Assembly: GCA_025210395.1 (NCBI GenBank)
Contig: JAOARV010000048.1
Coordinates: 62,001-126,000, forward strand
Direction of reading: 5' to 3'
Length of the DNA: 64,000 nt
From: Marinisporobacter sp.
GTDB taxonomy: Bacteria > Bacillota > Clostridia > Peptostreptococcales > Thermotaleaceae
In this document: in pieces, positions 1 through 64,000 of the stretch
Layout of the letters: the number at the start of each line of letters is the position of its first letter
How positions within the stretch are numbered: position 1 is the stretch's first letter
Program-made: the position numbers and the translations under genes
The notes under the pieces: model-generated
Database searches by the model: none
What the model was told of the DNA's origin: nothing
The model's input: the letters and a program-made list of their open reading frames with translations, nothing else

Positions 1-249
1 GAAAAGATATTGAGCAAACTACCCATATCAACTGATATTAAAAACCCTTTAATGGGGAAAGAAAGTCCATTAAGTGATATTTATAAGATCATAATAAATT
101 ATGAGAAGGCGTCCTGGGAAGAACTATCTAAATATGCAAAAAAAATTAAAATAGATGCAGAAAAACTTCCTAATCAATATTTTAAAGCAGTTCAATGGGC
201 GGATAAATTGTTTGAGTATATGCTAGTAGATGATCAATTTATAGAATGA
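1..249 (+). CDS. HDOD-domain protein, C-terminal fragment (5' end outside window)
   Basis: The reading frame is open from the first base of the window, so this is the last 82 or so codons of a longer gene; the internal TTG at 10 is not a convincing start. The visible residues (KLPISTDIKNPLMGKESPL, then a helix with YEKASWEELSKYAKKI) resemble the end of HDOD domains, in particular the EAL-HDOD (YuxH-like) signalling proteins of Clostridia, where a conserved LxG(R/K)xSxL turn is followed by two helices. HDOD domains are catalytically dead relatives of HD phosphohydrolases used in signalling scaffolds. Whether an EAL domain precedes it cannot be seen. A short gap follows before the next gene. 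Confidence 0.6.
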   Translation, partial: EKILSKLPISTDIKNPLMGKESPLSDIYKIIINYEKASWEELSKYAKKIKIDAEKLPNQYFKAVQWADKLFEYMLVDDQFIE

Positions 250-364
250 GATGTGTTTAAGAAATTGAATATGGATGTTTAGAACATAATTATGAAAAAA
301 TATGCATGAAGAGAACAAATCTTTCATATTATCTAGTAAGGGATACTATGAAAGGAGCATTAGG

Positions 365-742
365 ATGATAAAAATGCGAGAAATTGTTCAATGGGCACCT
401 AAAATTTGGATTATAATTCCAATTGTTTTTATAATTGGATATATCATTAGGTGTGTTATTTATAAGAAGTTAATGCATATTGCAATTGCAATTATATGTT
501 TGATTTCATATCCAATATGGTATTTATCAATGTATATAATGGGATATAATCATATAAAATATGCATATATTCCTATAGGAATTTTTAAATTTTTCATGCC
601 TCTGTTTATGATTTTATTAGTTGTTAGCTATACTGAAGAGGAGCATGGAGATCATAGAAAATGGATAAAAATTTATGGAGGAATTTTCACAGTTTTTTTA
701 ATTATAAAGATGATGAAGATTATTTTTTATATTAATTTTTGA
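365..742 (+). CDS. Small multi-pass membrane protein of unknown function
   Basis: A 125-residue protein, not recognised. The ATG at 365 is chosen because AAAGGAG (351-357) sits 7 bases upstream; the frame extends up to 302, but that start has no ribosome binding site. Hydropathy by eye gives about four membrane spans (near residues 12-30, 38-55, 66-86 and 104-125), with a short polar loop around residues 88-103 (TEEEHGDHRKW) that is the only strongly charged part. There is no signal peptide motif, cysteine pair or catalytic motif. A strong terminator follows the stop directly, so it ends a transcription unit, possibly shared with the upstream HDOD gene. It could be a DUF-type inner membrane protein; no function is assigned. 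Confidence 0.65.
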   Translation: MIKMREIVQWAPKIWIIIPIVFIIGYIIRCVIYKKLMHIAIAIICLISYPIWYLSMYIMGYNHIKYAYIPIGIFKFFMPLFMILLVVSYTEEEHGDHRKWIKIYGGIFTVFLIIKMMKIIFYINF

Positions 743-748
743 TACGAA

Positions 749-786
749 AACAAGACTTTGTTCTTTAGCAAAGTCTTGTTTTATTT
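749..786. terminator. Intrinsic terminator after the small membrane protein gene
   Basis: A perfect 12-bp stem (AACAAGACTTTG at 749-760 with its complement at 769-780) closes an 8-base loop and is followed by TTATTTTAT. A-rich sequence precedes the stem, so it may also work in the opposite direction. Confidence 0.85.
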
Positions 787-1114
787 TATGATAGTTTATT
801 TATTAAAAATAAGAATAAAACAACCATCAACCATACCCAAATGTGTTTATTATTTTTCAACAAAATATCTCCTCCAAGGATTGTTTATTTATAATAAATT
901 ATATACAAATAGAGAGAATATAATTCGCCATAATTTCGTATTAAGAATATTTTAATAGATGATTATAGTTTTAGAAATAATCATATAAAGAAGTATTTAA
1001 TAGATCGTGAGTATACTTTTTAGTATGGTTGCATAAAAAATACAAAAAAAGGAAAAATACAAAATGAAATGGAAAAAATACAAAATATTTTTTTTAATAA
1101 AAGGAGAAATAGAA
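787..1114. other. AT-rich intergenic region without a convincing gene
   Basis: This 328-base stretch is extremely AT-rich. The only long frame (758-955) begins inside the terminator and encodes a low-complexity peptide with no ribosome binding site, so it is not called. There is a weak 8-bp A/T hairpin (959-966 with 977-984) and three copies of AAAAATACAAAA at 1036, 1053 and 1074 just before yraN. No clear -35/-10 pair was found, although the yraN promoter should lie here. Confidence 0.6.
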
Positions 1115-1474
1115 ATGAATAGTATAAAAAATTTAGGTACATTAGGGGAACAAATTGCAGCAGAATATTTAAGAAAATCCCACTATGAAATTGTTCAAGT
1201 AAATTATAGATGTAGATTTGGAGAAGTAGATATTATTGCATATAAAAATCAAACATATATATTTGTGGAGGTCAAAACAAGAAGAAGTTTATCCTTTGGT
1301 AGACCTGCTGAAGCGATTAATAAAAAAAAGAAAATGCATCTTTTAAAAGTAGGGCAGTATTATATGCAGAGGATAAAAGATGAAGACTATAATTTCAGAT
1401 TTGATGCCATAGAGATAATGGTTTTTGCGTCTAAATCTCCTAGTATAAATCATATAGAGAATATAATCTCATAA
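1115..1474 (+). CDS. YraN/UPF0102 family endonuclease-like protein
   Basis: A 119-residue protein of the UPF0102 (YraN) family, which has the restriction-endonuclease-like fold of Holliday-junction resolvases. Family hallmarks are visible: an N-terminal LGxxGExxAxxYL helix (LGTLGEQIAAEYL), then GEVDII and FVEVKTR, which together carry the acidic/lysine (D, ExK) nuclease motif. The start at 1115 has AAGGAG (1101-1106) 8 bases upstream; an earlier in-frame ATG at 1064 is rejected because family members begin shortly before the LGxxGE helix. It lies just before comM and dprA, as in many Firmicutes, which suggests a role in DNA processing, but its biochemical function is not established. Confidence 0.9.
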   Translation: MNSIKNLGTLGEQIAAEYLRKSHYEIVQVNYRCRFGEVDIIAYKNQTYIFVEVKTRRSLSFGRPAEAINKKKKMHLLKVGQYYMQRIKDEDYNFRFDAIEIMVFASKSPSINHIENIIS

Positions 1475-1558
1475 ATATTGTACGAATTAGAAATTGATCA
1501 AATGGAATGATTAGAAAAATATAAATGTTTCAAAAGTTCACATGAAGAAGGTGTTGTT

Positions 1559-3091
1559 TTGTTATCTAGAGTATATAGTTGTGTATTAAAGGGATTAGAT
1601 GGAAATCTTACAGCCGTTGAGGTGGATCTATCAAATGGATTGCCTGCTTTAGCTATAGTAGGTCTTCCTGATGTTGCTGTTAAAGAATCAAAGGAAAGAG
1701 TACGGGCTGCAATAAAGAATTCTGGATTTGATTTTCCCATGAAAAGAATCACTATTAACTTAGCTCCTGCAAATATGAAAAAAGAGGGAACTCATTTTGA
1801 TTTACCTATGTCATTAGGTATTTTGCAAGCTTCAAAGCAAATAGAAAGTAGAGACCTTGAAACATTTGCTTTCATAGGAGAATTATCATTAAATGGGAAT
1901 ATTAATAGAGTTACAGGAGCATTACCCCTTGTCATCGCATTAAGAAATCAAGGAATTAAAAAAATTATACTTCCTAAGAGCAACGCAGATGAAGCTGCAA
2001 TGATTAAAGATATAGAAGTGTACCCATTTGAAAACCTAAGAGATATTGTAAAATATTTCCGAGGGGAATTAGCTGTACAACCTTATATAGCAGATAGAAT
2101 TAGCAATAAAAGTACAGGGTGCTATGAAGAAGATTTTCAAGATGTAGTAGGACAAGAAATGGTGAAAAGAGCATTTCAAATTGCAGCAGCAGGGGGGCAT
2201 AACATAATAATGATTGGTCCTCCAGGATCAGGAAAAACAATGCTTGCTCGCAGATTTCCAACAATACTTCCGTCTATGACTTATGAAGAAATGTTGGAAG
2301 TTACAAAGATATATAGTGTTGCAGGGGAATTATCTGACAATGAATCTCTTGTGAAAGCAAGACCTTTTAGGTCACCCCATCATACTATTTCAAGTACTGC
2401 TTTAGTAGGTGGTGGGAGAGTCCCTAAACCAGGAGAAGTATCTCTTGCCCATTACGGCGTATTATTTTTAGATGAATTACCTGAATTTCAGAAAAATATT
2501 TTAGAAATGTTAAGACAACCTATTGAGGATGAGGCTGTTACTATTTCAAGGGTTAACACAACGCTTACTTATCCCTCGAAATTTATTTTAGTGGCTAGTA
2601 TGAATCCTTGCCCCTGTGGGCATTATGGAGATTCATCGCACGAATGCACTTGTACGCCATGGCAAATAAAGAAGTATCTATCTAAAATTTCTGGACCTTT
2701 ATTAGATCGAATAGATATGCATATAGAAATTTTTCCGATAAAATATGAAGAATTAGCAACAGAGAAACAAACAAAATCTTCTGCTGAAATTAGGAAGGAT
2801 GTTGAAAAAGCAAGGGAAATTCAACTACATAGATATAAAAAGCATCATATTTTATTTAACTCTCAGTTAAATGGTCAATTGATAAAAAAATATTGTAAAC
2901 TAGGCGCTCCAGAAAAATTATTAATGGAAGAAGCTTTTCATAAATTGAAATTAAGTGCAAGGGCATATAATAGAATTATAAAACTAAGCAGAACAATTGC
3001 TGATTTAGAAGAAAGTTGTGAAATTTCTGCAATACATATTGCAGAGGCTATTCAATATAGAAATCTAGATAAAAAATTTTGGGATGTATAG
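1559..3091 (+). CDS. comM: ComM/YifB family AAA+ ATPase (Mg-chelatase-like)
   Basis: A 510-residue protein of the YifB/ComM family. In naturally competent bacteria ComM is a hexameric helicase that promotes branch migration during integration of incoming DNA. The N-terminal Lon-protease-like ChlI domain (about residues 20-140) is followed by an AAA+ module with Walker A GPPGSGKT near residue 220, Walker B LFLDELPEF near 305, a cysteine cluster CPCGHYGDSSHECTC near 350-365, and the Mg_chelatase_C region. Full length for the family. It starts at TTG 1559 with GAAGGTG upstream; alignment with family members that begin MLSxVYSC supports this. dprA follows 12 bases later, so the two are probably cotranscribed. 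Confidence 0.95.
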   Translation: MLSRVYSCVLKGLDGNLTAVEVDLSNGLPALAIVGLPDVAVKESKERVRAAIKNSGFDFPMKRITINLAPANMKKEGTHFDLPMSLGILQASKQIESRDLETFAFIGELSLNGNINRVTGALPLVIALRNQGIKKIILPKSNADEAAMIKDIEVYPFENLRDIVKYFRGELAVQPYIADRISNKSTGCYEEDFQDVVGQEMVKRAFQIAAAGGHNIIMIGPPGSGKTMLARRFPTILPSMTYEEMLEVTKIYSVAGELSDNESLVKARPFRSPHHTISSTALVGGGRVPKPGEVSLAHYGVLFLDELPEFQKNILEMLRQPIEDEAVTISRVNTTLTYPSKFILVASMNPCPCGHYGDSSHECTCTPWQIKKYLSKISGPLLDRIDMHIEIFPIKYEELATEKQTKSSAEIRKDVEKAREIQLHRYKKHHILFNSQLNGQLIKKYCKLGAPEKLLMEEAFHKLKLSARAYNRIIKLSRTIADLEESCEISAIHIAEAIQYRNLDKKFWDV

Positions 3092-3103
3092 AGGATAAAT
3101 AAA

Positions 3104-4180
3104 ATGAATGAAAAGGAATATATGATTTGGTTGCATAATATACACGGAATAGGCAATAAAACGTTAGAAAATTTACTAAAAATTTTTGGAAGTGCTGAAA
3201 ATATATTTAAAGTACCTGTAGAAAAAATTACTCAACTTAGAGGAATAAATGATCGTGTAGCCCATAACATAGTAAAAAATAGGGATTTCTTTTATATGAA
3301 TCAATTGACTAATAAAATAAAAAAGAATAATATAGAGGTAATGGGCAGGGAAGATGAAGAATATCCAGAAAATTTGAAAAATATATATGATCCTCCGTAT
3401 TTATTATATAGAAAAGGAGATCTATTAAAGAAAGATATCAATGCAGTAGCAATTGTGGGAGCAAGAAAGGCTTCAACTTATGGAAAACATGTAGCTTATA
3501 AGTTAGCTAGGGAGTTAGTAAATAGAGGTATTACTGTAGTTAGTGGTATGGCTTATGGTGTAGATACTATGGCTCATAAAGGTGCATTAGAGAACGGAGG
3601 AAGAACGATTGCAGTTTTAGGTTGCGGACTAGATACTTGTTATCCGAAATCAAATTATCAATTGATGCTACAAATAGAAAAAAATGGAGCTGTACTATCT
3701 GAATATAGTGTAGAAACAAAGCCTTTTCCAGGGAATTTTCCCGCTAGAAATAGAATCATAAGTGGAATATCTAAGGGAGTAATTGTTGTGGAAGCAAGTA
3801 TACAGAGTGGTTCTTTAATTACTGCAGAATTTGCGCTAGAACAAGGAAGAGAAGTTTTTGCTGTGCCTGGTAATATTAATAGTTCGCTGAGTAGAGGAAC
3901 TAATAAGCTTATAAAAGAAGGTGCAAAATTAGTAACAAATATTGAAGATGTTTTAGAAGAACTTCATATTGATGCGGAGCAAAAAGAGAAAAAAAATATA
4001 CCAATTAGTGATGTAGAAGCAGAAGTGTATCATATGATTTTAGAAAAGCAGCCCATTCAAATAGATCTACTTACTAAAGAATTAAGTTGGAAAATTAATC
4101 AACTTAGTAGCATTATCACTATTTTGCAGATTAAGGGATTAGTGGAGCAATTACCAGGAAATCTATTAATCATTAAGTAG
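3104..4180 (+). CDS. dprA: DNA-processing protein DprA
   Basis: A 358-residue DprA (Smf). It binds incoming single-stranded DNA and loads RecA during transformation, and is widespread even in species not known to be competent. The N-terminal helix-hairpin-helix region (residues 1-60, LHNIHGIGNKTLENLL) precedes the Rossmann fold with VAIVGARKAS near residue 117, SGMAYGVDTMAHKGAL near 145, and a conserved GxxPARNRIISG-type segment (FPARNRIISGIS). A C-terminal winged helix (about residues 295-358) is present. comM lies immediately upstream and topA downstream, the usual Firmicutes order (dprA-topA). Confidence 0.95.
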   Translation: MNEKEYMIWLHNIHGIGNKTLENLLKIFGSAENIFKVPVEKITQLRGINDRVAHNIVKNRDFFYMNQLTNKIKKNNIEVMGREDEEYPENLKNIYDPPYLLYRKGDLLKKDINAVAIVGARKASTYGKHVAYKLARELVNRGITVVSGMAYGVDTMAHKGALENGGRTIAVLGCGLDTCYPKSNYQLMLQIEKNGAVLSEYSVETKPFPGNFPARNRIISGISKGVIVVEASIQSGSLITAEFALEQGREVFAVPGNINSSLSRGTNKLIKEGAKLVTNIEDVLEELHIDAEQKEKKNIPISDVEAEVYHMILEKQPIQIDLLTKELSWKINQLSSIITILQIKGLVEQLPGNLLIIK

Positions 4181-4256
4181 CTTTTAGATTAATATTTTGA
4201 AATTTGAAAAGCTTTCTGATATAATTACTATTGCTTTAAAAAATGGGGGTGAAATT

Positions 4257-6332
4257 GTGGCAAAATTTTTAGTGATAGTGGAATCTCCTGCCAAATCCAA
4301 AACCATTGGAAAGTTTTTAGGCAAGAATTATAAAGTTGTTGCCTCCGTTGGTCACGTAAGAGATTTACCAAAAAGTAAGATGGGAATAGACATTGAAAAT
4401 AATTATGAGCCTCATTATATAACCATTAGAGGAAAGGGACCTGTTATTAAAGAATTAAAAAAAGAAGTAAAAAAAGCAAAAAAGATATTCTTAGCTACTG
4501 ACCCTGATAGAGAAGGAGAAGCCATTTCATGGCATTTAGCTCATATATTATCTGTTGATGAAGAGGATAAATGTAGAATTGAATTTCATGAAATTACAAA
4601 AACAGCTATTAAAAATGCTGTCAAAAATCCTAGAAAAATCAACAAAAGTTTAGTAGATGCACAGCAAGCAAGACGTATGCTAGATCGATTAGTAGGATAT
4701 AGTATTAGTCCTCTTCTTTGGAGAAAAATCAGAAAAGGATTAAGTGCTGGTAGAGTTCAATCTGTTGCTGCAAAAATTATATGCGATAGAGAAAAAGAAA
4801 TTCAAAATTTTATACCTGAAGAATATTGGAGCATTATTACTAATTTGGCTATAGAAGATAGCAAAGAAAGTTTTGAAGGAAAATTTTATGGGACTTCTGA
4901 TCAAAAGATAGACCTGAAAAACGAGAAAATGGTAGAAGAGGTTTTACAAAACTTAAAGACTGGATCATTTGTTGTATCAGGGGTAAAAAGAAAAGAGAAA
5001 AAAAGAAATCCTTATCCGCCTTTTACAACGAGTAGTTTACAGCAAGAGGCTGCCAATCGATTAGGATTTACTACAAAAAAGACGATGATGATTGCTCAAC
5101 AATTATATGAGGGAATTGACATCGAAGGAGAAGGAACTGTTGGTTTAATAACTTACATAAGAACGGATTCGACGAGAATTTCTAATGAAGCAAAGGAAAA
5201 TACTCGAAAATATATAGAAGAAAATTTTTCAAGAGAGTATATAGGAGAGGAAGAAAAAAAATATAAGACAAAGAAAGAAGCGCAGGATGCCCATGAAGCT
5301 ATAAGACCTACAGCTATAGAAAGAATGCCTGATAAAGTCAAATCTTCTTTAAAAAGGGATCAACATAAATTATACAAGCTTATTTGGGAGCGTTTCTTAG
5401 CTAGCCAAATGAAAAATGCACTTTATGATACCTATTCAGTAGAGATCACTAATAATAACTATTTATTTAAAACATCTGGTTCAAAACTTGTATTTGATGG
5501 GTTTTTAAAAGTCTATACTTATGCTACGATTTCAGATAAGGAAATACCAGAAGTTGAGAAAGGACAAATTTTAGAACTCCAGAGTATAGAGCCGAAGCAG
5601 CATTTTACGCAGCCTCCACCAAGATTTACTGAAAGCTCGTTAGTAAAAGAATTAGAAGAAAAAAATATAGGTAGGCCTAGTACATATGCGCCTATTATAT
5701 CAACAATTATTAGTAGAGGATATGTGGAGAGAGAAAATAAATCATTAAAACCTACTGAGTTAGGTGGGATTGTAAATGATTTATTAGAAGAGTATTTTAA
5801 AGATATATTGGATACACATTTTACAGCGGAATTAGAGGAAAAGCTAGATAAAATTGAAGAAGAACAGCTACAGTGGATTAAAGTAATTGATGATTTTTAT
5901 AAACCTTTTAGTGAAACCTTAAAGCATGCTGAAGAGGAAATCAAAAAAATTGAGTTAGTGGATGAGGAAACAGATGAAATTTGTGAAGTATGTGGTAAAA
6001 ATATGGTTATTAAATATGGAAGATATGGAAAATTCTTAGCTTGTTCTGCTTACCCAGAATGTGAGCATACAAGACCTTTTGTAAAGAAAATAGGTGTAGC
6101 ATGTCCTCGTTGTGGAGGAGATATAGTAGAAAGAAGATCCAAAAAAGGGAGACTGTTTTATGGATGTGGAAATTTTCCAAATTGTAATTTTGTAACATGG
6201 AATAGACCCATTGATGAAAAGTGTCCAGTGTGTGGAGAACTTTTAAGCAAAAAGAATAGAAAAAATGATACAGTCATCCAGTGCTCCAATAAAGAGTGTA
6301 AATATAAAAGAGTTGAAGAAAAGGCTGATTAA
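4257..6332 (+). CDS. topA: DNA topoisomerase I
   Basis: A type IA topoisomerase of 691 residues that relaxes negative supercoils. The start is GTG 4257 with GGGGGTGA 5 bases upstream; this puts the TOPRIM motif (LVIVESPAKSKT) at the very N-terminus as in the family, so the upstream in-frame TTG at 4197 is rejected. Also visible are DPDREGEAISWH of the TOPRIM acidic triad and the active-site tyrosine in LITYIRTDSTRIS near residue 299. The C-terminus has three four-cysteine zinc ribbons (about residues 580-690: CEVCGKN, CPRCGGD, CPVCGEL). It follows dprA in the usual order. Confidence 0.97.
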   Translation: MAKFLVIVESPAKSKTIGKFLGKNYKVVASVGHVRDLPKSKMGIDIENNYEPHYITIRGKGPVIKELKKEVKKAKKIFLATDPDREGEAISWHLAHILSVDEEDKCRIEFHEITKTAIKNAVKNPRKINKSLVDAQQARRMLDRLVGYSISPLLWRKIRKGLSAGRVQSVAAKIICDREKEIQNFIPEEYWSIITNLAIEDSKESFEGKFYGTSDQKIDLKNEKMVEEVLQNLKTGSFVVSGVKRKEKKRNPYPPFTTSSLQQEAANRLGFTTKKTMMIAQQLYEGIDIEGEGTVGLITYIRTDSTRISNEAKENTRKYIEENFSREYIGEEEKKYKTKKEAQDAHEAIRPTAIERMPDKVKSSLKRDQHKLYKLIWERFLASQMKNALYDTYSVEITNNNYLFKTSGSKLVFDGFLKVYTYATISDKEIPEVEKGQILELQSIEPKQHFTQPPPRFTESSLVKELEEKNIGRPSTYAPIISTIISRGYVERENKSLKPTELGGIVNDLLEEYFKDILDTHFTAELEEKLDKIEEEQLQWIKVIDDFYKPFSETLKHAEEEIKKIELVDEETDEICEVCGKNMVIKYGRYGKFLACSAYPECEHTRPFVKKIGVACPRCGGDIVERRSKKGRLFYGCGNFPNCNFVTWNRPIDEKCPVCGELLSKKNRKNDTVIQCSNKECKYKRVEEKAD

Positions 6333-6362
6333 TCAAAATTTATTTTATGATTTTTGAATTTT

Positions 6363-6391
6363 TTGTTGAATAAGTTAGAAAAATGTGATAC
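6363..6391 (+). promoter_or_regulatory. Possible sigma-A promoter for codY
   Basis: TTGTTG (6363-6368) and TGATAC (6386-6391) are separated by 17 bases in the 214-base gap between topA and codY. The match is mediocre. A short 6-bp hairpin (6390-6404) overlaps the -10 region. No good CodY box (AATTTTCWGAAAATT) was found here. Confidence 0.3.
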
Positions 6392-6546
6392 CATTGCAAA
6401 TGGTTTGTTAAGATGAATGCTCTAGAAGATTGATTTTTAAAATTGCAGATTTAAAGAGAATGAAATGATAAACTATTAGGAATGTGTTCAAAATAAATAT
6501 CAAAAAAATCATACTATTAAGAAAAAGTTTACGAGGAGGATTACAA

Positions 6547-7326
6547 ATGAGTACTACATTACTAGAAAAAACGAGAAAGCTAAATAAAATATTGCAACAG
6601 TCAGGAAATGTACCTGTTTCATTTACAGAGTTATGCAAAACATTAAGTCATGTATTAGATGCAAATGTATATGTTGCAAACAAGAGAGGGAAAGTTTTAG
6701 GATTACATTTAATTGATGAGTCAGAAAATCCTATTATTGTTGATGCAGATACAGGAAAGCAAAGATTTCCAGAAGAGTATAATGAACAATTACTGAAATT
6801 TACTGATACAAAATATAATGTAACAGGAGATGCCCTTCTTGAGATTTTCAAATACGATGTTGAAAGTGTTAAGAAATTAGTAACAATTGTACCGATTAAT
6901 GGAAGCGGTCAGCGATTAGGTACACTAATATTATCAAGACATGATAAAGAATTTACTGATGAAGATTTGGTGTTAGCTGAATATAGTGCTACGATTGTAG
7001 GTATGGAAATACTTAGAGCTAAAAGTGAACAAATAGAACAGGAAGCAAGAAAGAAAGCAGTAGTGCAAATGGCTATAGGTACCCTTTCTTATTCAGAATT
7101 AGAAGCTGTAGAACATATCTTTGATGAACTTGAAGGCACAGAAGGGTTATTAGTAGCTAGTAAGATTGCAGATAGAGTGGGAATAACAAGATCTGTTATT
7201 GTAAATGCTTTAAGAAAATTTGAAAGTGCTGGAGTTATAGAATCAAGATCTTTAGGAATGAAAGGTACACATATTAAGATACTTAATGGCAAACTAATTG
7301 ATGAATTGGAAAAATTAAAAAGATAA
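6547..7326 (+). CDS. codY: GTP-sensing global transcriptional repressor CodY
   Basis: A 259-residue CodY, exactly the usual length. CodY senses GTP and branched-chain amino acids through its N-terminal GAF domain (about residues 1-155) and binds DNA through a C-terminal winged helix (about residues 200-259; [20 protein letters not shown] is the recognition region). It represses nutrient-acquisition, sporulation and motility genes during growth in Firmicutes. The start at 6547 is fixed by GAGGAGG at 6533-6539; an upstream in-frame extension to 6484 lacks a binding site. Unlike Bacillus, no xerC/hslVU genes precede it: it lies directly between topA and the flagellar operon and has its own terminator. 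Confidence 0.97.
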
Positions 7327-7333
7327 TCATTAT

Positions 7334-7362
7334 AAAAAAGCAACCTTACGGGTTGTTTTTTT
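7334..7362 (+). terminator. Terminator after codY
   Basis: A stem of A-rich sequence plus CAACC (7335-7345) pairs with GGTTG plus T-run (7351-7361) around the loop TTACG. The descending arm itself forms the seven-base U-tract. It separates codY transcription from the flagellar operon. Confidence 0.85.
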
Positions 7363-7381
7363 ATGCTGGTTTTGTGTGAAG

Positions 7382-7394
7382 ATATTTCCTGTTG
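7382..7394 (+). repeat. Left arm of inverted repeat upstream of flgB
   Basis: ATATTTCCTGTTG matches the reverse complement of 7520-7532 at 12 of 13 positions, including ten uninterrupted bases (7385-7394 with 7520-7529). The -35 TTG of the candidate promoter lies inside this arm. Confidence 0.6.
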
Positions 7395-7420
7395 GGTATA
7401 GAGCAAAAATAAAATATAAT
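7392..7420 (+). promoter_or_regulatory. Candidate sigma-A promoter of the flagellar operon
   Basis: TTGGGT (7392-7397) and a perfect TATAAT (7415-7420) are separated by exactly 17 bases. This is the best vegetative promoter in the codY-flgB gap and would give a leader of about 295 bases. Its -35 overlaps the left arm of the inverted repeat. Confidence 0.6.
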
Positions 7421-7519
7421 AGAAGTAACAACGAAATATTATGTAAACCAAAAGAAGTAGTTCAAATTTCCTATTTATGAAAAAAAGCAATACATAATTG
7501 TTGAAATATATTATAATAG

Positions 7520-7532
7520 CAACAGGAAAAAT
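7520..7532 (-). repeat. Right arm of inverted repeat upstream of flgB
   Basis: CAACAGGAAAAAT is the inverted partner of 7382-7394 with one mismatch. The 125 bases between the arms contain the body of the candidate flagellar promoter. Confidence 0.6.
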
Positions 7533-7575
7533 AGGAAAAAAATGAAAAAGAGTATTATAATGCTAGAAATACAGT

Positions 7576-7617
7576 AAAAAAAAAGGGAAAAAAAAGAAAA
7601 AAAAAGGGAAAAAAAGA
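7576..7617 (+). repeat. All-purine tandem repeat in the flgB leader
   Basis: There are 42 consecutive purines made of two near-identical units: A9-GGG-A8-G (7576-7596) followed by A9-GGG-A7-G (7597-7616). It lies about 105 bases before the flgB start, within the presumed 5' untranslated region. Confidence 0.85.
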
Positions 7618-7722
7618 TTTATGTCGAATATGCATTATGAGAGAAAGAGAAAATTATGATATTAGATAATACTTACTATATTACAAGGGTGTATACAAAA
7701 CCAATATGGGGGGGGAAAAAGC

Positions 7723-8136
7723 ATGAATATATTAAATAAGTCTTTTAGAAATATAAATATACTAGAAAAATCAATGGATGCTACTTGGCTAAGAAATGAA
7801 GTTATATCTAATAATATGGCTAATGTAAATACACCAAAATTCAAGAGAAGTGTAGTAAAATTTGAATCTATTTTAGCGCAAAATTTAGTAGGTCAACCTA
7901 TAAAAGAGAAGTTGACTCATGAAAAACACTTGCCAGTGGGAGAGGTTAACATGAATCAAATAAATCCAACGATTATAAAGGATACTACAAGCAAGTATAG
8001 GAAAGATGGAAATAATGTGAATGTAGATGTGGAAATGGCAAATTTGTCAAAAAACACGATACGCTACTATATGCTAAAAGAATCTATGGCATCAAATCTT
8101 CAGAAACTTAAAATGGTGATTAAAGATGGGAGGTAG
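7723..8136 (+). CDS. flgB: Flagellar basal-body rod protein FlgB
   Basis: A 137-residue FlgB, the first gene of the flagellar operon. FlgB forms the proximal rod joined to FliE, and is exported by the flagellar type III apparatus. The N-terminal rod motif is visible (LRNEVISNNMANVNTPKFKR, residues 24-43) and the C-terminal amphipathic helix (residues 105-137) matches the partner helix of rod proteins. The ribosome binding site is an unbroken run of eight G residues (7708-7715) 7 bases before the ATG, which is unusual and repeated before flgD and fliM. flgC follows 5 bases after the stop. Confidence 0.96.
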   Translation: MNILNKSFRNINILEKSMDATWLRNEVISNNMANVNTPKFKRSVVKFESILAQNLVGQPIKEKLTHEKHLPVGEVNMNQINPTIIKDTTSKYRKDGNNVNVDVEMANLSKNTIRYYMLKESMASNLQKLKMVIKDGR

Positions 8137-8141
8137 TTTAA

Positions 8142-8579
8142 ATGAGTTTGTTTCGTTCAATAAATGTTAGTGCTACTGGATTAACAGCAGAGCGATTAAG
8201 GATGGATATCATATCGAAAAATATAGCTAATGCCAATACGACTAGGACAAGTAGTGGAACTCCCTATAGACGTCAAGTTCCTGTTTTTAAGGAAAGTAAT
8301 TCGGATTTTTCACAAGTATTGGAAAATGCTAAAAATGGACAAACAACTGGAAATGGAGTTGAGGTTATGGCAATCAAAGAAGATAAAACTCCTTTTAAGA
8401 AAGTGTATGATCCTGGACATCCTGAGGCAGATAAAGATGGCTATGTACAAATGCCAAACGTAGATATTGTAACAGAAATGATTAATATGATTTCATCTAC
8501 TAGGGCATATGAAGCTAATGTGACAGCTATGAATGCTACAAAAAGTATGGCAATGAAAGCTCTCGAAATTGGAAAATAG
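8142..8579 (+). CDS. flgC: Flagellar basal-body rod protein FlgC
   Basis: A 145-residue FlgC, a proximal rod subunit secreted through the flagellar export gate. The N-terminal motif (MDIISKNIANANTTRT, about residues 26-41) and the C-terminal helix with VDIVTEMINMISSTRAYEAN are typical of rod and hook proteins. Its length is close to Bacillus FlgC (about 150). It begins 5 bases after flgB and is followed by fliE, the universal flgB-flgC-fliE order. The start has GGGAGG 6 bases upstream (8128-8133). Confidence 0.96.
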   Translation: MSLFRSINVSATGLTAERLRMDIISKNIANANTTRTSSGTPYRRQVPVFKESNSDFSQVLENAKNGQTTGNGVEVMAIKEDKTPFKKVYDPGHPEADKDGYVQMPNVDIVTEMINMISSTRAYEANVTAMNATKSMAMKALEIGK

Positions 8580-8605
8580 ATATTAAAATGGTGGAGGATT
8601 TATAT

Positions 8606-8890
8606 ATGAAGATTAATAATATTACTAATACACCTAAAAATGTATTTACTATAAATAAGGAAAAAAATCAACAAGACTTTTCTGCTTTTTTAAAGGATTC
8701 TTTAAAAAAAGTTAATGACTATGAGTTAGCGTCTGAGAGGGTTAATACCCTTGCAGCAGCAGGAGGAATTAATAACATACATGAAGTGATGATAGCCGCT
8801 GAAAAATCTAAAATTGCTTTGCAGTTTACCGTAGAGGTAAAAAATAAAGTTCTAGATGCCTATAAACAGATAATGAGACTGCAAGTATAA
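8606..8890 (+). CDS. fliE: Flagellar hook-basal body complex protein FliE
   Basis: A 94-residue FliE, the adaptor that links the MS ring (FliF) and export gate to the rod. The ATG at 8606 is preferred over an in-frame ATG at 8588 because GTGGAGG (8591-8597) lies 8 bases before it. The family core is seen in FSAFLKDSLKKVNDYE and in the C-terminal segment NNIHEVMIAAEKSKIALQF through LDAYKQIMRLQV. It sits between flgC and fliF as in nearly all bacteria. Confidence 0.95.
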   Translation: MKINNITNTPKNVFTINKEKNQQDFSAFLKDSLKKVNDYELASERVNTLAAAGGINNIHEVMIAAEKSKIALQFTVEVKNKVLDAYKQIMRLQV

Positions 8891-8924
8891 TGAGTGCAGT
8901 GATACAAGGGGATGAGGTGGATCA

Positions 8925-10472
8925 ATGGGCAATGGGCTAGAACATGTAAAAGAGCAATTGAATCAGTTTTATAGCAAATTAGATAAAAAGCAAAAAATTA
9001 AAATTGGAGTTAGTGGACTATTAGTTATTATCAGTATGGCATTATTATTTTATTTTACGTCTCAACCAGAGTATGAAATATTGTTTAGTGATTTAACACC
9101 AAAGGATGTTGGGGAAATTACAGCAAAGCTTGATGAAATGGCTATACGATGGAAAGATAATGAATCAGGAACGACTATATTAGTACAAAAGGAAGATAAA
9201 AATAGAGCACAAGCAAAACTTGCAGTAGCAGGATTACCAAAAGAAAGCTTTTCTTATGAGAAGATGATAGATAGTAGTAGCTTAACAATGACAAATGAAG
9301 AGAGAAAAAAAAGATATATTATTGCTCAAATGAACGCTTTAGCTGCAACTATTGAAGAAATTGATGGAATAGAAAATGCATTAGTTAATTTAACTGTAGC
9401 AGATGATACGAACTTTTTAATAGATAAGCAAAAATCAAAAGCTTCTGTATTTGTTGAAGTAGAACAAGGAGAAGAACTTTCAAAGGAGCAGGTAAATGGT
9501 ATTGCTATGCTTGTGGCAAATGCAGTAAAAGATTTAGATCCAGAAAATATATCTATTGTAGACAATAGAGGACAGGTGTTGAACAAGCAAAAAGACGAAG
9601 ATACATTTGATGCTTCTACTCAATTAGGACTGCAAAAGCAAGTACAAAGCCAAATGCAAGAAAGAATAAAAGAATTTTTAGCTACTTCATATGGAGCTGG
9701 AAACGTTGCAGTAATGGTGAATGTAAAATTAGACTTTGATAGTGAGGTAACAGATGTAAAGGAATTTTCACCACCAATAAAGGATGAAACAAATGGACTT
9801 ATTCGAAGTATGAATGAGCAAAATGAACAGTTAACAAATGGAAGTGGTGGTGGTGTTCCAGGTACAGATTCTAATTCTGAAGACATTACCCAATATATAG
9901 AAGAGAATGAAAATGGATCTAAATATGATAAAGAAAATAAAACTATTAACTATGAGCTAAATGAAATAAATAAAAAAATTGTAAAGGCGCAAGGTCAAGT
10001 AAAAGATATAACCATTGCAGTTTTAATAAATAAGCAAGGCTTGCCAAATGGAGAACTTACAGATGAAGAAGAGAAAAAAATTAAAAGTATTGTTTCTGCT
10101 TCAGCAGGACTTGATACAAAAGTTGTTGAAGTAATGGCAAAAGACTTTGATACAACTTTAACGGATCAATTTGCAAGTATGGAAGAAAATAGCCAACCAG
10201 GAATTCTTGGAAATATTCCATTGTGGTCTATAGGCATATTAGGAGCATTGTTTATTGGTGCTTTTGTATATACAATCTATAGGATTAGAAAAAGAAAAAC
10301 TGAAATAGATACAGTGCTAGAAGAGCCTGTTTCAACAATACAAGATGAACTTGAAGAAATAGAAATAGAAGCAAATGAAAAATCAGGATATAAGAAGCAG
10401 GTAGATAAATTTGTAGATAAAAATCCTGAAGCAGTTGCACAATTGTTAAAGACATGGCTAAATGAAGATTAG
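8925..10472 (+). CDS. fliF: Flagellar MS-ring protein FliF
   Basis: A 515-residue FliF, which assembles the membrane-embedded MS ring on which the rod, switch and export gate are built. The N-terminal membrane span (about residues 24-45) is followed by ring-building motifs including EYEILFSDLTPKDVGEI and AKLAVAGLPKESFSYE. A low-complexity stretch around residues 300-330 (SGGGVPGTDSN) is the usual beta-collar linker, and a second membrane span lies near residues 428-448. The C-terminal FliG-binding tail ends in PEAVAQLLKTWLNED, the conserved FliF signature. The binding site GAGGTGG is only 4 bases from the ATG. Confidence 0.97.
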   Translation: MGNGLEHVKEQLNQFYSKLDKKQKIKIGVSGLLVIISMALLFYFTSQPEYEILFSDLTPKDVGEITAKLDEMAIRWKDNESGTTILVQKEDKNRAQAKLAVAGLPKESFSYEKMIDSSSLTMTNEERKKRYIIAQMNALAATIEEIDGIENALVNLTVADDTNFLIDKQKSKASVFVEVEQGEELSKEQVNGIAMLVANAVKDLDPENISIVDNRGQVLNKQKDEDTFDASTQLGLQKQVQSQMQERIKEFLATSYGAGNVAVMVNVKLDFDSEVTDVKEFSPPIKDETNGLIRSMNEQNEQLTNGSGGGVPGTDSNSEDITQYIEENENGSKYDKENKTINYELNEINKKIVKAQGQVKDITIAVLINKQGLPNGELTDEEEKKIKSIVSASAGLDTKVVEVMAKDFDTTLTDQFASMEENSQPGILGNIPLWSIGILGALFIGAFVYTIYRIRKRKTEIDTVLEEPVSTIQDELEEIEIEANEKSGYKKQVDKFVDKNPEAVAQLLKTWLNED

Positions 10473-10483
10473 GAGTGTAGCGT

Positions 10484-11494
10484 ATGCCTCGAAAAACAGG
10501 ATTAAGTGGTAAAGAGAAGGCAGCTGTGCTGTTGATCTCTTTAGGACCAGATAAGTCAGCGAAGATATTTAAACATCTTCAAGAAGAAGAAATTGAAGAA
10601 TTAACATTAGAAATTGCAAATATGAGGAAAATTCCTTCAGAAGAAAAAGAACAAGTTATAGAAGAATTCTATCAAGTTTGTTTGGCGCAAGAATATATTT
10701 CTGAAGGTGGTATTAACTATGCAAAAGAAATATTAGAAAAAGCATTAGGAACACAAAAGGCTTATGATATTGTTAATAAGCTTACAGCTTCTTTACAGGT
10801 TCGTCCTTTTGATTTCGCAAGGAAAGCGGATGCTAGCCAATTGTTAAACTTTATACAAAATGAACATCCTCAAACGATTGCCCTGATTCTCTCCTATTTA
10901 GGAGCCCAACAAGCAGGACAAATATTATCTTCTTTGCCACAAAATAAGCAAGCGGAGGTAGCTAAACGTATTGCTACTATGGATCGAACAACACCTGAAA
11001 TTATCAAGGAGGTAGAAGCAGTTCTTGAGAGTAAACTATCATCTATGGTTACACAAGATTATACAACAGCTGGAGGGATACAATCTATTGTTGATCTGTT
11101 GAATTCTGTAGATAGAGGAACAGAGAAATTTATCATGGAAACCCTTGAAATAGAAGATGTTGAGTTAGCAGAAGAGATTAAAAAGAGAATGTTTGTATTT
11201 GAAGATATTGTTACATTAGATAGCACATCTATTCAAAGATTTATACGAGATGTTGATAATAATGATTTAGCTGTTGCATTAAAAGGATCTACTGAAGAAG
11301 TACAAGAGATTATCTTTAATAATATGTCAAAACGAATGGCGGAAATGATCAAAGAAGATATGGACTTTATGGGACCAGTAAGATTAAGAGATGTAGAAGA
11401 GGCACAGCAAAAAATTGTCAATATGATCAGAAAACTAGAAGAAGCAGGCGAGATTATTATATCTCGTGGAGGAGGGGACGAAATCATTGTCTAG
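10484..11494 (+). CDS. fliG: Flagellar motor switch protein FliG
   Basis: A 336-residue FliG, full length. FliG binds FliF through its N-terminal domain, forms the top of the C ring, and contacts the MotA stator through the charged helix in its C-terminal domain, so it converts ion flow into torque. Visible motifs are LSGKEKAAVLLISLGPD at the N-terminus, the middle-domain EHPQ motif (NFIQNEHPQTIALILSYL), and the C-terminal torque helix region VRLRDVEEAQQKIVNMIRKLEE. It starts 11 bases after fliF and overlaps the fliH start by 8 bases, implying coupled translation. Confidence 0.97.
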   Translation: MPRKTGLSGKEKAAVLLISLGPDKSAKIFKHLQEEEIEELTLEIANMRKIPSEEKEQVIEEFYQVCLAQEYISEGGINYAKEILEKALGTQKAYDIVNKLTASLQVRPFDFARKADASQLLNFIQNEHPQTIALILSYLGAQQAGQILSSLPQNKQAEVAKRIATMDRTTPEIIKEVEAVLESKLSSMVTQDYTTAGGIQSIVDLLNSVDRGTEKFIMETLEIEDVELAEEIKKRMFVFEDIVTLDSTSIQRFIRDVDNNDLAVALKGSTEEVQEIIFNNMSKRMAEMIKEDMDFMGPVRLRDVEEAQQKIVNMIRKLEEAGEIIISRGGGDEIIV

Positions 11495-12254
11495 GATTTT
11501 TAAGTCTTCTTATGTACAAGTTGGTGATATGAAAGAGATTAGAATACAAAATAATTCTGAAGACTCCTTAGAAGTTCATGTAGAACAACAAGAACATGAA
11601 GCTGAAGAAATAAAGGAACCAGAAATTGATTTTGAAGAAATATATAATCAAAAAATGCAGGAAATAGAGGAGTTAGCAAAAAAAAAATTAGAAGAAGCAG
11701 ACAGGCAAGCCCAAACAATTATTGGTGATGCTTATGAAGATGCAAAAAAAATACATGAGAATGCAAAAAGTGATGGGTTTGCACAAGGAAAAGCAGAAGG
11801 ATATGGAATCGGTAAAGCAGAAGGGGACAAGATTGTTAAAGAAGCTTTAAATATCAAAAATGAAATATTGATGATCAAAAAAGAATTCGTTTCAAAAATG
11901 GAGAGTGAAGGTATAGACCTGATCATTGACACTGTTGAAAGAATATTAAATATGAAGATTGAAGATTCCTATGAAACAATTATCGGTCTTGTAAAAGCAG
12001 CACTTAGTAAATGTGCTTATACAGAATCTTTAGTTCTTAGAGTAAGTCCAGATGATTATGGTTATGCCATTAGTGCAAAGGATAAAATATTGACCTTAGC
12101 AGAAAATGTAGATGATATTAGCATTAAGCAAGATCCTTCCTTGAAAAAGGGTAGTTGTATTTTAGATACAGTGTCAGGGAGTATTGATTCAAGTATACAA
12201 ACTCAATTTCATCAGATTAAGTCATTATTCGAAGAAATATTAGAGAGTGAGTGA
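11487..12254 (+). CDS. fliH: Flagellar export regulator FliH
   Basis: A 255-residue FliH, the stator-like negative regulator that anchors the FliI ATPase to the export gate. The start is the TTG at 11487, giving the family-typical beginning LSRIFKSS, with GGAGGGG (11471-11477) 9 bases upstream; this overlaps the end of fliG by 8 bases. A further in-frame GTG at 11466 is less likely. The middle region is a charged coiled coil (about residues 40-110) carrying GxxxG-like repeats (GFAQGKAEGYGIGKAEGD), a recognised FliH feature, and the C-terminal domain resembles the V/F-ATPase peripheral stalk subunit. Confidence 0.93.
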   Translation: MSRIFKSSYVQVGDMKEIRIQNNSEDSLEVHVEQQEHEAEEIKEPEIDFEEIYNQKMQEIEELAKKKLEEADRQAQTIIGDAYEDAKKIHENAKSDGFAQGKAEGYGIGKAEGDKIVKEALNIKNEILMIKKEFVSKMESEGIDLIIDTVERILNMKIEDSYETIIGLVKAALSKCAYTESLVLRVSPDDYGYAISAKDKILTLAENVDDISIKQDPSLKKGSCILDTVSGSIDSSIQTQFHQIKSLFEEILESE

Positions 12255-12263
12255 TAGAAAAAA

Positions 12264-13571
12264 ATGCTTAATCTAGAAAAATATATATATGCTCTTAAAG
12301 ATGTAAATTTAATTAAATATAGTGGAAAAGTTTCTCAAGTTGTAGGATTAACAATAGAATCTTTAGGACCTGCTGTTAAATTAGGAGAATTATGTTACAT
12401 TTACCCATTAAAGGGTATAGCTCCAATAAAAGCAGAAGTTGTAGGCTTCAAAGATGAAAAAGTGCTACTAATGCCGTTAGGAGAAATGGATGGAATAGGA
12501 CCTGGTAGCAAAGTTGTTGCTACAGGAGAATTATTGTCTGTCAATGTAGGAGATGAACTTTTGGGTCGTATATTAGATGGGTTAGGTAATCCTATAGATG
12601 ATGGAGGAAGATTAACGACTACAAAAAAATACCCTGTAAATAATCAGCCACCTAATCCTTTAAAAAGAAAAAAAATAGAAGAGGTTTTATCTCTTGGGGT
12701 AAAAGCTATTGACGGATTGTTAACTTGTGGAGTTGGACAAAGAATAGGAATCTTTGCTGGAAGTGGTGTGGGAAAGAGTACTCTTATGGGAATGATTGCT
12801 AGAAATACAGAGGCAGATGTAAATGTAATTGCTTTAATTGGTGAACGTGGAAGAGAGGTAAGAGAATTTATTGAAAAAGATCTACAAGAAGAAGGATTAA
12901 AAAGATCTGTATTAGTAATAGCAACCTCTGATCAACCAGCTTTAGTGAGAATGAAGGGGGCACTGCTTGCTACTTCTATTGCAGAATATTTTAGAGATAA
13001 AGGCAAAAAGGTCATGTTACTTATGGATTCCTTGACCAGATTTTCCATGGCTCAAAGAGAGGTAGGTTTAGCAGTAGGAGAGCCTCCTGTGACAAAAGGA
13101 TATACTCCTTCTGTTTTTGCAGCATTACCAAAACTCCTTGAAAGATCAGGAAACTCTGATAAAGGTTCTATAACAGCTTTATATACTGTACTTGTAGATG
13201 GAGATGATTTGAATGAACCTATTACAGATACGGCAAGAGGTATACTAGATGGACATATTGTTCTATCAAGAAAAATGGCTAATAAAAATCATTATCCAGC
13301 TATTGACGTATTAGCAAGCGTTAGTAGAGTAATGCCAAATATTGTCCACGAAGAACATGGAAAATGCTCAAGTGAGTTTAGAGATATACTAGCTACGTAT
13401 AAAGATGCTGAAGATTTGATTAATATTGGTGCATATGTAAGTGGAAGTAATCCCAAAATTGATTATGCTATAAAGATGATTGATGTATTAAATAGTTACT
13501 TAAAACAAGGTATACATGATAAGTTTAACTATAATGATGCAGTGATACAAATGAAAGAACTTCTACAATAG
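12264..13571 (+). CDS. fliI: Flagellar protein export ATPase FliI
   Basis: A 435-residue FliI, the hexameric ATPase that helps feed substrates into the flagellar type III export gate. It is homologous to the F1-ATPase beta subunit. Walker A GSGVGKST is at about residues 166-173, the GERGREVREF motif at about residue 193, and Walker B VMLLMDSLTRFS near residue 250; TKGYTPSVFAALPKLLERSG is a type III ATPase signature. Its length is as expected (about 440). It is followed 11 bases later by fliJ, which inserts into the FliI ring as the stalk. Confidence 0.97.
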   Translation: MLNLEKYIYALKDVNLIKYSGKVSQVVGLTIESLGPAVKLGELCYIYPLKGIAPIKAEVVGFKDEKVLLMPLGEMDGIGPGSKVVATGELLSVNVGDELLGRILDGLGNPIDDGGRLTTTKKYPVNNQPPNPLKRKKIEEVLSLGVKAIDGLLTCGVGQRIGIFAGSGVGKSTLMGMIARNTEADVNVIALIGERGREVREFIEKDLQEEGLKRSVLVIATSDQPALVRMKGALLATSIAEYFRDKGKKVMLLMDSLTRFSMAQREVGLAVGEPPVTKGYTPSVFAALPKLLERSGNSDKGSITALYTVLVDGDDLNEPITDTARGILDGHIVLSRKMANKNHYPAIDVLASVSRVMPNIVHEEHGKCSSEFRDILATYKDAEDLINIGAYVSGSNPKIDYAIKMIDVLNSYLKQGIHDKFNYNDAVIQMKELLQ

Positions 13572-13582
13572 GAGGTTTATAA

Positions 13583-14026
13583 ATGCTTAAATTTTCTTTT
13601 AAATATGAAAATCTGCTAAAAGTAAAAGAGAAGCACGAAGATGTGATAAAAGGGAAAATGCACAAAGCACAATCAAAGCTACAGGATGAAAAAAACAAAT
13701 TAAAGGAATTACAAAATCAAAAAAATGACTGTGAAAAGCATATTTCATTAAAAATGCAAAATGGAATCAATATTAAGGATTTAAAGGTATATGATTCATT
13801 TTTAATAGGGTTAAAAAGAAAGATGGATGAACAAAGACAAGTGATTGAGCAATGTAAGATAGAAGTAAATAAATATAAACAAGAATTAATGAAAGCTGCT
13901 ATGGAAAAGAAAACTTTTGAGAAACTAAAAGAGAAAGAAAAAGAAAAATTTTATTATATAGAAAAAAAAGAAGAAGAAAACTTCGTAGATCAGTTAGTAA
14001 CATTTCAAAATTTCAAAAGCAAGTAG
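13583..14026 (+). CDS. fliJ: Flagellar export protein FliJ
   Basis: A 147-residue, almost entirely helical, lysine/glutamate-rich protein. Position (immediately after fliI), length and the N-terminal pattern FSFKYENLLKVKEKHEDVIKG identify FliJ, the central coiled-coil stalk of the export ATPase and escort for chaperones. Sequence conservation in this family is low, so the call rests mainly on context plus the predicted antiparallel coiled coil. AGGAGG lies 8 bases before the ATG. Confidence 0.88.
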   Translation: MLKFSFKYENLLKVKEKHEDVIKGKMHKAQSKLQDEKNKLKELQNQKNDCEKHISLKMQNGINIKDLKVYDSFLIGLKRKMDEQRQVIEQCKIEVNKYKQELMKAAMEKKTFEKLKEKEKEKFYYIEKKEEENFVDQLVTFQNFKSK

Positions 14027-14035
14027 GGGGCAATA

Positions 14036-15289
14036 ATGGCAGAGTCTAAGGAAATAGAAAGAGAAAAAAAAGGTCTAGGAATAGGTAAAATGATATCCAT
14101 TATAATAGCTGTTTTTATTACAATTCCTTTAGCTATTATGAGTATTGTCTATTTTACAAATGATAATTTTAAGTTTGTAGCCAATAAATATTTAAGTCAA
14201 GTAGCTGGACCAGTAGGGAAATATTTTGAAAGTTTTCCTACAAAAGAAGAAAAAGAAGCTAAAAAAAGGACTGTTGCAAAATATCTTATAGGCTTAGATA
14301 TAGAAAGTGCTTCTGATAAATTAACTATTATTAAAAATGAAGATGAAAAGCTTTATTCAGAATTGATTAAAATTTGTACACAACTAAACCCTAATCAAAC
14401 AAAAAAAATACTTGAATATAGAAGAGAAGGAGCTATCCAAAAAGATGTTTTAACATCTATTATAGATCAAATTAAAGAGGATCAGATAAAAGAGCTCCAG
14501 GGAAAGGCAAAATATTACGAAGATATGTCCCTTGTTAATGGGGTTAAAGAAATTAACACAAGCTTGATGAATGAAACTGTTTTATACAGTACCATGGGAT
14601 TAACTATAGAGCAAATGAAGGAAACAAATGCAGCCAACATCTTGAAATACCTAGATATAGAAGAAACAAATAAGCTTTTAGCTAATTATCAATCTGATGA
14701 AAAAAGAAAAAAAGTTACAAAGCTTTTAAGTCAGATGAATGAGCGTGAAGTAGAGTTAATAAATATTGCCAATATATATAATGGTGAGAAGGCTGAAAAG
14801 TTGTTGGAGGATATTGGAAACGATCAAAAATACAAGATGGATGAATTATCAACGATATATAGAAATATGAATATGCTAAAAGTAGCAAAGGTACTTGCTA
14901 AGACGGAAGATAAAAACTTCATTTATAATCTTTTAGAACAAATTAAAAATGATGAAATTCTTGCAAAGAATCAAGATTTACTAACGGAAGATTTAATGAA
15001 TGCTATGAAAATATATAGGGAATATGATCAGGAAATAGATGAATTAGTAAAAGTGTATACAAAAATGGATTCAAAGCAGATTGGAGATATGATTACTAAA
15101 CTATTTAAAAGTCGTAAAGAACCAGAAAGGTATACTTTTAATAATGGTGATCAGATTACTATAACAGATGGAGATATTGCTATAGATGTACTAAGAAAGC
15201 TAAAAGAAAAAACAGTAGCAGAAGTATTAGCCAGCTTAGATAATGATACAGCTGCAGATATATCTAAAAAATTAACTTTACCCTATTAA
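14036..15289 (+). CDS. Membrane-anchored MgtE-N-like flagellar protein (MotE/YlxF position)
   Basis: A 417-residue protein occupying the place of Bacillus ylxF, between fliJ and fliK. It has a short cytoplasmic N-terminus, one membrane span (about residues 19-42), and a long helical, presumably extracytoplasmic region. The C-terminal segment LKEKTVAEVLASLDNDTAADI is the helix-turn-helix pattern of the MgtE intracellular N domain and of MotE, a flagellar stator chaperone. Several diverged repeats of this two-helix unit appear earlier (around residues 190-220, 280-310 and 345-360). Family members of the MotE/YlxF type are usually about 200 residues, so this one is roughly double length. Function here is inferred from position only. 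Confidence 0.7.
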   Translation: MAESKEIEREKKGLGIGKMISIIIAVFITIPLAIMSIVYFTNDNFKFVANKYLSQVAGPVGKYFESFPTKEEKEAKKRTVAKYLIGLDIESASDKLTIIKNEDEKLYSELIKICTQLNPNQTKKILEYRREGAIQKDVLTSIIDQIKEDQIKELQGKAKYYEDMSLVNGVKEINTSLMNETVLYSTMGLTIEQMKETNAANILKYLDIEETNKLLANYQSDEKRKKVTKLLSQMNEREVELINIANIYNGEKAEKLLEDIGNDQKYKMDELSTIYRNMNMLKVAKVLAKTEDKNFIYNLLEQIKNDEILAKNQDLLTEDLMNAMKIYREYDQEIDELVKVYTKMDSKQIGDMITKLFKSRKEPERYTFNNGDQITITDGDIAIDVLRKLKEKTVAEVLASLDNDTAADISKKLTLPY

Positions 15290-15310
15290 AAATAGGAGGG
15301 AGGTGAAAAA

Positions 15311-16699
15311 ATGATGATGAACATAAATATGCAAGTAAATAGTAAAAATTTATTAAGTAACCAGACGAGCCGTATTATACAACCCAAAGAGGATCGATTT
15401 TTTGATAAGGTACTTAAGGAAAAAATAAATGAACCTAAAGAAGAATATTCAAAAGCAAGTAAAACTGAACATCAAGAAAAAGATATTCAGAGAAAAGATG
15501 ATAAAAAGATTAAAAAGGATCAACCTGAAAAGAAGGTTGTAGATCAGGTAGATGCTGAAAATATTGAAAAAGATAAAAAAGAAAATATACCAGAAGAAAT
15601 AGTAAGCGTAATAGCTAGTTTAGAGGCACAGGTAGAAGAATTAGTAGCAATAATAGAAGCAGAAGGAAATAAAGAAGATATGGTAATGGAATTAGAAAAT
15701 ATAAAATCTCATTTTAATAAAATACGATCTTTTATAGAAGAAAACAACATGCCTGATATAAAAGAGAATACCATATCAAAAGAAATTCTACAGCCGTTAG
15801 TGGATAAATTGCAAATGATCCTCAATCAAAAGGAAGTAAATTTAGATTTACAAGACTTCAATAAAGCATTATCACAACTTGAAGAATTATTGGAAAAACA
15901 GGTTGTTAATAATGAAATAAGTAGTGCTGCAGTTGGAGATCAATCAAACAAAGAAGATACCAGCTTTAGATCAAGAAAAGAAGAAACTAATTCCATGCAA
16001 AATACACAAAATAAAGAAAATTCAGAATTAAATATACAAAGAAAAGATAACTACCCAAATATAAGAAATAAAGCTCAAGCAAATACAGAAAATGAAAGAC
16101 AAATGTCTCAAAATAATTCAAATGGAGAAAAGTTTGGATTTTTTGCAAATAAAACTCAAAAAACAGTGATCAATGATCAACTTATTCAAGACATTTCTAC
16201 AAATTATACGGTACAAAATAATATGAATGAACTAGAGCCTGTAAAATTGCAAACAACAACAGCACAAAAACCAAACTTTCAGAATATCTTAGAGCAAGTT
16301 GTAGAAAAAGCTCAGGTCATCATGGATGAGAAAGGCTCTGAAATGACATTGCGTCTTAAACCAAATCATTTAGGAAATCTTTCTATGAAAATAGCAGTTG
16401 AAAGAGGGATTGTTGTTGCCAATATTGTTGCAGAAAATCAGGCAGTAAAGGAAGTTTTAGAGTCTAATTTTAATGCTTTAAGAGATGCCCTTAATGAAAA
16501 AGGATTTGGGATTTCCGAATTGAATGTATCTGTTGGGCAAGATTCGGATTTTCAACAACAGCAAAGCTTTATGAATTTCAATAAGAGAAATAACCAAAAA
16601 TCTAATGGGAATTCGGTAGGATATGAAGATACAGTAGTAAATGAACAAATAAGTAGTACAAGCTCTATGAGTGAGGCTATAATAGATCAATTAGGATAG
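15311..16699 (+). CDS. fliK: Flagellar hook-length control protein FliK
   Basis: A 462-residue FliK, the secreted molecular ruler that sets hook length and switches export specificity by contacting FlhB. The first 330 residues are a poorly conserved, Glu/Lys/Asn/Gln-rich ruler region. The conserved C-terminal Flg_hook domain (about residues 335-420) contains [18 protein letters not shown] and [16 protein letters not shown]. Its position between the ylxF-like gene and flgD is canonical. It overlaps nothing; AGGAGGGAGGTG lies before the ATG at 15311. Confidence 0.93.
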
Positions 16700-16712
16700 G
16701 GGGGGCGAAAAA

Positions 16713-17123
16713 ATGTCAGTTAGTGGAGCTGGGAGTGCTTCTAAAGAATATAAACCAATCTATGGAAATTTCAATCAGGGGGAAGAAAAAAAAGATGCTA
16801 CGCCTGCAAAAATCAAAAAACAGCTAGGAAAAGATGATTTCTTAAAGCTGCTTGTGACACAGCTTAGTCATCAAGACCCATTAAAGCCTGTAGAAGATAA
16901 AGAATTCATTGCACAAATGGCACAATTTAGTAGTCTTGAACAGATGAATAATATGAACACGGCAATGGAAGGTTTAACAAAACAAATAAAAAATTCAAAT
17001 GATACAGCACTTGAGGTTGGTAAAATGAATTACAATTTAAATAAAAAAATGCTTGAAGAGATCATAAAATTGAATAAGACTTTGGAGGCATATGTCAAAA
17101 AACCTTCGGAAGACGAAGAATAA
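16713..17123 (+). CDS. flgD: Flagellar hook-assembly scaffold FlgD
   Basis: A 136-residue FlgD, the hook cap protein under which FlgE polymerises. The conserved N-terminal block is clear: [20 protein letters not shown] (residues 37-56) followed by [18 protein letters not shown]. It lacks the long C-terminal Fn3/Tudor-like half of the E. coli protein, as is usual in Bacillus and Clostridia. The binding site is a run of seven Gs (16699-16705) starting at the last base of the fliK stop codon. Confidence 0.94.
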
Positions 17124-17162
17124 AGATATAGGATCTTCAAGCATTATAGGAGGTAAGTGATC

Positions 17163-17525
17163 ATGAATAAAATAATGCTTCATAATATTCATGTCAAGGC
17201 AACTAAAATTTCTCCAAAGAAGATAGTACAAAAAAAATCCTTCGAACAAGTATTAGACCATATTGCTAGTAAAGATGTAAAATTTTCAAAGCATGCAAAG
17301 GAAAGGCTTCACGCAAGAAATATCAATATGAATCATCAAGATATCAAAAAAATTGATGAAGCTTTAAATAAAGCAAACCAAAAAGGAATCAAAGAAACAT
17401 TAATTCTTATGAACAACAAAGCATTTGTTGCAAGTGTAAAAAATAAAACCATTATTACAGTTGCAACAGAGGAGCAACTAAAAGAAAATGTATTTACCAA
17501 TATAGACGGAGCTGTAATTATATAG
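17163..17525 (+). CDS. Flagellar operon protein, TIGR02530 family
   Basis: A 120-residue protein between flgD and flgE. Its pattern FSKHAKERLHARNINMNHQD through ETLILMNNKAFVASVKNKTIITV matches the small Firmicutes family known as TIGR02530 (flagellar operon protein), whose members always lie at this point of the operon. The molecular role is not known to me; location suggests hook assembly. The start ATG 17163 is 9 bases after ATAGGAGGT; the GTG at 17157 is too close to that site. A 77-base gap to flgE follows. Confidence 0.88.
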   Translation: MNKIMLHNIHVKATKISPKKIVQKKSFEQVLDHIASKDVKFSKHAKERLHARNINMNHQDIKKIDEALNKANQKGIKETLILMNNKAFVASVKNKTIITVATEEQLKENVFTNIDGAVII

Positions 17526-17602
17526 CTGGACCTAAATAAGGAGGCTATAGTTTTCTGACTGATAGATGAAAATTTTACAGCAAATAAAGGAGGTCATGTA
17601 AA

Positions 17603-19117
17603 ATGATGCGTTCAATGTTTTCAGCAGTATCTGGGCTTAGTGCTCATCAAACGAAGATGGATGTTATTGGAAATAACATTGCAAATGTGAATACGTATGG
17701 ATTTAAAAAGGGAAGAGTTTCTTTTAAAGAAACCTTTAGTCAGACAATGCAAGGAGCATCTGCTCCACAAAATGGTAGAGGGGGTACAAATCCTCAACAA
17801 ATGGGTTTAGGTGTTAGTATAGGGGCAATAGATACGATCCATGATAAAGGAGCACCTGAAAGAACAGGGCTAGCTACAGATTTAATGATCAATGGTGATG
17901 GATTTTTTATTGTATCAGATGATGCCAATTTCTTAAATAGAAGCTATACAAGAGCTGGCAACTTTAAGATTGATGAAGGGGGGAACTTGGTTACGGCAGA
18001 TGGATATCGTGTATTAGGAAATCGAGTAGAGAGTATTGGTGAAGATCCAAAATATAAATCAGAATTAGAAGGTTTAGTGATTTCTAAGGCAATGACTTTT
18101 CCTGCAAAGGTGACTGGATCATCAGGAACATTTACTGCTGCACCATCTAAAACAAGAGATGTTTCTATAGAAGGGAATATTAATGCAGATCAAGGGACAA
18201 AGGCTACAATTACTGCGAAAGATACAGATGGTACAGCAGGCTTATCAAATACTACAGCAAGTGCTGGGGATACATTTAGTGTACCAGCCAGTAAATTAAC
18301 AGCAGGTTCAACAACGGTTACTGTTTATGATGCACTTGGTGGTGCCCATCAAGTGAAATTAACTTTTCGAAGAAAATTTAAAACCGACTTTGAATATGAC
18401 TGGGCTAACGAAAAGTTTACAAAAACAAATTTTGCAGATCCTACAAATAGTTATGGAATAGGGGAGGCTATTGAACCAAACAAATGGGAAATAGCATTTG
18501 AACTTGTGGGAGGAGGAGAACTAGACATAGATCAAACAGGTAAAGCTGTTGTTGATGCAACCTTTACTAACGGTAAAATTGATTTAGGAAAGGTGAATAT
18601 AGAAATAAAAGCGGGTACGACAGCCGGTGCAAAATTTCCTAATGGTGCAGAAACCTTCAATTTCAATTTAGATTTTAAAGATAAAAATGGAAATGCTGGG
18701 CTTACTCAATTTTCAGATGATACGAGTATTACAGCTCATAAGCTAACAGGGTATAAACAAGGAAACTTGGATTCATATACTATTGGTAAGGATGGCGTGA
18801 TTACAGGGTCATTTACAAATGGTATGCACTGTGAAATAGGTAGATTAGCTTTAGCTAAATTTAAAAACCCTGCTGGGCTTTTAAAATCATCAAACAATTT
18901 ATTCATAAATAGTCCAAATTCAGGAGAGCCTATAATCGGAAAACCTGGAGCGTCAGGATTTTCAGATTTGACACCAGGATCTCTAGAAATGTCAAATGTA
19001 GATTTGGCGCAAGAGTTTACGCAGATGATTACAACACAAAGAGGATTTCAGGCAAATTCAAAAGTAATTACAACAACAGATGAAATGCTTCAAGAATTAG
19101 TAAATCTAAAAAGATAA
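17603..19117 (+). CDS. flgE: Flagellar hook protein FlgE
   Basis: A 504-residue hook protein, longer than Bacillus FlgE (about 264) and close to large Clostridia hooks. The N-terminal D0 helix (MRSMFSAVSGLSAHQTKMDV then IGNNIANVNTYGFK) and the C-terminal partner (VDLAQEFTQMITTQRGFQAN, ending TTDEMLQELVNLKR) are typical. Between them lie the D1 domains with GDGFFIV and TRAGNFKIDEGGNL, and variable D2/D3 domains rich in Thr/Ala/Gly (about residues 160-380). A strong ribosome binding site (AAAGGAGG) precedes it, and a perfect GC-rich hairpin lies directly after the stop, consistent with high protein demand. Confidence 0.95.
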   Translation: MMRSMFSAVSGLSAHQTKMDVIGNNIANVNTYGFKKGRVSFKETFSQTMQGASAPQNGRGGTNPQQMGLGVSIGAIDTIHDKGAPERTGLATDLMINGDGFFIVSDDANFLNRSYTRAGNFKIDEGGNLVTADGYRVLGNRVESIGEDPKYKSELEGLVISKAMTFPAKVTGSSGTFTAAPSKTRDVSIEGNINADQGTKATITAKDTDGTAGLSNTTASAGDTFSVPASKLTAGSTTVTVYDALGGAHQVKLTFRRKFKTDFEYDWANEKFTKTNFADPTNSYGIGEAIEPNKWEIAFELVGGGELDIDQTGKAVVDATFTNGKIDLGKVNIEIKAGTTAGAKFPNGAETFNFNLDFKDKNGNAGLTQFSDDTSITAHKLTGYKQGNLDSYTIGKDGVITGSFTNGMHCEIGRLALAKFKNPAGLLKSSNNLFINSPNSGEPIIGKPGASGFSDLTPGSLEMSNVDLAQEFTQMITTQRGFQANSKVITTTDEMLQELVNLKR

Positions 19118-19122
19118 TAATT

Positions 19123-19148
19123 GATTCCGGGCGATTTTGCCCGGAATC
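19123..19148 (+). other. GC-rich hairpin between flgE and flbD, no U-tract
   Basis: A perfect 10-bp stem, GATTCCGGGC (19123-19132) with GCCCGGAATC (19139-19148), closes the 6-base loop GATTTT. It is followed by TAAAGGATGG (the flbD ribosome binding region) rather than a U-run, so it is not a standard terminator. It is better read as an RNA stabiliser or processing point at the flgE 3' end, or a leaky attenuator. Confidence 0.75.
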
Positions 19149-19163
19149 TAAAGGATGGTTTGT

Positions 19164-19385
19164 ATGATTAAAGTGACAAAATTAAATGGAAAAGAATATG
19201 TCGTAAATAGTGACTTGATTGAATTTATTGAGTCTACACCAGACACGGTTATAACGCTGACAACTGGAAAAAAAATTATTATTCTAGAATCTGTTGACCA
19301 AACGATCAAAAAAATAATAAAATATAAACAGAGCATTTTTTCACAGACCATCATAACCCATAACCCCTTAGGAAATGAGGTGTAG
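19164..19385 (+). CDS. flbD: Flagellar protein FlbD
   Basis: A 73-residue FlbD/SwrD-family protein: IKVTKLNGKEYVVNSDLIEFIESTPDTVITL matches the family pattern (LNGxxxxxNxxLIExIExxPDTxITLxxGKK). In Bacillus the homologue SwrD (YlzI) increases flagellar motor power, acting at the stators; here it directly precedes motA and motB, which fits. ATG 19164 has AAAGG about 9 bases upstream; the in-frame ATG at 19155 is disfavoured. The fold is predicted to be a small beta-rich domain. Confidence 0.9.
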   Translation: MIKVTKLNGKEYVVNSDLIEFIESTPDTVITLTTGKKIIILESVDQTIKKIIKYKQSIFSQTIITHNPLGNEV

Positions 19386-19388
19386 ACA

Positions 19389-20177
19389 TTGGATTTAGCA
19401 ACGGTATTAGGAATAGTTGTAGGAATGGCATTTATTATCGGGGGGATTTTGATTGGTGGAAGTCTCTCAACCTTTGTGGATCCGGCTTCAATAGTAATTG
19501 TTCTTGGGGGAACCATTGCAGGAACATTTGTAACCTATCCAATGAATAAAGTAAAAGAAGCCCTAGTGGTCGTTAAAAAGGCATTTATGACAAAAAATCT
19601 TAAGCCTACAGAAACGATTGACAAGATTATTGATATTGCAAATATTGCAAGAAGAGAAGGTCTGTTAGCCCTAGAAGAAGCAGCAGAAGGTGTTGATGAT
19701 GATTTTCTAAAAAAAGGAGTTATGCTTATTGTTGATGGGACAGATCCAGAGCTTGTTAGAAATATATTAGAGACAGAGCTTTCCTTCTTAGAAGAAAGAC
19801 ATGGAGAAGGAAGAAGTATTTTTGATACGTTAGGAAGTTTAGCACCTGCCTTTGGTATGGTGGGTACATTAATTGGTCTTATCAATATGTTAAAAACATT
19901 AGAGGATCCATCAACTGTAGGACCAAGTATGTCTGTGGCCTTGATAACAACCTTTTATGGAGCTGTACTTGCAAATTTAATTTTTATTCCTATTGCTACA
20001 AAGTTAAAGCTTAGAAGTAGAGAAGAAATACTGATTAAAGAAGTCATGGTAGAAGGACTTTTATCTATACAGGCAGGAGAAAACCCTAGAATAATAGAAG
20101 TAAAACTTAAATCTTTTCTTTCTCCAAAACAAAGAAGTATATCAGAAGATACTAATAAAGAGGGTGTGGGAGCTTAG
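19389..20177 (+). CDS. motA: Flagellar motor stator protein MotA
   Basis: A 262-residue MotA. With MotB it forms the ion-conducting stator that drives FliG. Four membrane spans are visible (about residues 5-25, 33-52, 150-170 and 180-202), with a large cytoplasmic loop between spans 2 and 3 carrying the charged residues that touch FliG. GSLAPAFGMVGTLIGLI is the conserved proline-containing third span. It uses a TTG start with GAGGTG 6 bases upstream. The coding sequence includes a G6 run (19440-19445). motB begins on the next base after its stop. Confidence 0.95.
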   Translation: MDLATVLGIVVGMAFIIGGILIGGSLSTFVDPASIVIVLGGTIAGTFVTYPMNKVKEALVVVKKAFMTKNLKPTETIDKIIDIANIARREGLLALEEAAEGVDDDFLKKGVMLIVDGTDPELVRNILETELSFLEERHGEGRSIFDTLGSLAPAFGMVGTLIGLINMLKTLEDPSTVGPSMSVALITTFYGAVLANLIFIPIATKLKLRSREEILIKEVMVEGLLSIQAGENPRIIEVKLKSFLSPKQRSISEDTNKEGVGA

Positions 20178-20930
20178 ATGGGTAGAAAAAAGAATCAAGA
20201 AGAAGCAAAGGCTGGTTCTCCTGAATGGATGACAACTTTTAGTGATTTGATGACTTTGCTACTATGTTTTTTCGTTTTGCTTTTTTCTTTTTCTTCCATT
20301 GATGCAAAAAAATTTACTGCTGTATTACAGTCATTTCAGGGTTCGTTAGGTGTACTAGAGGGAGGAAAGACTCTTGAAAGTTCACAGTATATTGAAGATG
20401 CACTGAATGACGATAGGTTGACTAAGCAAATAGAAGAAATAGAAGACTTTAAAAAGCTTAAGGAAAAATTAGAAGAATATTTAGACAATAATCAAATGGA
20501 GGAGCAAATATTAGTAGATCTTGAGAAAAGAGGATTATTACTTCGATTTAAAGACAATGTATTATTTGATGCAGCACAAGCAGAGTTAAAGCCTCAAGTA
20601 AAAAATACATTAAACTTTATAGCAGATCTTTTAAAGCAAGAGGAGTTTAGCAGTAAATATATAAGAGTTGAAGGACATACAGATTCTGATAGACTGGTAA
20701 AATCAAAAAAATTTCCAACCAATTGGGAATTATCAGTAACAAGAGCTTCAAATGTAGTAAGATTTTTGATTGAGGGAGCAGGACTTGAGCCTACAAGATT
20801 ATCAGCATCAGGATATAGCAAGTATCATCCTGTTGTACCCAATAGTACAATTGAAAATAAAGCTAAGAATAGAAGGGTAGACATTGTTATACTTCGTTCA
20901 GATTTGGTACAATCTGAGCCATATTACTAA
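20178..20930 (+). CDS. motB: Flagellar motor stator protein MotB
   Basis: A 250-residue MotB. A single membrane span near residues 24-42 carries the essential ion-binding aspartate, Asp23 in FSDLMTLLLCFFVLL. The periplasmic/wall-side OmpA-like domain binds peptidoglycan (VEGHTDSDRL near residue 165, NWELSVTRASNVVRFL near 183, KNRRVDIVI near 235) and anchors the stator. Whether protons or sodium are used cannot be settled from the span alone. It starts at 20178, immediately after the motA stop, so the two are translated together. Confidence 0.95.
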   Translation: MGRKKNQEEAKAGSPEWMTTFSDLMTLLLCFFVLLFSFSSIDAKKFTAVLQSFQGSLGVLEGGKTLESSQYIEDALNDDRLTKQIEEIEDFKKLKEKLEEYLDNNQMEEQILVDLEKRGLLLRFKDNVLFDAAQAELKPQVKNTLNFIADLLKQEEFSSKYIRVEGHTDSDRLVKSKKFPTNWELSVTRASNVVRFLIEGAGLEPTRLSASGYSKYHPVVPNSTIENKAKNRRVDIVILRSDLVQSEPYY

Positions 20931-20954
20931 AATTCTCAGAAGGGGTGTAGGAGA

Positions 20955-21371
20955 ATGACAACAAAAAAAGTGATATTATTTAGTATGATAGGCTTCATTA
21001 TAACAGCAATAGTAGTAGGGATAGCATTTTATATGGTTGCATACAAAAAAACAGATGCAACACCAAAGGAAGTTAAGACCTATACCTATTCTATGGGAGA
21101 ATTATATGCAAATGTAAAGGATAGTAGAAAAATTTTAAAGGTGAATATGGATATAGAAATACTTAATGAAAAATTGAATGAGAGTCTGGATAATAAGCGT
21201 GCTAAAATAACGAATAATGTTTTAGAATTACTAAGAAGTAAGGATGAAACTCAGTTATCTGGAGATAAAGGGCAACAATCTCTTCGGAAAGAAATTTTAA
21301 AATCAATTAAACAGGTCATACCTTCTGATGAAATTTTGGATGTGTACTTTGTTGAATTTATTATCCAATAA
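20955..21371 (+). CDS. fliL: Flagellar basal body-associated protein FliL
   Basis: A 138-residue FliL: a short N-terminus, one membrane span (about residues 7-28), and an extracytoplasmic SPFH/stomatin-like domain ending LDVYFVEFIIQ, the family's C-terminal signature. FliL rings surround the stator and increase torque. It sits between motB and fliM. GAAGGGGTGTAGGAG precedes the start. Confidence 0.92.
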   Translation: MTTKKVILFSMIGFIITAIVVGIAFYMVAYKKTDATPKEVKTYTYSMGELYANVKDSRKILKVNMDIEILNEKLNESLDNKRAKITNNVLELLRSKDETQLSGDKGQQSLRKEILKSIKQVIPSDEILDVYFVEFIIQ

Positions 21372-21385
21372 GGGGGGGACTATAA

Positions 21386-22372
21386 TTGTCTGATGTATTA
21401 TCACAAAGCGAGATAGATGCCCTAATACAAGCTTTGAGCTCTGGGGAAGTAGATGCAAAAGAAATAACTGCCGAGACTCAAGAAGCCAAAGTAAAAAAAT
21501 ATGATTTTAGAAGACCAGATAAGTTTGCAAAGGAACAATTGCGTACACTTCAAATTATTCATGAGAATTTTTCAAGGTTATTAAATACCTTCTTATCTGG
21601 CTATTTGAGAAGTTTGGTGCAAGTTGAAGTGTTAAGCGTAGAACAATTATCTAATCATGAGTTTACTAATTCTATATCAAACCCAGCAATTTTAGGAATT
21701 ATTGATTTTTCTCCATTAGATGGACAAATCATATTAGACATTGCTGCTGATGTTGCATTTGTCATTATTGATAGAATCTTAGGGGGAAGCGGTAAAGCCG
21801 TTGAAGAGAAAAGAAGTTTTACTGAAATTGAGATTTCCTTAATAAGAAAGTTAATTAAGCAAATCATAAAGCTTTTTAAAGAGCCTTGGGAAAATGTAGT
21901 AGAAATTAATCCAAGATTAGAAAAGATAGAAACAAATTCTCAGTTTGCTCAAATTGTTTCACCTAGTGAAACGATTGCACTTATAACATTAAATATTCAA
22001 ATTGGTGATGTAGAAGGAATGGTAAATTTATGTATTCCCCATTTAGTTATCGAACCCATACTATCTAAATTAAACACCAGGTTATGGTTTAATAGTGTAA
22101 ATAAAGAAAGAACTGTTGAAGATGAAGAAATCATTACGCAAAGAGTAGAAAAAACAACAGTTTCAGTTAGAGCTGTTTTGGGAGATACTCACATAACCGT
22201 AAGTGAATTTTTAGATCTTCAGATAGGAGATGTTATTCAATTAGATACTTTTATAAAAGAAGATGTTAAAATATTTGTAGGAGATCAACTTAAGTATTCT
22301 GGGAAACCTGGAACAAAAAAGAAGAAGATGGCTATACAAATAGAAGGTATTGTAGAGAAGGGAGATGAGTAA
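21386..22372 (+). CDS. fliM: Flagellar motor switch protein FliM
   Basis: A 328-residue FliM of the C ring. The N-terminal CheY-P binding peptide is intact (LSQSEIDALIQAL, residues 5-17). The CheC-like middle domain contacts FliG, and the C-terminal SpoA domain (about residues 250-325) packs with FliY. The start codon is TTG 21386, with a run of seven Gs (21372-21378) as the ribosome binding site. Its stop is one base before the preferred fliY start. Length matches Bacillus FliM (332). Confidence 0.96.
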   Translation: MSDVLSQSEIDALIQALSSGEVDAKEITAETQEAKVKKYDFRRPDKFAKEQLRTLQIIHENFSRLLNTFLSGYLRSLVQVEVLSVEQLSNHEFTNSISNPAILGIIDFSPLDGQIILDIAADVAFVIIDRILGGSGKAVEEKRSFTEIEISLIRKLIKQIIKLFKEPWENVVEINPRLEKIETNSQFAQIVSPSETIALITLNIQIGDVEGMVNLCIPHLVIEPILSKLNTRLWFNSVNKERTVEDEEIITQRVEKTTVSVRAVLGDTHITVSEFLDLQIGDVIQLDTFIKEDVKIFVGDQLKYSGKPGTKKKKMAIQIEGIVEKGDE

Positions 22373-22373
22373 A

Positions 22374-23540
22374 ATGGGTGATATGCTTTCTCAAGAGGAG
22401 ATAGATGCTTTGTTGAAAGGAACCTCTACTGTTGCAGATGTTAAAGAAAATAAACCTGATGAAACATTAGATGAAAATGAAACAGATGCTTTGGGAGAAA
22501 TTGGGAATATTAGTATGGGCACTTCAGCAACAACGCTATTTACTCTTTTAGGACAAAAAGTTACGATTACAACACCAAAGGTAACAGTACTGACTATGGA
22601 TGAATTAGCAAAAGAATATATAGTTCCCTTTGTTGTAGTAGAAGTTAAATATAAAGAAGGAATAGAAGGAACAAACCTTTTAGTATTACAAGAAGATGAT
22701 GTAAAAGTCATTACAGATCTTATGATGGGTGGAGCTGGAACAAATGTTTCAGGAGAACTTACTGAACTTCATTTAAGTGCTATTGGTGAAGCTATGAATC
22801 AAATGGTAGGATCATCTTCTACTTCCTTGTCTGAAATGTTTCATAGTAAAATTGATATTCATCCACCAAAAGCTGTTTCTATGAGCTTTGCAAAAGATTT
22901 AGATAGATTAGATTTTGTAGGGTATGAAGATAAAATTGTTAAGATTGCTTTTAGAATGGTAGTAGGAGATTTAATTGATAGTGAAATCATGCAAATACTA
23001 CCTATAGAGTTCGCAAAAGATTTAGTAAAGAACTTGCTTAATGGAAGTTCAACAAATTGTAATGAAGTAAATTATAGTAATGAAAGCAATCAAACCCATA
23101 ATGTGGCTCAGAATATAGAACCGCAAATGAGTAGTATGAATAATCATGTTCAAAATACTGAATATGTAAACAATAACCAGCCGCCACAGGTATCTAGACA
23201 AAATATGACTAGAAGTGAGCCCGTGAATGTACAGCCTGTACAATTCCAATCTTTTGATGATGGTTATTCAAGCGGTGGAAGAGAAAATATTAGCTTGATT
23301 AGAGAGGTACCATTAGAAGTCACAGTAGAATTAGGAAGAACAAGCAAGAAAATAAGTGAGATATTAGAGTTTTCTCCAGGGACAGTTATAGAACTAGACA
23401 GATTAGTAGGTGAGCCTTTAGACATATTAGTAAATGGACAATTTATGGCTAAGGGGGAAGTGGTTGTAATAGATGAAAATTATGGTATTCGTATAACGGA
23501 TATTCTTAACCCTGCTAAGAAAATAAATAAAATGAAATAA
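22374..23540 (+). CDS. fliY: Flagellar motor switch phosphatase FliY (FliN-type)
   Basis: A 388-residue FliY. It combines an N-terminal CheY-P binding peptide (LSQEEIDALLKG), two CheC-like phosphatase repeats (ETDALGEIGNISMGTSATT near residue 40 and ELHLSAIGEAMNQMVGSS near 135), a low-complexity Asn/Gln linker (about residues 225-300) and a C-terminal SpoA/FliN domain (VTVELGRTSKKISEILEF onward). In Bacillus this protein both builds the C ring and dephosphorylates CheY-P at the switch. ATG 22374 is chosen because AAGGGAG (22358-22364) is 9 bases upstream; the ATG at 22365 abuts that site. Confidence 0.95.
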   Translation: MGDMLSQEEIDALLKGTSTVADVKENKPDETLDENETDALGEIGNISMGTSATTLFTLLGQKVTITTPKVTVLTMDELAKEYIVPFVVVEVKYKEGIEGTNLLVLQEDDVKVITDLMMGGAGTNVSGELTELHLSAIGEAMNQMVGSSSTSLSEMFHSKIDIHPPKAVSMSFAKDLDRLDFVGYEDKIVKIAFRMVVGDLIDSEIMQILPIEFAKDLVKNLLNGSSTNCNEVNYSNESNQTHNVAQNIEPQMSSMNNHVQNTEYVNNNQPPQVSRQNMTRSEPVNVQPVQFQSFDDGYSSGGRENISLIREVPLEVTVELGRTSKKISEILEFSPGTVIELDRLVGEPLDILVNGQFMAKGEVVVIDENYGIRITDILNPAKKINKMK

Positions 23541-23555
23541 AGAGGAGGAAGTATC

Positions 23556-23918
23556 ATGTCAAAAGGAATATTAGTAGTTGATGATGCTGCATTTATGAGA
23601 ATGATGATTAAGGATGTTTTAACAAAATATGGATTTGATGTACTAGGGGAAGCTGAAAATGGCGCAAAAGCAATTGAAAAATATAAAGAGTTAAATCCTG
23701 ATTTAGTCATTATGGATATTACAATGCCTGAAGTAGATGGCATACAAGCAGTCAAAGAAATCAAAAAAGTTAATCCGAATGCTAAAATTGTCATGTGTTC
23801 AGCTATGGGACAACAAGCTATGGTAATTGAAGCTATTCAAGCTGGAGCAGGAGATTTCATTGTAAAACCATTTCAAGCAGATCGAGTTGTTGAAGCAGTA
23901 AAAAAAGTATTAGGCTAA
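23556..23918 (+). CDS. cheY: Chemotaxis response regulator CheY
   Basis: A 120-residue stand-alone receiver domain. The acidic pocket (Asp9, Asp10), the phosphorylated Asp54 in LVIMDITMPEVDG, and the conserved lysine in FIVKPF are all present. CheA phosphorylates it, and CheY-P binds FliM/FliY to change rotation. It lies between fliY and fliO exactly as in Bacillus. The start has GAGGAGG upstream. Confidence 0.96.
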   Translation: MSKGILVVDDAAFMRMMIKDVLTKYGFDVLGEAENGAKAIEKYKELNPDLVIMDITMPEVDGIQAVKEIKKVNPNAKIVMCSAMGQQAMVIEAIQAGAGDFIVKPFQADRVVEAVKKVLG

Positions 23919-23931
23919 TTCGAAAGGGGTA

Positions 23932-24405
23932 ATGATTATTATACCTGATGCAAAATATTTTGGAAGTGTTTTATTTGTCTTTTGTTTTGTAATAATAGCA
24001 GCTTATTATGTAACAAGATTAATTGCTAAAAATGGGACTGTTTTAACTAAAGGGAAAAATATGAAAGTTATTGAAAAAATATCTTTAGGGGTAGATAAAT
24101 CTATCTATTTCATAGGGGTTGGGAAATTTTACTATATTTTAGCTATTTCAAAGCAAAATATCGAATTGATAGATAAAATTAGAGAAGAGGATATAGATAT
24201 GATTTCCCAAAATCGAAAACATGAAAAAATGGATAATAAATTTGATACTTTACTAGATCAATGTTTATATGAAGATGATATCTTCCTCAAAGAACAACCT
24301 GGAAAATTTGAGGGGTCGACAGATACTATGATGAATAAAATAAAGGAAATGAAAAGACGAATACAAGGATTCAAACACTATAAAGATGGGGACGAAATAA
24401 AATGA
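23932..24405 (+). CDS. fliO: Flagellar biosynthetic protein FliO (FliZ)
   Basis: A 157-residue protein with one N-terminal membrane span (about residues 9-30) followed by a small cytoplasmic domain with MKVIEKISLGVDKSIYFIGV and KFYYILAISKQNIELI, the recognisable FliO/FliZ pattern (family members read LGxxKxlylvevgxxxylLg). FliO helps assemble the FliP ring of the export gate. The binding site (AAAGGGG) is only 2 bases from the ATG, so translation may be weak, fitting a low-abundance assembly factor. It overlaps fliP by 4 bases (ATGA). Confidence 0.88.
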   Translation: MIIIPDAKYFGSVLFVFCFVIIAAYYVTRLIAKNGTVLTKGKNMKVIEKISLGVDKSIYFIGVGKFYYILAISKQNIELIDKIREEDIDMISQNRKHEKMDNKFDTLLDQCLYEDDIFLKEQPGKFEGSTDTMMNKIKEMKRRIQGFKHYKDGDEIK

Positions 24406-25175
24406 TTAGAAAAAATTTTAAGAAATTTTTATGGGTGACTGTGTTGATGACAATTGTTGTAGCTCTTTCATTTTCTATATCTTCTGCTCAACCTAAAATA
24501 CCTATTCCTAAAATTGGATTGAGTATAAATGAAGCAAAAAATCCAAAAGAGGTGGCAAATAGTTTAGAAATTCTATTTTTATTAACTATTTTAGCAGTAG
24601 CCCCATCTATTTTAATTATGATGACCTGCTTTACTAGAATTATTATTGTATTATCATTTATACGTAAAGCTATTGCTACTCAAACAACACCACCTAATCA
24701 AGTGCTTATTGGATTAGCTCTTTTTCTTACTTTTTTCATTATGGCACCAATCGGTTCTGAAATTAATGAAAAAGCAATACAGCCTTATATGAATGAAGAG
24801 ATTACAGCTGAAAAAGCTTTAGAGAATGGTATGAAACCTGTTAGAAGCTTTATGTTCAAACAGACTAGAGAAAAAGATCTGGCCCTTTTTATAGATATAT
24901 CTGGTAGTGACCAACCTAAAAAACTTGAAGATGTTCCATCTAAAGCATTAATTCCGGCTTTTATTATTAGTGAATTAAAAACTGGATTCCAAATTGGGTA
25001 TGTACTTTTTATACCGTTTATAGTTATTGATATGGTAGTTGCAAGTACATTGATGTCAATGGGAATGATGATGCTACCACCAGTAATGATTTCTATGCCC
25101 TTTAAAATATTATTATTTATATTAGTGGATGGATGGAATCTTATTATCAAATCTCTTATTATGGGATTTAAGTAG
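24402..25175 (+). CDS. fliP: Flagellar export gate protein FliP
   Basis: A 257-residue FliP with a cleavable-type signal peptide (basic MIRKNFKKF, hydrophobic core, SSAQP near residues 26-30), unusual among export-gate proteins but normal for FliP. Family motifs include MMTCFTRIIIVLSFIRKA and GMMMLPPVMISMPFKILLFI. Five FliP subunits with FliQ and FliR form the export channel. It overlaps fliO by 4 bases. Confidence 0.96.
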   Translation: MIRKNFKKFLWVTVLMTIVVALSFSISSAQPKIPIPKIGLSINEAKNPKEVANSLEILFLLTILAVAPSILIMMTCFTRIIIVLSFIRKAIATQTTPPNQVLIGLALFLTFFIMAPIGSEINEKAIQPYMNEEITAEKALENGMKPVRSFMFKQTREKDLALFIDISGSDQPKKLEDVPSKALIPAFIISELKTGFQIGYVLFIPFIVIDMVVASTLMSMGMMMLPPVMISMPFKILLFILVDGWNLIIKSLIMGFK

Positions 25176-25186
25176 AGGTGTATTAA

Positions 25187-25456
25187 ATGAGTGAGGGGCA
25201 AATTATTGAATTGCTTCAACAAGCCATGTTAAATGTAATCATGTTATCAGCACCCATGCTTGGATTAGGTCTTATTGTTGGTTTAGCAGTGAGTGTGTTT
25301 CAAGCTACTACACAAATACAAGAACAGACCCTTTCGTTTGTACCTAAGATTGTATCGGTGCTTGTGGCAATTATTGTTTTTGGACCATGGATATTAAATA
25401 CTATTGTAGATTATACACAAGACCTATTTATGAATCTAAATAAATTTATACAATAG
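25187..25456 (+). CDS. fliQ: Flagellar export gate protein FliQ
   Basis: An 89-residue FliQ with two membrane hairpin helices (about residues 18-40 and 50-75). Family residues AMLNVIMLSAPMLGLGLIVGL and QATTQIQEQTLSFVPKI are plain. It forms part of the helical FliPQR export pore. Standard length and position between fliP and fliR. Confidence 0.95.
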   Translation: MSEGQIIELLQQAMLNVIMLSAPMLGLGLIVGLAVSVFQATTQIQEQTLSFVPKIVSVLVAIIVFGPWILNTIVDYTQDLFMNLNKFIQ

Positions 25457-25461
25457 ATGGG

Positions 25462-26256
25462 ATGAAGAATGTGAAAATTGTACTTGATCTACTTGAACAT
25501 ATAGACGTTTTATTATTAGTTTTTTCAAGGGTTTTGGGTATTTTTGTTTCAGCACCAGTTTTCAATCATAAGAATGTGCCAAATTATCTGAAGATAGGAT
25601 TTTCTTTTATTATAACCTTGATTCTTTTTCCGGTAATCAAAGTGCCAGAAGATTTAGTGAATGATCATTTTTATTTATTATTCGGATCAAGTATAAAGGA
25701 ACTTTTGACAGGAATAATGATAGGGTTTATTTGTTATTTATTTTATAGTTCTATATATTTAGCAGGGCGTATAATCGATATGCAAATTGGATTTGCAATG
25801 GTTAGCGTAATCAATCCACAAGATGACACACAGGTTCCAATTATGGGAAGCTTACTTTATCTTATGGCTATATTGGTATTTTTATCGACAAATGGGCATC
25901 ATACTTTAATTTATGCCTTAAAATATAGCTTTGATTGTATTCCTTTAGGGGGACTTACTATTAATACTTTTATGATTGATCAATTAATAGGAATAATGAT
26001 TAATACTTTTATTGTTGCATTTAAAATGGGTGCACCTATTTTAGTGTCTATTCTTGTAGCAAATATGTTGTTGGGGATATTAGCAAGAACTATGCCTCAA
26101 ATGAACGTTTTTGTTGTAGGGATGCCTCTAAAAATAATTATTGGACTTAGTATGATTGTTTTAACGATTCCTTTATATGTAGGAGTTTTTGAAAATATTT
26201 TTGAGTATATGTTTGAAAATTTATATGATTTTTTAAACCTTGTATTAAAAGGATGA
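25462..26256 (+). CDS. fliR: Flagellar export gate protein FliR
   Basis: A 264-residue, highly hydrophobic FliR with about six membrane spans. Recognisable segments are FSRVLGIFVSAPVF near residue 20, DMQIGFAMVSVINP near 105 and LGILARTMPQMNVFVVGMPL near 200, the last being the family's best conserved stretch. It is the single-copy component that caps the FliP5-FliQ4-FliR1 channel. Its own binding site is weak (GATGGGATG), suggesting coupling to fliQ 5 bases upstream. Confidence 0.95.
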   Translation: MKNVKIVLDLLEHIDVLLLVFSRVLGIFVSAPVFNHKNVPNYLKIGFSFIITLILFPVIKVPEDLVNDHFYLLFGSSIKELLTGIMIGFICYLFYSSIYLAGRIIDMQIGFAMVSVINPQDDTQVPIMGSLLYLMAILVFLSTNGHHTLIYALKYSFDCIPLGGLTINTFMIDQLIGIMINTFIVAFKMGAPILVSILVANMLLGILARTMPQMNVFVVGMPLKIIIGLSMIVLTIPLYVGVFENIFEYMFENLYDFLNLVLKG

Positions 26257-26260
26257 TAGG

Positions 26261-27349
26261 ATGTTGCTTTTTAAAATAGATTTACAACTTTTCAATGGTG
26301 AGAAAACAGAAGATGCTACACCGAAGAAAAGACAACAAGCAAGGGAAGAAGGGCAAGTTTTACAAAGTAGAGAAATTAATTCTGCACTGATTTTATTATT
26401 TACCTTTTTAGTATTGAGCTTAATGGGAAAATATATGTATCATAATTTTATAGTATTTACAAAAAATATTCTTTTAGAAACGAAGAATATTGATAATGTC
26501 TTTAGTGTAGGTGCTATGCATAAATTATTTATTCAATCAATTGTATTAGCTGTGAAGATGGTAACACCTATTTTAGGAGTAGCTTTTATTATTGGTTTGA
26601 TTTGTAGTTATATGCAGGTAGGTTTTTTATTTACAACTAAGCCTTTGATACCTAAATTTAGTAAGCTAAATCCAATCAATGGATTCAAAAAGTTTTTTTC
26701 TATGAAGCCATTAGTTGAATTATTTAAGTCTTTAGTAAAAATTTGTGCAGTAGGATATATAACCTTTAGTTATGTCATTAAGCAATCAAAAAATATTTTA
26801 AATGTTATGGATATGGAGATTTTACAGATAACAGCTTATTTAGGAAAAACTATAGTAAACATTGCTTTTCGTGCTGCTATGGTTTTAATTATTCTAGCAG
26901 TGATTGATTATTTTTATCAAAAATGGGAACATGAAAAAGAGTTAAAGATGTCAAAGCAAGAAATAAAAGAAGAATATAAGCAAATGGAAGGAGATCCTCA
27001 ATTAAAATCTAAGATCAAAGAAAAGCAACGTCAAATGGCTATGGGAAGAATGATGCAGGATGTTCCAAGTGCAGATGTAATTATTACAAACCCAACCCAT
27101 TATGCTGTGGCAATCAGATATGATAGTACGCTTGAGGATGCGCCTATAGTACTCGCAAAAGGAAAAGACCTTATTGCACAAAAAATAAAACAAATAGCTT
27201 CAGAAAATGATATTGTGATTGTGGAAAATAAGCCATTAGCAAGAGCTATTTATGCTGCTGTTGAAATAGGAGAATTTGTTCCTCCAGATCTTTATCAAGC
27301 AGTTGCAGAAGTTTTAGCATATGTATATAGAATTAAAAATATTTATTAG
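26261..27349 (+). CDS. flhB: Flagellar export switch protein FlhB
   Basis: A 362-residue FlhB. The N-terminal signature [20 protein letters not shown] is followed by four membrane spans and a cytoplasmic domain with the self-cleavage motif NPTH ([16 protein letters not shown], about residues 270-285). Cleavage at this motif, prompted by FliK, switches export from hook to filament proteins. It begins 4 bases after the fliR stop. Confidence 0.97.
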
Positions 27350-27360
27350 GAGGAATAAAA

Positions 27361-29388
27361 ATGAAGTTTGGTGATATCGTTGTATCACTTGCAATCATAG
27401 CAGTTATAATAATCATTATTATTCCAATTCCATTAACTGCTGTGGATATATTGTTAAGTTTGAATATTTCATTGTCAATGCTTATTTTACTCATTGCAAT
27501 ATATAATAAAGAACCGTTAGAGTTTGCCGTTTTTCCTTCTATGTTACTTTTAACCACATTATTTAGATTGTCTTTAAATATTTCTACTACAAGATATATT
27601 CTTTCTAAAGGGAATGCAGGAGATGTTATAGAAGCATTTGGACAATTTGTTGTAGGTGGAAATGCTGTTGTTGGTTTTATTATATTTTTAATTATTGTAA
27701 TTATACAATTCATGGTAATTACAAAGGGAGCAGAGAGAGTCTCAGAAGTTGGAGCAAGATTTACATTAGATGCAATGCCTGGAAAGCAAATGGCCATTGA
27801 CGCTGACTTAAATTCAGGATTGATTAGTGAAGCAGAAGCAAGAGAAAGAAGAATGCGTATTCAAAATGAAGCTGATTTTTATGGTGCAATGGACGGGGCT
27901 AGTAAATTTGTAAAAGGGGATGCTATTGCAGGAATTATTATAACGGTTATCAATATTACAGCAGGTTTTGTATTAGGTATGGTTGGACAAGGATTAGGAT
28001 TTATGCAAGCTCTTCAAAAATATACCTTGCTAACTGTTGGAGATGGGCTTGTAAGTCAGATTCCTGCCCTTTTGATTTCGACAGCAAGTGGTATAGTAGT
28101 AACAAGAGCTGCTTCAGATTCAAATTTAGGAAATGATGTAATCAAACAACTATTTAGACAACCTAAAATAATGTTTATTGTTGCTGGTGTAATGTTGTTT
28201 TTAGGATTGACACCACTTCCCGATCTCCCATATTTTTTATTAAGCGGTATATTTGTTTACTTAGGCTTTACGCTTAGAAAGTCTATCAAAGAAAGTATCG
28301 TTGAAGAAGAAGAAATTCCTCAAGATACAGAGGTTGAAGATATAAAAAAACCAGAAAATGTATTGCCGTTATTACAAGTGGATCCAATCGAGTTAGAATT
28401 TGGATATGGTATTATTCCTTTAGCAGATCCGAATCAAGGTGGAGATTTATTTGATAGATTAGTCATGATTCGAAGACAATGTGCACTTGAATTAGGGGTT
28501 ATTGTACCTATGATAAGGCTTAGAGATAATATACAATTAGAATCAAATCAATATGTGATTAAGATAAAAGGTGTAGATGTAGCAGATGGAAGTATTATAT
28601 TTGATCATTATTTAGCAATGAATCCAGGTACTGCAGAAGGAAATATTAGTGGAATTGATACAGTGGAACCGGCCTTTGGATTACCTGCTAAATGGATACA
28701 AGAAGAAGAAAGAGAAAAAGCAGAAATTTTTGGATATACGGTGGTAGACCCATCATCAGTAATATCAACCCATCTTACTGAAATTATTAAAAGACATTCG
28801 CATGAGTTATTAGGTAGACAAGAAGTTAAGTCTTTACTTGATAATATCAAAGAACATCATGAGGCATTAATTGATGAACTTGTACCTAAAATTATGTCTT
28901 TAGGAGAAATTCAAAAGGTACTTTCAAATTTGTTAAGAGAAGGTATATCTATAAGAGATATGGTAACCATTCTAGAAACACTTGCAGATTATGGGATGGT
29001 TACAAGAGATCCAGACATGCTGACAGAATATGTAAGACAATCTCTTTCAAGGGCTATTACAAAACAGTTTATTGACGGAAATCGTGCAAAAGTTATTACT
29101 CTTGATCAAAGCTTAGAGCAGACAATCATGGAATCTATTCAACAAACAGAACATGGTTCTTATTTAAATCTAGATCCAAATACAGCGCAAGGTGTTTTAA
29201 ATAACTTAGCAATACAAGTGGAAAAATTAATGTCTGTAGGAGAACAACCAATTATATTGACATCGCCTATTGTTAGAGGATATTTCAAAAGGTTAACAGA
29301 ACAATTAGCTTCTGAATTGATCGTTTTGTCATATAATGAAATTGATCCAAAAATTGAAGTACAGTCAGTTGGGGTGGTGAGTGCATAA
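27361..29388 (+). CDS. flhA: Flagellar export gate protein FlhA
   Basis: A 675-residue FlhA. The first 310 or so residues hold about eight membrane spans, including the conserved cytoplasmic loop [20 protein letters not shown] and [13 protein letters not shown]. The C-terminal cytoplasmic domain (from about residue 330) forms a nonameric ring that docks substrates and chaperones; [15 protein letters not shown] and GTVE-type segments ([17 protein letters not shown]) are visible. Length is normal (about 680). AGGAGG lies before the ATG. Confidence 0.97.
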
Positions 29389-29389
29389 G

Positions 29390-30553
29390 ATGAAAGTAAA
29401 AAGATATATAGCTAATGATGCACAAGAGGCGATGCTAAAGGTGAAGGCTGAATTAGGAGCAAATGCTGTAATTCTTCATTCAAGAAAGATTAAGAGACCT
29501 GGGCTACTTAACTTTTTTAAGAAACCGCTTATAGAGATGGTAGCTGCTGTTGAAGAAAATGAAAAAGACAAAAGATATAGTAGCAAAAGTGAAAATAATG
29601 GAAAAAATGAAAATGATAAAAATCATGAAAAAAAATATGCAGAGAATGTAGAAGGATCTCATAAAATTGATGCTTTAAAAAAGCAAGTAGGAAATATAGA
29701 GAGTTTATTAAATAGTTTTATAGACAAAATGGATGATTATAAAGAAGAGGATGAGCCCAAAAGATCTGTACTATTTGATAAATATTATAATCATCTTATT
29801 GAAAATAATATTGAAAAAAGTATTGCAGAAAAAATCATGAATATAGCAAAAAAGCAAGTTAGCTTTTCAGGTGAAAATGAAGAGGTCATTGCTAAGGCAA
29901 TAAAAATAATTATAAGAGAATATTTAGCAACTCCAAATATTATCAATGAAGATAGTAAAGAGCAGAAAAATATTGTTTTGGTAGGACCTACTGGTGTTGG
30001 AAAAACTACAACTCTTGCCAAGTTAGCTGCTAAATTTGCTATTGGAAAGAATAAATCTGTGGGACTCATTACTGCGGATACCTATAGAATTGCTGCAGTA
30101 GAGCAATTAAGAACTTATAGTGAAATTTTAGATGTACCAATCAAAGTAATATATGAACCAGAAGAAATTCAAGAGGCTATAGAAGGCTTTAGAGACAAAG
30201 ATATTATTCTTATAGATACAGCAGGGCGTAATCATCGCTCCACAGAGCAACTAGAAGAAGTAAGAGAATTAATTAGTTATATCAATAATCCAGATATTTT
30301 TTTAGTAATAAGTGCAACAACTGGGTATAAAGATATTATAAGTATTATAAAATCTTATGATTTTATAAAAGATTATCACCTATTGTTTACAAAATTAGAT
30401 GAAGCAAGTGGACTAGGAAATATATTAAATGCAAAGATTTTAACGAATAAAAAACTTTCCTATGTTACAACAGGACAAAGTGTCCCAGATGATATTGAAA
30501 ATGCAAATTCAGAAAAAATTGCAAATACAATTGTAGGTGAATCCCATGAATGA
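29390..30553 (+). CDS. flhF: Flagellar-placement SRP-type GTPase FlhF
   Basis: A 387-residue FlhF. The N-terminal segment MKVKRYIANDAQEAMLKVKAE is the family signature; a charged linker follows (about residues 60-110). The NG GTPase domain carries P-loop GPTGVGKTTT at about residues 199-208, DTYRIAAVEQLRTY, and DTAGR. FlhF, related to Ffh/FtsY, directs the site and number of flagella together with FlhG. ATG 29390 is preferred because it follows GGTGGTGA; the in-frame GTG at 29381 lies inside flhA. It overlaps flhG by 8 bases. Confidence 0.95.
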   Translation: MKVKRYIANDAQEAMLKVKAELGANAVILHSRKIKRPGLLNFFKKPLIEMVAAVEENEKDKRYSSKSENNGKNENDKNHEKKYAENVEGSHKIDALKKQVGNIESLLNSFIDKMDDYKEEDEPKRSVLFDKYYNHLIENNIEKSIAEKIMNIAKKQVSFSGENEEVIAKAIKIIIREYLATPNIINEDSKEQKNIVLVGPTGVGKTTTLAKLAAKFAIGKNKSVGLITADTYRIAAVEQLRTYSEILDVPIKVIYEPEEIQEAIEGFRDKDIILIDTAGRNHRSTEQLEEVRELISYINNPDIFLVISATTGYKDIISIIKSYDFIKDYHLLFTKLDEASGLGNILNAKILTNKKLSYVTTGQSVPDDIENANSEKIANTIVGESHE

Positions 30554-31466
30554 TCAAGCTAAGAAGTTAAGAGAGATCATCAATAATCTTAAGAAGAAAA
30601 ATGAGATTCAAAGCAATGCCACATCTTCTCAAAATATTACGGATAATGATAATGCAAGGGTCATAACTATTACTAGTGGAAAAGGTGGTGTGGGTAAATC
30701 AAATTTTACCATTAATTTAGCACTAGCACTTAGTAAATTAGGGCATAAAGTTACCATTTTAGATGCCGATTTGGGCTGTGCAAATATCGATGTGATTTTA
30801 GGGATTATTCCTAAATATACATTACTTCATGTGATGAGAAGAGAAAAAACATTAGAAGAGGTTATTGCTAAAGGACCTGAAGGGATCAGGTTAATATCAG
30901 GAGGTTCAGGATTAAGAGAATTAACCGCTTTAACAGAAGAACAGATTAATGATTTAATGAGTAATCTTAGAAGTCTTGGGGAAAATACTGATTTTATTTT
31001 GATTGATACAGGTGCGGGTATTAATCATTCAGTGCTATCGTTTATAGAAGCTGCAAGTGAGATTATATTAGTAACTACACCTGAACCTACATCTATTACA
31101 GATGCTTATGCTGTTCTAAAAAATATTATATTAGACGATGATGAAAAAATAGTAAGAGTTCTTGTCAATAGAGTTGAAAATAATGAAGAAGGCGTAGAAA
31201 TTTTCAACAAATTGAATATGGCATCACAAAAATTTTTAAATATGACGTTGCAAAGGTTAGGATATTTATATGATGACCAGTTAGTTTCTAAATCAGTTAA
31301 ACTACAAAAACCTTTCCTATTAAGCTACCCAAATAGCTTAGTTAGTAAGGGCGTCGAGACAATAGCCTCTAGACTTGTCAATGAATCTAGCGCAGAAATA
31401 TTTGAGGTAAGTGGTTTAAAAAGATTTATCCATAAGTTTGTATATAGTTATAAAAAATCTATATAA
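30546..31466 (+). CDS. flhG: MinD-like flagellar number regulator FlhG
   Basis: A 306-residue MinD/ParA-type ATPase (YlxH, FleN). The deviant Walker A SGKGGVGKSNFTINLALAL is near residues 39-57, and DADLGCANIDVILG follows. FlhG stimulates FlhF GTPase activity and interacts with FliM/FliY to control flagellar number and pattern. A C-terminal amphipathic membrane-targeting helix is plausible (RFIHKFVYSYKKSI). The start at 30546 overlaps flhF (ATGAATGA). Confidence 0.94.
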   Translation: MNDQAKKLREIINNLKKKNEIQSNATSSQNITDNDNARVITITSGKGGVGKSNFTINLALALSKLGHKVTILDADLGCANIDVILGIIPKYTLLHVMRREKTLEEVIAKGPEGIRLISGGSGLRELTALTEEQINDLMSNLRSLGENTDFILIDTGAGINHSVLSFIEAASEIILVTTPEPTSITDAYAVLKNIILDDDEKIVRVLVNRVENNEEGVEIFNKLNMASQKFLNMTLQRLGYLYDDQLVSKSVKLQKPFLLSYPNSLVSKGVETIASRLVNESSAEIFEVSGLKRFIHKFVYSYKKSI

Positions 31467-31506
31467 GGCAATCAAGCTTGAAAAGAAATGAAAGTAGGGT
31501 TTGTTT

Positions 31507-32175
31507 ATGAAAAAAGACATGCTTCCAGAAATTGGCATGAAGATATCCATAGATTTAGAAAACTCTAAAGCAATAGAAAAAAAACAATTAGTTAGTCAAG
31601 TTACGGATATTATAGATAACTATTCTATGTTTATTGCAATGCCTATATATAAAAATATAGTTACACCCATATCTGTTGGGGAAACAATACAAATCACCTA
31701 TAGTAAAAAAAATTTAGGTGTATATGCATTTAAAGGAAAGATAATAGGGAGAAAAAAAACGTCTGGTATTTCATATATGAAGGTTGAAAGAATAGGAGAT
31801 ATTTTTAGGGTACAGAGAAGAGAATTTTTTAGACTAGATGTGGTATTAAATGCAAAAATTAGAGCTATCGAGCTTGAGGACCATGAAAAAATAATTTTAG
31901 CGTTGACAAAAGATATAAGCGGTGGTGGTTTACGAGTTATTAGCAAGGAACCGTTAGAACTAGGTAGTACCATAGAAATAAGTATTGAATCTGGAAAAGA
32001 AACTTTTGTTCTTAAAGGCAAAATATTAAGATGTACACCTTATAAAGATGAAGGATCGAAGTATGATTTTGATATAGGAATAAGCTTAGATGATGCTTCA
32101 GAAAAAGTTCGAGAAAAGATAATATCCTTTATTTTTGATTATCAAAGAAAAATGAGGAAAAAAGGACTGATCTAG
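31507..32175 (+). CDS. PilZ-domain c-di-GMP effector, YcgR family
   Basis: A 222-residue YcgR-like (YpfA/DgrA) protein. An N-terminal YcgR_N domain (residues 1-95) precedes a PilZ domain whose two c-di-GMP binding motifs are intact: RREFFR (about residues 102-107) and DISGGG (about residues 137-142). On binding c-di-GMP such proteins slow the flagellar motor by acting at the stator or FliG. ATG 31507 is chosen with GTAGGG 7 bases upstream. Its stop is immediately followed by the cheB start. This is the one visible link from c-di-GMP to this motility operon. Confidence 0.93.
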   Translation: MKKDMLPEIGMKISIDLENSKAIEKKQLVSQVTDIIDNYSMFIAMPIYKNIVTPISVGETIQITYSKKNLGVYAFKGKIIGRKKTSGISYMKVERIGDIFRVQRREFFRLDVVLNAKIRAIELEDHEKIILALTKDISGGGLRVISKEPLELGSTIEISIESGKETFVLKGKILRCTPYKDEGSKYDFDIGISLDDASEKVREKIISFIFDYQRKMRKKGLI

Positions 32176-33231
32176 ATGAAAAAGATAAAAGTTCTAGTAG
32201 TTGATGATTCTGCATTTATGCGCAAAGTAATCTCGGATATGATTACTTTAGACAAGGATTTAACTGTAATAGATACGGCGAGAAATGGAAAAGAAGCCAT
32301 AAAAAAAATAAATGAACTTTCTCCAGATATTGTAACAATGGATGTTGAAATGCCTATTATGGATGGAATAACAGCTTTAAAAAATATTATGCAAAAGACT
32401 CCTTTGCCAGTAGTTATGTTAAGTAGTATAACAAAGGAAGGTGCAGAAGCTACATTAAAAGCTTTAGATCTAGGAGCTGTAGATTTTATTACAAAACCTA
32501 CCAATATATTTAAAATGAATACAGAAGATATGAGAAATCAACTGATAGAGAAAATTAAGATAGCATCTCGGGTGAATGTAAGTGCTAAATGTATTCAACC
32601 AGCTCGAAAAATAAAAATCATAGCTAATAGATCTGTACCTTATAAAGAAAATACACGTATAAAAAAGATTGTTGCTATAGGTACATCTACAGGGGGACCT
32701 AGAGCTTTACAAGATGTGATTCCGTATTTACCTAAAGATATACCAGCAAGTATTATTATTGTTCAACATATGCCGGCAGGATTTACAAAGTCTTTAGCAG
32801 AACGATTAAATAATTTATCAGAGATTTATGTGAAGGAAGCAGAAAATAATGATAAGCTACTCCCGGGACACGCCTATATTGCTCCAGGAGGATATCATTT
32901 AAAAATTATAAAATATGCAAGTGACTATAAAGTAAGTCTTACAAAAGATGCTCCTGTTTCTGGGCATAGACCGTCTGTAGATGCTATGATGAATTCTTTA
33001 GCTCAATTAGAAATAGATAACTTAATTGGTGTAATTATGACAGGAATGGGTTCAGATGGTGCTGTAGGAATAAAAAATATAAAAGAAAAAAGGGGATATA
33101 CAATAGCACAAGATGAAGCAACATGTGTAGTTTATGGTATGCCAAAATCGGCTGTTAACTTAGGCTGTATTGACGAAGTGGTGCCATTGCAAAATATTGC
33201 TCAAGTGATAACAAAAATTGTGGGGGTGTAG
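32176..33231 (+). CDS. cheB: Chemotaxis protein-glutamate methylesterase CheB
   Basis: A 351-residue CheB: a receiver domain with Asp10, Asp11 and phospho-acceptor Asp56 (VTMDVEMPIMDG), a linker, and a C-terminal methylesterase with the catalytic triad motifs GTSTGGPRAL (Ser), VQHMPAGFT (His) and GMGSDGAVG (Asp). It removes methyl groups from receptors and deamidates glutamines. Its methyltransferase partner CheR is not encoded in the window. It overlaps none of its neighbours; its last codons run against the cheA ribosome binding site. Confidence 0.96.
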   Translation: MKKIKVLVVDDSAFMRKVISDMITLDKDLTVIDTARNGKEAIKKINELSPDIVTMDVEMPIMDGITALKNIMQKTPLPVVMLSSITKEGAEATLKALDLGAVDFITKPTNIFKMNTEDMRNQLIEKIKIASRVNVSAKCIQPARKIKIIANRSVPYKENTRIKKIVAIGTSTGGPRALQDVIPYLPKDIPASIIIVQHMPAGFTKSLAERLNNLSEIYVKEAENNDKLLPGHAYIAPGGYHLKIIKYASDYKVSLTKDAPVSGHRPSVDAMMNSLAQLEIDNLIGVIMTGMGSDGAVGIKNIKEKRGYTIAQDEATCVVYGMPKSAVNLGCIDEVVPLQNIAQVITKIVGV

Positions 33232-33235
33232 GACT

Positions 33236-35254
33236 ATGGATATGAACCAATATTTGGAAATTTTTATTGAGGAATCAAAAGAGCATTTAGAAAATATGAA
33301 TCAAAGCTTATTGGAACTAGAAAATAATCATGAAGAAACGAGTCTTGTTCATGAAATCTTTAGAATTGCCCATACATTAAAAGGGATGTCGGCTACTATG
33401 GGATTTAATAAAGTTGCAAACCTTACCCATGAGATGGAAAATGTACTTCAATCCTTAAGAAGTAATGAAATAGAACTCTCAGAGAATATAGTAGATGTAT
33501 TATTTGAATGTCTTGATATGTTAGAAGGATATATTAATCATATTATCAATTCCGGAGAAGAAGGAAATTTAGAGTCTGATTATTTAGTTAAAAAATTAAA
33601 TCAGATTCTTCAAGGAGAAGAGGAAGATAAAAATGATATAAAAAAAGAAATGCTAAATGTTCCTGAAAAGAACCATGAAGATATTCATATAGAAGTTGAA
33701 GAATTTTCAAAAAATGTAGCTGTAAAAGCTGCAGCAGAAGGGTATAAGTGTTATAGAATGCAGGTAGATTTGAATCCTAATTGTATGTTAAAATCTGCTA
33801 GAGCCTTTATTATTTTTAATACTTTAGAAAAAGATTGTGAAATATTAAAATCAAATCCACCCGTTGAAGATATAGAAGATGAAAAATTTGATGCAGGATT
33901 TGAACTAATTATCATTTCAAAATCTGATGGAGAAACTATAAGAAAGAAAATTATGAATATATCCGAAGTAGAAAAGGTATTGATTGAAGAAATTCAGATC
34001 AGCGAACTTCGTATACAAACTCAAGATGAAGAGATTGTTGAAGAAAAAACAGAAAATAATAAAAAAGAAGAAAATGATGAAAAAGTATCAAGTAAGTCTA
34101 AAAAACCTAGACTAGGAAAAACAGTAAGAGTAGATATTGATCGTTTAGATAATTTGATGAATCTTGTAAGTGAGTTAATTATTACTAGATCCAGATTAGA
34201 GGATATAGATGATTCAGGAAAAAAACATAATATGAATGAAGCTATTGAATATCTTGGAAGAATTACTACTAGCTTGCATGATGCTGTAATGAAAGTAAGA
34301 ATGGTTCCAATTGAAAGAGTTTTTAATAGATTTCCAAGAATGGTAAGAGATCTTTCAAAAGAATTAGGAAAAGAAATTTCACTAGTGATGCTAGGAGAGG
34401 AAACAGAAGTAGATAGAACCGTTATTGATGAAATAGGAGATCCATTAATTCACCTTATAAGAAACTCTATTGATCATGGTGTGGAAGATCCAGAAACTAG
34501 AAAAAAACATGGTAAACAGGAGATAGGCACAGTAAAGCTTATTGCATATCCTGATGGTAATAGTGTTGTCATAGAAGTAGAAGATGATGGGCAAGGAATC
34601 AATATTGAAAAAGTAAAAGCAAAGGCTATCAAAAATGGATTAATAACAGAAGAACAATCAGAAATGATGGATGAAAAAGAAGCTGTAAACTTATTATTTA
34701 AATCTGGATTTAGTACAGCTGATAAAATATCTGATGTTTCAGGTAGAGGTGTTGGACTAGATGTTGTAAAGACAAAAATAGAAGCATTAGGTGGATTGGT
34801 TGAGGTAAAGACTTCTAAATCTGGAAGTACATTTACTATAAGATTACCATTGACTCTTGCAATTATTCAAGCACTATTAGTAAATGTAGGATTAGAAAAA
34901 TACGCAATTCCTTTAAATTCTATAAAGGAGATTGTAACAATTGATTCAAAGACTATAAGAAAAGTACAAGAACAGGAAGTTGTTCTTTATCGCAATACTA
35001 CTTTACCAATAATGCGAATGGACAAAATTTTACAAGTGAATGCTGGTACAGAGAAGGAAGAAGATTTGATTGTAGTTGTAGTAAAAAAAGGAGATAAAAC
35101 GGCAGGCTTTGTAGTTGATAATTTAATAGGACAGCAAGAAATTGTTATTAAGTCTTTAGGGAAATATTTGCTGGGGATAAAAGCTATTGCAGGAGCTACA
35201 ATTTTAGGTAATGGACAAGTTGCTCTAATTGTTGATATTAATTCCCTTTTCTAA
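33236..35254 (+). CDS. cheA: Chemotaxis histidine kinase CheA
   Basis: A 672-residue CheA, full length. P1: phosphorylated His46 in RIAHTLKGMSATMG. P2: CheY/CheB docking domain (about residues 165-260). P3 dimerisation helices (about residues 290-350, with VRVDIDRLDNLMNLVSELI). P4 kinase: N box LIHLIRNSIDHGVE, G1 DDGQGI, G2 GRGVGLDVV. P5: CheW-like regulatory domain at the C-terminus. ATG 33236 gives the family-typical MDMNQYLEIFIEESKEHL; an in-frame GTG at 33218 inside cheB is rejected. Confidence 0.97.
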   Translation: MDMNQYLEIFIEESKEHLENMNQSLLELENNHEETSLVHEIFRIAHTLKGMSATMGFNKVANLTHEMENVLQSLRSNEIELSENIVDVLFECLDMLEGYINHIINSGEEGNLESDYLVKKLNQILQGEEEDKNDIKKEMLNVPEKNHEDIHIEVEEFSKNVAVKAAAEGYKCYRMQVDLNPNCMLKSARAFIIFNTLEKDCEILKSNPPVEDIEDEKFDAGFELIIISKSDGETIRKKIMNISEVEKVLIEEIQISELRIQTQDEEIVEEKTENNKKEENDEKVSSKSKKPRLGKTVRVDIDRLDNLMNLVSELIITRSRLEDIDDSGKKHNMNEAIEYLGRITTSLHDAVMKVRMVPIERVFNRFPRMVRDLSKELGKEISLVMLGEETEVDRTVIDEIGDPLIHLIRNSIDHGVEDPETRKKHGKQEIGTVKLIAYPDGNSVVIEVEDDGQGINIEKVKAKAIKNGLITEEQSEMMDEKEAVNLLFKSGFSTADKISDVSGRGVGLDVVKTKIEALGGLVEVKTSKSGSTFTIRLPLTLAIIQALLVNVGLEKYAIPLNSIKEIVTIDSKTIRKVQEQEVVLYRNTTLPIMRMDKILQVNAGTEKEEDLIVVVVKKGDKTAGFVVDNLIGQQEIVIKSLGKYLLGIKAIAGATILGNGQVALIVDINSLF

Positions 35255-35284
35255 TTTGACTATGCTTAAAAAGGAGAGAATATA

Positions 35285-35746
35285 ATGGCTGAAAAGATCA
35301 CTACAACAGATAATCAATATGTATTATTTAAATTGGATGAGGAATATTATGGTGTAGACATTCTTCATGTTGAGACGATAGAAAAAGTTATGGATATAAC
35401 AAGAGTGCCTCATGCAGCGCATTATGTGGAAGGTGTTATTAATCTGAGAGGAGAAGTAGTACCTGTTATTAATTTAAGAAAAAGATTTAATTTACCCCAG
35501 GAGGAATTAAGTGATGAATCTAGAATTATTATTGTATCTGTAGAAGAGATTGTTGTGGGTTTATTAGTAGATGCATCTTCTGAGGTTTTACATTTTGATT
35601 TTAATGCTATTGATGAAGTTCCTAATTTTTCAGACAAATTAAAAAATGATTATGTAAAAGGAATAGGTAAAAATAACGATAGAATTATTATTTTATTAGA
35701 TTTGAAAAAAGTTTTAGGAAATACAGATGTGAATGAAGATATGTAA
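35285..35746 (+). CDS. cheW: Chemotaxis coupling protein CheW
   Basis: A 153-residue CheW with the two SH3-like beta barrels that bridge receptors and CheA. FKLDEEYYGVDILHVETIEK and INLRGEVVPVINLRKRF are the conserved segments. It follows cheA by 30 bases with AAGGAG upstream. Confidence 0.96.
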   Translation: MAEKITTTDNQYVLFKLDEEYYGVDILHVETIEKVMDITRVPHAAHYVEGVINLRGEVVPVINLRKRFNLPQEELSDESRIIIVSVEEIVVGLLVDASSEVLHFDFNAIDEVPNFSDKLKNDYVKGIGKNNDRIIILLDLKKVLGNTDVNEDM

Positions 35747-35767
35747 TAAATTTAAGGTGGGAAGAAA

Positions 35768-36385
35768 ATGGGGATATCTATAGAAGAGATGAATAATATG
35801 CAATTAGATGTTCTAAAAGAAGTAGGAAATATTGGTGCAGGAAATGCTGCTACAGCCCTTGCAAAAATGCTTAATAGAAAAATTGACATGAATGTTCCAA
35901 AAGTAGAAATATTAGAATTTAAAGAAGTAACGGAACTTTTAGGTGGGGCAGAAAAGGCTGTATGTGGTATATATTTTAATGTGGATGGAGATCTTACTGG
36001 AAATATTATGTTTTTATTGACCATTGAATCTGCTAAAATGCTAGCCAATATGTTGTTGCTTAAAGATGAATGTTCTGGTAATTTAGAGGAACTAGACCAA
36101 TCTGCACTGCAGGAGATAGGAAATATTCTTTCAGGGGCTTATATATCATCATTAACAACATTAACAGGCTTAAACATGAAGATTTCTGTACCCTCTTTAA
36201 CAACAGATATGGCAGGAGCTATACTGAGTGTGCCTATTATTCAGTATGGTCAGGTTGGAGATAGAGTTTTATTGATTGAAACAGAATTCAATGAAGGTAA
36301 TGATGATATAAAAGGGTATTTCTTTTTAGTTCCTGATGTAGAATCCTTTGAAGTATTATTAAAAAGTTTAGGAGTTTTAGAATAA
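35768..36385 (+). CDS. cheC: CheY-P phosphatase CheC
   Basis: A 205-residue CheC with two copies of the phosphatase motif: DVLKEVGNIGAGNAATAL near residues 14-31 and ALQEIGNILSGAYISSL near 116-132, each with the Glu and Asn that catalyse CheY-P hydrolysis. CheC is activated by, and sequesters, CheD, providing an adaptation system typical of Firmicutes and Thermotoga. Its stop codon overlaps the cheD start by one base (TAATG). Confidence 0.95.
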   Translation: MGISIEEMNNMQLDVLKEVGNIGAGNAATALAKMLNRKIDMNVPKVEILEFKEVTELLGGAEKAVCGIYFNVDGDLTGNIMFLLTIESAKMLANMLLLKDECSGNLEELDQSALQEIGNILSGAYISSLTTLTGLNMKISVPSLTTDMAGAILSVPIIQYGQVGDRVLLIETEFNEGNDDIKGYFFLVPDVESFEVLLKSLGVLE

Positions 36386-36870
36386 TGGGAGAGATTATAA
36401 AAGTTGGAATGGCAGATTTAAATGTTACAAGAGGGGACGGGGTTTTAACTACATTAGGATTAGGATCATGCGTAGGAGTAACGTTGTATGATCCTATAAA
36501 AAAAGTTGCGGGTCTTGCTCATGTCATGTTGCCTTCTAGTAAAACAATAAGAAATAATACAAACCCAGCTAAGTTTGCAGATACAGCAATTGTTTTATTA
36601 GTAGAAAAAGTTTTAAAATTAGGAGCGAGCAGAGGAAGATTAGTGAGCAAACTGGCTGGAGGAGCTCAAATGTTTTCTTTTTCAAACAAAAACGATATTA
36701 TGAAAATAGGCGAAAGAAATGCAATTGCTTCTAAGGAAATACTAAAAGAACTAAGAATACCAATATTAGCTGAAGATATTGGAGGAAATTTTGGAAGAAC
36801 CATAGAGCTTTATGCGGATACAGGAATTATTGTTGTAAAAACAATTGGCCGTGGAACGAAACAAATATGA
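36385..36870 (+). CDS. cheD: Chemoreceptor glutamine deamidase CheD
   Basis: A 161-residue CheD. The catalytic cysteine and histidine are in LGSCVGVTLYDP (about residues 27-38) and AGLAHVMLPSS (about 44-54). It deamidates receptor glutamines and partners with CheC. KLAGGAQMF and NIGGNFGR-type segments (EDIGGNFGRTIELYADTG) are family features. Directly coupled to cheC. Confidence 0.96.
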   Translation: MGEIIKVGMADLNVTRGDGVLTTLGLGSCVGVTLYDPIKKVAGLAHVMLPSSKTIRNNTNPAKFADTAIVLLVEKVLKLGASRGRLVSKLAGGAQMFSFSNKNDIMKIGERNAIASKEILKELRIPILAEDIGGNFGRTIELYADTGIIVVKTIGRGTKQI

Positions 36871-36885
36871 ATGGAGTTATATTGC

Positions 36886-37203
36886 ATGAAAAGTATAAAA
36901 TCCATACCTTATATATTTCTTGTTTTTTCAATAGTTAGTAGCACTATTATAGGTATGCTACAAAATATAAGTTTTAGTGCGTATTTAAAAAGAACAGTTT
37001 GTTTTTATCTTATCATATTTTTTGCGACTAAATATTGCATTAATTATATAATAAAAGCAAAGGAATCATCAAATAATAAAATTGATATGATAATCCCTCC
37101 TGAAGAGATTAAAGTTGGGGCTGATAATAATGAAGGAGAAGAGGAGTTCATGCCTTTAGACTTAGAAAATAATAAAATAACTACAGATATGAACAAATCT
37201 TAG
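36886..37203 (+). CDS. Small membrane protein between cheD and fliA, function unknown
   Basis: A 105-residue protein not recognised by name. Two membrane spans (about residues 5-25 and 32-56) are followed by an acidic, presumably cytoplasmic tail containing IIPPEEIKVGADNNEGEEE and FMPLDLENNKI. The ATG at 36886 has TGGAG 9 bases upstream; an in-frame ATG at 36871 abuts the cheD stop and lacks a site. It lies inside the operon between cheD and fliA, a place where other Clostridia also carry small hypothetical genes, so a motility link is likely but not shown. Confidence 0.75.
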   Translation: MKSIKSIPYIFLVFSIVSSTIIGMLQNISFSAYLKRTVCFYLIIFFATKYCINYIIKAKESSNNKIDMIIPPEEIKVGADNNEGEEEFMPLDLENNKITTDMNKS

Positions 37204-37214
37204 GAGGGATAAAA

Positions 37215-37949
37215 ATGTCCAATATGAATTTGTGGGATCAATACAGGAAAACAAATGATAAAAAAATTAAAGATCAATTGATTGTAAAGTATATAGACCT
37301 AGTAAAAATTATTGCAGGACGATTGTATGCCAATTACAGAAATAATACTGAATTTGAAGATTTAGTTAGCTATGGTATATTTGGGTTGTTAGATGCTATA
37401 GATAAATTTGACCCATCAAAAAATGTTAAATTTGAAACGTATGCCTATATAAGAATAAGAGGAGCAATCATTGACCAATTAAGAACATTAGATTGGATTC
37501 CTAGGTCTGTTAGACAAAAGTATAAAAAGATTGAAGATGCTTATAAAACAATTGAAAATAAATTAGGAAGAAGTGCAAATGATCAAGAAGTAGCCCATGA
37601 ATTAAATATATCTGTGGCGGAACTAAATAGTATGCTTGGGGAAGTACATTCCTTTTCGGTTATTTCATTAGAAGAAAAAATTTCAAACAATGCAAATTTT
37701 ACAATTATGGATGAAGACATAAGTACTGAACCCCAGCAAAGTTTAGAAAAAGAAGAAGTAAAAAAAATACTTTTAGAGTCTTTGAATCAATTAGCAGAAA
37801 GAGAAAAAAAAATTGTTGAGCTTTATTATTACTCAGAATTAACGTATAAAGAAATTTCTGCAATACTAGGTGTTTCTGAATCAAGAATTTCTCAGTTACA
37901 TACCAAGGCAATTATGAAATTAAGAGGAAAATTAGCAAAGGTTTTATAG
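37215..37949 (+). CDS. fliA: RNA polymerase sigma factor for flagellar genes (sigma-D/FliA)
   Basis: A 244-residue sigma-28 family factor. Region 2 includes NTEFEDLVSYGIFGLLDAID and FETYAYIRIRGAIIDQLR, region 3 begins IPRSVRQKYKKIEDAY, and region 4 ends with YKEISAILGVSESRISQLHT, the -35 recognition helix. It directs late motility genes such as flagellin and receptors, which are not in this window. Its own gene is far from the operon promoter, as in Bacillus sigD, where distance limits expression. AGGAGGG lies before the ATG. Confidence 0.96.
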   Translation: MSNMNLWDQYRKTNDKKIKDQLIVKYIDLVKIIAGRLYANYRNNTEFEDLVSYGIFGLLDAIDKFDPSKNVKFETYAYIRIRGAIIDQLRTLDWIPRSVRQKYKKIEDAYKTIENKLGRSANDQEVAHELNISVAELNSMLGEVHSFSVISLEEKISNNANFTIMDEDISTEPQQSLEKEEVKKILLESLNQLAEREKKIVELYYYSELTYKEISAILGVSESRISQLHTKAIMKLRGKLAKVL

Positions 37950-37972
37950 AGGGAATAGGATGGTGATGATGA

Positions 37973-39772
37973 ATGGATAAAAAATCCATTATCACAGAAG
38001 GAAAAAGTTTAGAGGAAGCAATTGAAAAGGGATTAAACCTCTTAGACTTAAAACAGGATCATGTTTCTGTGGAAATTATAGAAGAAGGTAAATCTTTTTT
38101 TGGGATTGTAAAAAAATTGTTCAAAGTAAAATTAACTGAAAAAGTGATAGAATGTAAAAAAAATGACGATTCAGAAGAAAATAAAAATGGAAAGTTTGAA
38201 ATAAAGGAACAAAAAGGGGAGTTATGTTTACTGATTACTCCTTCAAAAGAAAACATTGTAAATGTAGAAGAAATTATTTTAGAATTAGAAAAAAGAAAAA
38301 TAAATAATATAGACAGAGAAAAGCTTGAATTAATTTTAAGAGAAAACAAACTATTTACAATAAATATTGAAGAAATTAAAATAACTGACATAATAGATGA
38401 AAAAGTAGAAATTGAAATAGCAAAGGATGATATGAAAGCTTATATGACGATTATTCCTCCAAAGGGAGGAATAAAGCTTGAGAAAGATGATATGGAAAGA
38501 ATTTTAAGAGAGCATCACATTATATATGGGGTAGATGAATCTCTTATTCAGGAAATTATTTTAAAAAAGCAATATAATCAAAAACAATTAATTGCTATAG
38601 GGAAAGAACCTATAAATGGACAAGATGAACAAATAGAATACCACTTCAGTACAGATGATAGAATTAAGCCTCAAATAGATGAAGAAGGGAAGGTTAATTA
38701 TAAAGAAATAGATAAGATCCAATCTGTGAAAAAAGGAGATTGTATAGCAGAAAAAACTTTAGCTACAGATGGTGTTGATGGCATGACCATTAAGGGGAAA
38801 GTATTAAAGGCTAAAGCAGGGAAAAGTATTGGTTTTAAAAAAGGTAAAAATGTAATTGAAACAGAAGATGGATTAAAGCTAATTGCAGATGCAGATGGAC
38901 AGGTAAAACTAGTTGATAATAAAGTAGAGGTGTTACAGGTTTATGAAGTAGCTGGAAATGTTGATCATTCAACAGGCAACATTCATTTTGTTGGATCAGT
39001 TATAGTCAGAGGAAATGTAAGATCTGGATTTACAATAGAATGTTCAGAGGATATAGAGGTTTATGGTGTAGTAGAAGGGGCAACTATTGTTGCTAGTGGA
39101 AATATAGTACTTCACAAGGGTATTCATGGGCAAAATGTAGGAAAATTAATTAGTAAAAAAGATATTATCTCAAAATATATGGAAAGTTGCTATGTACAAG
39201 CTGGCGGAAGTATACAATCAGATGTTATTATGCATTGCAATTTAAAATCTAAAGAATCTATTATGGCATTAGAAAAAAAAGGAATGATTGTTGGCGGAGA
39301 AATACGAGCTAATATGGAAGTGAATGCAAAATGTATTGGTTCACCTATGGCAACTGTTACTAGAATAGAGGTAGGCATTGATCCAGAGATAAAAGAAGAG
39401 TATGAAGGTTTGAAACAGGAATTGGAAGTATTATATAAAAACAAGGATAGTGTCAGAAAAGCTATAGAATTGTTGACAAGAATATCTCAAAAAATTGAAT
39501 TACCGAAGGAAAAACAAGAAATGTTAATCAAATCGAAAAAGACAGAAAAATATTTAAATGAAAAAATAGAAAGTGTCAATACAGCACTTGTTGATTTGCA
39601 AAAGACTCTTCAAGAATTATCACATGGAAGAGTGAATGCTTTATCAGTAATCCATCCAGGTGTAAGGGTTGTTATTGGTAATTCAGTACATCATGTTAGA
39701 GATGAGATTCCATGTGCAACAATTTTAATGGAAAATGGAGAAATAAAGATAGGTCCTTATTTAGGGAAATAA
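37973..39772 (+). CDS. FapA/DUF342 family protein with N-terminal Jag-N domain
   Basis: A 599-residue protein. Residues 1-56 are a Jag_N-like domain (EGKSLEEAIEKGLNLL then EEGKSFFGIVKKLF), the same module found at the start of KhpB/Jag. From about residue 170 to 470 it is a FapA (DUF342) protein with a bactofilin-like right-handed beta helix (GNVDHSTGNIHFVGSVIVRG and following coils), then a coiled coil (about residues 475-570) and a small C-terminal beta domain. FapA-type proteins are described as polymerising, chemotaxis- or envelope-associated scaffolds, but a precise role is not established. It lies directly after fliA, and a similar arrangement recurs in Clostridia. Confidence 0.85.
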   Translation: MDKKSIITEGKSLEEAIEKGLNLLDLKQDHVSVEIIEEGKSFFGIVKKLFKVKLTEKVIECKKNDDSEENKNGKFEIKEQKGELCLLITPSKENIVNVEEIILELEKRKINNIDREKLELILRENKLFTINIEEIKITDIIDEKVEIEIAKDDMKAYMTIIPPKGGIKLEKDDMERILREHHIIYGVDESLIQEIILKKQYNQKQLIAIGKEPINGQDEQIEYHFSTDDRIKPQIDEEGKVNYKEIDKIQSVKKGDCIAEKTLATDGVDGMTIKGKVLKAKAGKSIGFKKGKNVIETEDGLKLIADADGQVKLVDNKVEVLQVYEVAGNVDHSTGNIHFVGSVIVRGNVRSGFTIECSEDIEVYGVVEGATIVASGNIVLHKGIHGQNVGKLISKKDIISKYMESCYVQAGGSIQSDVIMHCNLKSKESIMALEKKGMIVGGEIRANMEVNAKCIGSPMATVTRIEVGIDPEIKEEYEGLKQELEVLYKNKDSVRKAIELLTRISQKIELPKEKQEMLIKSKKTEKYLNEKIESVNTALVDLQKTLQELSHGRVNALSVIHPGVRVVIGNSVHHVRDEIPCATILMENGEIKIGPYLGK

Positions 39773-39787
39773 GGGGAGATGATAGGT

Positions 39788-40117
39788 ATGTCTATAAGAC
39801 CTATAGATTTTCAAGTATTAATGCCTAAAACCCAGCAACAATCACAGGAAAATCAAATTGCTAATAATAGGGCAAGCGTAGATCAAGAAAACCTAATGCA
39901 GCAAAATAAAATAAACACAGAGCATCAACTTAAAAAGGTGAATCAATCTGAGAGTAAGGACCATCCAAATATAAGGGATGAACAAAGTAGTAAGCAAAAA
40001 GGTAATAAAAGACATTTAGAGAAGAGAAAAAAACAGGATGAAAAGGGAAAAGATAAAAAGAACAGTGAAAAAAAAGCTATGAACGGAATTGGAATAAATC
40101 TTGATATAAAAATATAG
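39788..40117 (+). CDS. Small charged protein of the flagellar operon tail, function unknown
   Basis: A 109-residue, very hydrophilic protein. Only the start (MSIRPIDFQVLMPKTQQ) and end (GIGINLDIKI) look ordered; residues 20-95 are Gln/Asn then Lys/Glu-rich and probably disordered or coiled. ATG 39788 is preferred, 9 bases after GGGGAG; the ATG at 39779 overlaps that site. Similar proteins with the same N-terminal motif occur in Clostridia before rpsB as far as I recall, but no function is known to me. It lies between the DUF342 gene and the SwrB-like gene. Confidence 0.7.
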   Translation: MSIRPIDFQVLMPKTQQQSQENQIANNRASVDQENLMQQNKINTEHQLKKVNQSESKDHPNIRDEQSSKQKGNKRHLEKRKKQDEKGKDKKNSEKKAMNGIGINLDIKI

Positions 40118-40135
40118 ACGAATTGGTGAGAGAAT

Positions 40136-40636
40136 ATGGGCGATTATATATTTTTTTTTATAGGTATTATTATTGTAATAATAGCTATTGTGATGCTTCG
40201 AAAAAATACGAGTATGGAAATTATGGAAGAACTTGAACATGCTCAAAGAAAAGATAGGATATTATTAGAAAATATTGACCTAGCAGAAAATATTATAAGA
40301 GAATTAAAAGAAATAAGTGAAGATACTATAAAAACTTTAGATACTAAAACAAATGAGATCTATAAGATGATACAGACATTAGATGAGAAGATAGAAGGAT
40401 ATTCAGTAATGCTACATGAAAAAGAGAATGAGAAAAATGATGAGGGTGTTGTAACGGTTACTTATAAGAGAGAGGTTGAGAATATAAAAGAAGAGGATCA
40501 TACTTCACATCAAAATAATGATAAGAAAAAAATATTACAATTATATAATCAAGGATATACACCTTCCCAAATAGCGAAAAAGCTTGATAAAGGCATTGGG
40601 GAGGTTCAGCTTATATGTAGCCTAAAGAAGAGGTGA
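40136..40636 (+). CDS. DUF6115/SwrB-like membrane coiled-coil protein
   Basis: A 166-residue protein with an N-terminal membrane span (about residues 4-22), a coiled coil (about residues 28-100) and a C-terminal helix-turn-helix-like motif (ILQLYNQGYTPSQIAKKLDK, about residues 133-152). The architecture, length and place (between the sigma-D gene and rpsB) correspond to Bacillus SwrB, which promotes flagellar export gate activation; I match it by position and layout, not by clear sequence identity. The DUF6115 label rests on the C-terminal motif. The HTH-like element is probably not DNA-binding in a membrane-tethered protein, but this is untested. Confidence 0.7.
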   Translation: MGDYIFFFIGIIIVIIAIVMLRKNTSMEIMEELEHAQRKDRILLENIDLAENIIRELKEISEDTIKTLDTKTNEIYKMIQTLDEKIEGYSVMLHEKENEKNDEGVVTVTYKREVENIKEEDHTSHQNNDKKKILQLYNQGYTPSQIAKKLDKGIGEVQLICSLKKR

Positions 40637-40640
40637 TCAC

Positions 40641-41087
40641 TTGAGAAAGGATGTATACATAGGTTTATTTTTAGGCATTGGAATAGGTTTAATATTATCC
40701 TCAGGATTTCATATTATTTTTCATCAAAACCAGAATATTACATATGATGAAGAGTTTATTAAGTCAGAGGCAAGGAAAATAGGAATGATTGACCCAGTAG
40801 AATATTTTGATAAGCAAGAAATGAATAATAACATGAACGAAATAAATACAAAGGAACAAGAAGAAAACAAGTTTATCATTGAAATTCAAAAAGGAGATAG
40901 AAGCGAAGATGTTGCTAGAATATTAAAGGAAAATGACTTGATACAATCAGAAAGACAATTTTTAAATAAAATAAACGAAAGAAAATTAGAAAATAAACTT
41001 AGATGGGGAGAATATGAATTTACATCAAATGATTCTGAAAAGGAGATCATAGATAGAATTGTTAAGGGAGAACATAAAAAGAAGTAA
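40641..41087 (+). CDS. Membrane protein with MltG/YceG LysM-like domain, no lytic domain
   Basis: A 148-residue protein with a TTG start and GAGGTGATC upstream. One N-terminal membrane span (about residues 7-25) is followed by a linker and a domain (about residues 85-145) reading IEIQKGDRSEDVARILKENDLIQSERQFL and GEYEFTSNDSEKEIIDRIVKG. This is the LysM-like regulatory domain at the start of MltG/YceG endolytic transglycosylases; the catalytic domain is absent. It is the last gene of the flagellar operon. It may bind nascent glycan strands near the flagellar site, but this is inference. A terminator follows. Confidence 0.75.
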   Translation: MRKDVYIGLFLGIGIGLILSSGFHIIFHQNQNITYDEEFIKSEARKIGMIDPVEYFDKQEMNNNMNEINTKEQEENKFIIEIQKGDRSEDVARILKENDLIQSERQFLNKINERKLENKLRWGEYEFTSNDSEKEIIDRIVKGEHKKK

Positions 41088-41154
41088 ATTCGATTAGAAA
41101 AGTTAAAAATTAGGAATTGAAAATAGAAAAGCTATCTTATCTTAGTTGATTGAG

Positions 41155-41182
41155 GCTCTCACTTATAGGTGGGAGTTTTATT
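41155..41182 (+). terminator. Terminator at the end of the flagellar operon
   Basis: CTCTCAC (41156-41162) pairs with GTGGGAG (41169-41175) around TTATAG, with one G-U pair, followed by TTTTATTAAT. It ends the 33-kb motility operon before the rpsB promoter. Confidence 0.75.
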
Positions 41183-41261
41183 AATATATTAAAAATTTGT
41201 ATATTTATAGGAACAATGGAAATAATATTGTTGTATCCATATAAATTTATAAAATTTTTTG

Positions 41262-41291
41262 TTGCAAAAGTTATATAGACTATGTTATACT
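41262..41291 (+). promoter_or_regulatory. Sigma-A promoter of rpsB
   Basis: TTGCAA (41262-41267) and TATACT (41286-41291) are separated by 18 bases. It lies between the flagellar terminator and the structured rpsB leader and gives a leader of about 100 bases. Confidence 0.7.
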
Positions 41292-41313
41292 ACTTAAGGT
41301 GATTCATCACGCA

Positions 41314-41370
41314 CACTTTGGAATTTTTAAAAGGGTACCTAATAGGTCTTTTAAAAAGATGAACAAAGTG
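41314..41370 (+). promoter_or_regulatory. Structured 5' leader of rpsB, candidate autoregulatory element
   Basis: Three nested helices: CACTTTG (41314-41320) with CAAAGTG (41364-41370); TTTTTAAAAG (41324-41333) with its perfect complement (41348-41357); and ACCT/AGGT (41337-41340 with 41344-41347) with a GGT bulge. The middle and outer stems are perfect. The ribosome binding site AAGGAGGTG follows 20 or so bases later. Ribosomal protein leaders often bind their own product; an S2-binding role is inference. Confidence 0.6.
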
Positions 41371-41398
41371 GAGGAAAAAAACCAAGGAGGTGAAGGTC

Positions 41399-42097
41399 AT
41401 GGCAGTTATTTCCATGAAACAATTACTAGAAGCAGGAGTACATTTTGGACATCAAACAAGAAGATGGAATCCTAAAATGGCAGAATACATTTTCACAGAA
41501 AGAAATGGTATTTATATTATTGACCTACAAAAAACAGTAAGAAAGGTTGAAGAAGCTTACAACTTCATTAAGGAAGTTGCAGAAACTAATAAACCAATCC
41601 TTTTTGTAGGAACAAAAAAGCAAGCTCAAGAGTCAATAGACCAAGAAGCAAAAAGATGTGGAATGTATTATGTAAATCAAAGATGGCTTGGAGGTATGTT
41701 AACAAACTTTAAGACAATCAGAAAGAGAATTGAACGTCTTAATGAGTTAACAAAAATGGAACAAGAAGGAATGTTCGATGTTCTTCCTAAGAAAGAAGTA
41801 ATCAAGCTTAAGCATGAGCAAGAAAAACTTGAGAGATTCTTAGGTGGAATTAAAGAAATGAATGAACTTCCAGCTGCAATTTTTGTAGTTGATCCAAGAA
41901 AAGAAAGAATCGCAGTTAGAGAAGCACATATATTAGGAATACCAGTAGTAGGTATTGTTGATACAAACTGTGATCCAGATGAAGTGGATTATGTTGTTCC
42001 GGCTAATGATGATGCTATTAGAGCAGTTAAATTAATCACTGCAAAAATGGCAGATGCAATTATTGAAGCAAAACAAGGCGAACAAATGGAAGAATAA
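41399..42097 (+). CDS. rpsB: 30S ribosomal protein S2
   Basis: A 232-residue S2. The opening [20 protein letters not shown] and the later [16 protein letters not shown] are diagnostic. ATG 41399 follows AAGGAGGTG; an in-frame GTG at 41390 lies inside the binding site and is rejected. It starts the rpsB-tsf unit with a dedicated promoter and structured leader. Confidence 0.98.
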
Positions 42098-42103
42098 TTA
42101 AGA

Positions 42104-42147
42104 GGGTAAGGGTGACGAAGGAATGAATTTCCTTCCTTCTCTTACCC
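42104..42147 (+). other. Long hairpin between rpsB and tsf
   Basis: An outer stem GGGTAAG (42104-42110) with CTTACCC (42141-42147) encloses an inner stem GAAGGAA (42117-42123) with TTCCTTC (42129-42135). It is followed by an AT-rich stretch with short T runs rather than a solid U-tract. It may act as a partial terminator that lowers tsf relative to rpsB, as known for the rpsB-tsf gap of other bacteria. Confidence 0.7.
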
Positions 42148-42185
42148 CTTCTATTATATTTTATTATACGTAAGGAGGAATTCTC

Positions 42186-43103
42186 GTGGCTATTACAGCA
42201 GCTATGGTTAAAGAATTAAGAGTAAAAACAGGTGCTGGTATGATGGATTGTAAGAAAGCATTAACAGAAGTAAATGGCGATATGGAAAAAGCTGTTGATA
42301 TTTTAAGAGAAAAAGGTTTAGCAAAGGCAGCTAAAAAATCAGGAAGAGTGGCAGCAGAAGGTTTAGTAGATATTGCTATGAATGAAGATCATACAAAAGC
42401 AGTTGTAGCTGAGGTAAACTCTGAAACTGATTTTGTTGCAAAAAACGATGAGTTTAAAAGCTTTGTGAGAAATGTAGCAGTTACAGCGTTAAATAGTGAT
42501 AAAGAAAATATAGAAGAACTATTAAATGGAAAATATTTAGATACAGATGCAACTGTACAAGAGACATTAAATGATAAAATCGCTAAAATAGGCGAAAATA
42601 TGAGTGTTAGAAGATTCCAAAAAATAGACATGAAGAATGGAAAAGTTGCAGGATATATTCATGGAGCTGGAAAAATAGGTGTATTAGTTGGATTAGAAAC
42701 AAGTTCTGATTCAGAAGAAATACTTGCATTAGGAAAAGATTTAGCAATGCAAGTAGCTGCTATGAATCCAAAATATATTTCTAGAGATGATGTAGATGCA
42801 GAGTACATAGAACATGAAAAAGAAATATTAAAGCAACAAGCATTAAATGAAGGAAAGCCTGCGAATATCGTAGAAAAAATGATTGTTGGTAGATTAAATA
42901 AGCAATTAAAAGAAATATGCTTATTAAATCAAGCATTTGTTAAAAATCCAGATTTATCTGTAGAGCAATTAATTAAAGAAGTGAGCAAAAAACTTGGAAC
43001 TGAGATTAAAATAGCAAGTATTTCTAGATTTGAAGTAGGAGAAGGAATTGAGAAAAAAGAAGAAAACTTTGCAGAAGAAGTAGCTAAACAAATAAATAAA
43101 TAG
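42186..43103 (+). CDS. tsf: Elongation factor Ts
   Basis: A 305-residue EF-Ts, the nucleotide exchange factor for EF-Tu. The N-terminal UBA-like domain (AMVKELRVKTGAGMMDCKKA) and the motif SETDFVAKNDEF near residues 78-91 are plain. GTG start 42186 with AAGGAGG upstream. Two tandem terminator-like hairpins follow. Confidence 0.98.
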   Translation: MAITAAMVKELRVKTGAGMMDCKKALTEVNGDMEKAVDILREKGLAKAAKKSGRVAAEGLVDIAMNEDHTKAVVAEVNSETDFVAKNDEFKSFVRNVAVTALNSDKENIEELLNGKYLDTDATVQETLNDKIAKIGENMSVRRFQKIDMKNGKVAGYIHGAGKIGVLVGLETSSDSEEILALGKDLAMQVAAMNPKYISRDDVDAEYIEHEKEILKQQALNEGKPANIVEKMIVGRLNKQLKEICLLNQAFVKNPDLSVEQLIKEVSKKLGTEIKIASISRFEVGEGIEKKEENFAEEVAKQINK

Positions 43104-43125
43104 CTAATTTTTTAAAATTAAACAT

Positions 43126-43153
43126 AGAGAACACACTTGGTGTTCTCTTTTTT
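43126..43153 (+). terminator. Terminator after tsf
   Basis: A perfect 9-bp stem AGAGAACAC (43126-43134) with GTGTTCTCT (43140-43148), 5-base loop, then TTTTTT. Confidence 0.9.
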
Positions 43154-43158
43154 AAAAT

Positions 43159-43185
43159 AACCTTTAAATAAAATTGAAGGTTTTT
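43159..43185 (+). terminator. Second hairpin after tsf, possible tandem terminator
   Basis: AACCTTTAA (43159-43167) pairs with TTGAAGGTT (43174-43182), with one G-U pair, and runs into TTTTT. Its right arm overlaps the -35 box of the candidate pyrH promoter. Confidence 0.5.
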
Positions 43186-43202
43186 CGTAAAGTTTGTAGA
43201 AT
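43174..43202 (+). promoter_or_regulatory. Candidate sigma-A promoter of the pyrH operon
   Basis: TTGAAG (43174-43179) and TAGAAT (43197-43202) are 17 bases apart, just upstream of pyrH and downstream of two terminator hairpins. Confidence 0.5.
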
Positions 43203-43207
43203 AATAA

Positions 43208-43936
<729 letters not shown>

Positions 43937-43939
43937 ATC

Positions 43940-44497
43940 ATGAATTTACAAGTTCATAAAGAATTAGAAGGAAAAATGGAAAAAACCATTAGGGTATTTA
44001 AAGAAGATTTAAATACGATTCGTGCAGGACGAGCAAATCCAGCATTATTAGACAAGATAGTTGTAGAATATTATGGAAATCCTACACCATTAAAGCAAAT
44101 GGCAGGTATATCAGCTCCTGAACCGAGATTGCTTGTAATACAACCTTATGATAAAACATCTATACAATCTATTGAGAAGGCAATATCTCAGTCAGATTTG
44201 GGAATCAATCCATCTAATGATGGAAATGTTATTCGATTAGGAATACCTCAATTAACAGAGGAGAGAAGAAAAGAATTAGTAAAAGTTGTAAAGAAAACAG
44301 GAGAAAATGCAAAAGTCGCTTTAAGAAACGAAAGAAGAGAAGCAAATGATAAACTAAAGAAAATGCAAAAAGATGGAGAACTAACAGAAGATGATTTAAA
44401 AAAAGCAGAAGATGTAGTACAAAAAATGACAACTAAGTTTGGACAAATTATTGATGAATTAATAGGTAAAAAGGAAAAAGAAATGTTGGAGGTATAA
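43940..44497 (+). CDS. frr: Ribosome recycling factor
   Basis: A 185-residue RRF, which with EF-G splits post-termination ribosomes. IRAGRANPALLDKIVVEYYG and the C-terminal three-helix bundle (ELVKVVKKTGENAKVALRNE) are standard. It begins 3 bases after pyrH and uses the AAAGGAGG inside the pyrH end. Confidence 0.98.
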   Translation: MNLQVHKELEGKMEKTIRVFKEDLNTIRAGRANPALLDKIVVEYYGNPTPLKQMAGISAPEPRLLVIQPYDKTSIQSIEKAISQSDLGINPSNDGNVIRLGIPQLTEERRKELVKVVKKTGENAKVALRNERREANDKLKKMQKDGELTEDDLKKAEDVVQKMTTKFGQIIDELIGKKEKEMLEV

Positions 44498-44500
44498 TAT

Positions 44501-44686
44501 TTGAATAAAATACCTGATGTTGTAGGGTTTGAACTAAAAAGAGCTCTTGAAATGATAGAGCCTAATTGGAAAACTTCTATCAAAGAGACGAATTCTCCTA
44601 AGATCAAAGAAGTTACAGACCAGTGTAGAGTTATTAAGCAAAAAAATATGGAACATCACATAGAACTAGTTGTGAGTTATTTTTAA
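44501..44686 (+). CDS. Small orphan PASTA-like protein
   Basis: A 61-residue protein starting at TTG 44501, 3 bases after frr, with GGAGGT upstream. Its pattern, IPDVVGFELKRALEMIEPN followed by a strand, SPK turn, RVIKQK and IELVVSYF, resembles a single PASTA domain (PDVVGxxxxxAxxxL...V..Q......V.L.VS). There is no signal peptide or membrane span, so it would be cytoplasmic, unlike usual PASTA domains on kinases and penicillin-binding proteins. The gene lies between frr and uppS, where small ORFs of this kind occur in other Clostridia as far as I recall. Function unknown. Confidence 0.75.
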   Translation: MNKIPDVVGFELKRALEMIEPNWKTSIKETNSPKIKEVTDQCRVIKQKNMEHHIELVVSYF

Positions 44687-44687
44687 G

Positions 44688-44705
44688 CCCCCTGTCCTGA
44701 GGGGG
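44688..44705 (+). other. Short GC hairpin upstream of uppS
   Basis: CCCCCT (44688-44693) pairs with AGGGGG (44700-44705) around GTCCTG. It is followed by TGATATTTCTTTT, an imperfect U-tract, so at most a weak terminator or attenuator before uppS. Confidence 0.5.
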
Positions 44706-44746
44706 TGATATTTCTTTTAGCCAAATTAACTGGAGGAATAACAAAT

Positions 44747-45505
44747 ATGAGAAATCTATTTGCTAAAGATAGTAAAAAAAATGATGAAGAAAACCTAAAT
44801 TTGGATAGATTACCAAAGCATATCGCTATGATCATGGATGGAAATGGACGATGGGCTAAAAAGAGAGGATTGCCAAGAACAGCGGGACATAAAGCAGGGG
44901 TAGAGGCATTAAGAGAAGTTATTCGTACTTGTTCAGAACTTGGTATTGGGTATTTAACTTTATATGCTTTTTCTACTGAAAATTGGAAAAGACCTGTAGA
45001 TGAAGTATCTGCTTTGATGAAGCTGCTTGTATATTATTTAAGAAAAGAAGTGAAAGAATTACATAAGAATAATGTAAAGATTAGAACCATAGGAGATATT
45101 AGTAAGTTACCACAAAATTCCCTTAAGGAAATCAATTCAGCTGTAGATTTAACAAAAAATAATACAGGATTAGTAGTAAATATTGCATTAAACTACGGAG
45201 GAAGAAATGAAATTTTAAATGGGGTTAAAGGAATTTGTCAGAAAGTAAAAAATAATGAAATTAATATTGAACAAATTGATGAAGATTATTTTGAAGAGTT
45301 TTTAGACACAAAAGGAGTACCAGACCCAGATTTGGTGATTAGGCCAAGTGGAGAATTAAGGATTAGTAATTTCTTATTGTGGCAGATTGCTTATAGTGAA
45401 TTTTGGTTTTCAAACATTTTTTGGCCAGACTTTAATCGGGAAAGTTTGATAGAGGCAATTATGGATTATCAAAAAAGAGATAGAAGATTTGGGGGAATTA
45501 AATAA
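44747..45505 (+). CDS. uppS: Isoprenyl transferase (undecaprenyl diphosphate synthase)
   Basis: A 252-residue cis-prenyltransferase making the undecaprenyl carrier for cell-wall synthesis. The catalytic motif [17 protein letters not shown] (Asp31) and the later [14 protein letters not shown] and [15 protein letters not shown] are all present. ATG 44747 is supported by TGGAGG 10 bases upstream; an in-frame GTG at 44705 (within the preceding hairpin) would add 14 hydrophobic residues and is less likely. Confidence 0.97.
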
Positions 45506-45519
45506 AGGTGGTGATATAG

Positions 45520-46305
45520 ATGCGCATAAGAATTATTTCTGCATTACTTGCAATACCTTTGTTTTTGTTTGTTATGATCAATAGAGGCATTGTACTAGAT
45601 ATTTCCGTATTTATACTAACGATGATTGCTGTGAATGAATTTTTTAATGCTTTTCAGAATATAGATATTATACCTTTAAAATCAGTTGGATTTTTAAGTG
45701 TTATCTTCATGTTTGGGATTACTTTGAAAAACTTCACATTAGAATGGATCATGATATGGTTTTTTACTAGCATGTTATTGATTTTAGTGAATAATTTATT
45801 TAAAAAGAAATTTGATATGCTTTCATTAAGCGTAACAGCTATTGGAATATACTATGTGGTGTTTTTTATGTATCACATTGTTTTTATTTCACATCATAGT
45901 AAATATAGTGAGCTAATTTGGATGATTTTTATTGTTGCTTGGGCAACAGATACCTTTGCATACTTTACAGGTTATTTTTTTGGAGCTAAAAAGCTTTGCC
46001 CTAGTATTAGTCCAAAAAAAACTGTAGAAGGGGCTATAGGAGGAATATTAGGAAGTATTGGTATAAGTGCTCTATTTGGTTATTCCGTTATGCCCAAAAT
46101 ACTTTTTCATTGTGTAGCTATTGGCTTCTTAGGAAGTATTATAGGACAATTTGGAGACTTGACTGCATCCATATTTAAAAGATATACAAAAATTAAGGAT
46201 TATGGAAAAATAATGCCGGGGCATGGAGGCATTTTAGATAGATTTGATAGTATACTCTTTACTGCACCTATGGTATATTATTATATTATATTTTTCATAA
46301 AGTAA
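45520..46305 (+). CDS. cdsA: Phosphatidate cytidylyltransferase
   Basis: A 261-residue integral membrane enzyme that makes CDP-diacylglycerol, precursor of phospholipids. About eight membrane spans are visible, and the C-terminal signature is complete: SPKKTVEGAIGGILGS near residue 165 and MPGHGGILDRFDSILFT near residue 235. AGGTGGTGA precedes the ATG. It follows uppS by 14 bases. Confidence 0.96.
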   Translation: MRIRIISALLAIPLFLFVMINRGIVLDISVFILTMIAVNEFFNAFQNIDIIPLKSVGFLSVIFMFGITLKNFTLEWIMIWFFTSMLLILVNNLFKKKFDMLSLSVTAIGIYYVVFFMYHIVFISHHSKYSELIWMIFIVAWATDTFAYFTGYFFGAKKLCPSISPKKTVEGAIGGILGSIGISALFGYSVMPKILFHCVAIGFLGSIIGQFGDLTASIFKRYTKIKDYGKIMPGHGGILDRFDSILFTAPMVYYYIIFFIK

Positions 46306-46347
46306 GAAATAAAGTTTAAAACTGAATAATGCTGAAGGGATGGTTAT

Positions 46348-47496
46348 ATGAAAAACATTAGCATACTAGGATCTACTGGCTCCATTGGAACACAGACCCT
46401 TGATGTTGTTCGAAACAATAAAGAAAAATTTAACGTAGTAGGATTGAGTGTAAATAATAATATCGACTTATTAGAAGAGCAAATCAATGAATTTCATCCG
46501 GTAGCAGTAGCAGTAATGAATGAAGAAAAAGCTTTAGAATTGAAGAAGAGAACTAAACATATGAAAACAGAAGTCTTTCAAGGGTTAGAGGGATTAGTTA
46601 CTATAGCAACCCTTAGTGAAACTGAATTGGTTGTCACTTCAGTAGTAGGTATGATTGGATTAATTCCTACAATAGAGGCTATAAAATGCAAGAAAACTAT
46701 TGCTTTAGCTAATAAAGAAACATTAGTAACTGCTGGTGAAATCGTTATGGAGGAAGCACGGAAAAATGGAGTTTTAATTCTTCCTGTAGATAGTGAGCAC
46801 AGTGCTATATTTCAAAGCTTAATGGGGTATACTTTAAAAGATATCGGAAGAATTTTATTAACAGCTTCTGGAGGACCCTTTAGAGGGTGGCATGAAAAAG
46901 AATTAAAAGATGTAACAGTTGCTCAGGCCCTAAAACATCCTAAGTGGAATATGGGAAAGAAAATTAGTATTGATTCAGCCACACTTATGAACAAAGGATT
47001 AGAAGTGATTGAGGCAAAATGGCTCTTTGATTTAAGTCTTGATCAGATTGATGTGGTGATCCATCCACAAAGTATTATTCATTCTATGATAGAATATAAA
47101 GATAGTTCTGTTATTGCTCAAATGGGGTATCCAGATATGAGAGTCCCTATTCAATTTGCATTAACATATCCTCAGAGGATAGAGAATGATTATAAAAAGT
47201 TAGATTTATTTGAGGTTGCAACTTTAACCTTTGAAAAACCTGATCTACATACATTTCCATGCTTAAAGCTTGCTTATGATTCGTTAAAAATAGGTGGAAG
47301 TTACCCTACTGTTTTAAATGCTGCAAATGAGGTGTTAGTAGATCTTTTTATTAAAGAAAAAATCAGCTTTTATGATATACCTAAAGGTATTGAATTAGCC
47401 TTAGAAAGGCATGATATTGAAAGGGATCTTAATATTGATAAAATTGTAGAAATTGACCGTTGGGCAAGAAATTTTGTAAAAAATATTTTCCTTTAA
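46348..47496 (+). CDS. dxr: 1-deoxy-D-xylulose-5-phosphate reductoisomerase
   Basis: A 382-residue DXR, the committed step of the MEP isoprenoid pathway. NADPH-binding [14 protein letters not shown] is at the N-terminus, [12 protein letters not shown] near residue 120, and metal-binding [14 protein letters not shown] near 150, with [20 protein letters not shown] near 205. It feeds the same pathway as ispG three genes on and supplies precursors for UppS. Confidence 0.97.
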
Positions 47497-47508
47497 GGCG
47501 GTGTGATC

Positions 47509-48531
47509 ATGGGAACAATAATAATAGCTCTTTTAGTTTTTGGTGTTTTGGTAGTATTCCACGAATTTGGGCATTTTAGTATAGCCAAACTTGTAGGAAT
47601 AAAGGTTCACGAGTTTTCAATTGGTATGGGAAAACCTAGATTATTTAAATTTAAAGGTGGAGAAACAGAATATTCCATAAGACCATTTCCTTTAGGGGGA
47701 TACGTGAAGATGGAAGGAGAAGATGAAGCATCTACAGATGAAAGAAGCTTTAATAATAAGCCTTTATGGGCAAGAATGCTTGTGATTGTGGCAGGTCCAT
47801 TTATGAATTTTGTTTTAGCGATTCTTCTATTTACCATGATGTTTTATCTAATGGGATTTCCAACTAATTCTACTATTGTAGGAGAGATTATACCAGATTA
47901 TCCAGCTCAATCATCAGGAATGAAGGCAGGAGATGAAATTTTCTCTATTGATGGAGAAAAAGTGGATAGTTGGAAACAAATTGTTGAGACGATTCATAGT
48001 AAAAAGGATCAGGAAATTCATATAGAAGTATTAAGAGATGGAAAAGAAAAAAGCTTTTCAATTAAGCCAAGGGTCAATGAAGAAACAAAGCAAGTGATGA
48101 TAGGGATTTCTCCTACCTTTGAAAAGTCCTTCAAAAAATCTATACCTGCTGGTTTTAAAGCTATGGCATTTATCATTAAAAGTATGTTAGCCTTTTTTGT
48201 GCATCCTTCTGTAAAGGATGTAGTAGGTCCCGTGGGGATTATTCATATAGTAGGGGAGGCGGCTAAAAATAGCATATATGATATTTTTAGGATTGCAGGA
48301 ATCATCAGTGTGAATTTAGGGATCGTTAATTTATTACCTATTCCCGCATTGGATGGGGGAAGACTGGTATTTCTAGTGATAGAAGGATTAAGAGGAAAAC
48401 CCCTTGACCCTGAAAAGGAAGGATTTATCCATTTAACAGGATTTGTACTATTGATGAGTTTAATGGTGTTTATGATTTTTAAAGACGTAGAAAGATTTAA
48501 TTTAGTTCAACAGATTATGGATTTATTTTAA
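47509..48531 (+). CDS. rseP: Site-2 zinc metalloprotease RseP/RasP
   Basis: A 340-residue intramembrane protease. The zinc-binding HEFGHF (His18, Glu19, His22) lies in the first span; one PDZ domain (about residues 120-185) follows, and the third metal ligand is in IPALDGGRLVFL near residue 280. It cleaves membrane-tethered anti-sigma factors and signal peptide remnants. ATG 47509 is chosen over GTG 47503, which overlaps the AAGGCGGTG binding site. Confidence 0.95.
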   Translation: MGTIIIALLVFGVLVVFHEFGHFSIAKLVGIKVHEFSIGMGKPRLFKFKGGETEYSIRPFPLGGYVKMEGEDEASTDERSFNNKPLWARMLVIVAGPFMNFVLAILLFTMMFYLMGFPTNSTIVGEIIPDYPAQSSGMKAGDEIFSIDGEKVDSWKQIVETIHSKKDQEIHIEVLRDGKEKSFSIKPRVNEETKQVMIGISPTFEKSFKKSIPAGFKAMAFIIKSMLAFFVHPSVKDVVGPVGIIHIVGEAAKNSIYDIFRIAGIISVNLGIVNLLPIPALDGGRLVFLVIEGLRGKPLDPEKEGFIHLTGFVLLMSLMVFMIFKDVERFNLVQQIMDLF

Positions 48532-48545
48532 GGTTGGTGTGAAAA

Positions 48546-49601
48546 ATGGATATTAAAAGAAGAAGGACAAGAGAAGTTTCTTGTGGGAATGTGAAAATAG
48601 GTGGAGATGCGCCTATTTCCATACAATCTATGACCAATACAGATACGAGAGATGTAAAAAATACAGTTGAGCAAATTAAAGATCTTGAAAGAAATGGCTG
48701 TGAGATTGTAAGAGTTGCTGTTTTAGATCTTGAGGCTGCACAAGCTATAAAAGAAATCAAAAAAAATATTAATATTCCTATTGTAGCAGATATTCATTTT
48801 GATTATCGATTAGCTTTGGAGGCTATAAATAACGGGGTAGACAAATTAAGGTTAAACCCAGGGAATATTGGAGATGCTGACCGCGTTAAAAAAGTTGTAA
48901 AAATGGCAAAAGGGCGAAGTATTCCTATTCGAATTGGTGTAAATGCAGGATCTATTGATAAAAAAATCATTCATAAATATGGAAAAATCACGCCAGAAGC
49001 TATGGTGGAAAGTGGATTAGAGCATGTACAAATTCTTGAAAATTTAAATTTTGAGGATATTATTATATCCTTAAAAGCTTCTGATATAAAACTAACATTA
49101 GAATCCTATAGATTAATGGCAAAAAAGGTAGATTATCCACTACATATAGGAATCACAGAAGCAGGTACCATTAAAGGTGGAACCATAAAATCGTGTATAG
49201 GGATAGGGGCCATGTTATTAGATGGTGTAGGAGATACTTTAAGAATCTCTTTAACAGGAGACCCTGTAGAAGAAGTAAAATTAGGTAAAGAAATTTTAAA
49301 AGCAGTTGGATTAAGAGATTTTGGGATAAATTTGATTGCTTGTCCTACTTGCGGAAGAACTCAAATAGATTTAATTCAGTTAGCAAATAGGATGGAAAAT
49401 AAATTAAGTATGGTAAATAAGCCTTTGACAGTTGCTATAATGGGCTGTGCTGTAAATGGTCCAGGAGAAGCAAAAGATGCAGATATTGGTATTGCTGGAG
49501 GAAAAGGTTCAGCATTACTCTTTAAAAAAGGAGAAATTATTAAAACAATAAAAGAAGAAGAGATAGAAGCTGTATTGTTAGAAGAAATTATGAAGATGTA
49601 A
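48546..49601 (+). CDS. ispG: 4-hydroxy-3-methylbut-2-enyl-diphosphate synthase IspG
   Basis: A 351-residue IspG (GcpE), the iron-sulfur enzyme of the penultimate MEP-pathway step. The TIM-barrel domain begins with SIQSMTNTDTRDVKNTV; the [4Fe-4S] cysteines are in ACPTCGRTQIDL (about residues 267-278) and IMGCAVNGPGEA (about 300-311). It is the last gene of the pyrH run. A 184-base gap to polC follows. Confidence 0.97.
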   Translation: MDIKRRRTREVSCGNVKIGGDAPISIQSMTNTDTRDVKNTVEQIKDLERNGCEIVRVAVLDLEAAQAIKEIKKNINIPIVADIHFDYRLALEAINNGVDKLRLNPGNIGDADRVKKVVKMAKGRSIPIRIGVNAGSIDKKIIHKYGKITPEAMVESGLEHVQILENLNFEDIIISLKASDIKLTLESYRLMAKKVDYPLHIGITEAGTIKGGTIKSCIGIGAMLLDGVGDTLRISLTGDPVEEVKLGKEILKAVGLRDFGINLIACPTCGRTQIDLIQLANRMENKLSMVNKPLTVAIMGCAVNGPGEAKDADIGIAGGKGSALLFKKGEIIKTIKEEEIEAVLLEEIMKM

Positions 49602-49721
49602 TGTTTTTTTATTATATACAGGGATCAGCAGAATAGTTCTTTTGTATAAAGATTTTGAGAAAAATTATAAAGCATTATATGAAAAAATCCTAACCCTTTA
49701 AAATTTATAGAAATTTACATT

Positions 49722-49751
49722 TTGAAGGTGATGAAAGGATTTTTTTACAAT
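49722..49751 (+). promoter_or_regulatory. Possible sigma-A promoter of polC
   Basis: TTGAAG (49722-49727) and TACAAT (49746-49751) are 18 bases apart, about 30 bases before the polC binding site. The rest of the 184-base gap is AT-rich and shows no convincing terminator after ispG. Confidence 0.35.
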
Positions 49752-49785
49752 ATATATGCTTTTTTTCTGGGAAAGGAGGATAAAA

Positions 49786-52700
49786 TTGGATTATTCATTG
49801 AGTAAGATTGTAAAAGATATTGCTCCGAATGTAAGTACAGAAATTGATGGGATTGTTAAAAAGATTAAGTATCATAAGGAAGAGAAAAAGATCATCTTTT
49901 TTTTGACCTTTAATCAGATGATTCATAGATCTATATTAGATGATTTGAAAATGAACATAAAAAAAAATATTCCTTTTGTGAAAGAAATTGAATTCAATAT
50001 TTTTTATAAGAATATTGATTTAGAAAAAAGGGATGATTTTAGAGCGTACTGGAAAAATGTCATTTATATATTAAGTCAATCTATCCCTTCTTCATTAGCA
50101 TGGTTAAATGAATCTAAACCTATTTTAAATAATGAAACACTATTGATTGAAGTAGAGAATGCAATAGGAATCGAAAATTTAAAAGAAAAGAAAGTAGATA
50201 TTTTTATTAAAGATATGATGGAATCAGAACTAAATAAACATATAGAAGTAGTTTTTAAAGAACAAACTTTAGGGATGGATGATCAAAGAGATGATTATAT
50301 AAAAGAAAAAGAAATAGAAACACAGGCTATTGTTGATAAGATCATAACTTACCAAGAGATAGCACCTAAAAAACAAAAGGAAGGGAAAAATATAGTTTCC
50401 AATGAAGAATGTATTTTAGGGAAAAAATTTAATGATATAGTAACGCCTATTCCAGGGATTAATGAAGAATCAGGGATTGTAGCAATGTCCTGTGAAATAT
50501 TTGATGTGGAGTGGAGAGAGCTTAAAAGCGGTAAAAGCTTATGTACTTTAAGTGTAACGGACTATAGAGGGTCTATTGCTGTAAAGATATTTGTTAAAAA
50601 GGAGCAAGTAGAAGAATTAGCAGAACAATTAAAAAGTGGAAAGCATGTTAAGGTACGGGGAGAGGCTCGCTATGATACTTTTTCAAGGGAAATTGTTGTG
50701 ATGGCAAAGGATATTATGAAGGGAAAGCCAAAGCTTCGAATGGATCATGGAGAAAAAAAACGAGTAGAATTACATGTTCATACGCAAATGAGTGCTATGG
50801 ATGGGGTATCTTCTGCAAAAAGTTTAGTGAAAAGAGCTAAAGATTGGGGACATTCGGCTATTGCAATAACAGATCATGGTGTGGTACAAGCTTTTCCAGA
50901 AGCAATGGATGCAGCTAAAAAGCATGATATTAAAGTCATTTATGGTGTAGAAGGATATTTAGTTAATGATGGAGAACCTATTGTGATCAATAGTAATGAG
51001 AAATCAATCAATCAATGTTATGTAGTATTTGACATAGAAACAACAGGCCTTTCTAGTAAAAATGATAAAATCACAGAAATAGGGGCCGTGAAAATAAGCA
51101 ATAATGAAATTATAGACCGATTTAATATACTTATAAATCCAGAAATGATTATTCCACCTAAAATTGTAGAACTCACAGGAATTACTGATGAAATGGTAAA
51201 AAATGAACCAACAATTACAGAAATTTTACCTAAATTTCTAGCATTTATTGAAGATTTTCCTGTTGTTGCTCATAATGCAAATTTTGATACATCTTTTATA
51301 AAGTACAATTGTACCCAAATGGGACTAGACTTTAATAATCCAATAATAGATACCTTACGATTATCTAAGATTTTGCTTCCAAAGTTGAAAAGATATAAAT
51401 TGAATGTAGTGGCTAAAGAGCTGAATGTAAAATTGGAAAATCATCATAGAGCAGTAGATGATGCAGAAGCAACTGCAAATATTTTTATAAAGTTTCTAGA
51501 AATCCTCAAGGAAAAAGAAATTACTAAGTTAAATGAATTAAATGATCTTTATGCTAAATCCGTAGATGTTAAAAAACTAGACACTTTTCATGTAATGATA
51601 TTAGTTGAAAATTATACAGGACTTAAAAAATTATATAAAATCATTTCATCTTCTCACATGGATTATTTTCACAAAAGACCTCGCATACCTAAATCACTTC
51701 TTTCTAAAATGAGAAATGGACTAATTATAGGTACGGCTTGTGAAGCAGGAGAATTATACAGAGCAATTTTAAATAATAAATCTCAAAGGGAAATTGAAGA
51801 CATTGTAAAATATTATGATTATTTAGAAATACAACCTATAAAAAATAATCAATTCATGATAAAAAAAGGACTTGTAAAAGGAGAAGAAGAATTAAAAGAA
51901 ATCAATAAAGAAATCGTTAATTTGGGTGAAAAATTCAACAAAATGGTGGTAGGCACAGGAGATGTTCACTTTTTAGACAAAAAGGATGAAGCCTATAGAA
52001 GAATATTGATGGCTGGACAAGGTTTTAGTGACGCAGATGATCAAGCTCCCTTATATTTCAAAACAACAGATGAAATGCTTGAAGAATTTAAATATTTAGG
52101 GGAAAGTATGGCTATGGATGTAGTTGTCAATAATCCTAATAAGATTGCAGATAGGATTGAATCAATCATACCTATTCCTGAAGAAACATATCCCCCCGTT
52201 ATTGAGGGAGCAGATGATGATTTAAGAAATATGTGCTATGAAAAAGCCATAAGAATTTATGGAGACCCAATACCAGAGCTTGTGAAGAAAAGATTAGATC
52301 GAGAACTTAATTCTATTATTAGTAATGGGTATGCGGTTATGTATATTATTGCTCAAAAGCTTGTAACCAAATCATTAGCAGATGGATACCTAGTAGGTTC
52401 AAGAGGTTCTGTTGGATCGTCCTTTGTTGCTACAATGAGTGATATTACAGAGGTGAACCCCCTTCCACCTCATTATATCTGTAGAAACTGTAAAAATTCA
52501 GAATTTATTTTAGATGGTTCTATAGGTAGTGGGGCAGATTTACCTGATAAAAAATGTCCAAAATGCAACGAGGAATATGAAAAAAATGGACATGACATAC
52601 CCTTTGAAGTATTTTTAGGATTTGAGGGAGATAAAGAACCTGATATAGATCTTAACTTTGCAGGAGAATATCAACCGAATGCTCACAAATATACTGAAGT

Positions 52701-54060
52701 ATTATTTGGAGAGGGATATGTATTTCGTGCAGGAACAATTGGTACAATAGCAGAAAAGACAGCTTATGGATTTGTAAAAAAGTATTTCGATGAAAAAGAG
52801 GTTTTAGTAAATAATCGAGAAATAGAGAGACTTTCTCGTGGATGTACAGGAGTAAAAAGAACTACTGGACAGCATCCTGGAGGGGTTATGGTAGTACCAA
52901 ATTATAAGGATATTTTTGATTTTTCACCTATTCAATATCCTGCAAATGATGGTTCGTCAGGAGTAATAACCACTCATTTTGATTACCACTCTATAAGTGG
53001 TAGGATATTAAAACTTGATATTTTAGGACACGATGTACCTACAATTATTAGGATGCTTCAGGATATTACAGGTGTAGATCCTGAAAAAATCCTGTTAGAT
53101 GATCAAGAAACAGTGAAAATTTTTACAAGTTTAGAACCTCTAAAAATTGTAGATAAGGAATTTAAATGTGAAGTAGGGAGCTTAGGTATCCCTGAATTTG
53201 GAACTAAATTTGTACGACAGATGCTAGTAGACACAAAGCCTACTACTTTTGCAGAATTAGTCCGCATAAGTGGATTATCTCATGGTACAGATGTTTGGCT
53301 GAATAATGCACAGGATTTAGTTAGGCAAAATATTGCTCCTCTAAAAGAAGTTATTTCTACTAGAGATGATATTATGAACTATTTAATCTATAAAGGATTA
53401 CCCCCAAAAGCGTCTTTTAAAATAATGGAAAAAGTAAGAAAAGGCAAGGGGTTAACTCCAGAAGATGAAGAGATGATGCATGAAAATAATGTGCCCCAGT
53501 GGTATATTGATTCATGTAATAAGATTAAGTATATGTTTCCTAAGGCTCATGCTGTTGCTTATGTTATGATGTCTTTTAGAATTGCTTACTTTAAGGTACA
53601 TTATCCTTTAGCTTTTTATGCTACTTATTTTACAACAAAGGCTTCAGATTTTGATGCAGATTTAGTTGTTAAAGGAAAAGAATCGGTTAAGGAAAAGATG
53701 AAAGAATTAGAAGAATTAGGAAATGGTGTAACACAAAAGGAGAAGGATCTTTTAACTGTATTAGAAGTAGTTTATGAAATGTATTGTAGAGGATTTGGAT
53801 TTTTACCAGTAGATATTTATGGATCTGATTCAGACAAATTCATTCTATCAGAAAATAATTTATTACCTCCCCTTAGAGCTTTGCAAGGAGTCGGAGAAAA
53901 TGCAGCTAGAAGTATTTGTAAAAGCAGAAAGGATAGGGAGTTTATATCTATCGAAGATATAAGAGAAAGAGCCAAAGTAACAAAGACTGTTATTGAAACC
54001 TTAAGGAATCATGGGTGTTTAAAGGGATTACCGGATACTAACCAGCTCTCACTATTTTAG
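49786..54060 (+). CDS. polC: DNA polymerase III PolC-type
   Basis: A 1424-residue Gram-positive replicative polymerase with built-in proofreading. Order: N-terminal domains (1-225), OB fold (about 225-315), PHP domain (KRVELHVHTQMSAMDG near 326), inserted DEDD 3'-5' exonuclease (YVVFDIETTGLSS near 414; HHRAVDDAEATA near 555), then the polymerase with DGYLVGSRGSVGSSF near 866, zinc-binding CRNCKNSEF/CPKCNEEY and the catalytic PDIDLNF near 960. The C-terminus NQLSLF is a perfect beta-clamp-binding motif. TTG 49786 follows AAAGGAGG; the in-frame ATG at 49756 is rejected. Confidence 0.97.
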   Translation: MDYSLSKIVKDIAPNVSTEIDGIVKKIKYHKEEKKIIFFLTFNQMIHRSILDDLKMNIKKNIPFVKEIEFNIFYKNIDLEKRDDFRAYWKNVIYILSQSIPSSLAWLNESKPILNNETLLIEVENAIGIENLKEKKVDIFIKDMMESELNKHIEVVFKEQTLGMDDQRDDYIKEKEIETQAIVDKIITYQEIAPKKQKEGKNIVSNEECILGKKFNDIVTPIPGINEESGIVAMSCEIFDVEWRELKSGKSLCTLSVTDYRGSIAVKIFVKKEQVEELAEQLKSGKHVKVRGEARYDTFSREIVVMAKDIMKGKPKLRMDHGEKKRVELHVHTQMSAMDGVSSAKSLVKRAKDWGHSAIAITDHGVVQAFPEAMDAAKKHDIKVIYGVEGYLVNDGEPIVINSNEKSINQCYVVFDIETTGLSSKNDKITEIGAVKISNNEIIDRFNILINPEMIIPPKIVELTGITDEMVKNEPTITEILPKFLAFIEDFPVVAHNANFDTSFIKYNCTQMGLDFNNPIIDTLRLSKILLPKLKRYKLNVVAKELNVKLENHHRAVDDAEATANIFIKFLEILKEKEITKLNELNDLYAKSVDVKKLDTFHVMILVENYTGLKKLYKIISSSHMDYFHKRPRIPKSLLSKMRNGLIIGTACEAGELYRAILNNKSQREIEDIVKYYDYLEIQPIKNNQFMIKKGLVKGEEELKEINKEIVNLGEKFNKMVVGTGDVHFLDKKDEAYRRILMAGQGFSDADDQAPLYFKTTDEMLEEFKYLGESMAMDVVVNNPNKIADRIESIIPIPEETYPPVIEGADDDLRNMCYEKAIRIYGDPIPELVKKRLDRELNSIISNGYAVMYIIAQKLVTKSLADGYLVGSRGSVGSSFVATMSDITEVNPLPPHYICRNCKNSEFILDGSIGSGADLPDKKCPKCNEEYEKNGHDIPFEVFLGFEGDKEPDIDLNFAGEYQPNAHKYTEVLFGEGYVFRAGTIGTIAEKTAYGFVKKYFDEKEVLVNNREIERLSRGCTGVKRTTGQHPGGVMVVPNYKDIFDFSPIQYPANDGSSGVITTHFDYHSISGRILKLDILGHDVPTIIRMLQDITGVDPEKILLDDQETVKIFTSLEPLKIVDKEFKCEVGSLGIPEFGTKFVRQMLVDTKPTTFAELVRISGLSHGTDVWLNNAQDLVRQNIAPLKEVISTRDDIMNYLIYKGLPPKASFKIMEKVRKGKGLTPEDEEMMHENNVPQWYIDSCNKIKYMFPKAHAVAYVMMSFRIAYFKVHYPLAFYATYFTTKASDFDADLVVKGKESVKEKMKELEELGNGVTQKEKDLLTVLEVVYEMYCRGFGFLPVDIYGSDSDKFILSENNLLPPLRALQGVGENAARSICKSRKDREFISIEDIRERAKVTKTVIETLRNHGCLKGLPDTNQLSLF

Positions 54061-54062
54061 AG

Positions 54063-54091
54063 TTGCATATTTTCAAGGGTTATGCTATAAT
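54063..54091 (+). promoter_or_regulatory. Sigma-A promoter in the polC-rimP gap
   Basis: TTGCAT (54063-54068) and a perfect TATAAT (54086-54091) are 17 bases apart, beginning 3 bases after the polC stop. A hairpin at 54122-54147 lies only 30 bases downstream of the -10. Confidence 0.6.
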
Positions 54092-54121
54092 CTTACCGAT
54101 AGACATATAAGATTTTGTGAA

Positions 54122-54147
54122 AAAGAGTGGGATATACCCCACTCTTT
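54122..54147 (+). terminator. Hairpin terminator or attenuator between polC and rimP
   Basis: A perfect 10-bp stem AAAGAGTGGG (54122-54131) with CCCACTCTTT (54138-54147), loop ATATAC, followed by GCTGTTATTTC, an imperfect U-tract. It can end polC transcripts and also any transcript from the promoter at 54063. Confidence 0.65.
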
Positions 54148-54285
54148 GCTGTTATTTCTTACTTTTATAGAATATGAAATTACTACTTGTTAGAATATAG
54201 TAAAAGAATAATGAATGTATATTTTCGAAAGAATATGTATATACAATGTTACATAGCGTATGTTAAATAAAAAGGAGGGAGAAAG

Positions 54286-54750
54286 ATGGCAAAAAAACGT
54301 GTAACGGAAGTTGTAGAAGAGTTAGTGCTACCATTTATCCAAGATACAGAACTAGAGCTAGTAGATGTTGAATTTGTAAAGGAAGGACAAAACTGGTTTT
54401 TAAGAGTTTATATTGATAAACTTGATGGAGTGACATTAGATGATTGTCAACATGTAAGTGAATATATAAGTGAAAAACTAGATGAAGTAGATCCTATTGA
54501 GCAAAATTATTATTTAGAAGTATCTTCTCCAGGACTTGATAGACCTTTAAAAAAAGATAAAGATTTTGAAAGATATAAGGGTAGAGGAGTAGAGGTTCAT
54601 CTATATCAGTCATTAAACGGAAAGAAAAGAATAGAAGGAGAATTGGTAGGACTTGAGAATGAGTTTATTGTTTTAAAAATGGATTCAGATGAAGAGTTAA
54701 AAATACCAAGAGAAAAAGTTTCAAAAGTGAAACTTTCTGTTATCATTTAA
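54286..54750 (+). CDS. rimP: Ribosome maturation factor RimP
   Basis: A 154-residue RimP (YlxS), needed for 30S subunit maturation. It has the two-domain layout: VEFVKEGQNWFLRVYIDK in the N-terminal alpha-beta domain and NYYLEVSSPGLDRPLKKDKD at the junction, followed by the SH3-like C-terminal domain. It heads the conserved rimP-nusA-ylxR-ylxQ-infB-rbfA cluster. GGAGGGAGA precedes the ATG. Confidence 0.96.
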   Translation: MAKKRVTEVVEELVLPFIQDTELELVDVEFVKEGQNWFLRVYIDKLDGVTLDDCQHVSEYISEKLDEVDPIEQNYYLEVSSPGLDRPLKKDKDFERYKGRGVEVHLYQSLNGKKRIEGELVGLENEFIVLKMDSDEELKIPREKVSKVKLSVII

Positions 54751-54768
54751 AAGGGAGGTGTAAAATAA

Positions 54769-55827
54769 ATGAATGGAGAATTTATTGAAGCGTTAGATCA
54801 AATTGAAAAGGAAAAAGGCGTTGCTAAGGATGTTTTGATTGATGCTATTGAAGCTGCATTGATTTCTGCGTACAAGAGAAATTATGGAACTTCACAAAAT
54901 GTGAAAGTATATATTAATAGAGAAAATGGAGAGGTTCGAGTATTTTCAGTGAAAAATGTTGTGGAAACAGTTGAAACTGAATTGTTAGATATTAGTGTGG
55001 AGGATGCAAAAGAAATAGATAGCAATTATGAAGTTGGGGATGTAGTGGAGAGAGAAGTTACACCTAAAAACTTTGGTAGAATTGCTGCACAAACAGCAAA
55101 ACAGGTAGTTGTACAAAGAATTCGAGAAGCTGAAAGAGGCATTATTTATGATGAGTTTGTAAATAGGGAAAGTGAGATTGTTACGGGCATAGTTCAAAGA
55201 ATTAGTAAGGGAAATGTATTTATAAATCTTGGAAGAACAGAAGCAGTACTTACTCCTACAGAACAAATAGCTGGAGAGGTTTACAAACATAATGATAGAA
55301 TAAAGACCTATATTATTGAAGTGAAAAAGACAACAAAGGGACCCCAAATTCTTGTTTCAAGAACCCATCCAGGACTTGTAAAACGTTTGTTTGAATTAGA
55401 AGTTCCTGAAATCCATGATGGTGTTGTAGAACTAAAAAGTATTTCAAGAGAAGCAGGTTCAAGAAGTAAAATTGCAGTATATTCACATGATGAGAATGTA
55501 GATCCTGTAGGAGCATGTGTAGGGCATAAAGGTGCAAGAGTACAGGCTATTGTAGATGAGTTAAAGGGTGAAAAAATCGATATTATAAAATGGAATGATA
55601 ATCCAGAAGAGTTAATTGCAAGTGCTTTAAGTCCATCCAAGGTACTAAAAGTGATTGTGAAGGAAAGTGAAAAAACAGCATTAGTGGTTGTTCCTGATTA
55701 TCAGCTATCATTAGCAATTGGTAAGGAAGGACAGAATGCAAGATTAGCAGCAAAATTAACGAATTGGAAAATAGACATTAAGAGCGAATCACAATATGAA
55801 GAGGCTATGAAAGAAATAGAAGAATAG
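54769..55827 (+). CDS. nusA: Transcription termination/antitermination protein NusA
   Basis: A 352-residue NusA: N-terminal RNA-polymerase-binding domain (1-125), S1 domain (about 135-200, GIVQRISKGNVFINLGRTEA), and two KH domains (about 230-345, including VGHKGARVQAIVDEL and AIGKEGQNARLAAKLT). It lacks the C-terminal acidic repeats of E. coli, as is normal in Firmicutes. GGGAGGTG lies before the ATG. Confidence 0.97.
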   Translation: MNGEFIEALDQIEKEKGVAKDVLIDAIEAALISAYKRNYGTSQNVKVYINRENGEVRVFSVKNVVETVETELLDISVEDAKEIDSNYEVGDVVEREVTPKNFGRIAAQTAKQVVVQRIREAERGIIYDEFVNRESEIVTGIVQRISKGNVFINLGRTEAVLTPTEQIAGEVYKHNDRIKTYIIEVKKTTKGPQILVSRTHPGLVKRLFELEVPEIHDGVVELKSISREAGSRSKIAVYSHDENVDPVGACVGHKGARVQAIVDELKGEKIDIIKWNDNPEELIASALSPSKVLKVIVKESEKTALVVVPDYQLSLAIGKEGQNARLAAKLTNWKIDIKSESQYEEAMKEIEE

Positions 55828-55840
55828 GAGGTATTATAGG

Positions 55841-56113
55841 ATGAAAGTTAGAAAAATACCCCTTAGACAATGTATTGGATGTATGGAACAAAAACCAAAA
55901 AAAGAATTAATTCGTATTGTTAAATCCAAAGATGGAGAGATTAAACTGGATCTAACAGGAAAAGCTAACGGTAGAGGTGCTTACATATGTAACAATGTTG
56001 AATGTTTTAAGAAAATAGAAAAAAGAAAAGCGTTAAATAGAGCATTTCAACAGGAAATAGATAAAGAAATATATGAGCAATTGTATGAGGAGTTGAAAAA
56101 AAATGAAAAATAA
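55841..56113 (+). CDS. rnpM: RNase P modulator RnpM (YlxR family)
   Basis: A 90-residue YlxR-family protein with the conserved PLRQCIGCMEQKPKKELIRI and GRGAYIC motifs forming a basic, RNA-binding surface. Recent work on the family describes it as a modulator of RNase P, named RnpM. It lies between nusA and ylxQ and overlaps the latter by 11 bases. Confidence 0.93.
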   Translation: MKVRKIPLRQCIGCMEQKPKKELIRIVKSKDGEIKLDLTGKANGRGAYICNNVECFKKIEKRKALNRAFQQEIDKEIYEQLYEELKKNEK

Positions 56114-56453
56114 AGTTTTTTCATTTTTAGGATTAGCACAGCGCTCAGGAAATTTAGTAACGGGTGAAGATACATGTACCATGTATATAAAAAAAAATCA
56201 TGTTAAATTAGTAATTATTGCAAATGATGCATCTGATAATACAAAGAAAAAATTTCGAGATATGGCAGACTTTAGGAATATTAAATTTGTGATCTATGGC
56301 GATAGACAAAGTTTATCACAGGCTGTGGGTAGAGCAAATAGAACGGTTTATGGAATAAAAGATATAGGGCTTGCAAAAAAAATTTTTTCCCTTATCCAAG
56401 AAGCTGAGAATGGTTCAAATAATTTAGGGGGTGAGCAAACATGTCAAAAATAA
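56103..56453 (+). CDS. ylxQ: L7Ae-family RNA-binding protein YlxQ
   Basis: A 116-residue protein of the ribosomal L7Ae/L30e/YlxQ fold. [18 protein letters not shown] at the N-terminus and [17 protein letters not shown] near residue 37 match the family, which binds kink-turn RNA. Its end overlaps the infB start by 13 bases, its start overlaps rnpM. Confidence 0.92.
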
Positions 56454-58474
56454 GAGTATATCAATTAGCTAAAGAATTAGCTATTTCTAGTAAAGAATTG
56501 ATTAATAAATTAGCTGAACTTGACATTAGTGTAACCAATCATATGAGTGCGTTAGAAGAAGAAACAGTAGATATTATAAAGGAACTTTTCGGAGAAACAA
56601 CAGAAGAAGTGGAAATAGAAGAAGAAAAACCTAAAGAAACTAAAAGTACAAATAAGAAAAATAACAAAAATACCAAGAGAAAGGAAGTTTCTAAAATAGA
56701 AGAGAAAGAGAATAATCCTAATGAAAATGTAATAATGATTCCTGAAACAATTGTAGTACAAGAGTTTGCTGAGAAAATCGGAAAAGGTGTGTCAGAAGTG
56801 ATTACAAAGTTAATAGGAGCAGGGATTTTTGCTTCAGCAAATCAGAATATTGATTTTGACGTAGCAGCTTCAATTGCCCTAGACTTTGGTATTCATATTG
56901 AAAAGGAAGAAACCCAAGAGGAAGATGAATTTGGGATAGACAATACACCAGACCGTCCACAAGATTTAAAAGAGAGACCTCCTGTAATCACTGTAATGGG
57001 GCATGTTGACCATGGAAAAACTTCATTACTTGATGCAATAAGAAATACAAGTGTTACCACTAGAGAAGCTGGTGGAATCACACAGCATATAGGTGCTTCA
57101 GAAGTAAAAGTAAATGGTAAAAAAATTGTATTCTTAGATACACCAGGGCATGCGGCATTTACTTCTATGAGAGCAAGAGGAGCAAGTATAACAGATATAG
57201 CTATTTTAGTTGTTGCAGCAGATGATGGGGTTATGCCACAAACAATAGAAGCAATTAGTCATGCAAGAGCTGCGGAGGTTCCAATTATTGTAGCGTTAAA
57301 TAAAATTGATAGACCAAATGCTAATTCAGATCGAGTAAAACAAGAATTATCTGAAAATGGTGTTTTAATTGAAGAATGGGGTGGAGATACTATATGTGTT
57401 CCTGTTTCTGCAAAAATGGGAGAAGGTATTGATAACCTATTAGAAATGATTTTACTTGTAGCAGAAATGCAGGAGTTAAAGGCAAATCCTAATAAACTAG
57501 GATTTGGAACAGTAATCGAAGCAAAACTAGATAAGAGTAGAGGTCCTGTAGCCACTATGCTTGTACAAAATGGAACAATAAGAGTAGGAGATTCTGTTGT
57601 AGCAGGAGCTGCTTATGGTAGAATTCGTGCTATGATCAATGATAAAGGTAAAAATATTAAAAAGGCAGGTCCAGCAACAGCTATTGAGATCTTAGGTTTA
57701 TCTGATGTACCTGAAGCAGGAGATAGTTTTAATGCAGTAAAAGAAGATAAAGTGGCTAGACAAATAGTTGAAAAAAGACGTGCAAAGATCAGAGAAGAAA
57801 ACTTAAATGCAACAGCAAAAGTATCTTTAGAAGATTTATTTAAGCATATACAAGAAGGAGAAGTAAAAGAGTTAAATATAATTGTAAAAGCAGATGTTCA
57901 AGGTTCTGTTGAAGCTGTAAAACAGTCATTTATGAAATTAAGCAATGATGAAGTAAAAGTAAAAATGATTCATGGTGGTGTAGGAACTATTACTGAATCA
58001 GATATTATGCTTGCTTCTGCTTCTAATGCAATTATTATAGGATTTAACGTGAGACCTTCATCTACAGTAACTAGTCTAGCAAAAAGAGAAAGTGTAGATT
58101 TAAGAACATATAGAATCATATATGAAGCAATTGCTGATGTAGAAGCTGCTATGAAAGGTATGCTTGATCCTGAGTATAAGGAAGTAGTACTTGGAAAGGT
58201 TGAAATAAGAGCAACTTTTAAGGTTCCAGGAGTAGGAACTATTGGTGGAGCTTATGTGCAAGAAGGAAAAGTAATGAGAAATGCACAAGTAAGACTAGTG
58301 CGTGATGGAATTGTAGTATTTGAAGGTGCTATAGCATCTTTAAAAAGATTTAAGGATGATGTAAAAGAAGTAGCTACTGGTTATGAATGTGGAATCGGCC
58401 TTGAAAATTATAATGATATCAAAGAGGGCGATATTGTTGAACCATATATTATAGAGGAAATAAAAAGAGCATAG
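56441..58474 (+). CDS. infB: Translation initiation factor IF-2
   Basis: A 677-residue IF-2 with a short N-terminal region (IF2_N at residues 1-55, then a Lys/Glu-rich linker), typical of Clostridia. The GTPase domain carries [16 protein letters not shown] near residue 184, [13 protein letters not shown] near 232 and ALNKIDRP near 286; domains II-IV, including the C2 fMet-tRNA binding domain, follow. GGGGGTGAG precedes the ATG. Confidence 0.97.
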
Positions 58475-58501
58475 TAACTACCAAGGAAAGGTGGTTTTTA
58501 A

Positions 58502-58876
58502 ATGGGATATCAAAGAGCAAATAGAATTAGTGAAGAAATAAAAAAATTAGTGAGTACAATGATTATGAATGAACTAAAAGATCCACGTATATCAACGTTG
58601 ACAAGTGTAGTTGAGGTAGATGTTACAAGAGATTTAAGATATGCAAATATCTTTATTAGTGTATATGGTTCTGAAAAAGAAAGAGATAATACCCTAACAG
58701 CTTTAAAAAGTGCTTCTGGGTTTATACGTAAAGAAATTGGAAGAAAATTAAAACTAAGATATACGCCTGAGCCTATATTTAATATGGATACTTCTATAGA
58801 AAAAGGAATATATATGTCTAGTTTGATTAATAAAGTAAGCAAGAAGGAAACTTTAGATGAAAAAGAAGACAAATGA
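58502..58876 (+). CDS. rbfA: Ribosome-binding factor A
   Basis: A 124-residue RbfA, a KH-like cold-shock and 30S maturation factor. [20 protein letters not shown] and [19 protein letters not shown] are diagnostic. It overlaps the next gene by 20 bases. Confidence 0.96.
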
Positions 58877-59825
58877 TATAGAGGAAGCTATAGGGGCCAT
58901 TAATAAGGCAGATAACATTCTTATTCTTCCTCATATTCTTCCTGATGGAGATACAATTGGTTCATCAATAGCTCTCTATTTAGCATTAAAAAAAATAGGA
59001 AAGCATCCTTTTATTTTATTAAATGAAGAACTACCTTATAATATTCAATTTTTGCCCTGTGAATATGTTCTTAGTGAAGTAGATAAATCTTTAAGCTTTG
59101 ATTTAGTCATATCTACAGATTGTAGTGATCTAGATCGATTAGGAGACAGAAATGAATATGTATATAGGGAAAAAAATAGTTTGAATATAGACCATCATAT
59201 AACAAATACTTATTTTGCAGATATAAATATTGTTGATCCTAAAGCTGCTGCAACTGGAGAAATTGTGTATTTTTTAATTAAAGCTTTAGGTGTTTCTATT
59301 ACAAAAGATATGGCAACTTGTCTTTATACAGCTTTATCAACAGATACAGGTAGCTTTAAATATGATAATACATCTGCACAAACCCATAGGATTGTGGCTG
59401 GATTACTTGAAAAAAATGTGGATTTAAACTGTGTAACGACACAGATTTATCAAAATAAGCCACTACATAAAGTTAAACTATTATCAGAAGTTTTAAATAC
59501 TCTTGAATTTTATTTTAATAATCAATTGGCTGTTTTATACATTACAGAGGAAATGATGGATAAAGTGGGAGTAAAAGCAGAAGATACAGATGGGATTATT
59601 GAATTTGCACGAGATATTAATGGTGTAGAAGTAGGTGTATTACTAAAAGAGATGGGAAAAGATAAAATAAAAGTAGGTTTTAGAGCTAAATATGATGTAG
59701 ATGTAAGTGAAATTGCAAGTGCTTTTCATGGAGGCGGACATAAAAAGGCTTCTGGATGCACGATTCATGACAATATGGAAAATGCAAAGAGATTAGTTGT
59801 TGAAAGAATGGAAAATTATTTGTAG
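58857..59825 (+). CDS. nrnA: DHH/DHHA1 oligoribonuclease / pAp phosphatase NrnA
   Basis: A 322-residue DHH phosphoesterase of the NrnA (YtqI) family, which degrades short oligoribonucleotides and pAp (and pGpG, ending c-di-GMP turnover). Motifs: [14 protein letters not shown] near residue 29, [14 protein letters not shown] near 83, [13 protein letters not shown] (DHH) near 109, and C-terminal [11 protein letters not shown] near 290. The start at 58857 overlaps rbfA by 20 bases with AAGGAA 9 bases upstream. Confidence 0.94.
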
Positions 59826-59833
59826 GTGATAAT

Positions 59834-60727
59834 TTGAGAGGAATCATCAATATTTTAAAACCACCGAATATGACTTCACATGATGTTGTCTATTCCATAA
59901 GAAGGATTTTAAAAACAAAAAAAGTAGGGCATACAGGAACTCTTGACCCCATGGCAGCAGGGGTGTTGCCTATTTGTGTTGGAAGTGCAACAAAGATAAG
60001 TGGATATCTTTTAAATGATAAGAAAAAGTATCGATGCGAAATGATCTTAGGACATAATACAGATACACAGGACCGGTGGGGAAAAATAATTAATACTCGA
60101 CCAGTAAATGTAACAAAAAAAGAGATCATAGATGTCTTTCATTCATTTAAGGGGGAAATAGAGCAAATTCCTCCCATGTATTCGGCACTAAAACATAAGG
60201 GTAAAAAATTATATGAGTTAGCTCGTGAAGGAAAAGAAATTCCTAGAGAACCTAGGAAAATAATAATATACGAGCTAGATATTATTAAAATTGATCATAA
60301 TGTTATTCTTTTTGATGTGCTTTGTTCAAAGGGAACTTATGTAAGAACTTTATGTGATGATATTGGAAACAAGTTGAATTGTGGTGCATATATGTCTTTT
60401 CTATTAAGAACTGAAAGTGGTAATTTTAAATTAAATGATACAGTCACACTTGAAACATTAGAAACATTATCTAGTGAAGAAATAAAGGGGAATTATATGT
60501 TTCCTATGGATTATCCACTTACAGCTATGCCTAAAGTAAATATCAAGAAACAATCGGAAAGTTATTTGCGAAATGGAAACAATATTTACATGAAAAATAT
60601 TGAATTTTATGATTCGCTAAAGACAGATGAGATGGTAAGACTATATGTAGAGGATCAATTTATTGCATTAGGAACGGTAAAAAAGGATCAAGGAATGTAT
60701 ATTGATATTCATAGAGTATTTCTTTAA
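59834..60727 (+). CDS. truB: tRNA pseudouridine-55 synthase TruB
   Basis: A 297-residue TruB that makes pseudouridine 55 in the T loop of tRNAs. The catalytic Asp38 is in GHTGTLDPMAAGVLPICVG; IPPMYSALKHKGKKLYELAR and CSKGTYVRTLCDDIG are further signatures. TTG start 59834 with AGGTGATAA upstream. It lies 8 bases after nrnA. Confidence 0.96.
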   Translation: MRGIINILKPPNMTSHDVVYSIRRILKTKKVGHTGTLDPMAAGVLPICVGSATKISGYLLNDKKKYRCEMILGHNTDTQDRWGKIINTRPVNVTKKEIIDVFHSFKGEIEQIPPMYSALKHKGKKLYELAREGKEIPREPRKIIIYELDIIKIDHNVILFDVLCSKGTYVRTLCDDIGNKLNCGAYMSFLLRTESGNFKLNDTVTLETLETLSSEEIKGNYMFPMDYPLTAMPKVNIKKQSESYLRNGNNIYMKNIEFYDSLKTDEMVRLYVEDQFIALGTVKKDQGMYIDIHRVFL

Positions 60728-60739
60728 AGGGGAAAGATT

Positions 60740-61663
60740 ATGGAAATTATAACCTCACTTAATCAGATAAAAATAAATTGTGATACAGGTGTTGCATTAG
60801 GGAGTTTCGATGGTGTTCATATTGGACATCAAACGTTAATTATAAATTTAGTAGAGGCTTGTAAAAAAAAAGGTTTAAAAAGTGTTGTTTATACTTTCAA
60901 AAATCATCCTAGAACTTTAACATCTCCAAGTGGGGCACCAAAGAAAATCATATCTTTTGAAAAAAAATTTGAACTATTAGGGCGCCTTGGAGTAGATTAT
61001 GTAGTTTGTGTTGATTTTGATGATTACCAAAGAAGTTTAAGTCCTGAAAAATTTGTAAAAGAAATTTTAAAGGATCAGTTAAAAATGTCTTATGGTGTAG
61101 TTGGCTTTAATTATCATTTTGGATATAAGGCACAAGGAAATACAGAACTTCTTGATGGGTTAAAAGATCCATATGACTATGAACTGATGATCGTAAAAGC
61201 TATAAAGATACAAGATGATGTTGTTAGTAGTACAAAAATTCGAGAACTCATAAAAATTGGAAATATTCCTAAAGTGAATTTATTTTTAGGAAGAAATTAT
61301 TCTATTTCAGGGAAAGTAGTTCATGGAAATGGATTTGGAAAAGAATTTGGTTTTCCAACTGCAAATGTGGCAATAGGTAAGGAGTTTATTTTACCTAATT
61401 CAGGAGTTTATTTTACGAAATGTATCATTGACAATAAACTATATAATAGTGTTACAAATGTAGGGTATAAGCCTACTATAGGCAGTGATGTCATTAGTGT
61501 AGAGTCACATATTTTAGATTTTAATGGAGATTTATATGATAAAGAAATAGAAGTTATATTTTATCAAAAATCTAGAGATGAAGTGAAGTTTGAAAGCACT
61601 AAGGAATTAATTCATCAGATTCATAAAGATGTACAAGAATTAAAAAAGTTTTTTAATCTATAA
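60740..61663 (+). CDS. ribF: Bifunctional riboflavin kinase / FAD synthetase
   Basis: A 307-residue RibF making FMN then FAD. The N-terminal nucleotidyltransferase has ALGSFDGVHIGHQTLI near residue 20 and VGFNYHFGYKAQGNT near 122; the C-terminal kinase has GFGKEFGFPTANV near residue 203 and VTNVGYKPTIG near 240. It closes the rimP-ribF run; rpsO has its own promoter downstream. Confidence 0.96.
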   Translation: MEIITSLNQIKINCDTGVALGSFDGVHIGHQTLIINLVEACKKKGLKSVVYTFKNHPRTLTSPSGAPKKIISFEKKFELLGRLGVDYVVCVDFDDYQRSLSPEKFVKEILKDQLKMSYGVVGFNYHFGYKAQGNTELLDGLKDPYDYELMIVKAIKIQDDVVSSTKIRELIKIGNIPKVNLFLGRNYSISGKVVHGNGFGKEFGFPTANVAIGKEFILPNSGVYFTKCIIDNKLYNSVTNVGYKPTIGSDVISVESHILDFNGDLYDKEIEVIFYQKSRDEVKFESTKELIHQIHKDVQELKKFFNL

Positions 61664-61670
61664 GTTTTTA

Positions 61671-61699
61671 TTTACAATAAAGTTCTTATATGATAAAAT
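61671..61699 (+). promoter_or_regulatory. Sigma-A promoter of rpsO
   Basis: TTTACA (61671-61676) and TAAAAT (61694-61699) are 17 bases apart, just after ribF, giving a leader of about 80 bases. Confidence 0.65.
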
Positions 61700-61715
61700 C
61701 TAATGTGTTGAAGAA

Positions 61716-61761
61716 CCAAAGCTACGTACTGCGACTCACCGACGTATTACCTGGCTTTTGG
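61716..61761 (+). promoter_or_regulatory. Structured rpsO leader, candidate S15 autoregulatory site
   Basis: CCAAAGC (61716-61722) pairs with GCTTTTGG (61754-61761, one bulged T), and within it TACGT (61723-61727) pairs with ACGTA (61742-61746). The enclosed segment ACTGCGACTCACCG is GC-rich compared with its surroundings. Ribosomal protein S15 is known to repress its own mRNA by binding structured leaders in several bacterial groups; the assignment here rests on position and structure. Confidence 0.65.
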
Positions 61762-61787
61762 CGATAATAAAAAAGGAGGTGGAAGGT

Positions 61788-62057
61788 ATGGCAATGAATA
61801 AAGAAAAGAAACAAGGTATCATTGATACACATAAGGTACATGAGGGAGATACAGGTTCTCCAGAAGTTCAAATTGCTATATTGACAACTAGAATTAATGA
61901 GTTAAATGAGCACTTGAAAATTCATAAGAAGGATCATCACTCACGTCGTGGACTTCTAAAAATGGTAGGTAAGAGAAGAAACTTATTAAACTATTTAAAA
62001 GACAAAGAAATTGAAAGATACAGAAGTATCATTCAAAAGCTAGGTCTAAGAAAGTAA
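61788..62057 (+). CDS. rpsO: 30S ribosomal protein S15
   Basis: An 89-residue S15, standard length. [20 protein letters not shown] and [17 protein letters not shown] are diagnostic. ATG 61788 (MAMNKEKKQ) follows AAAGGAGGTGG; a second ATG at 61794 is possible. An in-frame TTG at 61758 lies in the leader and is rejected. Confidence 0.97.
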
Positions 62058-62065
62058 TACTTATT

Positions 62066-62095
62066 GAGCGGGAATTTCCCGCTCTATTATTTTAT
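62066..62095 (+). terminator. Terminator between rpsO and pnp
   Basis: GAGCGGG (62066-62072) pairs with CCCGCTC (62078-62084) around AATTT, followed by TATTATTTTATTT. The U-tract is interrupted, so read-through into pnp is possible, as in many rpsO-pnp operons. Confidence 0.8.
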
Positions 62096-62186
62096 TTAAA
62101 TGATATATAGGATTTTTCGTAATCATGTAGGAAATAATATAAAAGACGTAGAATAAGTTCAATAAGTTATAAGGAGGAGGTAAATA

Positions 62187-64000
62187 ATGGAGAGAACATT
62201 TAAAACAACTCTAGGTGGTCGTACCCTTGAAGTTGAAGTAGGAAAAGTAGCACAGCTAGCAAATGGCTCGGCGTTACTTAGATATGGTGAAACGGTTGTT
62301 TTAATTACTGCTGTTGCATCATCTGAACCTAGAACGGGTATAGACTTTTTCCCACTAAGTGTTGACTATGAAGAAAGACTTTATTCTGTTGGAAAGATCC
62401 CTGGAGGTTTTATTAAGAGAGAAGGGAAACCTACAGAAAAAGCAATTCTTACAGCAAGATTGATTGATCGACCAATAAGACCATTATTCCCAAAAGGATT
62501 TAGAAATGATGTACAAGTTATTGCTACAGTTCTTTCTGTAGATCAAGATTGTACACCAGATGTTGTTGCTATGATTGGTTCATCTGTTGCTTTATCCATA
62601 TCAGATATACCTTTTGATGGCCCAACAGCTTCAGTGATAATAGGTTTAATTGATGGGAAATTCATTGTAAACCCTACTTTAGAAGAGAGAGAACAAAGTC
62701 AGATGCATTTAGTTGTTTCTGGTACAAAAGATGCAATCATGATGGTAGAAGCAGGTTCAAATGAAATTCCTGAAAAAGTTATGCTTGATGGAATATTATT
62801 TGCTCATGAAGAAATAAAAAAAGTCGTAGCTTTTATAGAAGAAATTGTTGCAGAAGTTGGTAAACCAAAGCAAGAGGTTACTTTATATAAAGTTGATGAA
62901 GAAATTGAAAAAGAAGTAAGAGGATTTGCTACTGAAAAAATGGTTCAAGCTATTAAAACAGTAGATAAATTAGAAAGAAATGAAAACATGGATCAAGTAA
63001 AGGCAGATACATTAGAATATTTTGAAGAAAAATATCCTGAAAATCTAAAAGATGTAAGTGAGACTTTATATCAGATTACAAAAGAACAGGTTAGAAGAAT
63101 GATTGCACAAGAAGGGATTAGACCTGATAATCGTGTAGCAGATGAAATAAGACCTATCTCAAGTGAAGTATCCTTACTGCCTAGAACTCATGGAACAGGT
63201 CTATTTACTAGAGGGCAAACCCAAGTACTTACTGTAGCAACATTAGGAGCTATAGGAGATGCACAAGTAATAGATGGTCTGGGTGTAGAAGAATCAAAGC
63301 GTTACATGCATCATTATAATTTCCCACCTTATAGTGTTGGAGAATCAAGATTTTTAAGAGGACCAGGAAGAAGAGAAATAGGACATGGTGCTTTAGCTGA
63401 AAGAGCATTAGAGCCTGTCATTCCATCAGAAAAAGATTTTCCTTATACTATTCGATTAGTATCAGAAGTATTAAGCTCAAATGGTAGTACTTCTCAAGCT
63501 TCTGTATGTGGAAGTACATTAGCACTTCTTGATGCAGGTGTACCAATCAAATCTCCAGTTGCAGGAATTGCAATGGGACTTATAAAAGAGGAAAACAATG
63601 TAACGATCCTTAGTGACATTCAAGGAATGGAAGATTTCTTAGGAGATATGGACTTTAAAGTAGCAGGAACCGCTGAAGGTGTTACAGCTATTCAGATGGA
63701 TATAAAAATACATGGAATCAATAAAGAAGTATTAGAAAGAGCATTAGAGCAAGCAAGAAAAGGAAGATTACATATTTTAGGTAAAATGAATGAAGCTATA
63801 TCAGTTCCACGAGAAGAACTTTCTCCATATGCGCCAAGAATTATCAACATTATGATTGACCCTGAAAAAATTAGAACGGTAATTGGACCTGGTGGAAAGA
63901 CGATTAGTAAGATTATTGAAGAGACAAATGTAAAAATAGACATTGAAGATGATGGAAGAGTCTTTATTACAGCTGCCAATATGGAAGATGGAAATAAAGC
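62187..64000 (+). CDS. pnp: Polyribonucleotide nucleotidyltransferase (PNPase), 3' end outside window
   Basis: The frame is open from ATG 62187 (AAGGAGGAGG upstream) to the window end, 604 codons of an expected 700 or so. PNPase degrades RNA from the 3' end phosphorolytically. First RNase PH domain: [20 protein letters not shown] and [20 protein letters not shown]; an all-helical linker follows; second RNase PH domain: [15 protein letters not shown] and [11 protein letters not shown]. The last visible part is the KH domain ([20 protein letters not shown]); the S1 domain lies beyond the window. It follows rpsO in the usual order. Confidence 0.96.

Follow-up and report, generated by a model that had tools for sequence, protein, structure and literature searches.

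The flagellar operon of Marinisporobacter sp. ends, behind the sigma-28 gene sigD, in four closely spaced genes that encode FapA, a small protein (P2), a SwrB-type DUF6115 protein, and a short LysM protein. We show that these genes occur almost exclusively where the genome also carries FlhA, and that their linkage at FapA loci exceeds what is expected by chance. From these patterns and from the protein families involved, we infer that the four genes most likely help to switch on and place flagellum assembly. The window, that is, the whole stretch of DNA that was analyzed, is 64 kb long.

Operon layout

The preliminary description of this DNA had reported four genes between sigma-D and a terminator, with gaps of 4 to 23 bases. 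Both points held. Four plus-strand open reading frames fill the interval (Table 1), and in order from sigD the gaps are 23, 6, 18, and 4 bases when the P2 reading frame is counted from 39779. The later start of P2 is the likelier one because its family begins at MSIRPID. The hairpin 3' of the LysM gene has a U-rich 3' side; it was absent from the output of a simple terminator scan and was found by RNA folding. FlhG is encoded within the same operon as this tail. A FlgV-type gene directly before sigD had been overlooked in the preliminary description.

Table 1. Features of the flagellar operon and its distal part, in window coordinates
Feature	Position	Strand	Basis
FlhG, MinD/ParA-type ATPase	30537..31466	+	ParA PF10609 E 2.7e-22; CbiA (MinD/ParA) E 1.4e-15
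FlgV type-1 homologue (P0005)	36871..37203	+	Two membrane segments, directly 5' of sigD
Sigma-28/sigma-D (sigD, FliA/WhiG family)	37215..37949	+	TIGR02479 E 3.2e-80
FapA (P0001)	37973..39772	+	Pfam domains and AF2 model
P2 (P0002)	39788..40117 preferred; ORF opens 39779	+	Conserved family ends
DUF6115 protein, SwrB-type (P0003)	40136..40636	+	Pfam and SwrB-position HMM
LysM protein (P0004; MltG/YceG LysM-like part)	40641..41087, TTG start	+	Pfam and Foldseek
Terminator-like hairpin	41145..41185	+	Folding, -16.4 kcal/mol, z -5.45

Distribution and gene order

Presence of the tail genes is linked to presence of FlhA. Among 59 relatives (43 with FlhA and 16 without), full-length FapA was present in 36 of the 43 and in none of the 16. 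In a draw of 149 genomes at the scale of the phylum (128 with FlhA and 21 without), it was found in 56 of the 128 (Fisher p 4e-4), a count that leaves out 30 genomes whose sole FapA match had an E value of 1e-20 to about 1e-41; not one of these 30 lacks FlhA. P2 was present in at least 71 of the 128 versus 1 of the 21 (p 7e-6), and the single exception apparently reflects an assembly gap. The DUF6115 protein occurred in at least 91 of the 128 and in none of the 21 (p 1.7e-10), and its profile matches the B. subtilis control genome. The counts for P2 and DUF6115 are lower bounds: inspection of loci turned up three P2-like proteins outside the P2 count, and locus L103 has a protein behind sigD that looks like a membrane-bound HTH protein without a Pfam match. 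The preliminary description had named two findings that would speak against a flagellar module. One was presence in non-flagellated relatives, of which the two samples gave no case beyond the apparent assembly gap; the other was absence from most flagellated relatives, which applies at phylum scale to full-length FapA and not to P2 or DUF6115.

Gene order was scored at the 95 loci with enough flanking sequence, out of 108 with FapA. At these loci, sigD lies directly upstream of FapA in 93, P2 follows FapA in 88, and the tail behind FapA includes the DUF6115 gene in 80 and the LysM gene in 54. Where FapA is missing, P2 sits directly behind sigD in 15 of 16 loci, followed by DUF6115 in 13 of 16, and where both FapA and P2 are missing, sigD, DUF6115, and LysM are often left. 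The LysM gene is directly 3' of DUF6115 in 12 of 20 further loci. The order is kept in Bacilli, Clostridia, and Negativicutes (Sporomusa), and also in Treponema without the LysM gene; P2 itself has family members in Bacilli, Clostridia, Sporomusa, and Treponema. Within the Bacillus-type family, the order is cheD-sigD-X-rpsB (for example, at locus L248), with X in the SwrB position. The earlier view that Bacillus has only SwrB here is not supported, given that 11 of 25 Bacillus-type loci also have P2 at the tail.

Protein families of the tail

The first gene had been taken for a Jag-N/DUF342 scaffold; Pfam assigns to it Jag_N (E 2e-12), FapA_N (E 2.1e-49; 167.7 bits, cut-off 27), and the FapA beta-solenoid (E 1.9e-74; 251.1 bits, cut-off 31). 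FapA also has a long antiparallel coiled-coil hairpin at residues 471-548, and its AF2 model reaches a pLDDT of 89. When the whole model was compared with solved structures by Foldseek, nothing was returned at E <= 1e-3. The top row was 3gku, a Jag-like RNA-binding protein. The rows listed by a second structure search were taken up by coiled coils and generic beta-helices and speak against no particular fold. FapA, the DUF6115 protein, and the LysM protein had no significant match among the sequences of solved structures.

P2 is basic and disordered, in line with the charged, disordered protein described earlier, and has a conserved N terminus (MSI[RK]P[IV]D.Q) and C terminus (G..[IL]DI.I). 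No other protein in the 64-kb window carries this type of C-terminal motif. P2 and YjfB_motility (PF14070) may have in common a C-terminal (L)G.NIDIK[LI] motif but differ in N terminus and length. P0002 had no match to YjfB_motility in Pfam; among 53 P2 members, it was not among the 25 families listed, and no family was convincing. One P2 C terminus matched it weakly (E 0.425), and a C-terminal profile alignment covered 12 columns with a probability of 18 and an E value of 0.0013, compared with 0.034 for the best of 30 shuffles. We rejected the identity of the two because Pfam gave no such match for P0002 and none among the families listed for the 53 members, and because the alignment spans only 12 columns. 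As far as our searches show, this widely conserved flagellar protein lacks a named family, and the "YjfB" at the corresponding place in the FlgV paper, judging from its accessible part, may be P2 (PMC11607428).

The remaining two proteins are predicted to be membrane bound. The DUF6115 protein (E 3.1e-11; 44.2 bits, cut-off 27) has a membrane segment at residues 1-29, a coiled coil, and a C-terminal HTH-like block. An HMM built from 25 SwrB-position proteins of the Bacillus-type family finds it at E 1e-12; by this profile homology, the Bacillus-type protein and P0003 are one family, and the label SwrB-like was well chosen. In a literature search, the name DUF6115 was not found among the matches listed. 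The LysM protein matches only positions 1-66 of the 275 in the Pfam YceG profile (E 6.1e-8), has a membrane segment at residues 4-28, and ends at residue 148 without the lytic (YceG catalytic) domain, as had been proposed; Foldseek places it near 4iiw (E 2.7e-4, rmsd 1.0) and 8yoa (E 0.039). FapA and P2 have no membrane segment (best 19-residue hydropathies of 1.24 and 0.32). The idea of an envelope module thus fits DUF6115 and LysM and not the other two, and the statement that all but one of the genes have envelope-type features was too broad.

The FlgV homologue has a Lys-Arg pair at the start of its second membrane segment and an acidic tail with a conserved F.PL[DN][LF] patch. An HMM of its family finds the two-segment protein before sigD in Treponema (E 3.7e-5 at L176 and 0.011 at L167), where FlgV is recognized by position and by its two membrane segments.

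Function and alternative readings

We see the case as evenly balanced for reading the stretch from FlgV through sigma-28, FapA, P2, DUF6115, and LysM as a distal, assembly-control part of the flagellar operon that works as follows. FlgV would form a ring at the junction of the MS- and C-rings. The DUF6115 protein would be anchored in the membrane, its coiled coil and HTH-like end facing the cytoplasm, and, like SwrB of B. subtilis, would favor a form of the basal body whose type III export gate (FliP) opens to hook subunits, leading to release of sigma-28. FapA may act in the cytoplasm as a scaffold, bringing assembly to its site and coupling it to position or to a metabolic signal. P2, a flexible chain with conserved ends, could be a tether joining two of the parts. 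The LysM protein would reach from membrane to wall and anchor or time the complex at the point where the rod passes through the peptidoglycan. Joint action of the four genes as one complex stays a proposal because the parts are not obligate partners: one genome (G009) has lost FapA and retained P2, DUF6115, and LysM; 16 of the 72 genomes with P2 lack full-length FapA; and a DUF6115 match is missing in 37 of the 128 FlhA-bearing genomes.

One alternative is that FapA is the effector of the MinD-type FlhG in a switch for flagellar number or placement, in which ATP-bound FlhG would bring FapA, along with the P2/DUF6115 assembly factors, to the membrane or draw it away. The solenoid has a MinC_C-like stretch at about residues 333-382, and a profile comparison of FapA (50 sequences) with MinC (20) aligned 45 columns, including the RSGQ stretch of MinC, with a probability of 93.5 and an E value of 2.3e-7, better than the best of 30 column shuffles (0.038), the reversed profile (0.21), and the best of 30 block shuffles (5.4e-4). 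The accessible text of one study gives RSGQ as the MinD contact in MinC (PMC6803595). In FapA, G352 and F/Y353 are each present in 50 of 50 sequences. At the level of these profiles, the FapA solenoid appears to resemble the MinD-binding face of MinC, and FlhG is encoded in the same operon. Against this, the Pfam MinC_C match (E 4.2e-5, 23.9 bits) lies under the cut-off of 33.2, only the G of RSGQ is kept throughout (position 350 is mostly L, R, or K, and Q is replaced by F or Y), the whole-model Foldseek match to MinC reaches only E 3.8, and FlhG and FlhF are present in flagellated genomes without FapA as well. FapA and MinC were not found together among the matches listed in a literature search. 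We regard such a switch as unlikely. Less probable still is its fuller form, a Min-like pair outside the model organisms in which FlhG stands for MinD and FapA for MinC through a MinC_C-derived face with the invariant G-[FY], while P2 as a tether, together with the SwrB-type DUF6115 protein, makes the placed basal body export competent and the LysM protein is the wall anchor.

It is also conceivable, if improbable, that P2 and the HTH membrane protein act on sigma-28 or its release, with effects on assembly being secondary. The adjacency of P2 and sigD at FapA-less loci and the weak Pfam HTH matches at the P0003 C terminus point this way, but the HTH-like part is held at the membrane, P2 has no convincing Pfam family, and the effect of SwrB on sigma-28 has been traced, in the portion of the study available, to hook completion and export and not to sigma-D levels (PMC4526659). 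Equally doubtful is that the tail is a set of independent accessory genes at the operon end, with flagellar roles only for FapA and DUF6115 and a role for LysM in general wall growth. Single losses of tail genes fit that account, as do short LysM-only YceG-like proteins outside flagellar loci, some of them in genomes without FlhA. However, the gene order persists across several classes and extends to Spirochaetota, P2 and DUF6115 closely track FlhA, and LysM adjoins DUF6115 at more than half of the further loci.

Comparison with known systems

Much of the tail gene set has been described already, while P2 and some of the family links appear to be new. The label "uncharacterised" in the preliminary description is not supported: FapA is in print, as is a sub-module of FlgV, sigma-28, FapA, YjfB, and a TM+HTH protein, according to the accessible part of the report by Zamba-Campero et al. 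(2024, PMC11607428), which also places FlgV in basal bodies, as a ring at the MS/C-ring junction in Borrelia. Our operon shares with that sub-module a FlgV-type protein with two membrane segments, sigma-28, FapA, a small protein, and an HTH membrane protein, all at the corresponding place in the superoperon. It differs in that the small protein is P2, without a YjfB_motility match, and in the LysM-only MltG-like protein, which does not appear in the available description of the sub-module (PMC11607428); the TM+HTH protein is linked to SwrB in our analysis. With the MltG/YceG transglycosylase, the LysM protein has in common the membrane anchor and the LysM-like domain, but not the lytic domain.

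The likeness to FapA (PF03961) of Vibrio and Borrelia lies in name and flagellar setting, with FapA_N and the beta-solenoid identified here by Pfam; the protein here has an extra Jag_N extension. Vibrio FapA is reportedly tied to the cell pole and HubP. Binding of EIIAGlc by Vibrio FapA is given in the accessible part of a further report (PMC6877527). If the MinC-like face of FapA is real, it would be a concrete starting point for understanding the control of flagellar placement by FapA and FlhG.

As far as the available text goes, SwrB is the last gene of the fla/che operon, acts through FliP to activate hook export, and was described as conserved only in Bacillus (PMC4526659). The DUF6115 protein resembles SwrB (YlxL) of B. 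subtilis in its operon-end position behind sigD, its N-terminal membrane segment, and its homology to SwrB-position proteins, whereas the Marinisporobacter operon adds FapA and the LysM gene to that locus. If the family of this B. subtilis export-gate activator spans Bacillota and spirochaetes, its mechanism could be tested in many organisms.

Organization of the locus

As the preliminary description proposed, four closely spaced genes lie behind sigma-D (successive gaps of 23, 6, 18, and 4 bases), followed by a terminator-type hairpin. The next open reading frame is one that we take to be rpsB; the names of the neighboring genes (che, rpsB, tsf, pyrH, frr, and uppS) likewise come from recognizing the window's sequences alone. 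The claim that all but one of the four products are of envelope type proved wrong, since hydropathy backs membrane segments for the products of genes 3 and 4 but for neither of the others.

Features of the window around sigD
Feature	Position	Strand	Evidence or remark
P0005, FlgV-type gene with two membrane segments	36871-37203		Between cheD and sigD; outside the span described earlier
sigD	37215-37949	+	FliA/WhiG, E 3.2e-80
Gene 1, FapA	37973-39772	+	Pfam Jag_N, FapA_N, FapA
Gene 2, P2	39779-40117	+	ORF; no Pfam match
Gene 3, DUF6115 protein	40136-40636	+	Pfam DUF6115
Gene 4, LysM protein	40641-41087	+	Pfam YceG, profile positions 1-66 of 275 only
Hairpin with U-rich side	41145-41185		-16.4 kcal/mol, z -5.45; 3' of gene 4

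Gene order across genomes

We read 40 loci of relatives and 80 from named genome contigs, including Alkaliphilus, Natronincola, Ruminiclostridium, Sporomusa, and two Treponema MAGs. Of these 120, 95 FapA loci were counted; 13 with short flanks and 12 that were duplicates or lacked FapA were omitted. Among the 95, sigD lay immediately upstream of FapA in 93, and FapA was followed in turn by P2 (88), DUF6115 (80), and the LysM protein (54). In FapA-less loci, P2 directly followed sigD in 15/16 and DUF6115 followed P2 in 13/16. Twenty further loci were chosen for DUF6115 without a match in the phylum P2 search; sigD led directly to DUF6115 in 16, three read sigD-P2-DUF6115 (P2 having been missed by that search), one had no sigD, and the LysM protein came after DUF6115 in 12. 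All 40 Bacillus-type family genomes matched the DUF6115 profile, and in the 25 such loci read, rpsB always stood behind the DUF6115 protein, with P2 ahead of it in 11. Both Treponema loci (L167 and L176) read sigD-FapA-P2-DUF6115, with the LysM gene absent.

Some loci departed from this layout. FapA is separated from sigD in L095 and L097 (genomes G034 and G023), within one family. In L102 and L094 (G046 and G053), a LysM-type protein of 212-220 aa is followed by a protein of 420-426 aa in place of rpsB. At L103:3465-3911, a TM+HTH-looking protein with zero Pfam matches lies behind sigD and is perhaps a diverged DUF6115.

Linkage to flagella

FlhA, our marker for flagella, was present in 43 of 59 relatives. 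Full-length FapA (E below 1e-50) occurred in 36, every one FlhA-positive, and in 0/16 FlhA-negative relatives; occurrence in nonflagellated relatives, which had been named as grounds for refutation, was thus not found for FapA. Seven FlhA-positive relatives lacked full-length FapA: G004 (68% complete), G009, G026, G035, G037, G045, and G046. DUF6115 was found in 30/59, one of them FlhA-negative (G006, 76% complete).

In a phylum-wide draw of 149 genomes, FlhA was present in 128, P2 in 72, DUF6115 in 91, and FapA in 87 at E 1e-20 (57 at full length). P2 and full-length FapA co-occurred in 56 genomes and adjoined in 55. DUF6115 was found in none of the 21 FlhA-negative genomes; P2 and FapA were found in only one, the same genome (G081). 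Their 4.1-kb contig also bears cheC, cheD, and sigD, so FlhA is probably missing from that assembly. Fisher tests for linkage to FlhA across the 149 genomes, which ignore relatedness, gave p values of 4e-4 (FapA), 7e-6 (P2), and 1.7e-10 (DUF6115).

Protein families

The P2 family begins at MSIRPID, which favors a start codon at 39788 over the ORF opening at 39779. Both ends are conserved, with D109 in 53/53 members; Pfam searches of these members returned weak, scattered rows. The P2 C-terminus bears a suggestive similarity to that of YjfB. The source genome also has a YjfB_motility homolog (G000:C12:61331-61492), copies of which in relatives end in LG.NIDI, as P2 does.

The FapA AlphaFold2 model (pLDDT 89, pTM 0.64) contains a coiled-coil hairpin at 471-548. 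In profile comparison, its solenoid aligned at E 2.3e-7 (probability 93.5) with a region of MinC that takes in the RSGQ motif, a better result than any of 30 column-shuffled and 30 block-shuffled controls or the reversed profile gave; the R and Q of that motif are not conserved in FapA. A second paralog of 535-586 aa lies elsewhere in eight relatives, all FlhA-positive (G042, G041, G014, G024, G016, G019, G030, and G012). FapA of V. vulnificus binds dephosphorylated EIIAGlc (PMC6877527); pole delocalization and recruitment by HubP are mentioned in titles of cited works.

An HMM of 25 Bacillus-type proteins from the SwrB position matched the window's DUF6115 protein (E 1e-12), which bears out its description as SwrB-like; the same HMM matched Treponema L167 (E 2.7e-4) and, more weakly, L176 (E 0.055). 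Pfam assigned DUF6115 to both of two such Bacillus-type proteins tested. The MltG LysM-like domain without a lytic domain, ascribed earlier to gene 4, agrees with its partial YceG match. In its AlphaFold2 model the LysM part scored above pLDDT 90, and Foldseek returned Lmo1499 YceG at E 2.7e-4, with an rmsd of 1.0, as well as MltG at E 0.039. Short YceG/LysM-like proteins of about 150-230 aa also occur away from flagellar loci, some in FlhA-negative genomes.

P0005 fits FlgV type-1, judging from its two membrane segments, the Lys-Arg pair at the second, its position before sigD, and the match of its family HMM to the corresponding 2TM protein ahead of sigD in Treponema. It also has a polar tail. 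In Borrelia, FlgV type-1 assembles into a ring where the MS-ring and C-ring meet (PMC11607428).

Proposed roles and relation to known systems

By analogy with relatives, the SwrB-type DUF6115 protein may activate the export gate, FapA could govern placement, P2 might serve as a tether, and the LysM protein would anchor to the wall; we infer this whole mechanism from those relatives. SwrB works through FliP, its gene stands last in fla/che, and it is described as conserved in Bacillus only (PMC4526659). The apparent SwrB-DUF6115 family relation, drawn from SwrB-position proteins rather than a named SwrB sequence, would contradict that restriction.

The gene set is real, conserved, and flagella-linked, and it is mostly a sub-module already described. 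In Bacillota and spirochaetes, FlgV sits between an FlhF/FlhG sub-module and a sigma28-FapA-YjfB-TM+HTH sub-module (PMC11607428), and therefore the module as such is not new. SwrB and DUF6115 have no occurrences in the main text of that paper, and neither P2 nor a LysM-only protein is named in its abstract or in sections 8 and 17. What our analysis adds is the P2 family, a link between SwrB and DUF6115, the LysM-only protein that accompanies the set, and a stretch of FapA that resembles MinC.
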